Shown here piece by piece: positions 1-64,000 of a stretch of 64,000 bases of DNA; position 1 is the first letter of the stretch; the number at the start of each line of letters is the position of its first letter. The notes beneath the pieces were generated by a model. It saw nothing but the letters and a program-made list of their open reading frames with translations. It made no database searches and was not told the DNA's origin. The stretch comes from Paramacrobiotus metropolitanus (lineage: Eukaryota; Tardigrada; Eutardigrada; Parachela; Macrobiotidae). Position numbers and translations under genes: made by a program. The stretch spans positions 33,242 to 97,241 of the forward strand of contig NW_026570469.1 in assembly GCF_019649055.1 (NCBI RefSeq). Direction: 5' to 3'.

Positions 1-241
1 CATGGATACGCGCAAAGTAACATGATACTCGTACCATGCCCGCACCTCTGACGACCATGCCAGACATTTCTCGGTCTACCGTGAGCAGGATAATGTGTGT
101 ATACACTTTCAAGCTTGTAAAACATCGCTTGCACTTAGTGCCATTTGCATTTACAGTGTGATCAACGGGAGTCTGATTACTGGATGTCTGTTCTAACCGA
201 ATAGCGCGTAAACCCAATAACACACGTTCCAAATCCGACAT
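1..241 (-). CDS. 5' part of an unrecognised protein, cut by the window edge
   Basis: An open frame begins with ATG at 241 and runs about 80 codons to the left edge without a stop. It opens MSDLERVLLGLRAIR and carries a CxxC pair in TKCKRCF near residue 37. It faces away from the MATH exon that starts about 25 bases to its right, so the two could share a divergent promoter, although the MATH exon looks internal. I recognise no family. The support is the open length, the ordinary composition and the start context; a chance open frame at a window edge is possible. Confidence 0.4.
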   Translation of the reverse strand, partial: MSDLERVLLGLRAIRLEQTSSNQTPVDHTVNANGTKCKRCFTSLKVYTHIILLTVDREMSGMVVRGAGMVRVSCYFARIH

Positions 242-266
242 TATTTCTGTGTGGTTACTTTTGCAG

Positions 267-688
267 GGTGGCGTATCGGCTCCGCGCATGACCATGTTTC
301 TCAGCAAGATTTGTGAAAAAATCAGCAAGTGTGGCGTTCCGTCTTCGGAAGGAGATGTGGACACCAAGAGCAGTAGCGCTGGAGGCATCTGCGTCCAAGA
401 GGAGACCCATCATGAGAGTAAATCCTTCGCTCTGCAGTGGACGGTGCAGAACTTTTCGGTATATCGGAATCACACGGAACCTATAATGAATACCGGCATC
501 ACCATGGCGAAAGTTGGGATGCAGGACTGCAAAGGACGCTGGCGTGTCAAAATTATTCCGTGTCATACACTCAAAGATACTGCGGAGCGACAAGAGTATG
601 TGGCGGTATTTTTAGCCCTAACGGATCAAAGCCTGCAATCGACGGGGTATACTGGCCAGAAGAAAATCCTGGCTACAGCCCATATCCG
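267..688 (+). CDS. MATH (TRAF-like) domain exon
   Basis: The exon follows a splice acceptor (TTTTGCAG, ending at 266) and runs into a GTATGT donor at about 689. The first 50 residues are a loose polar linker with several cysteines. From about base 420 the protein reads as a MATH fold: an LQWTVQNFSVYRNH start (the W-x-[IV]-x-NFS signature), then GRWRVKIIP, then EYVAVFLALTD. MATH domains bind peptides and usually sit before a BTB domain in cullin-3 adaptors or in TRAF proteins. I found no BTB or RING exon downstream; about 125 bases later the large fold-back element begins, so the gene may be interrupted or lie mostly outside the window. The domain call is firm; completeness is unknown. Confidence 0.65.
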
Positions 689-812
689 GTATGTAACCGT
701 ATGTTTCCTTAAGTACGAGAAGCTAACTGCGTTTAGCCAGATATCTACCCCTGAGATTTTTTCTCGTCCTAAAAGTATAGGGGGCTCCTAAAGCTGAGTT
801 AACTGATCCCTG

Positions 813-2119
813 TACTTGCTGCCGTCATCCGGCTGGAGTATGACTGTTGCGGTTGTGAGTACATGGTGCTTAGGTATCGCGCCTGATTTAGCCATATGTA
901 CGAGGACATTTGGGTGCTGTGAACATACCCTGCACAATTAGGCTGCGATGAACAGCTGGTTAGCCGTAGCTCGCAACGCTACTGATATAACAGTCTGAAT
1001 GCAAACGGCTATAAATTAATAACAGTCGATTGCCTCAACCGTGTATGCCATCCTGGGCGGCTGGCAAACCAGCCCGTAATGTTACGAAATTGGTCGCATC
1101 CACGGGGCCCGCGCTCAAGCTCTGAATCTGACTCAGACTCTGACCGCTCAAACTCTGACTCTGACCACTCAAAGTCTGACTCTGACTGTCCAAACTCTGA
1201 CTCTGACTGAATAACCTAAGAATAACTTAAGAAACCTAAGAAACCTAGGAACCCTAAGAACCCGAAGAAACCTAAGAAACCTAAGAAACCTAAGAAACCT
1301 CAGAAACCTCAGAAACCTAAGAAACCTAAGAAACCTAAGAAACCTATTAAGAAACCTATTAAGAAACCTAAGAAACCTTCAGAGTCAGAGTCAGACTTTG
1401 AGCGGTCAGAGTCCGACTTTGAGTAGTCAGAGTCAGAGTTTGAGTGGTCAGAATCAGAGTCAGAGTCAGAGTTGGAGTCTAGGCCCATCCACGGATTTTA
1501 AACAGATTTTCTCCATAGACTGGTATGCTAACTTCAGATGCCTGTCATTCTTGATTTTGAAAATGAAATTGTTCAAGTCATATACCCAACGGCAGAAAAT
1601 TAATTTTCACGATTTTTGACACCAAACAAGTTGCAGTTTATGACAAGTTATAGCTGTTTGAAGTTTCTCGTAGACACAGCATAGAATCGCCGCGTGGGAC
1701 CCTTGATCGTGAATTGTATGCTAAGTCTACAAGAAAACTAAAATGGCTGTAACTTGTTTCATTTGCCACAAACCACAACTTCTTTGGTCTCAAAAATCGT
1801 GAAAATTAATTTTCTGTCGTTTGGTATATGACTTGAACAGTTTCATTTTCAAAATCAAGAATGACACGCATCTGAAGTTAGCATACCAGTCTATGGAGAA
1901 AATCTGTTTAAAATCCGTGGATGCGACCAATTTCGTAACATTACGGGCTGGTTTGCCAGCCGCCCAGGATGGCATACACGGTTGAGGCAATCGACTGCCA
2001 TTAATTTAGCCGGCTGTTCATCGCAGCCTAATCGTGCAGGGTATGTTCACACTTCACAGCACCCAAATGTCCTCGTATTGCCGCAACGTCATACTTCAGC
2101 CGACTGACGGCAACAAGTA
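813..2119. mobile_element. nested fold-back element FB1
   Basis: Sequence from about 813-1105 returns inverted at about 1906-2119. Examples are the block around CGATTGCCTCAACCGTG at 1027 and the block around CGAGGACATTTGGGTGCT at 901, whose complements end the element. Inside lies a second inverted pair (about 1493-1660 with 1740-1922). Its centre holds TTTCTCGTAG at about 1664 and the complementary CTACAAGAAAAC near 1730. Another inner pair is a hexamer-rich tract (CTCTGA units, 1115-1208) inverted as TCAGAG units at 1380-1480, with a 9-bp satellite between. The whole could fold into a giant hairpin. No protein is apparent. This resembles Foldback or composite MITE architecture; the outer arms differ by small indels, so it is not brand new. 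Confidence 0.8.
1209..1380. repeat. 9-bp satellite CCTAAGAAA in the centre of FB1
   Basis: Tandem, slightly degenerate CCTAAGAAA units, about 18 copies, lie at the symmetry centre of the hexamer-repeat arms of FB1. The same unit fills the intron of the Merlin transposase at 18.8-19.3 kb. It is not a simple TTAGG telomere array because each unit carries an added AAA or TTT step. Confidence 0.9.
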
Positions 2120-2825
2120 AACTACAGTGATCTTTAACTCACCCCCAGGAAACCCTTTATACTCGTATATATTGGCGACGTACACATGTTGCGCATACGC
2201 GGAATATTCGCTTGCTGCAGCCGCCCGCAATAGCCTATACCACAAAGTTGGTGTACAGGAAATTTGCAACAGCAGCGCCCGATAAAACACACAAATATTA
2301 CGCAGTGGAAGCGATATTTTCCGGTACACAGAACCTGTAGTTTGGGTTGTATAAAGTAAATCTTTCTGCCACCCGCAGCAGAAATGGAATCAGATTCCGA
2401 TGAAATGCTCTCTGGTATTCGTTCGCTTGTGTGAACGATTTGCTGTTGCTTCATGCATAGCACCGCAGCTTACCGTTTTTAATGTTTCCTCATACAAGTA
2501 ATTAGGGATTAACCATTTATAAACGGCATTGTTCATAAACTCATGATACAGGATGACCAAGCGTGCACGTACTTGAAGAAGGTTCCTCCCGACTTCAGAA
2601 TGTTCCTTCCATTAATTAAAAATTCGTTGCGCAGTAAGTTTCCAACACAATTTATAGGTCCAGGTAATCCAACATAGAGTTGTTCGAAAGATAATCTTGC
2701 CTACCAACGTTTTTACAGAATCTATTCGTTCCGGAATAGTGAAATCAATTAAATGGTTATAATTTAAATTCCCATCTCTCGTATTTTGCAAGCGTTTTTT
2801 ATTTAGACTGCTGACTGGAAAATCA

Positions 2826-3412
2826 ATGACCCTCATAGCGCATGCTGCTTCCAGTGCCCCGGTGCTATTTGATTCACGGAGCTCTGCGCTGGGACTGGCA
2901 AAATCTGTCCTGAGCTCGACTCTGTTCGGCAACGCCGGGAACATTGGTTTAATCGAAGATGACAGCATAACCATCACCATCGAAGTGACGCTGTTCCATA
3001 ATCCGCAAAATGTCCGTCGGCTGCGTCCACTGATGCCGGCATGGTTATGCAAAAGCGTTGACAGGCAGGAGGACCAGCCTGAGCTGTAGAACGTTCTATG
3101 GACTGCAAAGAAGGTAACAACGACGGAAACGCACTCCGAATTCCTGACGTTCTGAATGCCGCATCTGGGATTAAGAAGAATATGGAGCGGGAATGCGGTA
3201 TGATAGCAGCGAATGGGAAATGTGCATATCTGTATAAGGTCGAAACTGGTCCGGTCAGTGAAGACAGCATTGTGGGGATCGCATCAGGTAATGTACGGTT
3301 CCCTTGACAAAGTTCAAGTACTTGTTGTTCTATTGATCTTGTTTTACAGAGACTGGAGCGGAGTGTCAATATCAGAAACCCGAGAAATCACCACCGCCAC
3401 CGTATGAGAAAT
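2826..3412 (+). CDS. weak two-exon candidate, unrecognised
   Basis: A frame starting MDCKEGNNDG at 3098 can be spliced from a GTAATG donor near 3288 to a TTTTACAG acceptor at about 3350. It then reads ETGAECQYQKPEK and a PPPPYEKF end before a stop near 3412. An open frame of 87 codons lies just upstream (2826-3089), and the opposite strand is also open across 2612-3052, so the true strand is uncertain. The proline-rich PPPPY tail resembles a WW-binding motif. I do not recognise a family. Confidence 0.3.
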
Positions 3413-3419
3413 TTTAACG

Positions 3420-6400
3420 TCATTTCGCGCCCTCCTGCTACACGACGACGATGGCTATATAAAAAGTTCATGTTCTCCTTTAAGTCTCTTACTAGAGCAT
3501 GTACGTATCTGTCAGTTACCTACGATATCCCATTAACGTTCATTAGCCTATGTAACCTTCAGCCAGTTTGATCAAAACTGATTTCGATTTTGATGATGTC
3601 CGAAGCTTAACTGATTACGTAGTGCGACCGCGCTTTGCAGTTTTTTATTACTCGCTGATTCGCTTAACCGCTGCACGTAAAATACAATGTTTAAGTAAAG
3701 AAAATGTTATTACCCGGAAGCTTAAGGGAGCTAATTTTTGAAATTGTAATAGATATTTTGGCTAATAAAGCCTTTACATGCCGTTTTGCTGGCTGCGTTG
3801 CTCATGCACTTGCGTACAGATGCCAAGTCTGTACAGACCTGTACGTACTGGTGACAATTTCACAGCTTCCATGGCAAAAACACAAATGCGCCTCTCCGGG
3901 CACTTCGGCTTAAGCGATGACATAATTATGGTTGAGCAATTTTAAAAGGCTAATTAATATACTTACACATGGAGACATCTTGATCTCTTCGAAGCGGTGT
4001 CCCGTGATGACCGTTTTTTTCCACCTCGTACAATAAAAAAACCTCTGCGCATTGCGTCCGCGTTATGTAACGAGCAAACCGAACTTAGATCGATCCCGGT
4101 CTAAATCGATCCGCGAACAGGACCTGGAAACCTTAGCAACGCAAAAAATAAACTGCAGCCGCACATTCCACTTGTTTAATAGGTAGCTGGTAGATCACTA
4201 CCCGAGTAGTTGTTGTTACATAAACATTAGGTCTACCGCAGATGTTGCTATTCAAGCAAGTCGAGTCTTCCTTTTTTAAGTGGCATGGCAGTAAAATTTA
4301 ACTAGGAAGTTCAGATAGCTGAAAAAATGCCAGGTACCGTTATTTATAGCAAGTACCAGTACCCAGAAAGAAGGATTTCTCATGAGTCGAAAAACCAAAT
4401 ATTTTTCTCTTGTGGAATTTTGTTCGATGCGAAATTTCCCGGATGATTCTTGAAGTATTAGGTGTGACAACTGTACTATGCTTTTGACAGTGGAATATCA
4501 ACCACCTGCAACCTAGGTAGGTACTTCTTAATGAATATTTTGCAGTCTTATACAATGTAAACTTTGTAAAGTAGTCTCACTGATTTTTGCGGTGGCGCTG
4601 CATCTGTTCACGACTGTTCTGATTTCGGGTCGCGGGATACGATTTTGGCTTGAAAACTCTGGTCTACGCATGAAACTTAAAGTTTGCCAACTCTATAGAT
4701 AGATAAAGACTGAACTATATTCTGTAGAAATTCCATAAGCGGTTGGGATACAAATTTGGCGTTTAATACTAATTTCGTGATTACCGGGCTCGTAGCCAGT
4801 GGTAACTCAAAGCTTGCCAATTCAAGATGGGCATTGAGCTGGCACAACGCTTCTTTCGGCACTAAGACTTCCCATTTCGCCACTTTACTTATACAGGGTG
4901 CACTTTTCAGTGGGAATCTGGACTGATACATAGATAGATAGGCCGTCTTCTTATTTCGCTTTTTTAGGATGTCATGGTGATTCAGTGCAGAAAAATTTTA
5001 CACGGATTTTCTGAGTACTAAATAACGCTTTGCCAGCTCCTGCGCGAAGCTGGCGAAGCTTTTCCGCCCACCATCAGATAATGATAAGCAATATGTCATA
5101 ATCCAAAGTTAAATTTATTGAATTAACGACTCGTTAACCCCTGCGTTTTGCAAAAGATTTGATTCTCTTTTATGCCCTAACAGCTCTTATTTTCTTATAA
5201 TCCTAAAATTAGTACGAAATGAGTAGCTTCGTTCGTCAGAATGTCCAACACGGAAGTTCAATAACAACCGGCATTAAGGATAAAGCGAAAGTGGACATTG
5301 TACTCGTACTGTAGGTAGTACTAGTACCTAATACGTGTATTATAGTAGTATGTCACTGCAACGTGTGTTGTATTTCACGCGAATCTAGGGAGCGACTCTA
5401 TAAGACACATCAAGAAAGTATTTGGAAATATGTATGATTAACATAATTGATTTCAATTTGTTTGCCCGCCTAATGGATTTTTTAACTATAAGGGGAGAGT
5501 GAACTAAAGGTAGAGAAAGCATAAACTTTTTCTGATGATTAAACGAGTGTATGGAATGTCTACTCATTGCCCAACATCTTTGAAGTTTGTCTGCTTTTAT
5601 TTAAGAAGTGAAATGGTAGTTTAAACTTAGCTACGATGAAGATGTTACAGAAAAATCTACTAAATAAGTAGTTCAACCGGCAGAAGTTAAATGCTGTCTT
5701 TGGAGATGCTAAATCAAAGTTCCGGTGGAAATAAAAAAATTTTTATTCTGTCTGTGTGATTGTCTGTCTGTACTATAAATTTTATTTCCTCATTAGGTTA
5801 TTACGTTTTTTATTGAAAACTAATATTTCTTCGTTATTCATTCTAGTAAGAGAATGGCCTTTGTAAAGGAACAGGATGGCCTTTGTACTTCATTTGCTGA
5901 CGGAATAGAACGAATAATGACAATATTGTCAGGCAGAATAGATACGTCGCTGTTAATACAGAAATGGTATGCAACGTACCATTCAGACATCTACTGGACC
6001 AAAAACTGCTTTTGTCTCCATAATATGCGTATTAGCGTCGAATATCATTTGATATTCTGAAGTATATGGTTCTGAAGTTCTGAAATGAATCGTTGTTCTT
6101 TTGGTTTTCGAATAAGCGGATCGATCAGTTTTACCGTTGTATCCTCTTTGATAAAATTGTTCGAAGGCGGTTGACATTGTCATCAAAAACCACTGCACGT
6201 ATATCGCCACTAGCATCTTGACAAGTGAACGCAAGGAATACACCGGATGTTTCGTTCGTATTCGTAGGTTTTCTGGCGTACTTCAATAAACCTCTTATTC
6301 AATAAACCGGCACCCCTTTTAGTCCTGTACTATATTCCGGCAGCCGACTGGTCGAAAAGGTTTATCGAAGAGGTTTATCGAAGTATATATTGCTGTTCTT

Positions 6401-7130
6401 CAGTATTGTATATTCGGTCCGTCAGTTCAACACTATTTAGCACTGTAGTCTATATTTAAAGCAGCACACTAAGCATAAATAAAATTACTGACATAAATAC
6501 TGTAAACAAATGTTGAATTTACTGATTTAAAATTATATGCTATGAAATTAAAATTCCCCATTGCCGTTTGATACTTGGATCCAACTCAGCGATAAGCATT
6601 TTTGTACGATTTTCTGGGGCATCGTTTGCAATCCGTTTTGACACCTTTAGAATGTTCAAATTTGGTATCTGCTTGTTTTAGCAGTGTAGTACCTTTTAGC
6701 CCACATTTTATTTCGCGGATTATGATAGTTTTCCTGCTTTACCAACAGATAACAAAGACGTAAGTGATTAAGTAGTTCTTGTTTACGTTCTTATTCTAAA
6801 CTTTCTTTTCATTTTGTTATTATTTTAATTTGTTCTTATTTTAAACTTACTCGAACTCGCCAGCGTAAACTGAATATTTTGGATCCAAGCTAAAAATGGG
6901 CAGTCAAATTCAGCTGGGCATGCCAGCCCATCCAGAATTATACATAGCTGAAATTTCAGGAAATATGATGCATATTGCATACCTTTGCAGCAGAATTTAT
7001 ACACCAACCTGCTGTCATATGAACAACATCTCGAAGTGTGCACTTTCGGTCTTGAACTTTTCCACCAGGCAATGCCACTCGGGAAATGGCATATGCCATT
7101 GCCGGTGGCAACAGCCATTGGCAAGTGCCA
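3420..7130. other. AT-rich intergenic stretch, nothing recognised
   Basis: Only short open frames occur on either strand, with no domain signature and no coherent splice pattern. There are simple AT-rich runs and a few CTATAG/GTAC-rich patches near 5300. Confidence 0.5.
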
Positions 7131-7140
7131 CTGCCACCTT

Positions 7141-7719
7141 TTACACCCTGCCGGTGAAAAGTCCCACAAACACACGGGCTAATTTATTAAAATAAAAATT
7201 TAGTTGGGGTTCTGCATCCACCGCCACCTGCATCAGGCTTTCCAGATCCGGCAAACGCTGTTCGGCCACCCCAGTTGAACGGCGGAACGCATTTACCGCC
7301 GCACGTAACGAGCGCATGTTGTTCGACGTTTTCTGAATATTGGTCAGGAGCCGGGCCCAATGTTGCATCCTAACGTCACCATAAACGTTCTCGCCTACGT
7401 GCGGGGTAAACATTTCCGTAGCGTTCTTTCTGAGCCGATTGTACACGCGGGGGCGCAAGGTGTAGGCCAGGCAGCACCCCAAGGATTCATTTGGGTTAGC
7501 CCGGCAGTTACGCTATCTGGCCTTGGACGGATCCACATCCTCTTTTGCTAAGAGTAATGCTTCTTCCTATTCCAGCGCGAGACGGCGAGAGTCGATACCG
7601 GCTGCCTTTCGCAGGCTGTTCCCGATTTCTACCACCACCTGCAATTGTCCATGCTGCGCTCCGAAGTATTGGGACAATACTTCGGACACGCTCTCATCGG
7701 TCTCCAGTGCCTTGGGCCC
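7141..7719 (-). pseudogene. degraded exon, unrecognised helical protein
   Basis: On the minus strand a good acceptor (TTTGTTTAACAG) ends at about 7720. It is followed by one frame that stays protein-like for about 190 codons but contains two in-frame TAG stops (after RRLALE and after VDPSKAR). Segments such as SEVLSQYFGAQHGQLQVVV and MQHWARLLTNIQKTSNNM look like amphipathic helices. There is no stop between the second TAG and 7141. The two nonsense codons, with no frameshift, indicate a recent pseudogene or an unusual readthrough gene. I know no match. The lysine-rich exon at 9.3-9.66 kb on the same strand could be its 5' part. Confidence 0.5.
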
Positions 7720-9296
7720 TGTTAAACAAATATATTTGCATAATTTTATTTTTTAATATATTAATTAAATTATATATATATGTACTGTATATATTTTTAT
7801 ATGTACAATTAAACCATTTAAATTTACCTGCATTAATCCTTACTTTTATTAATAGTATTGTGTATAGTTTCTGCGTACGATCTTTTCTTTTCCGCGGCGG
7901 CTTAAGTTAGCGATCCTTTCGTGCAGAAAAGTGGGGTTACGCGGGTCTCGGGCACTCCCGCTTCCTCCCTTTCTGCCGCAGAGAGGTGTAGTTTGAAAAA
8001 CATTGGACACGGTGCCGATCACGGTATTGTCTGGAGTGGACGCAGTACGAGATAAACATTACAAGTACGAGAGCGTCCACTCTAGAGATTTAACATTTGC
8101 TTCGCGGCGTTTGTGCCGTACACGATTTTACAGCGGTTAAGGATCCATTTATCTGGTTTGGTTCATCAAGCCAGCAGTAGCTGTCTGAGTATCCAGGTCC
8201 TCTTGATTGAAGACCAGAAACCGCGTGTTTTCTACAGTACTATGAATGGTGCAAAAACTTCTCGAGAAAATTATTTAAATTTTTGTTCGTAAAAGTGAAA
8301 AGTAAAGGTCGTAATTATTGGGGTCTGCAGCCCTGTATTTCGCGACCCGTTCGCCCCCGTGCAGGAAGCCGTTAATTTTTTACTACTTTCATATCACAAA
8401 TTTTTTTAAAACTGAAGCCAATCTTTCTAGCCCAGAGGCGCTAATTCGTCCTCCCAATTGTTTCTAAATGGTCAAGTACTTCCGCCCTTTCATTTCTGGA
8501 AAGCCGCTTCCAGTCCTGGACAAAAAAAGCCGTCCAGCTTGGTTCGTTCTTCTGCGATCGAGCACAAGGACGGATGCTTTCAACGACTTCTGTTACGGGC
8601 ACAGATGAGTTTAATTGCTGCTGAGCTGTTTAATCCTTAACGATCTGCCCGTCTCTTTATGACGAGCCGTTCATTGGTGGTTCTTTCGGATGCCAGCACC
8701 CATCAGTCAACATGGGTTGTCCAGTAAGCGCACCTATAACAGTGTAACGTTCCCTGCAGATTAAACCACACTACTGTTGCATCTTTTGCAACCCGCGAAT
8801 GATACACAGTACTTCGCATATGGTGTGAACATGCCCAGCGTACGTAGTACGGTAACACAGGCTTGAAATTTTCCACCAGATCAAAACAGTGGTTTTTGTT
8901 AGCGCGAATTTGAAGGGATGACCAAACGACCAGAAGGCAAACGAATTTGTAACCTCCAAGACGACGAATGCTCACGTTTTTTTCTCCACTGCATTTGTCA
9001 TAAGGTCGGCGTAGTCTCTCCACAACGGAAGCTTGTGGTCCGGATGGATTAGCGACGCCCACTAAATTTCCGCTTCCAAATCTCCTTGGCAGGCGACGTC
9101 TACCATGGTGATGCGGCACCGAAATGCCCATTGGTCAAAGTACTTATATTTTCCGTTCGACTCAATAATTTATCAGCGTTCGTTCAGTCAAAGAAATCTA
9201 AACTGAGTCGCTCCACGGAACAATTTTCATCTTGTTTGATGATTGCTGCGGCTTGCGCTCTACCGCCGTGCCACTGGTGCTCGCCTGGACACCACT

Positions 9297-9662
9297 TCAC
9301 CCTCCCTGGCAACCCAACGCCAGAAATACCCTCCCTGGCAACGCAACGCCGGTCACGCAACTCCAGAAATAACAGCGCCAACGTGTAAAATCGTACATAT
9401 GCACGAAAAGCTTAGACCTAGCGTCCATTACTTCAAGCCAATGCTGTACCGTTGCGTAATGGTACAACAGCGTGCCCTGGTCATCGGGATCTGCATCGCT
9501 GCTAGACTCCCGCGCCGCGCGTGTACGTTTACCTGCCACACGGTGGTGTGCTTCTGCTTCCTTGCTGCTTACCTTCTTCGCCGGTGCCTTGGTGACCTTT
9601 GCAGCGGCCGATTTTGTCTTGGTAATCGGCTCGCGTTTAGCCTTTGCTGATGGTGGCTTATC
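9297..9662 (-). pseudogene. lysine/alanine-rich exon, H1-like tail, unrecognised
   Basis: This minus-strand frame follows a stop and reads KPPSAKAKREPITKTKSAAA, then KVTKAPAKKVSSKEAEAHH and an acidic patch SSSDADPDD, before LYHYATVQHWLEVMDARSK. The first half resembles a histone H1-type or other basic nucleic-acid-binding tail in composition only. The 3' end runs into a small tandem repeat near 9300-9370 and the reading becomes less protein-like. It lies upstream, in transcription sense, of the stop-bearing exon at 7.1-7.7 kb, so both may belong to one decayed gene. The family is unknown. Confidence 0.4.
9298..9376. repeat. short tandem repeat (about 29 bp)
   Basis: The unit CCCTCCCTGGCAAC plus AACGCCAGAAATA occurs twice in tandem with a third diverged copy (CGGTCACGCAACTCCAGAAATA). 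It overlaps the end of the basic exon above. Confidence 0.7.
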
Positions 9663-10256
9663 TTACGGCCGGCGGAACGGGTTGGGTAAAAGTGGTTTAA
9701 GAGTGAAAACAATGGCGTTATGCCGCAATACGGTTCATAAGCGGCCAGCGATCCCTTGAGTAGGCTTGTTTTATCAAGCCAGTTATTGTTATCTGGAACA
9801 ACTATTTCTCTTGACTGACGACGAGGAATAAGGATGGTTTGCGAGTCATATGCTGTATTAGAAAAGTCTGGAATCTGTAAAATAGGATCTGTATGTGGAA
9901 ATAGAATCTATAAAAAATCATCCATGTTTTTACTTGTACATACGAACATTAAAGATCACACAATCAGTGCGGTTTCATGACCTTTTTCAACTCCAGTTGG
10001 TTAGAAATCCTTTGAATTTTAAATATTCTAATATCGCCAAAGGCTTTTGAAGTGCACTGTTTGTCCTAGTCCAGATCTTCTAGTTTTTCCTCCGGATTAT
10101 TATTGAGATTGTTGGAAATTTAAGCTCTTTTTTCCCGTCATAATTTCTTCCAACCCCCGATGAAAACAGTTACAAGCTCGTTTCATTTATAGATTCCCTC
10201 TGCTTCTTGTTATTTATTCAAAAGCCCGAACCTTTACAATTTTACAAAAATACCGT

Positions 10257-10439
10257 CTAACAAATACAACATTGCAATACCATTACATACAGTAATTCTA
10301 GTTTTGCCATATACGGACGCCTATGCTCCTGAGGGATAAAATCCTTAATGGCAGACTCCTTGTATGAAAAGACTTTACGAGCTGCGAGTTCAAAATCGTC
10401 ACGAAACAAAAGCAAATTTTTCTTGGGATCCCCAGTCAA
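10257..10439 (-). pseudogene. weak exon fragment, unrecognised
   Basis: The minus frame reads LTGDPKKNLLLFRDDFELA, then ARKVFSYKESAIKDFIPQEH. It is charged and protein-like. In the same frame upstream an ELFAAK segment is separated by a TGA, and a CAG acceptor lies about 50 bases before that. It may be a remnant of a gene or retroelement coding region. Confidence 0.3.
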
Positions 10440-11118
10440 ATCAAGTCACTTCGCTGCAAACAACTCTCTATGATAGTCCTATACCACTGCCAATAAACAG
10501 AAAGTAACAAATTACATTAACTTCCTGTTCAGTCCAATAACACTTTCTGTGTTCTCCGCGACAACGTCATTTTAATCCCGTTAATATATCCCTAGCAGTT
10601 GTCAGTGCATGTTCAATCAGTCCCTTTACATTTAAACCCCACTCTTCCAATTCTTTGTTGGCCATCGTATTATCATTTTCCAGTACTGGCACAGTTGGCG
10701 CACAGATAATTAGTTGACGGCCAACTAAACCGTCCATGGTTCCTAACTTGAACCGTAATTACCGCATCAGGGTAATAATTGTCAACTACTGAAAGCCTAA
10801 AAAAATTGGTTGGCACAAATATTATCACTTCGCTCAGTAAGAAAAATAACTTTTTACGCAAACTTACTATTTCTATCAATTCTAGGGTCTAGCAAAGCGA
10901 ACGTAGCGACGGGAGTAGAATACATATTAAACAAACTTTTGGTTGTGCGATGTCTGTAACATCTACCGTTACAACGCAACATCAACAGCTCGCTATGGAG
11001 TATATTCGAAGAAAGTACTGTAAGTACAACAACCATGCTTCTTATTTCTTAACATGTAATAGTTTTAAGTCATTCACAGCATATTTCAGTGTAGTTCCGC
11101 TGTTGAAGTACCTAAGTA

Positions 11119-11185
11119 GTTTTCGTTTTGAGCAGCATTCCGGATGCCGAATATGGGCATTCTTTTGCTTGCCCATTGCGGAAAC
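11119..11185 (+). ncRNA. 67-nt structured dispersed element, copy A
   Basis: First of five ungapped or nearly ungapped copies (A-E). Positions 1-7 pair with 61-67 (GTTTTCG with CGGAAAC, one U-G). Positions 24-30 (GGATGCC) pair with 38-44 (GGCATTC frame) through a 7-base loop, with one G-U. The tract TTTTGCTTGCCCATTGCGG is nearly invariant. I treat it as a candidate structured RNA or short interspersed element; transcription is not shown. Confidence 0.55.
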
Positions 11186-13524
11186 TATTTCATTGCCTAA
11201 GGCCCAGGTTCCACAATGAAAGGATTAATGCGCATTACTACTATAATTTCGTTGAAATAACGTTTTGGCCTACGTTTCCAACTTTCCAAGTTTGCTGTAC
11301 TCCTGTTTAGCGTAGAACGCGCAGGACTGTGCTGCAAGCACAATACTCTTGCTTAATCAGCCTCAGTAGAGTTGGTAGTGGTAAACATGACATCAAATTA
11401 ATCGTGAATAGTGTCGTAGTACGAGTTAGAGTAAGCAGTAGTCACTGCTATAAACTTATCAACTATTAAGTACTGTAGTTACTTTTCTGACTAATAAGTC
11501 AGAAACTGATAATGTCATTACAGCGGATAAAATCCCACCTCCCTTAAACTTGAACCAAAATGCTTTGAGAATTAATCGTGTCAAAAACGGAGCTGGAATA
11601 AAATAGTATATGCATTTTTCTATAAAATAATTATCGTCGTCTTAAGCAAAAGCATTGACCGTGAGTCCGAATTGCTAAGAGTGCTCTCTCTACCTATCTG
11701 CTGTACATAATTATACGCGAGCGTATTAGCATAGACATCCAGCGGGGGAACGCTCCTCCATTAATGGAACAGCTCCACCGGGAGGAAATTCAGATCAGCT
11801 GTTCTCTGTTCTTACATCTCCGTGGCTGTTTACTGATGCTGTGTACTGCGTTGTGATGCTAAAACTAATGCGTCTTGCTTTGACCCTAAACGCTAAAGTG
11901 GAAAAAAATTGATAGTACGTAAATAACTTTGCAAAAGAAACTGCTAACTAAACAAGTATCTATGTGCTGAAAGTGCTGCTGTAACGTGTATGTACGTACC
12001 TAGCTGGTACATCAAGTAAATACTTTATCAAAATTAATTAAATAAATTTTGTAATTACTAGTAAGTACTTATTTATTAAAGTGATTTCGGTCCATGTTTA
12101 AACATCGCTCGAAATCGAAAATTGAGAACGGACGGATATACATCGTACTGTACTGTCTGTACATTTACGTACTCACTCGAGTTTGCCAAACGCCAACTCA
12201 CGGTACGAAGGTTGGAGCGCTTCCATGATACGCAAAACTTAGTGGTGGTTGTAATTTGCACCGAGCGAGTTGCAGTGCCACTGGTACGTGGTTTTGGGTT
12301 TGTGTCGGTTGGTAGGAGAGCCACTGTACTGAGAAAAGATTTACTGTACATGAGGCTGCTCGCGGCTTCAGTTTTGCAGCACTAACCAGTAAGCCTGCAG
12401 TATCTCGTTGCGCTCCATGCAGATAATGATATCACCATGGCAATGCAGATTACCGACTAAGTAAGTAGTTAGGTAATACATAGTTCTTGTGCGAATCTCG
12501 CACTACAGTTCGTTCGTGCATTGCCCACGTTGTATTTTCTGGGCATATGGAAAAGGTTGCAATAATACAGTACTGTTTTAAAAGTTCAGTCGAAAAATAA
12601 TCAATAAATAATTTCACTTTCTGGATAATTCAGATTTCTGTTCCATAATGCACCGGATTCCCTTTTTTCCAGCACGAATTTCGATTTAGACAAAGACCAG
12701 TAAGTCAGTCTTGCTGACTCGCATTCCTGTTTTAGAAATTGACATGATTGTATTAACTATTAACTGAGTGAATGCCGTGTATACTGTATCTTGCGATCAT
12801 CGTTAAGTGAGTTGGCACTCGGCAGGTTGTTCAACTTATGACTTCAACTTTGACTACCCTGGCGCTTGGGTTTGATTTGCACCCGATTGCATTCATTCAG
12901 ATAGCTCAGAATGCAGCTCAGAGCTAGAAAAATTCCAAATTTTATTTTGAAATGAACGTTTTCCGATTTAACCCGTGCACTACCATTTTATTTTCTAATT
13001 GTTGGCTACAATCTGACATCTTTGTATCAGCCATGTACTTCCCAATTCCATGCTTTTTAGCAGTGCTTCCGTAGCCGGCTGACCATGCTTGCTGCTCATG
13101 GCCTCCTGTCGAGGGCTTCCTCTAAACGTGATAAAGTCTGTCGTCATTAAGTAGTAAATACTGACGAGTCACACCGTTGGCCACGCCGTTTTAGGAACGT
13201 GGAGAACACGTTCTACTCTCGAACATCCGCTGAAACACACGCTTAACGGCGTTTCGCCGCAGCTTGCTGGAAAACTCTAACAGGACTTCTCCGCCGTAGC
13301 TAAACGTAGGTGACCCACATCACCGCCAAGTTTGTTTTCGAACGCCTACTCCAGCTTGTCCACGATCTATGCGTTCGTGTAGTCGTCCGGGACGCGCGGT
13401 AGGCACATGGAATGGACTTTAATGGCGCATTTTCATTGCCTCTACAGGCTACACCCATGGCGTCCAGGAGGACCGCCTTTTGCTTATCTGTTTCCGTGAT
13501 TCTCTTTACTTACCGTAGTTGCGG

Positions 13525-14790
13525 TACCTGAACTATCATGACCTCAAAGTCTTTATGGCAGGCATGAAGCACAGAAGCCCCGATTCTCTTCCGTCATCAT
13601 TGCGTGCCACAGGAGCAGCGGAGGTCGCGGGTAGTACTCGATGAAGTCATTCTTATGCTCGCTGAATACAACAAGACCTGCACGCCACGAGTGCAGCACT
13701 TACTGCACGATTTTACTGCCGCACGATTCGTTGCTTACTGAGCGCGCACGTAGAAAATAAGACGATGACAATAACGGTTGTCATACCACGTCATATAGTT
13801 ACAGAAAGTTCCTAGCTATCATTGCTAGAGTGAAAACGATGTATCGATCTGCTTCGGCTATCCGAATGACGGAATGAGCAAGGCTACTTCCTGTTTTGTG
13901 TTTGAGTCCCATGGACGTGACTATGAACAGGACGCGGTAATTCTTAGTACTATTTACCATCGGGTAAAAACTTGAAAAGCCTTGACATCGACATTTCTCG
14001 TAATTCTAGATTTTTCTTTATTGCCATCGACAATTAACACAAACTTTTACTTTCCTGCTGCGAAGAATTTATCTCTCCTGTTACTCATACCACCCCGGCC
14101 ATGACAATCTAGAAATTTTACAATGAAAAGCAGACAGTTATCTGTATTTATTTTCCATCTCGTAAAAAGGTGAAAGTCTTGGTTGGAGATAGGCATTGCT
14201 CGTTTTCCCGGTTTTTTCATTGATTCCGTCAACGAACAAAACAAACTTTTCCTTCTCATTGCCGATTTATCGCGAGCAAAAGCTCTTCCAGGCATAAGGG
14301 TTAAATTAAATTTTCTAAGTGTGTGAATTTCTTACCCAATGAATGATCATAAAATGGACGGTCCGAATTTTTCACGTTGAAAGGTCATCCAACGTCAAGT
14401 TTTATGCCTAGAGGCTAGATCAATTGAGAGCGCAGCAGCGAAGCGCCGCCGCCTTTCCTAAACTCCGGTGGCCCGAAAATATTGCGAGGCTTGCTGCTTG
14501 GCTCCAGTCTTGTGATATACCGGTTCGTTATTCTCGTTGAGTCTCTTCTCGGATACAAACTGGGACACTGAACTGCCATGACCTCCAAGTCATTATGGCA
14601 GTTTCGAAGCGCAGAAGCTCGGATCCTCTTCCGTCGTCATTGGGTGCCGGTCCGCCGAAGGAGGTCCTAAGAAAATGCTGGGCCTAAAATAATGCTAGGC
14701 TTGCTGCCCGGCTCCAGTCCTGCGCAAATGTACCGGTCCGTTATTGCCGCTCAACCTCATCTCGGATATAAACTGGGACATGCTCTACTA
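13525..14790. repeat. local diverged duplications, possibly exonic
   Basis: The block around CATGACCTCAAAGTC at 13,538-13,640 recurs as CATGACCTCCAAGTC at 14,578-14,670. A neighbouring block (GGCTTGCTGCTTGGCTCCAG, 14,487) recurs at about 14,697 with similar divergence. The minus strand through the copies can be read as protein (for example SQFVSEKRLNENNEPVYH), but stops and phase changes prevent a gene model. It is probably a decayed tandemly duplicated exon or an old transposon fragment. Confidence 0.5.
14047..14295 (-). CDS. weak open frame, unrecognised
   Basis: 82 codons on the minus strand, basic N-terminus (MPGRAFARDKSAMRRKS). No motif is recognised, and there is no splice or neighbour support. 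It is listed only because its composition is not that of a random AT-rich frame. Confidence 0.2.
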   Translation of the reverse strand: MPGRAFARDKSAMRRKSLFCSLTESMKKPGKRAMPISNQDFHLFTRWKINTDNCLLFIVKFLDCHGRGGMSNRRDKFFAAGK

Positions 14791-15292
14791 TGCTTCTATG
14801 TGGGCTTCGAGATTTGGCAGTGCGTCGGTAAAAAAGCTCACCACTTCTTGGAAAATTCCTTTAGTACCAGACAAAGTATTATATAGAGGTAGCTAATGTT
14901 GGCCTGCAACTTAACATCAACATTTATTATTACGCTTGGGAAAACCACAGTAAACGCAAATTAAGCGCAGCAAACTTGTTAAAATTACCTTTTGTGGTAG
15001 CGAAAATTGTTTATGCTTTCCTTATTGTCGTTTTAACAGCTACTTGGATACATGTTTATTACTTGGCCATACTTCTTAATCAGTTATCTTGCGCATATGT
15101 TTGTGGCAACTGACTTATAGTATGTTTTCGCTACACTCATTACGAATTACTAGACATTCTCATATCAGCGCATTTCTGGTCGTGGATCTATCGATATATA
15201 ATATACCAATCGGTCTTCCTGCGCCGGTACCATTTGGTTCGGTGCAAGCGATTACGCACCCTTCTGCAGTGCTGCCCGATCATTCCTACATA

Positions 15293-15589
15293 TCATGTGA
15301 TCGAACTTCTCTCGTCGAGATTTCCATCTTTATTTTTCTGATGCGGAAAACGAGACAACATTTCTGCGAGCATGGCGGTACATTTGTTGTACGGAAGGTA
15401 ATATATTCTCTTGTACTTGCCCTTCCATTTAGATAACGTGCGAAAGTCGATGCCCATTTCTTTTGCCACTTTCATGCTCGCCGACAAAATCATCGATGCC
15501 CAAGTGTTGTCCACACGGGTTTTCGAAACTGTGTTATGTTCAACAGCGACATACATGCTCTCCTCCGGGGAAAAGTTTGAACTGGACAC
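15293..15589 (-). CDS. putative HTH-like DNA-binding exon
   Basis: The minus frame reads KVAKEMGIDFRTLSKWKGKY, a good match in spacing to the helix-turn-helix of psq/homeodomain-like transposase or regulator N-termini (VAKELGI-x(2)-RTLxxWxKKY). Upstream lies a polar stretch with SPEESMYVAVEHN, and the frame stays open further upstream to a TGA near 15,630. No catalytic partner domain is adjacent. It could be the DNA-binding exon of a mobile element or a host protein; the strand choice rests on this motif. Confidence 0.4.
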   Translation of the reverse strand: MSSSNFSPEESMYVAVEHNTVSKTRVDNTWASMILSASMKVAKEMGIDFRTLSKWKGKYKRIYYLPYNKCTAMLAEMLSRFPHQKNKDGNLDERSSIT

Positions 15590-15917
15590 GAATGTAACAT
15601 TGGGTTTGATTCCTTTTGCCAGCGACCGTCAACTATAGAAAGGCTTAATCTGGACTCTGTACAACGGTGCGCGAACTGAAGAAATGTGTAGTTACAACAT
15701 GTACCTCATAACGCGCATAGTCGGGCGTTGCCGCGTTGATCACTTGGGATAACGTCCTCGTTGTGGTATCAGATGAGAACGTCTTCGTTGCGTTGGAATA
15801 ACGCCTTCATTGTAGTGTCAGGGAGCGCGGCTTCAAAGATTGGAGTAAATATAAATATCTCAGAAGATTGGAATAAATAGACGGTAGTGACCAATGATAC
15901 CGAATTCTTTAACGCAG

Positions 15918-16205
15918 CTATCGATGAACATTAGACGCCTCAGAGAATGCCACGGCGCCACCTTTACCACGGCACCACTCTTTTGGTACGTTTACAGCAT
16001 TTCTAACGTTTAGACGCAAGTGTTTTCCAGCCAAACTATATGTGACTTTTATACATATGTATTTGCCGCATTGGTTGATTCGTCCGTTATAATCGGGACA
16101 ATACGAGTTAGATGTTCGGTTTGTTGGGTTTACCCTCCGTCTAAGCAAAATATTAACTTGCGCTTCTGGTTTGCCCGTGTTGATTGTGACAGCAAATAAT
16201 GACAA
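15918..16205 (-). CDS. weak cysteine-containing exon, unrecognised
   Basis: This 95-codon minus frame has spaced cysteines (SYCPDYNGRINQCGKYICIK and KEWCRGKGG) that could form disulphides in an extracellular domain. No signal peptide or splice partners are evident. Low support. Confidence 0.25.
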   Translation of the reverse strand: MSLFAVTINTGKPEAQVNILLRRRVNPTNRTSNSYCPDYNGRINQCGKYICIKVTYSLAGKHLRLNVRNAVNVPKEWCRGKGGAVAFSEASNVHR

Positions 16206-16548
16206 TTGCTTTTAATACAAGAATAAAGAACAAGATTAAAAATACGTCGAGCGATGACTGTGGTCTTCAAGCAAAACGGAGATAGCCGCTGATTTACCAG
16301 TATTCGAAAACAACGTTATCAGGACATTTTTTTCTATTGTAGCAAACAAAAATTACCAGATTGACCTTTGTTTCTAATAACAGGATTTTAACGATCGTTT
16401 GCAAACATAAGGTTTTTATAATAATACGGTTATCCATTAACATGAAGTTTCCAAATGTAATATGGGACTGCGTAACGCAAATATTCTAGGATTTCAGTAC
16501 ATTCACGGTGCGATGACACTACATTCGTATGTTGGTATTAAATTCATG

Positions 16549-16615
16549 GTTTCCGTTTTGAGCAGCATTTGGGATGCCGGGAATGGACATTCTTTTGCAT
16601 GCCCACTGCGGAAAT
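16549..16615 (+). ncRNA. 67-nt structured dispersed element, copy B
   Basis: Aligns with copy A without gaps. The terminal stem is GTTTCCG with CGGAAAT (closing G-U). The internal hairpin GGATGCC with GACATTC keeps six of seven pairs. About 35 bases upstream (CACTACATTCG...TTGGTATT) and about 20 downstream (AAGGGTGGTCAA) also resemble copy C, so the full element is longer than 67 nt. Confidence 0.6.
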
Positions 16616-17814
16616 TATAAGGGTGGTCAATTATAAAGGTGATGGCAAAGGAAACTCGCTTAGCTGACAAATTAGTAATAATTATTATGATTACATGTGT
16701 ACTTAAAATGGCAAGCAAATTTGATACGCACATAACATGATTACACTACAGAACAATTTGAGAAATTATTCTTTGTTCTAAAAGTAAACCCCCATGAAAG
16801 TAATTACATAACTGTGAACTGATATTAGCGGTTATTATCGATAAAAAACTGTTTTGTTTACGGTGACATCATCTGCAGTTTGCGCTTATCGTAATAAGCT
16901 TTACTAAATTTTTGGATTGCATACGTAACATAATACAAGCTGAGCACGGATGAATATTGGCTTGCGACTATTTTTAGAATTTTGTTGCCGCCAAATCACG
17001 CAGTATGTTGCAACATCGTTAGAAATAAGCTGTTTCCCTAGAAATCTGCAGATTAAGAAGCACAAGAGCAAGCACGTGCCCTTGTTAGCCTTATGGCATC
17101 CATGGTAACAAGCTTTAAAGTGACCACTGGTCATGAGGTTCTGCATACAGCAAGCAATAACTGGTCTCAGAACACCCGCGTGATCGAGAGGTTTCTAACG
17201 CATCTTGAAGTAGGAAAACTAGATGAGCAGAAGCTGAGATCATCGGCGCCGGATGAGAGGGGCCGAAATCCTGGCACAGATAATTAGTTATCTACATCCG
17301 TACGACGACGACAGCAAGTATGGCTCAGTGAGTGCGCACGCGCTATATCCAAAGTCTTTAAATTTAGCTAACGCTCAAGTCAACGCAGTGGAGGCAAAGC
17401 TGCCTCTGCTCCTTCAACTAGGCTCCTAGCAAAGAAGCAAAGAAAGCCATAAAAACCTGTAGCAAGCCCGGGCTTGCATAATGTGTGCCTTTCGAACACA
17501 AAGGCGCGCCTTACAAAAGAGCATTGTTTTGTCTATTTAGTTGAAACAAAACAGCCAGATTCCAGCTAAGTTCTGCAACGAGCGCAGCAGAATTGTGTGG
17601 CGACTTCATTATTTCTGCACGAGCGCTTAATTAATTTCTGAGCACTCGCCTGATACACTGCTGTCTCTCCGAAAGTGAAAGTTTACCTTTGAGAATATCA
17701 TTGGTTGGTTGTTTTTGCAGTTATGTTAACAAAAACAGCTATTTTGCGTTGTGCCTTTTGTTTGTTAAAGTTAACGGGGCGTTTATGGGTAATTTCACAG
17801 GATACGGTGGGCTC

Positions 17815-17842
17815 CGGATGACGTCATCGATGACGTCATCCG
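17815..17842. promoter_or_regulatory. 28-bp perfect palindrome with two CRE sites
   Basis: CGGATGACGTCATC is followed directly by its exact reverse complement, giving two TGACGTCA cAMP-response-element octamers around a central CGATCG-like core. It lies about 260 bases beyond the 3' end of the Merlin transposase. It could be a bZIP-binding site or part of an element terminus. Confidence 0.6.
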
Positions 17843-18101
17843 ACCTAGTTTAATTTTCTGAGTCATCTGGGAGTGACCGGAAGTGAGGAAAAGGTCACGT
17901 GACCTAGATACGGATTTTTTATTGAAAATCAGCAAAAAATCAGGAAATATCAAAGAAAAATCAGAAAAAAATCGCAAAAAATAGTAGACCATCAAAACAA
18001 CCCAGAAAAAATTTTCGTATTACGAGGGAACCGTTGGCTACAATATGACCCCGGGTAAAACCCTCAAAACGGAAAGAAAGCTAAAGCTATAGCACACAAA
18101 T

Positions 18102-19955
18102 TTATTCCTGTTCCACGTGTTCTTTAGCCACTTCTTCAGGATCAACATCATCTAGGCCATCCTCCGCGATATCGAACGTGCGACAGTTGCATTCATCTTG
18201 GGTTTTATGCTGATCGTTCTTACAGTACTCCGTCCACTGAATTAGCTGCTCGAAGTACAGAGAGTGGCTTCCTTCTGGCTTGTCGTTGATATCACGGGTG
18301 CCATATTCAGCAACGTCAGACATGAAACGACGGAGGTCACACCCTGTACCGCTACCAGAGAAATTACGGTGGTACAGCCACTCTTCCAGAGCAAGCCAAA
18401 TCCGAGTGTATTTAAATCCGTTGTGTTTCCGAATAAACCGTTTGATTTGGCTGTTGACACCCTCAACCGGGTTCGATGATACAATTACTCCTGCTTCCGT
18501 GACCTTCGAAAACTGACCTTCATGACCATAGTCGCCCCACTTTGGAATGTTGACGTACACTGCTGCGGCATCCGTATGTGCCATGGACCCCGGGAGCATG
18601 TGTCGAATAAAAATCGGCCTGATGGTGTCAGTGTCTGCATGACGGATGTGGTACACAACGGCTTTGTTGCTCCCTTTCTCACACAAAACCAGTATCATGA
18701 CCTTCCGGTCGGTCTTCACAACCCCGCTGCCTTCTGATTCCATCTCATGCAGACCGCGTTTCCGGTTTCCACGATGATATGTCCACTTGGTACCCAAGAA
18801 ACACTGAAAAAAGAAACTAAAAAACCTAAGAAACCTAAGAAGCCTAAGAAACCTAAGAAACATAAGAAACCTAAGAAACATAAGAAACCTAAGAAACATA
18901 AGAAACCTAAGAAACCTAAGAAAACCTAAGAAACCTAAGAAACCTAAGAAACCTAAGAAACCTAAGAGCCTAAGAAACCTAAGAGCCTAGGAAACCTAAG
19001 AAACTTAAGAAACCTAAGAACCTAAGAGCCTAAGAGCCTAAGAGCCTAAGAACCTAAGAAACCTGGAGAAACCTAAGAATCCTAAGAGCCTAAGAAAACT
19101 AAGAAACCTAAGAAACCTAAGAAACCTAAAGCCTAAGAAAACCTAAGAACCTAAGAAAACTAAAAACCTAAGAAACCTGAAACCTAAGAAACCTAAGAAA
19201 CCTAAGAGCCTAACAAAACCTGAGAAACCTAAGAAACCTAAAACCTAAGAACCTGAGAAACCTAAGAAACCTAAGAAACCTAAGAAACCTAAGAAACCTA
19301 AGAATAGTACTGATAGTTATAATAATAATAAAAACAAATAATTAATATACTAAATAAAATACATTCGTTAACTTACTTCATCAATATACACGATCTTGTT
19401 TGGTCCACCAAGCATTACAGGATTGAACGCGTTGTGAATGGCCAGCGCTTCCCGGATGTAGGTTGCATACTGCGACACTGTATTTTGATGGACCCCACAC
19501 TTTTCGGCAATCATGCTCTGGGTATATGAGCGCCAGTAGCTCATTTCACAAAACAAGGCCAGGACCTTCAAAACTCCTATTTTGCTGAAGTGGAGGAATT
19601 TGTCTCGGAACAGGCTTCTCTTCTTCGTACAGACGCACTGCAAAGTATAACGGTTCTCAACCCAACAGAGCTTCATCCATTTTCTGCACGCTCGGTCACC
19701 GCAGCGATGCTCTAAGTCGCACAGGCCAACCTCCGCCAGTAATACCAGTCCAGCGATGTGCTGCTGTTTGATGAAAGGCAAGCCACAACGACGGTCCACA
19801 TCATCTGACAGCACATGACTTAAATCTCCCTGTGCTGGTGCCGAATGCTCACCAACAAAACGTTGCACAACATCCCGGAGTTGAACTGACCAACCATCTC
19901 CATACGGAGGGCTGATAATACCAGCAAGAACGTTTAAATTCCAAGGTTCTTCCAT
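18102..19955 (-). CDS. Merlin-family (ISXO2-like) DDE transposase, two exons
   Basis: Exon 1 runs 19955-19377 (193 codons; ATG in AAAAATGG context). Exon 2 runs 18803-18102. The intron has a GTAAGT donor right after IDE and a TTTTTTCAG acceptor, and joining them in phase gives 426 residues. An HTH-like segment (AEKCGVHQNTVSQYATYIRE) precedes the catalytic domain. That domain starts KIVYIDE, continues GTKWTYHRGNRKRG as in IS1595/ISXO2 transposases, then AHTDAAAVY and NPVEGVNSQIKRF. The likely triad is D192, D271 and E307. The N-terminus has CxxC/CxxxC cysteines. No stop or frameshift is seen, so it could be active or domesticated. I did not find matching terminal inverted repeats by eye. Confidence 0.85.
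18815..19304. repeat. CCTAAGAAA satellite inside the transposase intron
   Basis: About 50 degenerate units (CCTAAGAAA, with CCTAAGAGC and CATAAGAAA variants) fill almost the whole 573-nt intron. On the coding strand the unit reads TTTCTTAGG, that is, a polypyrimidine tract ending in AG. The same satellite lies in FB1 at 1.2-1.4 kb. Confidence 0.95.
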
Positions 19956-20549
19956 TTTTAACGCAAAAAAGTACGCTGCGACAAAATTCCATAGAAGTGA
20001 GCACGTTCATTCTGCGGGTGTGAAAAGACAAGATGAAGAGCACCGCACTGACAACAGAGACAAAGGGATCTACAAATAGAACCATGTGCTGGCCGGCAGA
20101 GAAGTGGACAGAAGAAACTGGGTTTGGGCACCCACCCTAAGGCGGCGATTCACCAAATATTGCATGGGTAACCGCCCTGAGATGGCGACAATGTTCACTT
20201 GCGTAAACAGGGACGCAACTGCATGCGCCATGTTTGTCTTCCATAGACTCCCATGTTAACTTTGTGGGATCGTATCTCAGTCCAGACCAATTTTCCTCAC
20301 CTGAAACTTGTTGAAATATATTTGTCGATGCTCCGTGCAGTCCGTGGTATACAAAATATGTGTACACCCGTTACACCGTATTGTGTATACACCCGTTTAT
20401 GTGAACCTTTACTTTTTTTAGTTTTGTTAATCATTGTGCGTTTTGTGTAGTTTTTTTTATTTGTTCAGTTTTTTTATTTAAAACGGGAATAAAAAGCGGC
20501 TGTTTATTTAGTTTTGTATACTCGTGTTTACTGAGGAGTGAGGACTGTA

Positions 20550-21084
20550 CTGTAGCCGCCCGCACAAGTTAGACCACAGAGTCGGTATACGGGAAAAAAG
20601 CGCAGCAAATATACCTACTCTAACCGGGCAAAATGCACGGCTTTTTGACTACGTTCTCAGACATTCTAATAATTTTTAAATTCACAATTTCACTGAAGAG
20701 ACTGTGTTTTCTAGAATTAAAACTTAAAGGAAGCAAGAACATTTAGAGCTCTGATCATTTCGAAGATAAACCTGATTTGTTGTGGTTTTTGGGGTGCCCC
20801 TGGCAGGGCAGGGGTGAGTTAGCGTTGCACCAAGGAGCGTTACTCTGTACGGGGATGATTCTTGCGAGATGCAGAACGGATTAATTCCAGGAAAATAATA
20901 AAGAATAACGAAGGAGTCGTGATTTTAATTTAGTCACTCAGTTTTCCAAGAAAAAATAATCACTAACAGTCAAATGGTTGCTTGGTACGGCAGCCGTGCA
21001 TTTTGCCCGGTTAGAGTAGGTATATTTGCTGCGCTTTTTTCCCGTATACCGACTCTGTGGTCTAACTTGTGCGGGCGGCTACAG
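20550..21084. mobile_element. MITE with about 92-bp near-perfect TIRs, TA duplication
   Basis: About 92 bases from 20,550 (CTGTAGCCGCCCGCACAAG...) are repeated inverted, without a mismatch that I can see, at the right end (..CTTGTGCGGGCGGCTACAG, ending 21,084). TA flanks both ends (20,548-20,549 and 21,085-21,086). The 350-base centre has no coding sequence. The TA duplication fits a Tc1/mariner-type non-autonomous element. The near-perfect arms mean recent insertion or strong arm homogenisation. Confidence 0.9.
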
Positions 21085-21346
21085 TATTTAAATGAAGGCT
21101 AATCCGTAAAAGTAAAAACTACCTACTAATCGGTAAAAGTGAAAACTACTTACAGGCCACAAATGCCCACAATGTCTGCCAGAACGAAGGCCAACAGAAG
21201 TTTACTGTATGTTCTTCTTGTGTCTGTTCCCTTTCAGTATAATGTGATGCATTTCACACATCTGCGTTTCGGGTGATCCGTATTATGCAAGGATGCCCGG
21301 GCTTGCTACACTTTTGTTTACACAGTGAAACAGCCTACCCTAGTAA

Positions 21347-21603
21347 GGCGCCATCCATAAATTACGTCACGCAAGTAGGGGGAGGGGGGAGGTCCTGAAA
21401 GCGTTACTGTTTGTTACAAGGGGGAGGGGGGCTTTAAAAATTTGTTACGATTATGACGTCAACATGCTATATCGATGGAGGGGTTCTAATTTTGTTACGT
21501 AACGCTCAGGGGAGGGGATCTCGGTTTGTTAGCATTCGTGACACAGGGGGAGGGGGGTATCAAAATGTCCAATTTTCGCGTGACGTAATTTATGGAGGCC
21601 GCC
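21347..21603. mobile_element. Harbinger-like MITE, TAA duplication
   Basis: The ends GGCGCCATCCATAAATTACG and its near complement (TACGTCACGC inside on both sides) form 26-bp TIRs with two mismatches. TAA flanks both ends (21,344-21,346 and 21,604-21,606), the three-base duplication typical of PIF/Harbinger. The interior has three to four GGGGGAGGGG runs spaced by TTTGTTAC-type sequence. TTACGTCA is CRE-like. Confidence 0.8.
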
Positions 21604-22393
21604 TAAGCCATTGCGAAAAGTGGCCAGGCCCGGTATATCCGCGTAAGCGGAGAGTACACTGTACAGTGCAGCAGCACACGTACGTACAAGAGAGAGGCAG
21701 TACAGCACGAGTGTACGCCAAGTACGGTGGGCCCTCACGCGCAGGCTGGTGCGCCTCGCAGTATTATGGAATTCGAGCTTCGTTCATTAAAACAGTTTTT
21801 ATCTGCAGACATGAATTTTTATTTTTTTCTTTTTTTGCACTGAGGTTTGACTTGTCAGTCGCAAAATTTATTCCATGCAATTTGCGCGGAGTCTGCTAGT
21901 AGCTTACTAAAGCTGGAGGCAGCTACGTTACCATCGGTTAAGATAGGGCTGTCTAATGGTAGACAGACATTCTTACAGATTTGTCAAGTATATCGGCCGG
22001 AAAAATGGGCGCAATCAGGATGGCTACACCCCGTCTTATTCGTTTATTTTTAAAGGAGGATTATGCCAAATTTTTAGCGAACCAGTTGATTATAGCAGAT
22101 GGTTCAGGTCAATGCGCTTTTTAAGACCGGATCGGTTGTGCATCCGTCATTTCGCTTGCGGATCTCCCAGTTGAGGCGGCGAAATGTTACGGTTGTGAAA
22201 ACTCCAGGTTACACCATTTTACGGATGTGAAAAGTATTTGCTGCAAAGTGTTTGCGGTTAATAATGTCCCTGTTGCGAATTGTTACGTCATAACACACTT
22301 CGTCGTGGGATTTTTGGCTGTGGAATTTTGTATATGTGAACTGCAAGCCTTTTCATCTGAAACTCAGTGTAATTTAGTGGAAAAAACTTCGAC

Positions 22394-25300
22394 ATGATAA
22401 TGGCTGACAACTTGTTGACCCAATCGGAATCGACTATTGCTAAAGAAACGCTAAGTTGCACAGTCATCGAAGTTCTTGGAGAAAATGGAGCACTAGAGTG
22501 TGGCATAGTAAAAGCTACTTCCGCAAGCGAAGTGCTGGTAGACTTCCGATGTGCAGCCAGACCGGCCAAATGGATACCTTATAACAGAGCCCTGTTATCT
22601 CGAGTGAACCTTTACGATTCCCAGAAGACAGTTGCCCCGATCTTTGGAGATCACGGTAAGGTGTTTAGCTGTTAGGTAGGTGGCTGCTGTTGTCTGCAAC
22701 TGAGGATGCGTTCGATAACCCTTATCCGAAACCGAAATGATAGCAGTATGAACTGGAAATTAACTGAGGTATTTATACCACTCCATGGAAAACCTTTCAC
22801 AATCTTTTTTCGGTTCAGAACTTCGTGCACCACTTCACTCCGTACATCACCTTTAGCGCGCACTACCATAGTGCGGGCTACGCGACATCGTCGCGGAACA
22901 TTTAGTTTTCAGACATTCCGTCTAAGGCCAACTCGTTTTTATGGCAGACAGTCATATGACTGTTCGTTGCCATAAACCAGCCGAAAATTTTCGCCTTTCC
23001 AAAATTGTCCTGCGACCAAATTTTACACAACAAAACGGCTGCGAGAACAGGTTGCCCTAAAACAAATTAGCCGCTGCTACGAAACATGTGGCGAAATGTC
23101 CGACGGAATGTCCCGCGACCACGTGGGCTGTCACGCTACCGGCTATCGGTTCACTGCCAGGCACACAACCATTTTTTCGTCACAGCTGAATAATTTCGTC
23201 TGATTAATTTTCAACTGTTTTGTCTAGAGAAATTCATCTTATTTCAACAGAAGATAGTCGTATCACGTCAACTGCTAACCGTAAAGTCAATAATTTGCAA
23301 TTGCAGAGGAAATTGGGATCGCATCAATCTCTGTCGTCTGAGTAACTGTACAGTCTGTACCGTTCGTTTATTAGGCTATGTATGAGTGGCTTTCGCCTTC
23401 TAGCCGAAAGCATTCTCTCGCCTTCTCCTTTACGTTTTACGCCTTCTCATTCGCCTTACTAATTTTAGGCCTTCGCCTTCTGACTTTGTTCAGTGTGAAT
23501 TTACAAGATATCGCAAAACGGAATAGGAAAAAAAAATTAAGCGTTATTCTTTTTTTTAATAGAAAAACTTTATAAACTACCAAAATCAATAAAACGTTTC
23601 TGAAACCTTAAAACAGGATCGCTTGCAATGATGCCACTTGTAATCGTGTGTAAATGTTTTTTCATCAGCTCGCAGTACTTAGAATCGAATGGCATTTGTT
23701 TAACGTAAGGACTTGCAACTGTTTCACAATACATAATCGAATAATTTCGTTTGAATTAATTTCAGCTGTTTTGTAGAGAATTCATCTTCTTTCACCTTTT
23801 GTCTAGAGCAATAGAAAAACAGGCGTATCAAGTCAACTGCTAACCGTAAAAGTCTATATTCGCGAGTGCAAAAGAAATTGTGATCGCATCAGTCTCTGTC
23901 GTCTGCGTAACTGTACCGTTGTATTGCAAGTAACTCCCATCCCAGTGATACTGAGCGGACATATTCAAAATCGATAATTAATTGAGCCTCAAAAACTAAT
24001 GTAATCGTTAATTTTAAAACTGGTCAGGGAGCGGCGGGGTTTAGTTGAGGAAACTTCTGACTGATAAAGTACGGTAATACGGCATCACTCGCAGTCAAAA
24101 AACCTTTCTTCAGGGCGCACATGTAACGATAAATTACTTGCAAATTGCTGAGAAATACGTAAGTATTTTTTTAGCTTTATTAAGCAGACCAATTTCAGAG
24201 ATCGAAGATCCAGTGGAGGTACTGATTCAGCGCAGTCCGTCAGAGCCGTGGACTTGGCAGCCCGCCACCGTGGTTATTTATGACTGGTTTGGACAGTACG
24301 GGTTTGTCACCATTTATTTGCCTGACGGAGAGGTTAAAGCCATCGTTCCACAAAATTGGATTAGATGCCCGAGCAAAACAGGTTCACTCAACAGCGGTCT
24401 ACTGGGATTCCCTGATCTTTGTTACACGCAAGAAATGACTCAGTTTTATGTAAGAAATTCTGGGTACATACTGTGCAGGTGTACTCTTATTACTGAGTTA
24501 TTAGGTGGATTTGATCAGCCGCTTTGCTATTGCAGAGCATAACCTTGCTCCAACCTCGGCCGGCCGACTCAAAAGGCGCTATTGTCACAAATGGAAAGAA
24601 ACGGCAAGGCGAAAATACATTCCCAGCTGCGGAAAAGCGTCCAAAGTCAGACGTAGACGGCAAAGTGGTATCACCGGTGCTTACTGCTCTTTCGCTTCCT
24701 TCCGAACCTGATTCTCCAGGAACAAGCGCGTTCTTGAAACAGTCGCCAGCTGAAATCTTAATGAGATATTCCAGTGCCTGCCCACCTTTGATCAGTGCCG
24801 ACTGCGGGTGGTGTGTGCCGGGTGGAATGACATTTAGCAACGGCCACTGTCAAAAGCCTGTTGCACATCCGCTATGACTCTTATTTTGCTTTCCAAAATA
24901 CGGTCACGTAATGTGTACCTGGCTGTAGCCTGTGCACATCGTCACTGGAATACTACGCGGTGGCCATTGTCGGTGTGCCACAAAAGGAGGCTGGCGTGGT
25001 CCCTTCTCTCCATTACTGGCCCTTGTGACGGGCATTTTCTGCGAAAGATCATGGAAGGAGCAGCAGAAATTTCCGAAATCTTGTTGTGAAGGACGTTCAT
25101 GTCGGGCACTGGGCGGACGCGGGAGAGGACTACATAGCCATTCTTCACAGACTATTTGACTCGCTGGCGGCGGTGTGTGACACGCTGACCGTGAAGAATT
25201 TCATGTTCCGGTGTTTTCGGAGGTGGATGGCTCCGCAGTTATTATTATCCGCATCCCGTTCGGACGTATGCGAAACGGTCGGCGTCTTACTGTCGCCCAG

Positions 25301-25420
25301 TGGTGGGACATGATCGAGCAAGGTTGTCCGCTGCTCGATGACCAACAAAGGGATGCTGTGTCTACTGCGATCAAGGGACGTAAACAGGACTCTATGCTTC
25401 GCGGCCGGCTAATAGGATAA
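22394..25420 (+). pseudogene. Agenet/Tudor-like multi-exon gene, decayed 3' part
   Basis: Exon 1 (22394-22655) and exon 2 (24199-24449) join in phase through a GTAAGG donor and an AATTTCAG acceptor. Exon 3 starts at 24536 after a GTAAGA donor at 24450, also in phase. The protein has two similar modules: VIEVLGENGALECGIVKAT ending WIPYNRALLSRV, and VEVLIQRSPSEPWTWQPATV ending IVPQNWIRCP. These look like Agenet/Tudor barrels, which read methylated residues or bind RNA-associated partners. Exon 3 has a polar linker (TNGKKRQGENTFPAAEKRP). Later segments (RLFDSLAAVCDTLTVKNF, RRLTVAQWWDMIEQGCPLLD) lie in different frames with a TGA between, so the 3' half is frameshifted or badly assembled. The whole family is unknown to me. 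Confidence 0.55.
23384..23486. repeat. degenerate CGCCTTCT repeat
   Basis: TCGCCTTCT and close variants recur about six times within 100 bases in the large intron of the gene above. On the other strand this is an AGAAGGCGA purine-rich tract. Confidence 0.6.
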
Positions 25421-25423
25421 ATA

Positions 25424-25859
25424 CCGTAATTATCGAATTTGAACCTCCCCATAATAAGGCCCCCTCCGTAATACCCCCCCACAAACCGTTTGAAAAATAG
25501 TCTCCCCAGATTTACCGCCCAGGGGCGTTATTAAATGTTAAGCGCAACAAAATGATAGATATACCGCAAACTGCTTTATAATAGTTGTTGTGATTTAATG
25601 AATAGACAATCAACGGTTACATAAATAATGTGGTGCGATCACTGCGATGCTTCACGTAAGGTTGGGGATTCCAAATACCGGTATCTGCGTTCAGTAGAAG
25701 TATCAATAGAACAGGATGCGCAGTTGCTCGAAAAATAACAGCCCCTCAGAAAAATGTTGCTTGAAAAATAGTACCACCCCGAAATAACGACCCTCCCGCA
25801 ATAAGCCCCTCTTCAAGACGTTTGAACTGTTTGCACCCCAGGGTGTAAATAAATTACGG
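25424..25859. mobile_element. TA-flanked MITE with C-rich interior
   Basis: The element is bounded by TA-CCGTAATT at the left and AATTACGG-TA at the right. Both ends are followed inside by runs such as AACCTCCCCATAATAAGGCC and ACCCTCCCGCAATAAGCCCC in similar order. Short TIRs and a TA duplication suggest a Tc1/mariner or Tigger-type remnant. It begins two bases after the last stop codon of the gene upstream. Confidence 0.6.
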
Positions 25860-25869
25860 TATGCCTATC

Positions 25870-27760
25870 TAGGAAGTTTACCGGTTCTGCCTGGCACTAA
25901 ACACCAATGTAACTGTGCTGGAGAAACTCAGTCAAGATTTACGATTTATTTTCTTGATTAAGAAGTGCTTTCGCTTCGGTCGAAGAATGATAGGAAAAAC
26001 CGAAAGAACTGCCGAAGCGTGTTGGCCAGAAAAGTTGTTGCCGTGCTCTGATGAATTCTATAACGCTTGAATGAACTGATTGGAAACAGATAATGTTTTC
26101 TAGATTGCCTTTGTACGCCAAGCTAAAGACCCACGAGAAACTTCTACTTATTTAAAACCGTTTCCAGCAGGAAACGATGTGCTCAAGCTCGTGGAAGTGA
26201 AGCGGCTGTCACGAATGGCGCAGTATCTAATGTATTGCGCGATACCCATCAAGGTTTTCGAGATCAAAGTGATCTGGCCCACTTCTTAGTTATTCCTTAC
26301 CAGGACGCTAGCGGAATTTGGAAATGACGACAAATGACGGCTGACCTTTAGCGAATGAAATGAAATTGTTTGAGTTTTCGTTGTGGAACTGGTTGACTTT
26401 TCATATACTGGATAACAGTTATTTTTTTCCTTGTTAGTTTTTGAACGGGTTTTTAGGGACTGGCAGTGTACGGGCCCTGTAATCAGCATTCAGTTTTCAC
26501 ACGTAACTATGTAATCAGGTAAATACGGACCTGTACGGTTTCTGCTGTCTTATTCGTAGCCGGGTATAGCATTTCTAGCTGTTCTTTTATTAGTACTTTT
26601 ATGTATCTGTACATAGGCCAGCATCGAAATTAAAAGAAGACTGTCTCAGCTAGCATGACAGAGCGGAATGAACTTGAAAACTTGAAAACTATCATTCAAG
26701 AACTTGAAAACTATCATAGACTGGCAGTACTCCCAGGAGAATGTGTTATGTTTATCCTAATTTCGTTATTTTATTTTTTTATTTATACTTCATTTATTTT
26801 ATTCCGCATTACGCCTGTTAATGTCAATTCTATCTGTTCGATTTTCTTGAGAAAATCGAGCATGTAGAATTCACATAACATTTTCCTCATTTTTCACTTT
26901 TTTAGTTCAAATTTTCTAAAGCTACCGATTTTTCCTTTCTGGTTTTCGTCACAAAAAACACCTGTCTGAAAGGGATCCTGCGCGCCCCCATGTAGCCAAA
27001 ATAGAGCGAATGCTATATTTAGAAATGTATAAAATTAAATTTTATCTACTAACGACGGAAGGTTTCTAGGTTTCTTTATAATGCCTTTTGTAGTTCGTGT
27101 AAGAAAATTAGCGCTTCGACCGCTACATAGTTTAGCTGAGCCCGCAAATTTTTTTCTGTTTTTTGATTCGGATGTTTTGCTTTGCAGCTAACCTGGTGAA
27201 TCCTCCACCTAGCGCCCAATGCAGCATATTTACTGCACGCCAGAAATTAATTTTCTTCATCACTCTAGTCACCACAAATGTCCTTATTTTTCGGCTCAGA
27301 ACACATGACACTTCCGGGTGATTTTGGCAAAACAGAATAGAAAAAAGTAGACATTTTATTGCTGTATATGACACAACTAAAACATATATGTAATACTCTG
27401 TTTGTCATCCAGAAACGAGGAGAAATAAAAGAAGAAGCCGGCTCCAAACCGTTGGCAAGAAGCAGTAAGACGTCGCATCGAAAACGTTACAAGCGCGTAT
27501 TTATCAAAAGCAGAATTACACATATGCGCATTTCACTACCTTACCTTTCCATTTAAAATCTGCTTATATGCTGCGTTTGTAAAATTCACGAGCCGCTCAA
27601 CGGCGAATCGTGATCCGTCGCCGGGCACGGCGACGCATGTGCCGATCGTCATAATGGCCTTGAATTTCTGCGCGAAAAAAAAACAAACACACGCATTGCC
27701 GGCAGTATTAAAACAAACATTTGTTTTTTGAATTTAATAAGCGGTTAAAAAGATGCATAG
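25870..27760. other. non-coding stretch, nothing recognised
   Basis: Only short AT-rich frames. A local duplication of GAACTTGAAAACTATCAT lies near 26,670-26,720. No splice-coherent exon was found. Confidence 0.5.
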
Positions 27761-28172
27761 ACTATATACTGTAATATTCGACCGAAGCGTAGCGAAGGTC
27801 CTATCTAGAAACGTGATGTCCATTCGTCGGTCACCGCCATCTGATCTAAAAGGAGGGGACCGTAGCCTCATGCACTCATGAATCGGTGTTCGATCGTGCG
27901 CACTAACAGTCGCTAAATGCGGGTAACATTGCTGATTGTGAGCGCGATTATGATGCAGTTACAGTAATTCGTGCTCTCATTGTAACCCAACACAAGCAAA
28001 CCGAACCGTCGACATGGCAATTGTCAATTCAGTACAGTACGTAAAGTTTATGAAAAAGATCCCAAATGCTTTTTTTGCGTGACAATTTGGTTGTATAATT
28101 GTTTCTGTACAATAATGGCCGAAATAACGTTTTACTTTTCTGTGACTAACTGTAAAGGAAAAGTGTTGAAAA

Positions 28173-28242
28173 TGCATGGTTTACGAAATGAATGATTTCC
28201 GAAATGAATGGTTTCAAAATGAATGGTTTCCGAAATGATAGT
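28173..28242. repeat. about 16-bp tandem repeat
   Basis: GAAATGAATGGTTTCC-type units occur four times in a row with small changes. Confidence 0.75.
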
Positions 28243-28432
28243 GCCGTTTTAGAATGTTCTGTACCGTGAGGCATTTACAATGTACGACAAAAAGAGTTGA
28301 ACGATCAGTGGTCCGCGGTTCAAAATAACCTCGCAACGATGCCACCACTAAAACGGACGTTATCTACTACTTTAATACGCTGCGCTCCGTGAATATCAAG
28401 TGCAAAATATACTGATTTGCATATCAAGGTAT

Positions 28433-28640
28433 GAAAAATTTTAACTTTTGATACTAAACCTGTGGCTGTTTATGGCGAAAAACACAAATTCTAGCCATTT
28501 TCTTTTTCCATAGACTTAAGCATGGTTAAATAACGGTTATGCGCACAGATCCTATGCTGCCTACGAGAAACAAAATGGCTAGAATTTGTGTTTCGCGCAT
28601 AACAGCCACAGGTTTAGTATCAAAAGTTTAAATTTTTTCT
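28433..28640. mobile_element. fold-back element FB2
   Basis: The left arm (TTTTGATACTAAACCTGTGG at 28,446) returns inverted as CCACAGGTTTAGTATCAAAA near 28,607-28,626. CACAAATTCTAGCCATTTT and its complement form the inner arm. Near the loop, CCTATGCTGCCTACGAGAAA matches, on the other strand, the TTTCTCGTAG...AGCATAG core of FB1 and FB4. Confidence 0.75.
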
Positions 28641-29321
28641 GTCTGGCATTAACTGTATCGTCTGAATGGCTCGCAGACTTTCTGTCAAATACGATATATT
28701 CCTCAATCATTTCCACAAAGCTTTGTGACTTGTCTAATTATTAAAATAGTATCATTATCATTAGCATTAAATTCTGCAAAAAATTTACTTACTCTCTCTT
28801 TAATGACTGTTTCCTACCTAGGTAAACACAAAAACAGATGTCTACGACAGCTTCGGATGTACTAATAAAACTAGAAAAATGCACGTTTGGCGTGCATTGG
28901 CAGACCGGAGCGAGGTTAATGCGACGAAATGTCCACTACGAAAAAATTGTCCAATAAAACGTTTCTGTCGTTTATTTTCTATAAAGGGGTTAGTAAGTGT
29001 TGACAGTTACGGCTGAGGCAGTTCGAATACTCGTACGGATAAAAGTCTCCCTCATGACGCAGGAGAGCAACTGGTAAAATTTCGTTGGCTTTAAATGAAA
29101 AAGATAAAGCTAAATCTTACATTCAAAAACTGAGCCTTAAGGTATGACAAAATAACAAACAAAATTATTTTTACAACGTTTTTTAAGGCTTTTTAAAAGT
29201 AGTTTGTCCGAAAACCCTATTGGCGCTAGAATGGTTAAGAGATATCGTTTTGAAACAAGCGGTCAAGAAGGGAGAAATAATAAGAAGCCGACAGGACTTC
29301 AGTTTTAGAACGTAAAAAACA

Positions 29322-29838
29322 GTAACCAGGGCACATAGGCATCCTCCAAATTCAAAAAATTCTCATATTTTGTAAAATGGTAGTGTAATTACTACTTACT
29401 ATTATAGTATGCTTAAAAAAATATTTTTATCTGCCATCGTCAAGGGGGCGTGGCCATTCAACAATTAAAAGTTTGCATACAATCACTGTGCAATGCAGTG
29501 CAGTAAAGGTTATTCGTAATTATATTATGTTACCTTTTTACTGCATCACCGTGGACTTTTGCAGCCGCCGCAAGTTGGCTTGTTTTGCGTCATTACTCGA
29601 CGGCTGTAAAAGTCCACGGTGATGCAGCAAAAAGGTAACAATCATAATAAAATTACGAATAACCTGTACAGCACTGCATTACACAATGATTGCATGCAAA
29701 CTTTTAATTGTTGTATGGCCACGGCCCTTTGACGATGGCAGATAAGAATATTTTTTTAAGCATACTACAATAGTACACTACCATTTTATAAAACATGAGA
29801 ATTTTTGAATTTGGAGGATGCCTATGTGCTCTGGTTAC
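29322..29838. mobile_element. fold-back element FB3
   Basis: A 517-bp near-palindrome. GTAACCAGGGCACATAGGCA at the left returns as TGCCTATGTGCTCTGGTTAC at the right. The inner arm CTGCATCACCGTGGACTTTT has a perfect complement on the other side of a short loop rich in TTGCGTCATTACTCG. Arms differ at scattered positions. There is no coding capacity. Confidence 0.85.
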
Positions 29839-30344
29839 ACGAAACCCCAGGGTTATTTCGGTTGCACACGTGGACTGCAAAGATCGGGCAGTGGAGGTAG
29901 TGTGTTATTGCTGTTAAGCTACTTGGTTGTAGAAGTCGCAAATTTCCCGAGCTTTGCATAAAAATTTTGAACACGCGACCTTTAGAGATAAAACGGTATT
30001 TTGAAAAATATTTTATGAAGTCAATAATAACCACGGGTATAGAAGTGCAGTTATGAGTTTTGATCTTCTAATTGGCAGAAGAAGAATCAAATCACCAAGG
30101 TTTTATCATGCAGCTCCTTGATATCGCACATTATTACCAAAAGATTGCTATTTCAACGATGGTATCTTAGGAGACACCAAACATCGCCAGTGGAGATATT
30201 TTTGCCGTGGTCATTGTTGCCGGTCACTCGTGTGTGCAAATACATGAGATTTATTTGCACATCGACAGTTCTTCGTTAGTGCGTTTCTTGCGTAACGAAC
30301 AAAATTATTACTGCCAGAACTTCCGCCTCGGTCCGCAACAGAAC

Positions 30345-30760
30345 AACACCCAACAATGACATCACGGCGGTTACCTGCGGCAACTACGTATTTCCGTAAC
30401 GAATTGCAATTGACAGAATAAAGCGCTGCAGTACCACTGTATGAATCCGCTGCGACCAGCAGTCAGATGAGTTACCCATGACGTCATACACAACACCTGC
30501 AGTGACGTCATAGCGGTCAGCTGCGTGACATACTGAGTCCCGCCGTGACGTCACGTTGTTACTTTCGTAACGTAGGCTCGTAACGGACAGAAATCAACGG
30601 CTGCAATGCCCCTCTATAGGGCCCTTAAGTCATGGTGCCAGCGATGACATCACTGCTGTCGGCTGCGATGACGTCATACTTTTACGTCCGTAACGCACTT
30701 CCGTAACGAATTTCCGTAACGGACAGAAATCAACGAATGCATTGGTCTTGAATTAAGAGG
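30345..30760. promoter_or_regulatory. cluster of CRE-like and TTCCGTAAC motifs
   Basis: ATGACGTCAT or TGACGTCA/TGACATCA occurs at least six times, and TTTCCGTAACGGACAGAAAT or variants at least three times, in about 400 bases. The arrangement looks like diverged tandem units of about 100-200 bases. It could bind bZIP factors or be a subterminal repeat region of the surrounding element. Confidence 0.5.
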
Positions 30761-30865
30761 ACCTTCGCTTCGCTCCGGTCGATTATAGCAGTGTGGCTTT
30801 CCAATCTAGGTAGAATAAGCGGTTTAAGGCCACTAAATTAATATTGGTATTCAACAAATTTTATG

Positions 30866-30932
30866 GTTTCCGTTCTGAACAGAATTTCGGATGTCGAAAA
30901 TTGACATCCTTTTGCTTGCCCAGTGCGGAAAT
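30866..30932 (+). ncRNA. 67-nt structured dispersed element, copy C
   Basis: Ungapped against copies A, B and D. The internal hairpin is GGATGTC with GACATCC, seven perfect pairs. Relative to copy A it changes both partners of pair 29-39 (C-G to U-A) and turns pair 25-43 from G-U to G-C. The closing pair is G-U. It lies about 65 bases outside the right inverted repeat of the 27.8-30.8 kb region and 136 bases before the CACTA-like transposon. Confidence 0.6.
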
Positions 30933-31463
30933 TATCAAGAAGACCAAATTTGCCTCAGGAGGATACTTCGTTAAATATGACTGTAGAAGAGAGCATGTTT
31001 ATGCTACGTAACAACGATTCTACAGTTGCAGTTCCTTGGCGCTCAGTGCACGTACTATAAATCTTCGCCCGGTTCCGAAAGCCTTTTTCAGAATTATCGT
31101 TTGTGGGCCGATTGGCTCCCCAATTTGGCGGAAACTGCGTACAAGCAGCTAAGCTGCAGCTCGTGCGGCTGCGCATGTGTCCGCTGTGGAACAAATCGCA
31201 GGCTACCAGGGCCAAAATGTTCAAGCTTGTCGGTCGCCTATGATTTTGCTATTGCCGCTACGTGAAGTTTTCCGTGCGGTTGACACCGGCAAGCGCGAGC
31301 TCGCAAATTCAGAACGTGAAAACCCATATTTTCAATTTTCAGTTCTCATTCTTGCGTGCAGTTGTTTGAATGTGATTACTGTTTTCCTTTTTCCTACTGA
31401 AAAACTTTGTGACTGTTTTATTCATTTAATTTCTACATCTAGTTTCCATCAAACAGCTCTGAA

Positions 31464-33168
31464 ATGGATACAGTGTGGTATCCAGACGACGGGTTCACTG
31501 TTGCAGGAGATACTGTACTGACAACCGCAAATATGCGAAATCGCATTCAAGCAGCAGGGCTCCCGCAGCCGTTCACTGTCATCTGTCTTTCTCTCCGGAT
31601 TGTGAAGCAGTATTGCCCGACATTATTCCGTGGATGCCTGGCGGAGGAGACGTCCTTCACCTTGATGAAGGAGAAAAGCATCAGTCGCATCGATCTGCTG
31701 GGACTGCAGATTCTGGCGGATATTTATGGGTGAGTAAAAACACTGCCAGTACTGAGTACGAACGCGATCTCGCTTTATTTTGTGGGCCATTTAGTTATAG
31801 CGAAGAGTACCTCATCCCACCGGACGCATTCGAGGAGTTAGGATATAAGATCATCCGCAATATGGGATGCAAGGCAGTATGCGACTTCGCTTCGTAAGTT
31901 ATTCACCTCTTATTAAAATAATATGATTGTCCGATGACTGAATTCATGAATATTTTTTATTTTTCCGATATTATTCTGACGTTCATTTCTATTCAGATTT
32001 TAATTTTCATGTATTATATTAGTTGGATTTTAATGGCTTAAAATACTGTCCGTATAATTTTTCGTTTTTAATCTGAAAATAATGTGATGTGTGAAAATTT
32101 TTTAAGGTTTGTTGCGCGGAATAATGGGAATCCTGGAAAAATATGCGATATCGCATTGAATCCTTGCGCTGAGAAATCAGAAGCGGCATCGCAGGGTTGC
32201 TCGGAATACCTAACTCAATGGTTTGCCACACTTCTGGCGGCGGGAAAGATGTCCATCATTGGACCGATGTTTCGGATGGGCGGAGTGCCTGGAACGGTCA
32301 AGGTTGCTGGGGACGCCCTGTCCTATCATTTGGAACCAGAGAGCTGGAACTACCGGATGTTTATTCCAAATGGGGGCGGAATTGACTTGTCCGATGTTGA
32401 TCGGGCCCGGAAAATTGTCCATCGCTATGCTAGGGCGCAGCGCAGTTTTTCTAACGTGTGCGTATTCGCTTTGCTCTTATTTTGAAAACAATAATATGGT
32501 TTTTAATAAAATTAAAGCAATGTTGCTTGATTTTTTAGCGCTACTGAGAAGCGTTATCGCTGCCCCTTCTACTACAAGGTGGCTCGCAATCAGCATCCGG
32601 GAAATTATCGTGGCGACAGTGATCGGGGATACTGCGACACGATGTTTTCTGTAGACGGCCTGAATCAACACCTGATTGATGAGCATTTGGCTGTAGAGGT
32701 AAAGTTACGTTGTTTTTAAGCGATTTCGCTTTTTCATGGACATGTGGCGGATTACTGTCTGATTAAGCGCTATCGCTTTTTGAATACGCTTTTTCTTTAG
32801 AACCTGTTTGATGACTGCGTGGACTGCGGCCAGCTGTGGATTATACGTGGTGCTACGGCATGTGATGAACAGTGCTATTTGGCCGATCCCTCCATCAACT
32901 GCTTCAAAGCAAATCGCGTTCATTTCGCTAATCGAAAGTAAATATTTTTATAGTTTATTTGCGGATTACTGTTTTGTTTTCAAACAGGCTGCTTTGTAGG
33001 AAGCCGTCTGTTAACTTTCCGCAAGGTATTCGCGGAGTGCGGCTGGGTTTGAGCGCTACTTCGCTTAATGTGCTGCACGGATGGCGCAATGAGTACATGC
33101 GCTCTGGGATTAAAGTGTATGGATCCGGCAACAACTTTGTTTTGACTTTTGTTGTCGCTCGCGCCTAA
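31464..33168 (+). CDS. accessory gene 1 of the CACTA-like element, zinc-finger-like
   Basis: Six exons join without a break: 31464-31729, 31795-31893, 32107-32457, 32539-32698, 32801-32937 and 32988-33168 (397 residues). Introns are 49-213 nt with GTGAGT, GTAAGT, GTGCGT, GTAAAG and GTAAAT donors. Exon 3 is a globular unknown domain (QWFATLLAAGKMSIIGPMFR). Exon 4 has a C2H2-like finger of unusual spacing (RYRCPFYYK ... GYCDTMFSVDGLNQHLIDEH). Exon 5 adds CVDCG and CDEQC pairs. It is probably a DNA-binding protein, analogous in position to the TNPA-type partner of plant CACTA transposases. The family is not recognised. Several GCGA-N2-TCGC copies fall inside its exons and introns. Confidence 0.65.
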
Positions 33169-33804
33169 GCGATCTCGCGTTTCCTCGCAGCTTTTAATGC
33201 TGATAGAGTAACGGGGATCTTCTTTTGACTTTTGACGATTAAGCGATGTCGCTTCGTTGTTGTGAACTGAAATGAAGATCTCCATATTGATTTGTTTTGT
33301 ACTAGTATATTGAGCAACTTTGTAGTCATCTGAAAAGTGACTTTCCTGAAAGGATCTTATGTTAGTTGTTAGACTTGCAGTCTTGCATGTCATGGGCATG
33401 CTGAAATGCATTCTTTTATATTGCTCTTATGGAATTGTTTTGTGTTGTTGACAAGCTGTACGGATGACGCTCATTTTATTTTAATTAAATTTCTTGACAT
33501 ACGAACGCACTCCAAAGAAACATCAAAGTTCTAATAAAAAACAAAAATGATTCGGAATACGGATATAAACGTCATACCGTTATGAAAGAAAGAAACAAAT
33601 TAACAGTTTAATTACACAAAAAATTAAATCAGCAACAAAGATAAATTAATCGTAATAATATAATAATCGGGGCAACATCGCGCCAATCTTCAGCGTTTCG
33701 TCGTCGTCGTACGGCATCTCAAGAGGAACACCAGAAAACATATCAGCCGTCACGACAGCGTACTCGCTTTTCCAATTATATAACTTGTGTGCTGGCAGCG
33801 TCCA

Positions 33805-36256
33805 CTATAAATTGTAGATCTTCTGTGAAGCGATTTCGCTTTTCTCACAAAGCAATACAACGGAGCCAGCAAGGTGGACGGCAAAGCGGAATCGCCAAAA
33901 ATTACCGCCACGGCAGTAAAATAAAGCGTTCGCAAAGTGATCACGCACGGACTCGTTGCTGTCCGGCACAAACCCTTTTACTATGATTTTCGAATGAACT
34001 GCATGATCCACGTTATCCAGGCACAGATGACGTTCCGTAGCATAATTTTGCAAAGTCTTCCAAGCTGAATAGCATTCGCTGGCAATGACTTTATGCGACT
34101 TCGCATTTCCGATAAGATAACAGCTACCAGCATTAAAAGCAGTCGCATACAGGTTTGCTGAACTGTTATTTTCTAACACACGCAGCACGCGTGGCGTCAT
34201 TAGGTCGAGTGGCTGCCGCGCCAAATTTTCTGCTAAGCTTTCCGCAATTTTGCATAATCTGATCGAATTAGCGATCTCGCGTGGTACCTGATTGTAACCA
34301 TGAATGTTCCGCTCGATGCATCCGATATTTCCTTCGAAAGGAAACGCGCTGTATCCGGCCGCCGTTCCAAAATCGGGACAAGACTGTCCAAGATGGAGTG
34401 TCAGGTGGACGTTGTAGGGCATGAAGTCTTCCCCGAAAACTTCCTCGGCTTTTTTCCAAAAATCGTTCGCTTCCTTGTCAATACATTCGGTATCTTCATG
34501 CGATATCGCATCTTGAAAGGCTCGCGTAGCCGTACTGCAGTACAGACACCAAACTTCGAACTCTTCCAATGTAAAAACATTGTGGAACAAATAAATGCCG
34601 GTGTACAGTATATCCCTCCATTCGTTTGCATTCAGTTTAGACGCTTCGTTAAACCCTCGAAATTTCCGGGATACAACAGCAGGAAAATCTAGCTCGTTCC
34701 CCCGTTCATTTATTGATGCGATTCCGCTTTTGGTTACATTGCACGCAAAATAGATTTGCGGTGCAACACCTTTGCAGCAATTATGCATGATGTCGACCGG
34801 GAAGGCACGAGCCGGGTCAAAATGGGGAACAACTTCCAATGGCGACTTTCGCAAATTCCTGTGTAAATCTTGTCCTTTTTAGCCTTCTCGCGATGCTCCA
34901 CGGAGTACTGCATAATGTCTTTAGCGAGACTGCGAATTTCCGCATCATTTCGGAGCGGCGCCTGATGCGAAGTCGCATAAATGTAGACCTGGCGGTTTTC
35001 CCTGTGCACAGGAGTTGCTTTGCAGTATGTGCATCCGCCAACGTAGGCATGTATGGATCCAATACCGGCAAGCGGAAGCCGCTCCATAGTGTCTGCCACC
35101 ACAGCTGTCAATATGACGCGGATCCGCTTCTGCTCTCCGATAAATTCACCAACATCCCTTCAGTTGATAACTTAATTAACTGGGATAAAAAAGGACGCAG
35201 GATAACTTTACGATGCGGAAACTTTGTCGCGTTGCCGATATATATACTGTGCAGGATTAAAGAGCGGAATCGCTTTCTTCCAGGAAAATCCGCAAATACA
35301 AACTGCACAACATGTCCTTTTAAATCAGACGAATTTGTCAGCGCAAATCCGTCCATGTGAGCCAATATCGTCACCACGTCATCGTCAAAATTTTTGTCGC
35401 GATAAAATTTACCGTTTGTTAAACTCGGTTGATCCACGAGAAGACTGTGAGCGATATCGCTTCCTTTCTGCCAAAACGGATTTCAGCTCTTGTGCATGGT
35501 CTTCCAAAAATTTGCGAACTTGCTCCTCAAGGTCCATCACGAGAAGGCAATTTTGGTGTAAATCACAGAGTGCAATTTTGTGCGGCCGTCGACCAGTTCG
35601 AGTTATCCCATTGCACACAAAGTCCACGTTGGTTTTCTCGCTCGCCGTCCGAGTTCCGACAATGCAATGGTGCGTAGGGCAAAAATAGTAATACGACACT
35701 TCATGCGAGAACGCTTCCACACTGCGAAATAATTTCTCCAAAAAATACAGATTCGGTGGGAACTGAATGTTTGCATCTCCGGCTAACAGCTCGAACAAGG
35801 AATGCACAACTTCTAGCTCCGCCTCCAGCTGCGTTTTTGTGTTGAAAAATCTTTGCCATTTTCGCATGGTAATTAACAGATAATTCTGCTCTTCCAAGCT
35901 AAGAGGATGCGATTTCGCTTCTGCGGTAACAACAACGTCACTATCCAATTCTTCGTCCACACAGGGAACGACTCTGGTTCTCCGTCACAGCTGCCAATAA
36001 TACGCAATATTTTGATTTTTTTTGGAAGAAACGCCAAGAAACTAACTCCAGCAATCGCTTACCTTGCGACATCGCATTCCAAAATGTCCGTTGGTGGTTC
36101 TTCAAAGTCAGAATCAGCGGCACAGGCTCCGTCGACAACATCCATGTTCTCTTCATTGCCTGAGCGCAATCGCCAGCGATACTTCGTGGTCTTTGGGACG
36201 ATAAAATTTCCGTAATCGCCCAACGGGTAACGGCCATAGCCCCGCCGCTTAGCCAT
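33805..36256 (-). pseudogene. Tnp2-family (CACTA/EnSpm) transposase, three frame breaks
   Basis: Exon 1 is 36256-36063 (MAKRRGYGRYPLGDYG), with a GTAAGC donor. Exon 2 begins near 35973 and runs to a stop at 33805. Tnp2 landmarks appear in order: YYYFCPTHHCIVG; GKFYRD; ILAHMDGFALTNSSDLKGHV; VILTAVVADTMERLPLAGIG; HAYVGGCTYCKA; KSPLEVVPHFDPARAFPVDI followed by MHN; MPYNVHLTLHLGQSCPDFGT; and SAFPFEGNIGCIERNIHGYN. D in HMDGF and D in VVADTM are candidate catalytic residues. The reading frame changes near 35,450, within the GGG near 35,155, and near 34,845, each by a single base. The gene is therefore a pseudogene, needs recoding, or carries assembly errors. It sits between two unbroken accessory genes. 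Confidence 0.85.
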
Positions 36257-36721
36257 TTACTGCCAAGTAACGCGAACTCGCGCAAGCATATGACAACTAA
36301 CTGTTAAACTATGCGCTTTCGCAAAATCTGTAAAAAGAAAATTTTAAAAAAAACAGTTACTTTAAATAAATACTTCAAACTGAAAACGAATAAAAGTTTG
36401 ATGCGAAGATCGCCTGGAAGATTTTTGCGAGTGACCAGTTCAACATGATTACTGTATTATGCTATTTGCTATTGGTTACGTGTCAAGAAAACAAATTTGA
36501 TTGGATTGAAGGTGGGCCACACTCAGTTCGATTCAGAAATGAGCTCGCAGCTTCATTTCCTGGTTGCGATACCAACACGCAGAACAGTTTCAGTTTGAAC
36601 AACTGAAGAGTTGTTTTCAAATTTCTGAGCATACGTTTTCTGACTTTATCTGAAATTCTTACGGCTAAGTACGACTAAAACAAACATTAAAATAGTAACT
36701 TTTAACTTTATTCTACAGAAA

Positions 36722-39009
36722 ATGTCTGACCGCGGGGCTAGAGGCGGCCGCAAAACTCGAGGAACACGGGGAACACGAGGAACACGCGGAGGTCGCGGCC
36801 GTGGTCGTGGTGCTGCTTCTCAGCCACAAGCGGAATCGCCTCTTAGTACCACCACTGCGATCTCTCCGATCCAGTCGTTCAAAAGCGCTCTTGGATCGCA
36901 CGAACAAAATCAAGGTACACATTTTTTTTAGTACGACATTAAGTTGTGCGCGAACGCATTTTTGCAGATATTATCGTCGTGCGATTCGCAGTGGACGATC
37001 TTGTCCTCTTCTGGCCAGCAAGCGATGAACGCTTTAAAGCCACTCCGGGCAACATGTATAAGTTCCCGTTTCGCCCCGGAACTCATCTGCAGGCTGAACA
37101 TACGTCAGTTTTTTACGATGCCAGCGTCCTGTACATCACAAACAACCAAGAAGACGCAGACGAGCAAGTTCAGTTTATTCAGCAACAGGATCAGGTACAA
37201 AACAGGGTTTTGAGTAGCGAAAATCTGTATGGCATTCGCATCGATGAGTTGGTGTACTGAGTTTTAAGCGATATCGCCTTAATTAGACTACTGTTGGAGA
37301 GTGAGCGAACATTAGCGAACTGCGCGTCTTGCTCTTAGTCTTACTTCAGGGATTTTTCAGCTTCAGAAAAAAGGTTCAGCAGTAGAAAATGCGAACTCGC
37401 AAAAGAAGGCCCAGAAGCTATTGTCAGCGGATCTTCAGAATGTGTCAAACGTTATCGTTCTTGACGGTAAATTTTGGATTTCTTTCACAGTTCATTTTAT
37501 TAATTTTTAATTTTAAAGATGATATTGCCGATCCTTCTGCTGATTACGATCCAGGTATTTTTATGCAACATTTTAAATTTGTGTTTATCTGTTTTATGAT
37601 AAAATCTTTGCGGTTTAACTTTAGAAACCGCGGACACTCACTCGGTTGAAGCTGCTGAGGAGATTGAGGAGACGGACAATGTCGATCATGCTGATAAGGA
37701 TATGGCACCTGCGGCGCCCCAAGCGACTTCGCTCATGGGTACTGTTTTAAAACTCTCGGTAAAGTTTAACACTTGAGTTTTAATCATTTCAGCAAATGCA
37801 CTCGTTCCATCGGCGTCCCATGCAGGTGCGGAAAAGAAACCAAGTAAGTAATCATTTGTAAGCGGATCGCTTTTATTCAAAAACCTATTAAACTATTCTT
37901 CTTTAGCCAATGCGCCGAGAGTGTATCCACCCTCAAAAAGTGCATTTAGTGGCAACAATTTAACTCCAATGAGTAAGCCGAAATTTGCGGTATCGCTTGT
38001 GTGCAAAGTGTGTCATTTTAGATATGATTTCTTAGGTTTACTGAAGGAAAAAGCGATGACGCGTCCGCTCTCTTCGTCCAATCAGCTTAGCGGTGGACGC
38101 GTTTTCGCCTCCGGTGTCGCGGTCCCTCCGCCTTCACCATCTAAGCGCGCTGCTGGTACATAAGTATTGCTTGCATACCCAATAATTCGTTACTGAATTA
38201 TTCCGGTTTTCAGGACAAAGCGACACTGCAGATTCCGATGACAGTCGACAAACCAACAGTGGCCAACCTGTAAACGCGAAATCGCAACGAGGTATTTATT
38301 TTCAGTATTTATTATTGTGGCTTGAAGGTTTTTCTAAGTTGAGATGTTTTCCAGCTACCAAAAGCCGCAAAAGCGACACCATCGCTGAGGCAGGACTCGA
38401 AGGTAGATTTCTAAAGCGACTCGCTTAAACTCCGCCTACGATAATAACGTATGCTAAACAGCACGGCCTTTGTAACTTTTTCTAGATCACCTCATGAAGT
38501 TTCCATTCAAAATTAAAGGGCCGAAAAAGATAGAGCTTGTTTCAAAAATGCCTGGTGATCCAATTTGGATCGAAGAAGTGATGCATGCCCGACTGGTTGT
38601 CGCCGGCAAATTAGAAACTCCCTCGAAATGGCTAAAGATGCTAATGGGATACCTGATCCAGGGGACGGCCGACTACAAAGGCGATGGGATTCGGCTGCTG
38701 TATGAGAAGCGGATGCAGTTCATCGCCGACAACGCGCATAATCCCAACAGCCAGCCGGGGATTAAGGCACTTCTCGGGGAATCATTCATCGTCGCGGTTG
38801 AGGGTAAATTTTGTTTGCAAAAACAATAAACGATATTGTTTACGAAATTTCTGGCGACATTTGAATTTTGTGTTACAGCGTATTTTTCGGCTGTACACAT
38901 GACAGCCCGAGGGAAAGGACTGCAGCCAGGCATGGTGACGGCGGCTTTCAATGCCTGGAAGGACTATCACGTCAGAACGTATGCTAAAAAGCACGGCCTT
39001 CCTTGGTGA
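36722..39009 (+). CDS. accessory gene 3 of the CACTA-like element, RG-rich N-terminus
   Basis: Twelve exons join in phase to 495 residues: 36722-36914, 36968-37194, 37361-37466, 37519-37554, 37625-37738, 37793-37843, 37907-37972, 38036-38155, 38214-38291, 38355-38402, 38486-38803 and 38879-39009. Ten of eleven introns are phase 1. The N-terminus is arginine/glycine-rich (RGTRGGRGRGRGAA), an RGG-type nucleic-acid-binding tail. Exons 2-3 give a globular part followed by a coiled-coil-like stretch (FIQQQDQLQKKG). Exons 4-10 form a disordered acidic/serine linker. The last two exons form a folded domain (EEVMHARLVVAGKLETPSKW ... GLQPGMVTAAFNAWKDYHVR). The length and tryptophans recall BEN-type domains only loosely. 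Function is unknown; a transposition co-factor is my inference. Confidence 0.7.
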
Positions 39010-40155
39010 TTTCCGTATTAAACGCGACTTCGTTTCCTCCGTCGACTACGGTGTTTCTCAGAAACTGGTAATTTCTTTTGTTTTATTGAATATTCATTGT
39101 TGGTTGTTGCGCGCGCTATCGCTTGACAAAGGGCAATGCGATTCCGCTTTTGGTATTATAGTGGTGGCTATCGAATTGACTTTGTGGAGTATATATATAG
39201 TTCGAATTCTAATATAAAGTTTTTCTCTCAGTGTTGTGATGTTACAGTTGTGTTTTCTTTTTTGTGACAGTATAAGCCAATAACTGCTGTTATTGCGAGC
39301 AGTCTTGAACTGGTGTTACTGATTTTGGATTTTTCTTGATTAAAATCATAGCAGATTATTATATTTGCAGTGCTGTCAGTAATAAACAGCAGTACAAGAA
39401 GCGCGACAGTGCACGTTTTTCACATGCGGCTTTCATTGGTTTTCGTGCCAATTAATAGCAAGATTGCATTTATTTTGTCTCTGCGTAGTACTCAGACAAC
39501 GCTTCCCTAACATCTCGACCGCGCTCCCACATAACATGCGCAGTACTCACGTCGTATGGTGTTCGTAAAAAAATAGGGTTCCAATTTTAGCACTGATTCG
39601 TACGAAAATCTAAATCAATTAATGGCAGCCTATGGGATCTGCATAGGCAATGTGCACGGATTAAGTAAGAAGGAAGCAGGCCTTATTTAGCAAAGAATCC
39701 ATTCTTAAAAATGAGGCTTTTCGGAACCGGGTCGGCAGTATGGAGCCCGCTTGGTTGATTACAATAAATCAAAGAATTTTTTTATTTGCTCTACATGTTG
39801 CTTCATTTTGTAAAATAATATTATGTTAAAATAGGTAAATAGGAGGTTGATTGTGTTAGTCATTATATTCACGTAATTACTTACAATACGTGCTAATTAG
39901 AACATCGGAGACTGCGATACATAAAGGTTTTTTATGTCATCACTAATAAAAATTAATAGGCTGTTAAAGATCTTTACGGTTATGTATACTTATATGTATT
40001 ATGTTATTGATAAAAATCGCAGTGCTGTATATGCACCTTTTGTCCTTATCGGTGTATCTGTCTACCGGAGAAACAAATTTGTATGCAGACAGTATTGATG
40101 CATGGCGCCATGGCAACACAGTCATAAAATCCTGAAAGACAACTCCGCGCAATGC

Positions 40156-40407
40156 CTAATGCTTAAGTACTTTCTGATGCGGGCGCAACAAGAAATTTGC
40201 AAGCAAAGTGTAAAACATATTAATGCGGTATCTATGGGAGATGTTCCTAAGTTTAATCGAAAATTTTAATTGCTTTTTAATCCAGAATTCTATCTCCAAC
40301 ATGGGATGGATATTGGACTTTTGTCCTGCGGAAGGGAGTGTGGAGTTTCGTATCTTTTTCTGAACATTGACGTCGTGTAACCCGTCCGTGTTAGGCAAGT
40401 AAGTCAA
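40156..40407 (-). pseudogene. possible pogo/Tigger-type DNA-binding fragment
   Basis: The minus frame KKIRNSTLPSAGQKSNIHPM followed by LEIEFWIKKQLKFSIKLRNI resembles the inter-domain and second HTH region of CENP-B/pogo/Tigger transposases, where LxGAGxKxxxPELExELxxWIxxxR is typical. The IxxxA continuation is only roughly kept. No DDE part is adjacent. Confidence 0.35.
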
Positions 40408-40509
40408 CTTTGCATTAACAGCCAGTTAAAGTAAAATCATTATTTGGAAAGAAAATCCATTTTATCTAGTAATACAAACATTACTGGACGCGATGACACC
40501 TTGCGAGTT

Positions 40510-40670
40510 GCAACTAACCAATAACCTTTCAGCAAGCAATAACCTTTAACTTTCAGTAAGCTTTCAGCTTTTAACCTTCAGCAACCTTTCAACAAGCAAT
40601 AACCTTCAGCAAGCAATTTAACCAATAACCTTTAGCACAACTAACCAAAAAACTTTCAGCAAGTTAACAG
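40510..40670. repeat. low-complexity AATAACCTTTCAGCAAGC tract
   Basis: Irregular tandem copies of AATAACC, TTTCAGCAAGC and CTTTAACTTTCAG words spread over about 160 bases. Confidence 0.7.
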
Positions 40671-41331
40671 CTAATGCAGATGCAACTACGTACTTAATTT
40701 AATAACTGCTGTGCTTTAACTTATCGAAACGTTTTACAGTTTAATGTTTGAAGTACAAGCGGCAGCTGACCAGGGAGACGGTCGTAAAGCAAAAAATTAC
40801 AACTTCCTGTCTGGGCAGTGCGAGTTTAGCTTTGTCACAAATACAATGTAATTGCCCGTTTAGAGTACAAGCAACAAATATTAACTGGTCAGAAAAGGCA
40901 ACCCGGACGCGTTTTCTTCCAGTTCTCTTAGATGGGACACTTAAGAGTCACCCGAAGCTGGATTGCTTCCTGTAGCGTCTTCTGCGAGAGCGATGCTGAT
41001 TCGTGGTTCAACGCTTCTCGTATTTGTTACCTTTTCGTTATCGATTATATGCGGCAGTCAGGGTTTTCGTCGGAACTCCTCTTTCTTTTGTTTCGAGTTA
41101 GCTTAGAATTATTCACTCATATCGCTGAGCGTTGTCAGCGGCCGAGCTGTCATTCGTTCTGCTTCTGCTCATGGGCGTTTACTTCCGTGGGTTTAACTAC
41201 CGGCGCATGTACTTAGGGTGGCAATAATTTGAAGTGTATACAGCTTGTAACTATTAAGAAAACGAAAACCATATTGTGGGGACAAAGCCGAATCCTTTGC
41301 GCCCGAAAATTTGGGGCTCGAAGCCAACTCC

Positions 41332-41358
41332 TATGCGCCCCGTAAGTCGGGGCGCATA
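41332..41358. other. perfect 10-bp stem hairpin TATGCGCCCC
   Basis: TATGCGCCCC and GGGGCGCATA flank a 7-base loop (GTAAGTC). It is strongly GC-rich in an AT-rich setting. No T-run follows. It could be an RNA hairpin or a small element remnant. Confidence 0.7.
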
Positions 41359-43390
41359 CCAGTTACCTTAATTTATCTATGCATTGAGCATAACCAATTA
41401 TCTACGAGGTTCTAAGAATTTTGAAAATTCTCAGCCGCGCTACAGCATGTATCTGCAAGTGTAATTAACACGAAAGATGCAAAGGCATCAGTAAAAGTAA
41501 GACACAACAGTCTTATACATTTAACGGTTCCCTGACACTTCGGCGGTTCGTCCGCCTGACTACTTGGCTACCGCATGTACTGTAGCGATAATTACTTGGT
41601 TATTGCACTCAGTTACTTCAACCAGATTTTACAACAAAATTTCCGAACTAATTGCAAAATTAGAGTAATTGACTGCATCCATCTGCCCATAGCTAGATGC
41701 AAGTTTTTTGTGCCGTTTGGTGACCTCCAAGAACTTTCTTTTATGCTTCGGCTCGGCACCAGCCATGCGTGCAACGACTTCCGTTTTTTGATGAACAATT
41801 TTCCCGGCACAGCAGGTTAAAGAGCTGATATATACCGGGGTGGTCCTCATTAACAGCATAGCGAAAGTGCGATGCCATGTTTCCAGCCAATTAGTTGTAC
41901 GGTGAATATTGTTGTTTGTCCAAGTAAATTCAAAATTCGACCGGATACAGCGGCTGCCTCACAATGCAATACATTTCGGCCAGTATACTAACGTTCATAA
42001 GTATTCAAACTAGGATTCACAAAAAAAATCGAAGGTTTCCTGTACAGTTTTCAACTGCCGTAGTTTCGAAAAACCTTTCAGCCATTCTGCATTTTGTGCA
42101 ACTGGAACTAGAATGTTCGGATTCTGATTGTGTCCGGAAACTGCGATTCCGACAAAGTCGCCTTTCTTCTTAAGTTCTTCCCAGGTGCTTATATGAGTAG
42201 ATATTTCGTTAACTAACTTATGAAATTTTGTTACTTATCAGGAAAAATGTCAATCACTGTAAGCCTATGACAATACCTTACTTTTGTGACTATTTTGTCG
42301 CCTAGAACTCAAAAGTCAAAGTCAAGACAATTTCCTTGATCGCCCGAGCGGCCGAATTTCGATCAGCCAGGCGTATACCTCTTCGGATTTTAGTCATGTA
42401 GAACTAATAGTACGGTGTTTGAGTGCAGAACACTGCGGTTCTGAATTCTGCAAACGAAGCCGAGGAGGTCTCCTGAACATAATACTAATTATTACAACTT
42501 GGAATTTATCGTGCCACAACAAATTTTGTCCGTAGGACATAAAACTAACTTGGTGCTGGCAAGCTCGTCGGAAATCGAGATTACAAAATGCAGAGAATAC
42601 AATATTAAGTACAGTATTTTATCGTAATTTCTTGTGCATATTATGCGTAATTTTGTATGCTTTTGCATAGTTCTTCTTAAAAAGCGTGTGCTTGCACATT
42701 TACTTATAGAATGTGGCGAATTAAAATTTGGCCACGGGCGTACGTATAAAGGCACTGCCGTAAGTTAGAACTATTCAATTCAACTGGTGTTACCAACCGG
42801 CGACGGTTGTTGTGTGAGTGGACCAACAGATAAACGAATGTATCAAAATAATGAAAACTGCTGTGATCCACTCATCCGAAACATGTTCTTAAATCTACGA
42901 TTTCATACAGATGCGGTTAATAAGAATTTGCGATAAATTTGCTCGCCACACTTTTGGCATTCACTGATTGTACACGATGTACTTAGTTTTCTACCGGCGC
43001 ATGCCCATCGGCGGTTCAGCTCGTTGTGGACCGCGAACGCTTAAAATGGCAGCCGAGACAGAAGCAGGCGATTTGTGAAGCAGCTAAGTAGTTTGAGTCA
43101 AGTTCTGACCAGTCGACCACCTACAACGCATAGAAATGACTTCTATTTTGAGCCTAATCGGTTGTACTGCGTACCGTACGTACGTACTTGGAATGTTTGT
43201 ATAATTTTACAGTAATAAGTACCATCGTTACTAAGTCTCTATAGTTAGTAAATTCAGTAATAAGTAATTCCTGTTTCCGCCACGGTATATGTCGATACAC
43301 GTACTAGCAGGTACAAGTACCTATAAGAAATAAACTAGCACTACGACGTCTACGAGTAGTAGTACTGAAAGAACTGCTGCACTAAAACTT

Positions 43391-43428
43391 CATGCGATGT
43401 TATGTAGTAGAACTGCATAACATCGCAT
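43391..43428. other. hairpin with 13-bp perfect stem
   Basis: ATGCGATGTTATG and CATAACATCGCAT are separated by about 12 bases. There is no flanking gene model. Confidence 0.7.
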
Positions 43429-44093
43429 ATTCTCTCGGCAACATACAGTACGTTAATGAACGTTTTTGGCCCGAAGGAAAGTGCAACGCATAAATTAATT
43501 AATTACTATTATTATGAGCAGTTCATAATAACTGATAATTATATTAATTTGAAACAACAGATCCAGCACATAGACTCAGGCGTACTTGGTATTTCTGCAG
43601 AAATTCAGAAATGTCAAGATATCGTAAAAGAATTCTCAGCCCAGCTACTTATCTGCCAGTCGTGTTCCCAAATTCGTATACATTAGATAAAAGCTTTTCG
43701 GTAGTGTGTGCCACCTTTACTTTCCTGAAAAACCCTGGCTACAAGCAGTAAAGACATGCCGAGCACTTGTTGGTGCAAAAAAACGTGATCGCAGTGTGTG
43801 AGAGGATTGTTGATCATCTTTCCCTGGCGCTCAGTTCTGCGTAAATCGAAGCTATACAGTAGTTGCTCACCTTTGAATTTTAGGACAGAAGGCGCTCTTG
43901 ATGTTCGCCAGATTTCCGAAAAATTCGGTCATGTCTGTCGCAACGTGATTCGCTGTAATACAAATCTTTTCGATCCATTAAGAATTTGCAGTTTCGAACA
44001 ACCAACTAAGGTAATACGGTGGTTAATGAATTCTTTCCTTGTAGTATTCCGTAATACTCGCATGTGCCTAACTACGAAATGAACGAGCGCTAC

Positions 44094-44339
44094 TCACATT
44101 GGGGTCAGCCAGGAAAACCGGCGTGTGCGATACTGCCAGAAAGTATCGACGAAGCCATCACGGTCTTTCCTTGGCTGTTCGTGTATTATAAAGCCAACGG
44201 TATGCATCAGTTCGTGCTGGATCGTACCATGCCCCACGCCACCGTCTTGCGGTAAAACATGTAGCGCCACGACAGTCCAGTACATGCATCGCGTGCCCGC
44301 TGAAAAGTTCCTTTGTATCACTGTAACCAACCGATACAA
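44094..44339 (-). pseudogene. astacin-type zinc metallopeptidase exon
   Basis: The minus frame reads GGVGHGTIQHELMHTVGF, then HEQPRKDRDGFV: the astacin (M12A) zinc motif HExxHxxGxxHE and the following RxDRDxFV region that leads to the Met-turn. Between GF and HE there are two isoleucines instead of one residue, so the spacing is HExxHxxGxxxH; this extra codon would displace the third zinc histidine. Other astacin exons are not evident, and the overlapping frame on the same strand is also open. It is an isolated, probably inactive exon. Confidence 0.65.
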
Positions 44340-44789
44340 GCGTTTTCTTTTTTTTGACGGGTGGGCGAGAGTTTTCGCAATCTGTTGTTGTGTCGTTAAT
44401 ATGTATCAAGATGATAGCGTACGTACTACGGCAATTTTGATTAATGAATCCATGCTATCGTTTTCGAACCAAACAATTTTTTGCTCCATTTTTATTGCGT
44501 TCTACATTTGCATCTTCAGTTGTAAGCAATTATCAGATGAACAGTTTGTCATAGAATTTAACGCTCAGTCATATCTTCCTAAACTTAAATATTTTTGAAG
44601 AAGAGTGTCCGGTTTCTTAGTCAGGTCATTTCTAGGCTGAAGGCTGAGTGTCAGTAAAGCATTATTCCGGTGTTGGTCTCCTTGGTGATTTGAATAAGGC
44701 CTGTAAGGGTGCCATAATTATGTTTCTGTTGCTTTCGACGTTTATTTAGCGGTGCTGCGAGCACCCTTTCCAACTGCTATGTTGGTCGC

Positions 44790-45602
44790 CTTTTACTATT
44801 TTTCCCGTATCTGCTGCCACTACTGTGCAGTGGTGATCATTGACCATGGTTTTCGTTTGAGGTTTATGGCCGTGTGTGTAAACAATATCTACAGAGTATG
44901 TTCTATAAGAACTGACAAAATGGTCCTGACAAAATTTTTTTTGGACGTGGTCCTGACAAAATTTTTGCTCTTGTTATGTCTTGGTTTGCCCAGTTGTTTT
45001 AAACATTTCTGCACCGATACTTTAATATTAGCACACACCGAATCGCTGGACAACAAATGGGAAGAAATCTCGTCTTCAGTCCTGAGCAGCCCTTTACAGT
45101 TGTCATTCAGCAAAAAGGGTAATGGTGAAGCAGAGTACGTTCTTACACGCCATGTTTTTGAGATGTAGTAGTTTTCTTTACGAAACGGTTGAACAAAATA
45201 GACACTTTAAGCAATAAGTTAACCTTTATCTCTGTAATTCTGTGTTCCTATTTATCTTGATTTTCTAACTGTCTGCTTGCAGTTCCTTGGAGAGAAAGCG
45301 CAGAGGGCCAAGATTTTTTATACCCAGCCAACACTCATACCTCGTGGTATGAGTTTTGGTTACGCGAGAGTATCTCGCGGAATATTTTTGACCACTAGTC
45401 ATGGGGTATATGGCGAAAACCGTATTGTTTACTGTTTACTTATGTAGTATGTGAGCTATATTTATATCGACAGCGCAACTGATCTGTTTCCGCATGACAG
45501 ATACAATCGCCCGCGTTTTACTATTTTTCCCGTATCTGCTGCCACTACTGTGCAGTTGTGATCACTGACCATGGTTTTCGTTTGAGGTTTATGGCCGTGT
45601 GA
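44790..45602. repeat. 87-bp direct duplication
   Basis: The block starting TTTTACTATTTTTCCCGTAT at about 44,792 recurs at about 45,516 with only two or three differences, 724 bases away, ending GGTTTATGGCCGTGTG in both. The high identity against unrelated flanks suggests recent duplication, or exons of a duplicated gene (the minus strand of the second copy is open: KPQTKTMVSDHNCTVVAADT). Confidence 0.85.
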
Positions 45603-45755
45603 TCTGGGAGAAGGCCTCAGTGCGTCGGTTTCGATTGTGCCTACAAACCAGTGGCGCCCTTCGTCGTCCCGGGCGTAGTTGGCGCTTTGAATCTGGTTGC
45701 CAAAAACACGATCAAAGGTAAAGGCAAACGAGTATTTCAGGCAGTCATTTCCCAA
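45462..45755 (-). CDS. exon of an unrecognised gene
   Basis: The minus frame contains FAFTFDRVFGNQIQSANYAR, then DDEGRHWFVGTIETDALRPS, and covers the second copy of the 87-bp duplication. The composition is protein-like. The exon may belong with 46,312-46,521 and 46,020-46,232 in one minus-strand gene. No family is recognised. Confidence 0.35.
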   Translation of the reverse strand: MGNDCLKYSFAFTFDRVFGNQIQSANYARDDEGRHWFVGTIETDALRPSPRSHGHKPQTKTMVSDHNCTVVAADTGKIVKRGRLYLSCGNRSVALSI

Positions 45756-46311
45756 GCGAGTGTCCGTAGACCGGGACGCACTCGATTTTCATCGGTGCCG
45801 GCCGTACCGCTTGACCGGCGCGATGCATTGATTTTGTTGGCTATAATTGTGGCACCCGACTCACGATCAGTTGCTCCACAGTTTTCTCCTCCGTTTCAGA
45901 CAACCGCCTTTCTGGCAAATGTTATGCGATCGTCTCCGTGAATCCATGGTCATGGTCTTCCGAAGCCGGCAGGTGAATGACGTACATGATATAAGCTCCA
46001 TCCTACCATGCCACAAGCTTTAGGCTGTCCACCGGCTGGTTTTTGTGACTTGTCGTAATGCTTTCGTTGTGGGAATTGACTTCCGCCGGCGTGGACAGTA
46101 AGCGCCATCCCTCTTACAAACTAGCTTTACTGAGCTGTATGGGAATGTGTCATGCAGCGGATGCGTCTTTAAAGTTTTGGCATTACCGCCTGGATTTATA
46201 AAGACGTACTGTAATGTCTCCGTACTCTCCACTACTTGACCGCTCTCAACTCTGTCAGGCCTTTCTACCCCCGGGTTTTGTTTTCGTCCAGGTTATTGTC
46301 GCGAAATGGTT

Positions 46312-46521
46312 TTAGTTCAGCACATATTCGATAACATACGATGGCAGTTCCGATACACTACACGCAGAGTGATTTTCTGCCGTGGTGACCTGAACAGAAG
46401 TTACCATTCCGTTTCCCTTACGAGCAAAATACACCACATCCAATGTTGGCTGAATTCGCGATTCCGAAATTAACCAGTAATCTTTTGCGTCGTCGGTTTC
46501 TCTGTCCTCAGATATAGACAT
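46312..46521 (-). CDS. small protein or exon, unrecognised
   Basis: ATG at 46521 opens MSISEDRETDDAKDYWLISE and continues LDVVYFARKGNGMVTSVQVT before a stop at 46312. The acidic start and the alternating hydrophobic pattern in the second half are credible for a small beta-rich domain. The next minus frame (46,232-46,020) could be a following exon. Confidence 0.4.
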   Translation of the reverse strand: MSISEDRETDDAKDYWLISESRIQPTLDVVYFARKGNGMVTSVQVTTAENHSACSVSELPSYVIEYVLN

Positions 46522-46737
46522 ACTGTATTCCTCCTATTCCGTTGTAACACGGTATAGCGTCAGCAACGTAACCACACTTTCAAGTCTCTTTGAACACGCT
46601 TTCCTTGAATTCTTTTTCGTTTGTTTTAAACCTTTTTTCTTCACTCCGGTTTCACTATCTCTTTAGCTCCTTTTTTAGCCATAGCAAAGACAAACCCTTT
46701 GAAGTAATCTTCAAAAGCTTGATTTTTTTTATTAACA

Positions 46738-47336
46738 TCATAACCTATGTTTCTCCTTGTTTTTTAACCGTCTTCGGCTGTCACTTTCTGGATCACTTTT
46801 GATTTTGCAAAGGCGCTCATGAAATCCGTCGTGAACGTTAACTTTTTCTTTTTTCTCTTCTCGCCGCAGTCCAGTGGGTTCATACAACCTACTTTGGTTG
46901 TCTGTGTCAATGCCAGCATCACCCTTAAAAAAACTCAAAACGTCGAATTCAATTTCACGCAGTCCTTTGTGAAACAAGTTGCGTGCGAAGTATCCCGCCG
47001 CGTCCCACTTTACATCAATAAGCGTTTCGGCATATTCAACTAATTCCAGTGCCAACTCATCTTTGTTCCAAATTTCGCCGCACCTATAAGTGCAGCTGAA
47101 AAACAATTACGACTAGCACAAACAATAATTACGGTACCTGTCGTGATTTTTTTGAAACATCTGTCGCCAGACTGCAGAAATTTCTTATCCTGCAGGGCTT
47201 TAGCAGATTCATTTCGTTCCCATGAACAATGTTCCCAATTCGCACACACGACCCATGTCCTTATCCCATTTAACCTGTATGGAGTAAGTGAATATCAGTT
47301 TGCAGTTTTTGAGGCGGACGTTATCTTTTGAGCCGT
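46738..47336 (-). CDS. multi-exon gene, unrecognised
   Basis: At least two minus-strand exons are visible. One follows a CCATACAG acceptor near 47,283 and has TWVVCANWEHCSWERNESAK (paired C/W spacing). Another follows a TTTTTTCAG acceptor near 47,101 and reads CGEIWNKDELALELVEYAET, then AAGYFARNLFHKGLREIEFD, ending in a lysine/arginine-rich tail (RRRLKNKEKHRL). The phase between the two is not clean with the donor I see (GTACCG), so another donor or an indel is needed. Confidence 0.4.
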
Positions 47337-47445
47337 CATCGACTTCCTGGTCTTCAGCTTTTTTCTCCATGCAGATTTTCTAGAAATTCAAAGCTGAAGA
47401 AAAGCTGAAGACCAGAACTCAGATAACGTCCTCAAATCGGAGACT
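47310..47445. other. local inverted repeat around CTGGTCTTCAGCTTTT
   Basis: GGACGTTATC ... CTGGTCTTCAGCTTTT at 47,315-47,364 returns inverted at 47,385-47,440 (AAAAGCTGAAGACCAG ... GATAACGTCC). It may be a small fold-back arising from the 5' exon of the gene to its left. Confidence 0.7.
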
Positions 47446-48384
47446 TTATGTTCATTTCCTCATAGAGGTTAAATAGGTGTATGGGTCTGTAATGAAACTA
47501 TTCATCAGGAACAATAATCTCACTCTGCAGGATTGCAGCTGATTTCTGCGTGATCTTTTTCTCAATGGTAACCGTCCATAAAAGCAGCGCGCGGTTTGGT
47601 CGTCATAAATGTTACTGATTATTTTTTTAACAGAATGTCACGTCTTCAATTACCTGTATTTTAATAAGAGGTGAACATGTGACAAACCCAAGTTAACAAT
47701 CTCGGTATGATTCTTACTTAAAAAGTCACTATAATATTATTAATTTTATCTGTAACGGCAAGTAACGTGCTTATGCTGTATTCATCAGCACCTCGAGACA
47801 AATAACAAGCTGTCAGTTCTCGAAGGTCCTGCTTGAAACCGAAGCATGCTAGCAACGTAGACGAAAGATATATATCATGACTTCTAGTACTGTTATACAG
47901 TAGTACAGTACAAATCCCTCTGTCTTCGGCAACCAACCATCTGCCTATTCAGCGCCGAGCATCGTGGGCAGCGCGTACTAATGATGCCGTTGAATATGAT
48001 TTGTTTGTTGTGCCGGGATTCTCGCCTCGCAGGTCTCTGCTTGAGTAACTTGTATGAGTAGGTCTCTAAATGTCCAGGTCGCTTTTTCTGAACCAGTCTT
48101 TTCGAATCATAAACGTATTTTGCAGATTTTTTGCTTATTAAAAGGAGAGGTCTTGTACTTACGGGAGGCTAGCCGCGCAAAGACGAAAATGCGCGTTCGG
48201 TTTGCGTAGAAAGGGCCGACTTTTTCATCGTATATCCGGCAGAAATATTCATACTTAGCTTCTTGTTACTTATCAATATTTATTGAGCTAAAGGCTGTAT
48301 TACAACAATGTAAAATAGCGTTGGTGCTGAAGATTGTACGAATATACTTTGTGCCAACGCAAAGTTGTGTGAAATGTTTTTTTT

Positions 48385-48451
48385 GGTTCCGTGTTTGGCA
48401 ACATTTTGGGTGTCATTAACTGATATCCGTTTGCTTGCCGATTGCGGAAAC
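48385..48451 (+). ncRNA. 67-nt structured dispersed element, copy D
   Basis: The most diverged copy, yet 67 nt without gaps. The internal hairpin GGGTGTC with GATATCC keeps all seven pairs (two as G-U) although several of the paired bases differ from copy A. The terminal stem GGTTCCG with CGGAAAC has one mismatch. TTTGCTTGCC and TTGCGGAAA are conserved. Confidence 0.55.
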
Positions 48452-48867
48452 TGAACAGCTTTTGTTATCAGAACAATCCAGTGCTGGATACCATACCAGT
48501 ACTAACAGAAAAGCGCGGCGTGCACATGAATACTAACTTTGCTACCCTGTAATAAAGGTGTCCCATAATTTTCAAAAGATTTATACCGTAGTTTACTGAG
48601 CAGTATCATTCTGGTAGTTGCCGCTTGCCAGTATTGCCTTGTACCGGTAAATCTGACATCGCTAACTACCTAAATAAATTGCATAAGTACTTGTGTTATG
48701 TATTGCACATTGTAGATTCACGGTTTGTAGTACGAGTATATTTTATTGAAGGCTCTCAGTAAGTACACATATTATGCAACTGTCCATACTCTTTACAACG
48801 TATTTGCTCAATTGAGTTTATTCCTGTGTTAGGTTAATTAAGTACTCTACATACTTACCTCGTACGA

Positions 48868-49048
48868 CTGCTAAAAAATTTTTAGCTTTAGCAGGATGTA
48901 CTTCTCTTAGTTTTATTTACTGCATAATAATCGTTTAATGACTATTATGCAGTGAACAAAACTAAAATACGAACATCCTGCTAAAGGTAACGCAGGCTAT
49001 TACGATCACTTTAGCAGTTATGTACTGTACGTAACTGCTAAAGTGATC
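48868..49048. repeat. three consecutive palindromes sharing TTTAGCAG
   Basis: GCTAAAAAATTTTTAGC (48,870) is followed by a 99-bp imperfect palindrome (48,887-48,985; TTTAGCAGGATGT ... ACATCCTGCTAAA with ACTGCATAATA near its loop). Then comes a 45-bp near-perfect palindrome (49,004-49,048; GATCACTTTAGCAGTTATG and its complement). The arms share the word TTTAGCAG. Confidence 0.8.
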
Positions 49049-50014
49049 GCTTGCTTGAGTACCTATACATGTTTCATGGCAACAGGCACACCAAAAACTT
49101 TTCGTACGTGTCTCGCAAGTGCAGACTTCACAATTAAGTACTGTAATTTCCGGACGCACTGACGGTTTACATTATTACATTACTGTACTCACACACACTT
49201 CCTGCATACATTCCAAAATTAAACTCAGAATCTCATAAACCAGATTTTTGTTTCAATTTGCGACGGGTGCTACCTTAGTCAGACATTCCGCTGCTTTTCT
49301 CCAAAGATTTCCGTGTTAGGTAAGTTTCTGTTATGTATTAGGTAAGTTTCCATTTCCATTCCCTTTCCATGTAAATCGTCTTTGCATTTGAGCCTCAGGA
49401 GTAATTAGCTGAAACTGACTGCGCCATTGTGTCTTGCGAGCACGATTTAATAATATTATGTTGCAACAGAGGATGCAAGTGAACATTTGTATTAGTTGAA
49501 GAAGCTACTGTGGCAGCTAAATTCACTTTAATAACCAGTGAACTCAACAGTCTACGATGTGAAGTTTTTTGCCTTCAAATCCGCAGTGGTGCTCGTCGCT
49601 CGAAACCGTGTCTCTACCAAAAATCAAACGATACAGCAGCGTACAGAGAAGCACAGAATTTCTCTGTATGTACGAGCATGTACTCGTACGACTCCGAGTC
49701 ATACCTGCTTTTGCGATAAAATAATTTAATACTGCGATTGCAAAGTGTCCAGAAAGTATCCGCTGCGCTTCTCCACGGCTTCTTAAGACTTTTGCACCGT
49801 ATGACTCCCGCTTACAAACGGATTTTTGTAATCGTGACTACTAACTTCCGCATTTTGTGCTTACCCGTATCTTACGTGCAATATTTTGCCACTTGCCTAG
49901 AGCTGGCCTGTTGTGTTGTACTTGCAGCGCGCTTTTGTCGCGGGCTAGACACCGTGCGACGCAGTTAGTGTTTATAGAGTTTCGTAATGTTTTTGATATA
50001 CCGAACTACCTATA

Positions 50015-50398
50015 TTATCTGTGGCAGATTTTTGGACACTTTTTTCCAGATATTTTTACAAACAGTAAAATTGAAATGTATGTACAGCATACAAATACAA
50101 GCCGGACAGCAATGAATATTATTAGCTTACGACCAGTAATAAATTCATTTTCGTCCATCCCAGCGGCCATGTTGTTCCATATGAGAGCAGCTTCAGCTGC
50201 GTCCGGGTAGCAGAGTGCTATTTTTCCTGTACCAGTTAATCCGGTGAATCTTCCTCCGTATTTGCGTGGGCAAAGATAACTAAAAGCGCCAATCACCCTG
50301 TCGTATATCATCCACCCGACAGTTTTGATGTCATCGATATCGGGGTCGTAAATGTCTAAAGGCACACCGATCCCATGACCCATCTGTTCCGGCATCGA
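50015..50398 (-). CDS. putative exon, unrecognised
   Basis: After a CTGAAAACAG acceptor at about 50,399 the minus frame reads SMPEQMGHGIGVPLDIYDPD, then IGAFSYLCPRKYGGRFTGLT and KIALCYPDAAEAALIWNNMA. A possible donor after ENEFITG would remove the hydrophobic tail. The composition is strongly protein-like, but I know no family. Confidence 0.45.
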   Translation of the reverse strand, partial: SMPEQMGHGIGVPLDIYDPDIDDIKTVGWMIYDRVIGAFSYLCPRKYGGRFTGLTGTGKIALCYPDAAEAALIWNNMAAGMDENEFITGRKLIIFIAVRLVFVCCTYISILLFVKISGKKCPKICHR

Positions 50399-50844
50399 CT
50401 GTTTTCAGTTTCACCGGGTCGGGCTGTCTTTGAGTGGCGGGCTGTCTCTGCTATAATATACGATCAGTCTTAAAGGGCCGAGCAGTTACGTCGGTTCGGG
50501 TATCCAGCTATCTCTTTCCCTGGTTGCCTGCTTGTTATTGAACGTTTTCTCACGCATCCCAGACTGAAGTCCCCGGTCGACTTTTTGTGTGTACTTTCTT
50601 TTGTGAGTTGTGAAACAGTTGGTACGAAATCAACAATCTGGAAGGTCAGTCAACTTGTCCGTCGCTTCTGTCTAACCTTTCCCAAGCGATTCAATGATGT
50701 TTCCGAAATCTGGTGACTTCTTCATCGAATCTGCTCAGTGGTAGTTCAGCTAGCTTTGATATCGCTTCTTTGCATGATTTTCTAGCTACATCATATCGTT
50801 GACGTTGATTGAGTGGGGCGATACCACTCACCCGATCGCGCTGA

Positions 50845-50951
50845 CTGATTGCCAACGAACCAAAACTTGACATGCAAATTCTACGTTCTATGTGAACGTC
50901 ATATATATTATATATATACACTCGTAGCGTATTATAGCGTATCTATCTGAC
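50845..50951 (-). repeat. LTR remnant (3' in element sense)
   Basis: TTGACATGCAAATTCTACGT and TATAGCGTATCTATCTGA correspond in order to ATGACATGCAACTTCTACGT and TATAGCGTATATATCTGA at 53,067-53,134, in direct orientation on either side of the gypsy coding remnants. A TATATA run lies inside. Confidence 0.5.
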
Positions 50952-51030
50952 GCCCCCCCCCCCTCCCACATGAAGTCACCACTGGAGATCACTTCTTGTT
51001 TCCGAAAACGCCGAAGATGGGGCGGATGGG

Positions 51031-51237
51031 CTAGTGGACCGTACAGAGGATGGATTCACGTCCTGTGATGTATCGGTGGAACTTCCGACATCCAGATACC
51101 AAGGCCAAGGCCTCCTCAATTTGGTCATAGTTTTTCTCCGCCGCTGGCAGGGTCTTTGTGCGAATGACCATGTCGCGGAGTGCCTTCATACGATCTTGGG
51201 AGATGTGGCGACCTCGGTGATGCACCACACACCACAC
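51031..51237 (-). pseudogene. gypsy RNase H fragment
   Basis: LPAAEKNYDQIEEALALVSG followed by CRKFHRYITGRESILCTVH matches the gypsy RNase H signature (LxxAExNYxQIExEALAIVF, then KFHxYIxGRxFxLxTDH), with the terminal D of TDH changed to V. Confidence 0.75.
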
Positions 51238-51289
51238 ACCGCAAGTGTTTCACAGAATGTTGTAGGAAGAATCACTTACTGCGTTTCAA

Positions 51290-51870
51290 CGTGAACTCAT
51301 GCCCTTCCAGACGTTGCAGGACATTCTTCTGGTTCGGAGGTGCTTTTCGTCCGTTGCTGAGTGACAGTGATGTCGCCTAGGTAAATCGCAATCCCCTCGC
51401 ATCCCTGAGGACTCTGCTGGAACACTCTGGGGCCATAGGCGACACCGAGGGAGACGGTTAAACTAGAACAACGCTTATTGGTGGTTATTATTACCACGTT
51501 CTTGTTCTCGTCACCCAGTTCCAACGGCGCATAAGCTTGCGTCAGGTTCAGCGTACTGAACTTCCACCCGCCATTTAGTTTCGTAGGCATCTCACCCGGC
51601 GTCGTCAGCGAATATTGCTGGCCGTCGAAAGCATCGCTGAGTCCTACTTCAGCACAGGTTCGGATGTCACCAGCCTATTTCTGTGTCGTCACCACGGGTG
51701 CTGTCGAGTCGGCCCGTCCCACTAGTGTCAGGATCTCACTCCCTACCAGGCGAACCAGGTCACGCTTTACAGCTTCGCCGACGGCGAATGGGGCCGGTCT
51801 GGCTTTCCGAAATACCGGTGTGGCGCCGGACTTAACGTGTAGGTGAGCCTTGTAGTGCTTACAATGGCCG
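51290..51870 (-). pseudogene. gypsy reverse transcriptase, degenerate
   Basis: In order on the minus strand: KSGATPVFRKARPAPFAVGE, VKRDLVRLVGSEILTLVGRA, one in-frame stop, FDGQQYSLTTPGEMPTKLNG and WKFSTLNLTQAYAPLELGDE, then GIAIYLGDITVT. The catalytic aspartate of the LDL motif is replaced by N, and the YxDD box reads YLGD, so the enzyme would be dead. Confidence 0.8.
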
Positions 51871-51963
51871 AGTTCCTCCCGGAATACGTGTTCTTTAGGA
51901 GTTATACCACCTCCAGGGAACCGAAAATAGCGGATAACGTGGTCGACGGCAGATCCCGCAGGC

Positions 51964-52323
51964 TCAACTGTTTAAATTCAGAGCTTGGATCCGGTCACTG
52001 CCTAGCTCGTTTTCTCCTGTGGTCCCAACCAAGAGCGGTAGTGCTTTACGGGGCCGCGCATGGTTAACATCCACAGTCGTTTGACCGATGACCTTTAGCG
52101 TGTAACCGTAAAACTCTGTAGCGTGCTGATGTAAGGGGATAGCTTGGGCGATCCGATTAACCTCCAAGTATCGGAGGTGATAATGGTCACCCTGGAGCCA
52201 ATATCCAGTACGTGCGATACCGGGATGCACCAGTTTGACTGGGACGTGAATGGACCATCCACCCATTGCGTCCACGGACAGGGCATTGAATTCCTCCACT
52301 ACCAGGAATGTCCAGAGTCGCAA
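51964..52323 (-). pseudogene. gypsy aspartic protease region
   Basis: The frame ends KALPLLVGTTGENELGSDRI followed by QALNL, matching the LPLxVVxGxGPxLLGRDWLxAL end of gypsy proteases; the D(T/S)G box itself is not recognisable (DIGSR appears in the neighbouring frame). Confidence 0.6.
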
Positions 52324-52440
52324 GCCTTCGCAGTGTATCCTTGTTTGCCACAGCTCTTGCAGTCACGATCTATGGCTGAGAACTGTGACCGCTCATGCTG
52401 CGTCGACCCACATCCGTCACAGGCATTACTCGCGGTAGCA
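52310..52440 (-). pseudogene. gypsy gag zinc-knuckle region
   Basis: A minus frame reads CDGCGSTQHERSQ, then CKSCGKQGYTAKAC: two CCHC-type knuckles, CxxCGxxxH and CxxCGxxGYxxxxC (the His replaced by Tyr). Confidence 0.65.
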
Positions 52441-53139
52441 GGTTTCCGGTCAGGACGGCTGTTGAGGTTCTGCCGTACTGCGCGCCCACAGCCGCTATTG
52501 CATCCTATGCTAGCACCGCCACCAACGCTATCCGTGGCTCATACTCTTCACAGATTGTCAGAGCCTCCACCACGGTCGTGTCCGTTTGAGACTGGAGATA
52601 CTTACGCGTTCCATTACTCATGACTGCACTGAAAAGTGTCGCGGACATGTTCAAACGCGTGTTCTAGCTTCTCGACGATCTCCGCAATAATAAAATTATC
52701 CGGGCTTGCAAACAAGCACGTTGAAAACAACATTTACCCTGTTTCGATCCAAAGAGGGTCCAGTAGCAAACTGGACTTCCGCATTGGTGATCTTGCGCAG
52801 CTTCAAATAGTTCCGATACTGAAATTGTTAACTTCGCCGGCTCGAACTGTATTAGCCCCGGTCCAGGCTTCTCGCAGGAGGACCAACTGAGCGTCGAGGA
52901 AGACGATGCAGAAAGTGGGGAAGTCAGCGTCATTGTGGTAAAATAGGACTATGGCCGCGCGAGGTCGTATGCCTTCACACCAGTTTGTCACGACGTGGGT
53001 AACAAAAGTAATATATTTATTAGTAAAGCCGATCGTCGCTAACTGATGGTCAGCAAACCAGAATAATGACATGCAACTTCTACGTTGCTATGTTAGCCTA
53101 TGTGAAAGGTCATTTATATAGCGTATATATCTGAACATT

Positions 53140-54690
53140 GCTTGCACTATGTTCAAGGAAGCTGTAGCAGTAAACATTTTAGTTTGGAAAACGTGGATGA
53201 AATAAATGCAGGCCACTGAATTAGTTTTCAGACAAGACACAGTAGTACACTAGTACCGAATGTATGGCTTTAGTGCTTGAATTTACGCATATTTATTAAG
53301 CTAGGCATTAAGCATTTCATTTAAAAAACATAAGCTCGCATGCCATTTAACAAATTTACCGAATGAAAGGGAATGTTCTGTGACCAACTCGAGCTTGAGT
53401 ATAGGCGCAGGTTTTCCAGTTTTTTGTCGTTTGGCATGGTAACTGCGGACCGGTAATGACGCTGTCATTTTCGCAGTTTGCAGTTCATATTTCGGATTGT
53501 CAGGGGCGATTAGACCAATATCTAATGCCCAGTATTTGATGATCACTGCAGGCGAACTTTCAGATATATAGAAATATGTCTTTTCTATAGCCAAATTGAA
53601 GCTCACCATTTTCCCGTCTGGTACGTTTTGGGCAGCGCGTTAATGCTTCACTTTTTCGAATTTCTGTCACCCAAGCACGTTGAGAAGCAGCTTTCTTAAA
53701 AATTTTGGTTTCGAGCAGACGGCCTTCCACAGTTTCGCACTACCAGGAACTAAACATGGGCCATTTGAAGTCCTTAATAAGTTTTTTCCATCCAACTGAC
53801 TGACATCCACAAATTCACAACACGACCAGCAACATTGTAACCAAAAACATAAATAGGTCTAACATAAATAATTAGGCTTGCACATGGACACGAGAAGCTG
53901 CTGGGCTTTAGTGTCCAGGCTGTTAATCAGTTACGGACGGTGCTTATGTATCCCGACCCGTATGGAGATCCGTTAGAGCAACATGCAGTAGTTGTCAAAT
54001 AAGAACTCTCACGCTTTGTAATCCATCGTTTCCGGATTAAACTTCGTTATTCGATCCGTTGAAGTCGCCATTGTCACGCTTAAACTAACGCTTACTTCCC
54101 TCTTTCCACTTAAAGTTAAACCATTACTGCACACTTCACGCCAACCACAGAAAGTCCTACTTGAGGAACGATACAAGGAGGAAATGAGAACTTTTCTAAA
54201 TCTAAAGACGATGCTGTTAACTGGCAAGCATGCGACAGCCATGTGAAAACCCGGCCAACGGAACGGGGCTTCTCGGCAACCGGCGTTCGGCCGGAATGCC
54301 GGGAAAGCAGTCAAAGTGGATATTAGCGACCGTTCGGCGGCTTTTGGCCGCTTTGTCGGAGTGCCGGTTTGCAGTGAATTACGTTAAAGAATATGCATTT
54401 AAGAAGAGATTATACCGATTTCGACCTCTTTTCACTATTCAGGAAAGTATTATTCATAATTTAAGCAGTTGTGCTTCGACGTTATTGTATTGCGTTTGAG
54501 GAGTTGTATATCGGCGCAGTTTGATATTCTTACAAGCAGGAGTGCTTATTATTAAAGAATCCGATATAACAAAATAATAAAGAAGGTGCTCGTTAGGCAG
54601 ATTATAATAGTCAGTAATAAGTTCAATTTTTTGGTGAATTTTTGGACTAAAGTATAGCATTAGACTAAATTCGACATCGGCTTATCGGTC
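53140..54690. other. no gene recognised
   Basis: Open frames are at most about 100 codons and lack motifs. The minus frame at 53,301-53,609 and the C-rich stretch near 54,230 were inspected without a call. Confidence 0.4.
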
Positions 54691-54720
54691 GTTTCCAAAG
54701 AACTATTCGTTTGGGTGATG

Positions 54721-55288
54721 TTAGGATTTATGATTTGAAGCCGCGCATTTTCGGTGAGATAATCTTTCTTGGAAATGAGGAATCATGTTTGAGAAAATGG
54801 CGCATCGGCAGTTGGCTGACTGATCTGTGGCGTCCAACGCCATCCATTCTCCGTTCACAATATTTCCTTTTCCGGCATCTTTGGAAAATGGATTGGGCCT
54901 TTGATGTTGGAAATCGTCACATCGATGACAATAATAAAATTCTTCGATCGCCTGAGATTTGCCGCTACCTGGTTTCGCAACAATCAAGGCATTAACTGCA
55001 GAACAGTGAACGTTTCCATGTTCAACTAGTACTTTCTCACCGTATAACGTTGCTACAGCTCCCAGAATCGATATAAAAATGGCATTTTCCTTAGATCGCC
55101 TGGTCGCTGCGTAATAAGTGATGGATTCCAGCAAACTTACTTCGATATAATCACCAACATTATGCATGAAATTTTTCGTAGCAAGCTCGGCGTAAACGGT
55201 CAGCTGTTGCGCGAGATATTGTAACTGCCTGCCCCTTATTTCGCATAGGAAAGTGTGGTACTGTACAATTCGCTATTGAGAAAGGTCT
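54721..55288 (-). CDS. P-loop NTPase exon, DUF3987-like
   Basis: After a CTCAATAG acceptor near 55,289 the minus frame runs about 180 codons: QLQYLAQQLTVYAELATKNF, SKENAIFISILGAVATLYGE, KVLVEHGN, then NALIVAKPGSGKSQAIEEFY. GSGKSQA is a Walker A P-loop. The preceding LGAxAxLxGxxVxVxHG segment and the short distance to the P-loop match DUF3987-type helicase/primase-associated ATPases, best known from bacterial and phage mobile elements. No Walker B is seen before the stop at 54,721, so the rest may be in another exon. It is more likely of mobile-element origin than a host gene. Confidence 0.6.
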
Positions 55289-56678
55289 TCTAAAGCGCAC
55301 AATAAACTGCCATAACCACGAAAATGAGTAACTACTGTATCTATTGTTAATCGCTCTGGTCGTCTATTTCGCTGGTCATACAGCTATACATAGAACAGGT
55401 GCACGACTATCCATCAAACCTGGGACTATTTTGACCACAGTAATGTGCCTATAGACACACTATATACGAGTATCTCACTTGTTTGTGGTCAATGAAAACT
55501 CTAAAACAGAGAACAACTGCGTTTGAAGTGGGTACAAGCGAACAAACGTGTTCGTCATGGCTGTCCATTATGAGGGATATTTGTTACATGATGATCCAGG
55601 AAGAGTTAAGCTTATCTCGAATAGCCGGACCAAGATAACTGTCGAAATCTACGAAAGTTATTTATTTATGTAAACGAAAATATGACCGCGGAGGATTTTT
55701 GGTGAATTTCACTAGGACCATTGGTGGGATTTGTCGCGAAAACAGAGAAGCATTTGTCTTCGCGATATAGTTGCTGTTCGCGATCGTATCTGAGCAACTA
55801 GTACAGAGTACTTAGCAAAAGTAGGGGGGGGTTGTTCCACAAGTAGCCCTTTAAGAACTTTTAGAATTTTTAGAACTTTTTCGTGTCAGTGGATAATTGC
55901 CACAATATATTTCTACAAAATGCCCTGAATGCCGATATTTTATTCCCGGGATGCTTACAGCATATTCTGTTCAATACAGGGCAGATTTTCCTCTTGCTCG
56001 TTTCCCCAAAAGGGCACACAGAAACATTTCCGGCCAAAACGGTAGCGATAAAGGCGAGTAATGACAAAATATCCCTACAACCTTTGTGCGCATCAGAACT
56101 GCAGCCTGCAGTATTTAATATTCTCGTACATTTCACAATCGAAATCACGAACATCGTCCGTGGCACTGTCCGTGGTTTCTACTAACTGCCGTTTAGCTGC
56201 AGCCTGGCTGCGTCATCCAAGTACGGCACAGCGCCGGTTGCCTTGCTTCGAAAGAAAGCCGCCGGTTCATTTTTTCGTTTTTTTTGCAGCCGTCACTGAA
56301 TTCAACAGCCCGATATGGTTTCCGGTCATCGGCCATGAACAGACAAAGTACTTAGCTCATCTTCTATTGATAGGCTACTCGTAGGCGATTTCTTGTTAAA
56401 TACCTTATGTGATGATGACACAGAGTACAACTCCGAGACAAAATAATTATTTAAAACCAGCCACCACTTATTATAAGCCGTACAAGATCTTTGTTGACAA
56501 GGAGAGCTTCTATAACAAAAGCAGATGTGCACTTTTATTCGCAGAGACGAGCAGATTGCGATCGCTCACAAAAATGCAAATACTCTTTTCATTTACATAA
56601 TGTATTTTACGTACATCTAGTAAAATGAGTGCAGCAACGATTTAATTCCAGTTCCATTCCGATATTACAGAACTTATT

Positions 56679-56743
56679 GTTTCCGTTTTGAGCAGCATTA
56701 GGATGCCGTAAATGACAATCCTTTGCCTGCCCATTGCGGAAAT
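56679..56743 (+). ncRNA. 67-nt structured dispersed element, copy E (65 nt)
   Basis: Two single-base gaps relative to the others. The terminal stem GTTTCCG with CGGAAAT is intact (closing G-U). The internal hairpin GGATG with CAATCC has a bulged A. About 20 downstream bases (AAGGCTGACCAAGTTTACC) match copies B and C. Confidence 0.6.
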
Positions 56744-57072
56744 ATAAGGCTGACCAAGTTTACCAGTCTAAGCTTTCATTACTCAAAGTTGTGAGAAAAC
56801 AGCGTAATATATGTAGCGAAAATTCGAAATGAAGCAGATTCTTTGGCATTCAGCGCCCCAAAAAATATTTCTTGCAAAGAAACCAACTTCGTTATGAGTA
56901 AATAACATAACTGTCAATGACTGTTATGATGATGTATAACCTGTTTGGTAAATGACAACGCGAAAGGTGGTTACTGGCGAAGGAAGCGCGATTAGTTTCG
57001 CAGTGTTGGATAATATTTTAAAATTATTTTTTAATGACCTTTCCAAAATAAAGGTAATACTATCCAGTACAT

Positions 57073-57100
57073 AAGTGCCGAGCGCGGATGCGCGAGGCAC
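57073..57100. other. hairpin with tandem G-A mismatch and GGAU loop
   Basis: AGTGCC-GA-GCGC-GGAT-GCGC-GA-GGCACT: a 6-bp stem, a symmetric GA/GA step that would form sheared pairs in RNA, a 4-bp stem and a 4-base loop. Confidence 0.65.
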
Positions 57101-58245
57101 TATAATTTAATTATTACTGGTGTGGCAGATGCAGGTAATCTGATAAAAACGTTGCAGGGTAATGTATTTTACCTGTTATAACTCTTATTCTTTATTACTT
57201 TGTTATGTTTCGATATCTTGCGCCTTGTGTTGGATTTGACCAATGAAGTTTTCCAAATTTTGAACAAGAAACACCTACGAATTCGTCATACTGTTAAACC
57301 CAGGCTTGTTAATTTGTACGAGTAGATAAATAATTGAGAACTGGATTCTACACAGATACACTGCACAGATGTAAACTTACAAGAACGCATTCACATATTA
57401 AAGGCATGCAATTAAATTTTAATAAATTTGGTTCTAAAATTGAGAAAGTTTTTACGGTAGAATGTTCAGTAAGAATGTAGAATGTACAGTAAAATGTATG
57501 TAGAATGTAAGTACAGTTACAGACTTACAGTAGAGTAGATATGGAGCACACACTGGTTACTGTTAGCAGGCGCCATCGCAGCAAACTTATATGCGCCGCA
57601 TTTATTTTCAAGACATGCCACTGGCAGCAGGCGAGGAACATCTTAGAAAACGTCGCCGATAAGAGTACAACGCTGTCGCGACGATGAAGGTAGATGCAAA
57701 CGCTGGTGGTTTGTTAATTCAACAGGTCTATGGGTACACCGCTTACGCCCAACAATAGAAATGCAAAATCAAGATTAAAAAAATCTATAATTTTAATTTT
57801 TTTACGTTAATAATTATTAAATAAAAATGACTTACAAGTTGTGATAATAGTAGTCTTCAAAACTGAGTCTGATATTTCAGTTTTTCAGAAACAAGTTAGG
57901 AGTGCAGTATCGCTCATTCCTGAAATAGTATTCCGTAAGCCTGTAAGGCGTAGTACAGTGGCAGAACTGTGGCAAAAAAATGTCATCCAGCTTTTAATTG
58001 CGCTAATTGACAGTTTTTCAACTGTCATAATTCAACAAAGACGTAAACAAGAGCAACAGCTTATTTTTTCGCTTCATGTTACAAACCAAATTACAGTTAA
58101 GAACTGCTGAAGGCTTTAAATTAAAGTTTCTTCCTTTAAAATTTATTTGTAGGGGTACGTACATACATACTAAGGCAGCTACGGAGTACTTAGAGTGCGA
58201 GGACGAGCTGTGGATTCGTGATCACGGTTCACCTAAAATACCAGG

Positions 58246-58337
58246 TAATAATAATTCGGTTGTTTTTGCTGGGAAGGCTAATTTTTGGTGTTTTTTTTTT
58301 GTAATAATAATTCGGTTGTTTTTGCTGGGAAGGCTAA
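58246..58337. repeat. 36-bp direct duplication with T-rich spacer
   Basis: TAATAATAATTCGGTTGTTT through GGGAAGGCTAA is present twice (58,246 and 58,302), separated by TTTTTGGTG(T)n. The plus frame around it (GTYIHTKAATEYLECEDELW; QYVNIEKLTPANSQF after the second copy) looks like an exon broken by the duplication. Confidence 0.75.
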
Positions 58338-59376
58338 CGGTCAGTATGTCAATATTGAGAAATTGACACCCGCTAACTCTCAGTTCCCAACATCTACACA
58401 GGTCAAAAGGTAAGCTGCCATGAAGATGCTACATAACAAACCGGCTTTACAAAAACCTTGTTGCTGCAATACTCGCATACCCTCCAACGAGCGAATGCGA
58501 AAAATGCCACATTTTTGTACACGCTAATAAACTAACATTAATTGCAAATGCGTGCAGTGTACCGTATGCTATGAAACGAAATCTAACTACGTACGGTACT
58601 TATTTTATCTACCCTAGTAAAGTAAACATGGCCCACAAGAGCGCCATGGCAACAGAAAAGTAAACTTATCGGTGCGATCTCAAAAGGCACATAATGCCCA
58701 CATTATTTTCTTGCGAACTGTGCGACATTGGCTACTTCAGTTAATACTGCAATTACTTATCTATGTTCCAAAATTATCGCTAAAAATCAGGTTACTTCAG
58801 ATGGGCATTCGAGATGTGGTGGGTGTTTCTTTTCAGAGTCATTCTGCTTCCTCATTGATATACCCTTACTGTTCTACACGAATTCCACGATCGACAACTA
58901 CAGGTAAGTCCGGTTTACTATACATTCGGTGGATTAGGCCAAGGTCAAAAGGAGGAAGGAAATTTTAGAGGAAGGAAATTTTGTGTGGTCAAAAGGAGGA
59001 AGGAAATTTTTCGGGTCAAAAAGAGGGAGGAAAGTTTCACATTCGGTGACATAATGATAAAATTTTTTGACGAATCAATTTTTATAACCCAACTCCCGAT
59101 AGCGCTTCGAAACATGTCAACCGTTTCACACGAAGAACAAGAAATCCAAAACAGAAATTTCTTTCAAAAACACGACACAAAAATAACGAAAAAGCGACTG
59201 CGTTTTGCTGAAGATATCGAATACTTTGCTTAAGACATATGGCATATGCTGATCATCCAATTGTGAAACCAAAATAAATACTGTACTACCGAAAATCTAC
59301 ATACGCCGTTCGGGCGTCTTCATCAACCTTCCATATTACTGCCAGATGGTTATGCCGTTGTCTAGCAAAATTTAAA

Positions 59377-59750
59377 AGGCACTGCCTATAGGCACCTTTC
59401 AGCCCCGTTATCTGTAGGCATCCCCTGTTTTCCGTTGCTATGTTTCCAAGGTCGAGGTTTCTTGACAATATTGGAGAATTTTTAAAAGTGATTGCACTCC
59501 CATGGCTAAGTTTCCGGTTGTGCAGAGACAGTTGCCCGGCACGAATCAATGCGGGCCAATGGTCTGCGCTTGGTAGTGTGAAATATAGAAGGGCACCTCA
59601 GGCGCACCTGCCAGAGAATGCAGTATTTACCAAAGCTCCCACGCCCCGCCCCACCCAATGCATCCGGCTGGCAGAGAGTCTTGAAACTGGTTGCAAAAGG
59701 GGATGCCTATAGCAAACGGGGTGAAAGGGGTGCCTATAGCCTCACTCAGT
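59377..59750. repeat. inner fold-back around GGCACTGCCTATAGGC
   Basis: The left block (GCCTATAGGCACCTTTCAGC, GGCATCCCCTGTTTT) returns inverted as AAAAGGGGATGCCTATAG and GGGGTGAAAGGGGTGCCTAT at 59,695-59,743. It is nested in the 58.9-61.0 kb element. Confidence 0.75.
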
Positions 59751-60098
59751 TAAAAATTCATAGTACAACAGATAATTTTTTATCTAAGTGCTTTGTATTA
59801 GAATTGCCCAACGACATCTTCACGAAAATACTTACTGGGGAATGACGCTTTGTGCGAAATGCGTTCATATGCGTCGCCGTTTTTGTTCGTCCACCGGCTA
59901 GATTACACCCGTCAGCTACGTCGGTCTGGACACGGAAAGGTTGGTTGTTTTGATGAGCTATAAAGGAATCAGACAAGATCACACTCCGGTGGCATCGTAA
60001 AGGGCTTTTGTCCAAAATGTGTTTGTCGCTCACACAGGCTTTGGTCGGGTAGTATACCGGTATGTTATTGTTATGTCGAGTTCAAGCGCAGTGCTCGG

Positions 60099-60642
60099 TA
60101 CGAGGCAAGTGTCCCTTAAATTAATAGACGCGTTTTGCCTTACCATAAATTGACAACCTAAACCGCAATGTGCGAACCAGGCAGCCACCATGGGTTGGCA
60201 GCATGTAATCCAAATGGTGACTGCATTGCTCCCATTGACTTCGACGTTAAACTGAAAGTTATGAACGTTTATGGGTTCTCGTAGACATAGCATAGGACCC
60301 TCTTCAACGGCTCCTCGCACGAATCTTATGCTGTGTCTACGAGAAACTACAAATGTTCATAACTTTGTTTGCTTGCCATGAAAACTTACTTGCTAGGTAC
60401 CAAAAAATTCCCAAATTTTTTCTCCATTATTTTGAACGTGAGTTCGCAGGTTCGGTTGAGATTTTTGCGAATGTAAATGCCAACTTACTTTAACGTTAAG
60501 TCAATGGCAGCAATGCAGTCAACCGTTTGTATTACGCGATGCCAGCCCATGGTGGCTGCCAGGTTCGCACATTGCGGTCTAGGTTGTCAATTTATGGTAA
60601 GGCAAAACGCGTCTATTAATTTAAGGGACACTTGCCTCGTAT
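60099..60642. mobile_element. fold-back element FB4
   Basis: TACGAGGCAAGTGTCCCTTA at the left returns as TAAGGGACACTTGCCTCGTA at the right end. The arms of about 185 bases (including CAACCTAAACCGCAATGTGC) are very similar. Loop-proximal TTCTCGTAGACATAGCATAG (about 60,276) and its complement (60,326-60,346) match the cores of FB1 and FB2. It is nested in the 58.9-61.0 kb element, hence younger than it. Confidence 0.85.
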
Positions 60643-61109
60643 GGTAATAAGATGCAAGGCATTTGCGCGCCATTTTTCGAGCGATGATGCAATAGTCATT
60701 GAGGCAATAGTTATTATGGAATGCTCCGGAAGTACATTTAATAATTTATCGGTGGTTGTATTAAATACGGGAGTTTTAGGAAAACCAAAAAATTTTCCTT
60801 CCTCTTTTTGACCCGAAAAATCTCCTTCCTCCTTTTGACCACACAAAATTCCTTCCTCTAAAATTTCCTTCCTCCTTTTGACCACACAAAATTTCCTTCC
60901 TCTAAAAGTTCCTTCCTCCTTTTGACCACACAAAATTTCCTTCCTCTAAAATTTCCTTCCTCCTTTTGACATTGGCCGTGGATTATCCTTTCGGCATAAA
61001 GGTAATCTAATTCGACAAATCTAAAAGATTTGTTTACTTGTCACAAATTAATCTGCGGCTTGGGCGCGCTGTGCTGTCGCAGGAAAATCTTTAATGGATC
61101 CAGTGGTGA

Positions 61110-61370
61110 TCCGGCTTAACTTTTCTTCGCACACCCTTGAGCAATCGGCAGGCAAGCGGCTGGGCGCAACCGGCATTTGGCAGGACAGTGGACGGCAGTG
61201 TCTTGGCACCTGACAAAACTATCAAAACTCTGAATTTGCTCATCGGTTCGGTAACGGAACGTAATCGCTGTCTTCTGAAATACGATCCTCTTCCTCGGGA
61301 AAGGACACTTCATCCTCCAGCGGTAGGTCTTCGTTTTCTGCACACCCTGATTCAACCTCATGGTTTCCAT
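61110..61370 (-). pseudogene. acidic transposase-like N-terminal fragment
   Basis: One minus frame reads HEVESGCAENEDLPLEDEVS, then FPEEEDRISEDSDYVPLPNR and stops. Such acidic stretches are typical of the N-terminus of piggyBac and other transposases, but also of many nuclear proteins. The overlapping frame is open too. Weak. Confidence 0.3.
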
Positions 61371-61899
61371 AAAAACCGCCTTGCACGCTCTACAACGTTT
61401 AAATACTTACATCACGTTTTATAACACTTAAATGTTCCTTTTCGACAAATGACTGTTATTTATTTCCCGTGAACCCCATCGTGCTCAGCCAACGAAATGG
61501 TTTCTGCAAAAACCCCGCCTAAATAGTCATCTTAGTTATCTCAGTTATCTTAGTTAGCATCGGAGAAGGTTGGCGCAGTATACACTAACCAGCATTTCAC
61601 TCTCGCGTATCCCGTGTGGTGGTCGGGAAATCGAGTGCAGCCTTGCTCGAATCGCGCCTGCACACCACCGTTGGCTAAGGACAACCCTTTTCGCGCACTG
61701 CAGTGCACTGATGCTGTTACTGGTGACGGCTTGCTGATAGGGAACTTTAGCTGTAGCAGAATCTCCGAACGCTTTTGCATTATGGCGAACAAAGAAGTTT
61801 GTAAACACGACTTTTTGAGCGCTGGTCATCAAAGCTATGCATTTGAGATGTTCGTATGGATCTGAACATCTGACCTTTAAAAACAAGCATTGTTAGAAA

Positions 61900-64000
61900 T
61901 GCTTAATATTACCCGTAAAATATGACTACCTTATATTATAGTATTACTCTATTTATAGGTAGTAAATTAGTAATACAGTATACTACATGACGTGCTACAC
62001 TACATGACGATAAAATTGATCGTGGCCAAGACCACTGCCCTGCCAACTGCCCATTGCCCTCGTGAAAATAAAAGTTACTAAAAACATCCAGTTACCAAAA
62101 GAAGTACTTGTAAAGTTACGCTAAACTTACAAAAATGTTTTCATGACAGCCGATTATAACTTGGACCTTTCATATAACTTACGGAATACTTCAAGTTGGT
62201 CAAGAGTGACTTACTCGTATTACAGCATTGACGCACAGTCACGCACTATATGTAATCTTAAGCATAATAAGCAGCTACCAATGGACCTAAGTTGCATCAC
62301 TGCATAGCTGCATAGTGCGTTGCTGCTTTAATTATACAGCGCAACTGCACAAAAACATTTTATGCTATGTAGTTTTAAATATTAAAATATTAAACATATG
62401 ATTAATCTTTCGTTAGTAATTGCACATGTATCATGTATGTATACAATACATATTCCACTTCAGTTTATGTTTCTGTGGTTCATACAGACAATAAACAATG
62501 AATTGAATAATTCGGTGGCGTCGTAAAACAAAATAACCAATGTGGCTTTTAATTACTAGCAAACTAGTAAATAAATAAGACTCCGTACTGCAATAAAATT
62601 TTATTACAACAAATTACAAATATAGCAATACATTTTTGTGGCAGTATACGAAGCTATGTGAAAGGTATGCAAGTTACCCCACGAGGTGGCGGCCGCAATA
62701 AGGGCGCACGGTCGAGCACGTAAACATAGCTCAGCTCGCTAATAACGCAGTCGAGCCGTTGAAATTCAACACACTTGTGACCTATAGGAAATTTCAAATT
62801 ATCAATAATTATGAATCAGTTTGTTTCACTTTTTGGAGATTTAGTTTGTTTAATGTTTTATTACACTTTATTTTGATGCTAAGGGTCGAACAGAAAATGA
62901 TAAGGTCTGAAACCATACGTGATTCGTAGCATCTGTATGGAATTTTGAAACGTTGAGTCAGAAAGCAGTACCAGGTTTGACTGCTTCTTCACGGGTCTAC
63001 GAGCAGAATCGCCGTTGAGAGCGTCTCTGCTGAATGAGGAGCCTGCAGCTGGGTTGTTGGACGAACCTGCCTTGATTCTCAGTCATTCTTTCTGTTACAA
63101 CAGGTATGATGTCTGGTTTTAAAATGTTATATAAACGCAGCCATATGATTTTGGAGTCGACTTCGTTCTAGTAAGCGTAGAAAATCGAAAATTCGGAAAG
63201 TATTTAAAAAGATCGATTTAAATTTTTTGTCTTTGTTTTACACTGGACTGAGTCGACTCTCTCTAATTTGCTTAAGTATTGTATTTTGTCACAGGTTCTT
63301 CGGTTATTTTTGGAGTTGGCTCCATGGAACGATCTCTCTTCCCCTTCGTTAAGCAATAATTACTGGCACCTTCGTTGCGAACGCACACGAGCGCACACTG
63401 GGCCTTTGGATGGAGGTGTGAAGCATACTGTTAGTCTAAGCAAAGGTGAGCTCCACAAACTGGATCTAGACGTTGAGTAAATTGAGTAAGTTAATTGTTA
63501 AGTAACTGAATTTGTGTTCGTGCGGACCAAAATTATTAATTTGTGGTAAATGTTTTCCCGTTCCTTAGGAAACTAACGGATTTCATTGCCCATTTGATGG
63601 ACTGGAGTCGACTCCGGAACCGAAGCAGGCTTTTTGTGGTTTAATTTCTGGCTTTTGCATTATATTCTTCCTATTTAAATTTCTGTATTTTAAGACAGCA
63701 AGTGCAGCACTCAGACGATAGTTTGATGTTTATTTGTGGGTCTTTTTCTGTCATTTCAGTGTTATTTTTTGTTCGTTGAGTCGAAGTATGTGCAAAATTA
63801 CGAGTAATGTGCGGCAAAAGTTACAATAAAGCTTCTGACAACGATAAAGCAAAAGTTCTGAATACAGTACAATAAAACTTCTAAAAACGACTGCCAAATT
63901 AAGTTGGGAATTATAAGTTCTACACTAACTTTTACAGCACAGAAAGGTATAGCCGCTGTTCAAAGATTGTTACAAAAAAACTTATACATTTTCACGAGGG
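61900..64000. other. AT-rich end of window, nothing firm
   Basis: No domain is recognised. A plus frame at 63,268-63,480 has no motif. Possible splice signals (CTGTTACAACAG near 63,103) do not connect convincing exons. Confidence 0.4.

Follow-up and report, generated by a model that had tools for sequence, protein, structure and literature searches.

In the 64-kb stretch of tardigrade DNA analysed here (the window), one transposon carries an array of the palindrome GCGANNTCGC, and the sites of this array are almost certainly functional at the DNA level. In this best-studied family the words have stayed in place while neighbouring DNA changed, which suggests that the family labels its DNA for recognition by a protein. 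Our overall reading, offered tentatively and at slightly less than even confidence, is that private address codes are in use within a group of animal DNA transposons. In this group a family would carry its own palindrome every 250–450 bp, codons included, and would encode the reader, the element being handled as one unit (open, or shielded from itself). At least four words would have diversified with their readers in one genome, by an arms race or as a self/non-self system without DNA methylation, and the C17 gene cluster would hold relatives of the readers.

The bounds of the window element (Table 1) are supported by its inverted ends (CCCGGTTCCGAAA), the termini of which start CCCGGTT, together with a 3-bp duplication (TCG/TCG) at 31065-31067 and 39732-39734. 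The relative on C9 is bounded by TTG/TTG, making two elements with a 3-bp duplication. Genes 1 and 3 matched no Pfam family above the cut-off, and their predicted structures had mean pLDDT values of 33 and 37, respectively. The C9 transposase protein gave a weak Pfam match to DUF4218 (E 0.09, under the cut-off), and there was no Pfam match to tnp2. DUF4218 is a domain of plant CACTA transposases.

Table 1. Features of the transposon and its palindrome array (window positions)
Feature	Position	Strand	Remarks
Transposon	31068..39731	.	8,664 bp; ends read from sequence; collinear relative on C9
Left terminal inverted repeat	31068..31080	+	CCCGGTTCCGAAA
Right terminal inverted repeat	39719..39731	-	
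Gene 1 (LOC129601544)	31464..33168	+	393 aa, multi-exon; without Pfam family
Gene 2	33646..36256	-	transposase-like; frame broken relative to open frame in C9 copy
Gene 3	36722..39009	+	own exon model, confirmed in part by C9 homologue P0003; RG-rich start, N-terminal domain, acidic linker, C-terminal domain
Gene 3, N-terminal domain	~36969-37200		follows RG-rich start
Gene 3, C-terminal domain	~38485-38805 and ~38877-39006	+	two exons
Exact GCGANNTCGC, all 21	31295..38285	.	count over 64-kb window
Exact GCGANNTCGC, sites 1-11	31295, 31535, 31764, 31881, 32145, 32720, 33169, 33243, 33830, 34095, 34271		
Exact GCGANNTCGC, sites 12-21	34500, 34967, 35451, 35909, 36066, 36272, 37268, 37391, 37723, 38276		
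One-mismatch GCGANNTCGC, 22 copies	32183..39147	.	interspersed with exact copies
One-mismatch site	39024..39033	.	14 nt past gene 3 stop

A preliminary description of this DNA had counted 21 exact copies of GCGANNTCGC in the element and none in the remainder of the window, and both counts were reproduced; 0.82 copies were expected in the window, and the maximum among 100 shuffles was 3. Near copies, put at about ten in that description, numbered 22 with one mismatch, which fell at the inner A or T in 17. Allowing at most one mismatch, 53 sites were found in the window, 43 of them in 31,295-39,147 and 10 outside. Among the 256 palindromes of 4-2-4 form only GCGA was enriched (21 in the window element, 22 in C9; runner-up 3, in the window element). 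GCGA..TCGC at other spacer lengths occurred just 0-2 times, and the wider core GCG-N4-CGC was present 41 times in the window element versus 11 times across the remaining 55 kb. Exact sites were separated by 74-996 bp (mean 349) and, as described earlier, occupied exons, introns and spacers; the gene models place 14 within coding exons, 3 within introns and the other 4 in leader or spacer. The pair outside the arms, said to be usually symmetric, was complementary in 23 of 50 sites of three elements against 18.1 expected (p 0.086), which is not beyond composition; the left and right halves of the sites vary independently, as expected of a dimer site. In the genome-wide count proposed as a refutation test, GCGANNTCGC occurred 2,239 times over 169.8 Mb, or about once per 76 kb, and its reversed control 2,550 times, so that the word has no general genome enrichment. 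The suggested likeness to plant subterminal arrays is a poor fit: the outermost exact sites lie 227 bp from the left end and 1,446 bp from the right (core sites reach to 97 bp and 584 bp, respectively), and C122 and C57, which are related elements, have a terminal repeat block separate from the dispersed palindromes.

When copies of the element were checked for the motif, one diverged, near-complete relative was found (C9; 59.7% overall identity), and it too bears the array, with 22 exact GCGANNTCGC. Motif positions were conserved, 13 of the 21 exact window sites being exact at the same aligned place in C9, a figure that rests partly on a MAFFT alignment, which may draw similar words together; with letter-permuted controls (143 permuted words) 3 of 25 instances were kept. 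Core sites were kept in 27 of 41 cases. Conservation was 73-100% in the arms and 50-59% in the centre, and the arms were conserved at given sites in coding as well as intron sequence. By location, 10 of 14 coding sites, 3 of 3 intron sites and none of 4 leader or spacer sites were kept.

Codon positions shared by the window element and C9 were compared using a protein-guided alignment, with no double counting where two frame pieces overlapped; such counts, here and in the transposase-frame tests below, are free of the weakness of MAFFT. Fourfold-degenerate bases in the arms agreed in 14 of 14 cases versus 166 of 409 elsewhere (p 5e-6), and third codon positions in 27 of 28 versus 688 of 1,494 (p 3e-8), while middle bases and amino acids differed. 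The fourfold result indicates selection on the DNA word itself, within codons (agreement elsewhere being 41%), and implies that something reads the element's DNA lengthwise. A deleted derivative (C242) and two end-only pieces (C7, C13) match the ends and have few or no words, and in the relics C185, C245 and C55 neither a GCGANNTCGC array nor any other enriched palindrome was found.

A transposase search of the genome returned 29 matches, of which 20 were counted as distant loci and 10 of these were examined (the other 10 being C290, C32, C360, C76, C320, C141, C19, C9 at 195 kb, C11 and C116). Another palindrome was arrayed likewise in 8 of the 10 and absent as such from 2. The words were GGAWWTCC, GGAGCTCC, and GTCGAC inside GGTCGACC or TGTCGACA. 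GGANNTCC was present in 33 copies at C87 and 37 at C168, GGAGCTCC in 24 at C109, and GTCGAC in 22 at C105, 17 at C122 and 19 at C57. A table of motif by element was almost diagonal, pairing word and family near-exclusively, and the arrays stop at the edges of the element or array. The array-bearing elements are not independent and fall into the kin groups window/C9/C242, C87/C168, C105/C214/C46 and C122/C57, with C109 alone; the core GTCGAC is common to C105/C214/C46 and C122/C57. The long form of the GGA word was over-represented genome-wide (828 versus 160 in the reversed control), and this word may therefore not be private to C87/C168.

Words lie inside the transposase frames of six elements besides the window element, at 2.1-4.2 per kb inside the frames and 2.4-3.9 outside. 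In 9 of 10 elements the words were spaced more evenly than chance would give, the exception being C9 (p 0.33). Sites in the transposase frames were kept in 7 of 9 cases between C87 and C168, in 3 of 6 between C105 and C122 (44% protein identity), and in 6 of 6 and 5 of 5 in two close pairs. For C87/C168 the fourfold test was not significant (2/3 and 3/7) and third positions were (14/18 and 15/22 versus 403/849); codon-position tests were mixed for C105/C122 (p 0.015 to 0.098) and not significant for the two close pairs. The two distant loci without a spread palindrome, C235 and C149, have transposase frames of 353 and 355 aa, so short that both loci may be incomplete copies, and C149 bears a tandem array in place of a spread one. 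In a scan of control pieces, 20 of 20 had at most 5 spread copies of any palindrome. Because the word of C122 is divided between GGTCGACC and TGTCGACA, this element scored 5, no more than the top control piece, and C109 scored 3 because the filter (at least 3 letters in the half-word) dropped GGAG. Searches of openly licensed papers, which cover few subscription journals, turned up no report of such arrays.

These results are best explained, in an account that we favour at just under even confidence, if families carry their own palindromes as element-wide binding arrays for a self-encoded dimeric protein, probably that of gene 3, with anti-silencing the likeliest effect. That an element-encoded protein reads the words is probable; that the reader is the gene 3 product is somewhat favoured; that the role is anti-silencing and not another is a little less likely than not. 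Among the roles in the preliminary description, binding sites for an accessory protein, possibly for anti-silencing, thus stand as the best reading. Insertion scars are disfavoured because the sites are kept over deep divergence, other families have other words, and the flanks of GCGANNTCGC sites share nothing past one or two bases. Each family's short palindrome would be a putative site for a dimeric protein encoded by that family. Bound every few hundred bp, the candidate reader would coat or mark the whole element and might keep its chromatin open and transcribable against host silencing, acting as VANC does in Arabidopsis VANDAL elements with no need of DNA methylation.

The arrays correspond neither to the subterminal repeats of CACTA elements nor to the targets of VANC in Arabidopsis. 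According to PMC5735166 and PMC10398659, a VANDAL word is concentrated in one transposon family, relatives have different words, and an element-encoded protein, VANC, reads the word with an effect spanning the whole element; the words are non-coding, rapidly diverging tandem repeats, and through VANC DNA methylation is lost. The tardigrade elements are alike in having a short word concentrated in a transposon family, related families with different words, and a putative element-encoded reader. They differ in that the words are single dispersed palindromes, two thirds of the exact ones in the window element (14/21) lying in coding exons, and in that site places are conserved over deep divergence. 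Tardigrades are predicted to be without DNMT1 and DNMT3 (PMC8821070), which makes a literal VANC mechanism unlikely.

Gene 3 is present in 4 of 5 array-bearing kin groups and was not found at C109, despite the strong array there. Further homologues of gene 3 are located at C76, C116, C11, C9:202066, C82, C29, C206 and C320. The transposase and gene 3 differ from family to family in step with each other, and the words therefore do not tell which of the two proteins reads them. Cross-family homology of the gene 3 C-terminal domain gave low scores in profile comparisons. A BEN or chromo/Tudor-like identity for gene 3, suggested by eye, was not borne out: profile searches of the PDB reached no significance (best E 0.028 and 0.059 with the N domain and 1.3 with the C domain), and none of 7 gene 3-type C-terminal domains matched Pfam, BEN (PF10523) included. 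A genome search with PF10523 gave no match, and its control was silent too. On C17, queries from three transposon families recovered three gene-3-like C-terminal domains, at 64%, 50% and 37% identity, in a stretch of about 15.5 kb. Around the C17 gene 3 relative there is no GCGANNTCGC array and no other enriched palindrome.

Instead of holding chromatin open, a protein bound along the element might make its own DNA an unfit target for the transposase. Such an autointegration barrier or target immunity, which requires a site near every stretch of the element, would suit words that cover the whole element, codons included, with rather regular spacing and few long gaps, and the separate terminal repeats of C122 and C57 would leave end-binding to other sites. 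It is unlikely, and the long site-free terminal stretches of some elements, for example the 584 bp free of core sites at the right end of the window element, speak against it. There is likewise a small chance that the transposase or an accessory protein uses dispersed sites to fold or recognise a long cargo in the transposition complex, as TNPA does but body-wide. CACTA elements (En/Spm) use subterminal repeats, a self-encoded accessory DNA-binding protein (TNPA) and family-specific repeated motifs (PMC2613891). The tardigrade elements share the 3-bp target duplication, the below-cut-off DUF4218 match, family-specific motifs and an accessory protein whose DNA binding is putative. They differ in ends that begin CCCGG and not CACTA, and in body-wide words where CACTA motifs occupy the terminal few hundred bp. 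The DUF4218 hit was the only Pfam match of the transposase, with none to tnp2. Words without concentration at the ends speak against this role, as do C242, C7 and C13, which match the ends with few or no words, though these pieces may never have moved as such.

It is considerably less probable that proteins of the C17 cluster are host-side readers that silence or otherwise control the elements. The recovery of the cluster from three families accords with this, but selfish elements would be expected to lose sites for a host silencer, not retain them, and the C17 genes may be old elements. A signal in RNA, with palindromes forming hairpins in transcripts, is very improbable. The 13 kept sites all fall within exons or introns and GCG/CGC could form a stem around a 4-base loop, but covariation over 50 sites did not exceed composition (outer pairs p 0.086 and 0.49, centre p 0.55), sites lie on genes of both strands, and the C109 and C105 words (GGAGCTCC, GTCGAC) leave no loop. 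Chance, composition, codon use or recent duplication of a small unit is scarcely tenable: alignment can draw similar words together, and bare GTCGAC also turns up 5 times inside the window element and 8 times in the 55 kb around it, but the shuffles, the 255 other palindromes, permuted words and 20 control pieces contradict it and, for the window element and C9, the codon test refutes it.

Single palindromes scattered over long stretches, also within genes, are known from matS/MatP, SlmA sites and cyanobacterial HIP1, the matS and SlmA sites being read by a dimeric protein. These mark chromosome regions and not one transposon, and are not known to include family-specific words spaced a few hundred bp apart. 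The earlier comparison with bacterial HIP1 is superficial, and a HIP1-like or compositional origin was ruled out by the spacer, permuted-word and control-piece tests.

With several families, different words and a mostly common accessory gene in one genome, transposon self-recognition becomes directly testable. If the role is anti-silencing, as in the favoured account, an animal lineage for which no DNA methylation is predicted would have a route to it that is coded in sequence, and the readers would form a natural set of dimeric DNA-binding proteins with known targets. Near the gene 3 stop an exact word lies 14 nt downstream in C9 and 13 nt downstream in the C17 gene 3 relative, where this lone exact GCGANNTCGC in 16 kb directly follows the stop, as in C9.

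Exact copies of the palindrome GCGA-N2-TCGC (GCGANNTCGC, the word) were confined to the window element, as the preliminary description had claimed: 21 lay within it and none in the rest of the 64 kb, and the chance expectation, put there at about one copy per window, was computed as 0.82. Its count of exact copies stood, while its figure of about ten near copies was replaced by 22 one-mismatch copies additional to the 21. Exact sites were found in exons, introns and spacers, as had been described (14 coding, 3 intron, 4 leader or spacer). In the whole genome (169.8 Mb) the word had 2,239 copies, slightly fewer than the 2,550 of its reversed control, and the enrichment elsewhere that was to be checked for was not seen. 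The 14-base form AWGCGANNTCGCWT had 52 copies genome-wide, of which, among the matches listed, at least nine were in the window element and at least seven in its relative on contig C9. The sole further cluster among the matches listed was at C6:2696322-2696798, with four 14-base sites of the GCGANNTCGC type separated by gaps of 159, 145 and 159 bp.

Features of the window element and of its relative on contig C9
Feature	Position	Strand	Description	Listed as
Window element	31,068-39,731		Ends CCCGGTTCCGAAA + TCG duplication; read from sequence	
Gene 1			393 aa	LOC129601544
Transposase gene		minus	Frame broken in window element, open in C9	
Gene 3			RG-rich, multi-exon	LOC129583136 (C9 homologue)
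C9 element	about C9:2010650-2019390		Collinear with window element	
C9 transposase				LOC129583135

The C9 element, 59.7% identical to the window element across 8,388 aligned columns, carried 22 exact words. Thirteen of the 21 exact sites were exact at the same aligned place in C9, against 3 of 25 instances for permuted-letter words (143 words); the recurrence of the array in a relative and the conservation of motif positions, both proposed earlier as checks, were thus borne out. The core GCG-N4-CGC was kept at 27 of 41 sites. Conservation by position was 73–100% for the eight arm bases and 50–59% for the centre, with the flanks varying as the centre does. Codon alignments guided by protein covered 1,543 codons. 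Within the arms, 14 of 14 fourfold sites agreed, compared with 166 of 409 in the remaining sequence; for third positions the counts were 27 of 28 and 688 of 1,494. At several sites the middle bases and the amino acid were altered and the arms unchanged (CDFA to GEFA, CDIA to CELA, ANS to ASS). By placement, sites were kept in 10 of 14 cases in coding sequence and 3 of 3 in introns, and none of the four in leader or spacer was, the intron flanks being 44–56% identical and the spacer alignment unsure. In C242, a deleted copy, five of eight comparable sites were exact. The array is well supported as a functional DNA feature.

The observation was confirmed and generalised to further families, which carry other words. 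A transposase search gave 29 matches, counted as 20 distant loci beside close kin and relics, and 10 of the 20 were read. The locus on C87 carried 33 copies of GGA-NN-TCC across the 11.5 kb fetched (A/T centre in 29), arranged as in the window element; C168, about 70% identical to it over matched patches, carried 37. The C109 locus held 24 copies of GGAGCTCC across 10.4 kb. GTCGAC occurred 22 times in C105 (12 as GGTCGACC), 17 times in C122 (7 as TGTCGACA, 6 as GGTCGACC), 19 times in C57 (9 as TGTCGACA, 6 as GGTCGACC), and 13 and 14 times in the partly read loci C214 and C46. Tabulated by element, the 8- and 10-base words were almost diagonal. Word density was 2.1–4.2 per kb within transposase frames and 2.4–3.9 outside. 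Arrays were bounded by site-free margins of 0.9–2.8 kb at the fetched flanks, the left edge in C87 and C168 being beyond the fetched DNA, which ends about 0.1 kb past the first site. In none of the 20 control pieces of this genome did any spread palindrome reach more than 5 copies. Under the same test C122 scored only 5, because its word splits between two extended forms, and C109 only 3, because the filter (at least 3 letters in the half-word) dropped GGAG. Among the 10 distant loci read, C235 and C149 had no array, and none was present in the sequence read of C17, C185, C245 and C55. C149 contained a tandem array of AATCTAAGAA-like units.

Within transposase frames, 7 of 9 C87 sites were exact in C168; C122, whose protein is 44% identical to that of C105, had exact words at 3 of the 6 C105 sites; the pairs C105/C46 (6 of 6) and C122/C57 (5 of 5) are too close to inform. 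In nine of the 10 elements, which include kin, spacing was evener than chance (coefficient of variation against uniform placement, p below 0.05), the exception being C9 (p 0.33). C122 (C122:125014-125888) and C57 (C57:561329-562104) each had a GGTTAC/GGTAAC repeat block at one end that lay beyond the palindrome array, and terminal repeats and dispersed words are therefore separate in these two.

A two-domain gene like gene 3 was found in C87/C168 and C105/C122 by all-against-all and pairwise translated searches, and the N-terminal domain of gene 3 had matches in C122 (E 5e-5) and C57 (E 0.012). Profiles, built from most of the rows they found (C57, C46 and C214 were outside the build set), detected gene 3 in the window, C9, C87, C168, C105, C122 and C57, the N-terminal domain in C46 and C214, and the C-terminal domain on C17; C109, C235 and C149 gave no match. 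Since the matched rows mostly built the profiles and profile-profile scores between families were low, the C-terminal domains of different families are considered only likely to be homologous. Genome searches with C-terminal exons gave 3 places for the C87 query and 16 for the C105 query. No Pfam family scored above cut-off and no PDB chain gave a significant match. Three gene-3-like C-terminal domains lay within about 15.5 kb on C17 (1128103, 1133074 and 1143297), detected by queries of three different transposon families; the set is either a host cluster or old elements. The gene 3 relative there has, 13 nt past its stop, the single exact word of the surrounding 16 kb. The word also follows the gene 3 stop at 14 nt in C9 (exact) and in the window (one mismatch).

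The word is best read as a putative target of a symmetric protein dimer: it is a short palindrome with fixed spacing between halves that vary independently, and its DNA sequence is kept in introns as well as exons. That words differ by family, and that the window word shows no enrichment in the host genome, makes it most likely that the transposon family itself encodes the reader. Against a family-only reader, the C87 word in its long form, CNNGGAWWTCCNNG, was over-represented in the genome (828 vs 160 for the reversed control), a surplus that may reflect either more such elements or a host motif. Of the candidate readers gene 3 is the strongest, being present in four of the five array-bearing kin groups and having the word just past its stop (exact in C9 and in the C17 relative, with one mismatch in the window). 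A family-encoded dimeric protein, probably the gene 3 product, would bind the family's own palindrome, and each occupied site would serve a few hundred base pairs of the element, as even spacing and whole coverage suggest. For the role of the array we lean, tentatively, towards anti-silencing; protection from self-insertion ranks second and a part in transposition third.

The VANC proteins (PMC5735166) are the closest working analogue, but their words lie in non-coding tandem repeats, a feature absent here. The CACTA TNPA repeats (PMC2613891) are perhaps closest by descent; CACTA ends and confinement of repeats to subterminal regions are absent here. Such words are not mentioned in the part available of a tardigrade transposon survey (PMC11071193), and the open-licence literature searched yielded no account of transposons with palindromes that are both family-specific and element-wide. 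The anatomy of the arrays is rated categorically new. Should the reader turn out to act in anti-silencing, the system would be better placed with the VANC kind than apart.

Sequences at C7:587227-587509 and C13:136121-136156 matched the window element at its left end only and are possibly solo ends or small derivatives of it. An inverted repeat at window 29500-29672, with 43-nt arms that are 93% complementary and a second, 30-nt arm pair flanking, resembles a small element. Units similar to AAGAAACCT or AACCTAAGA formed tandem arrays at window 18811-19304 and 1213-1378.
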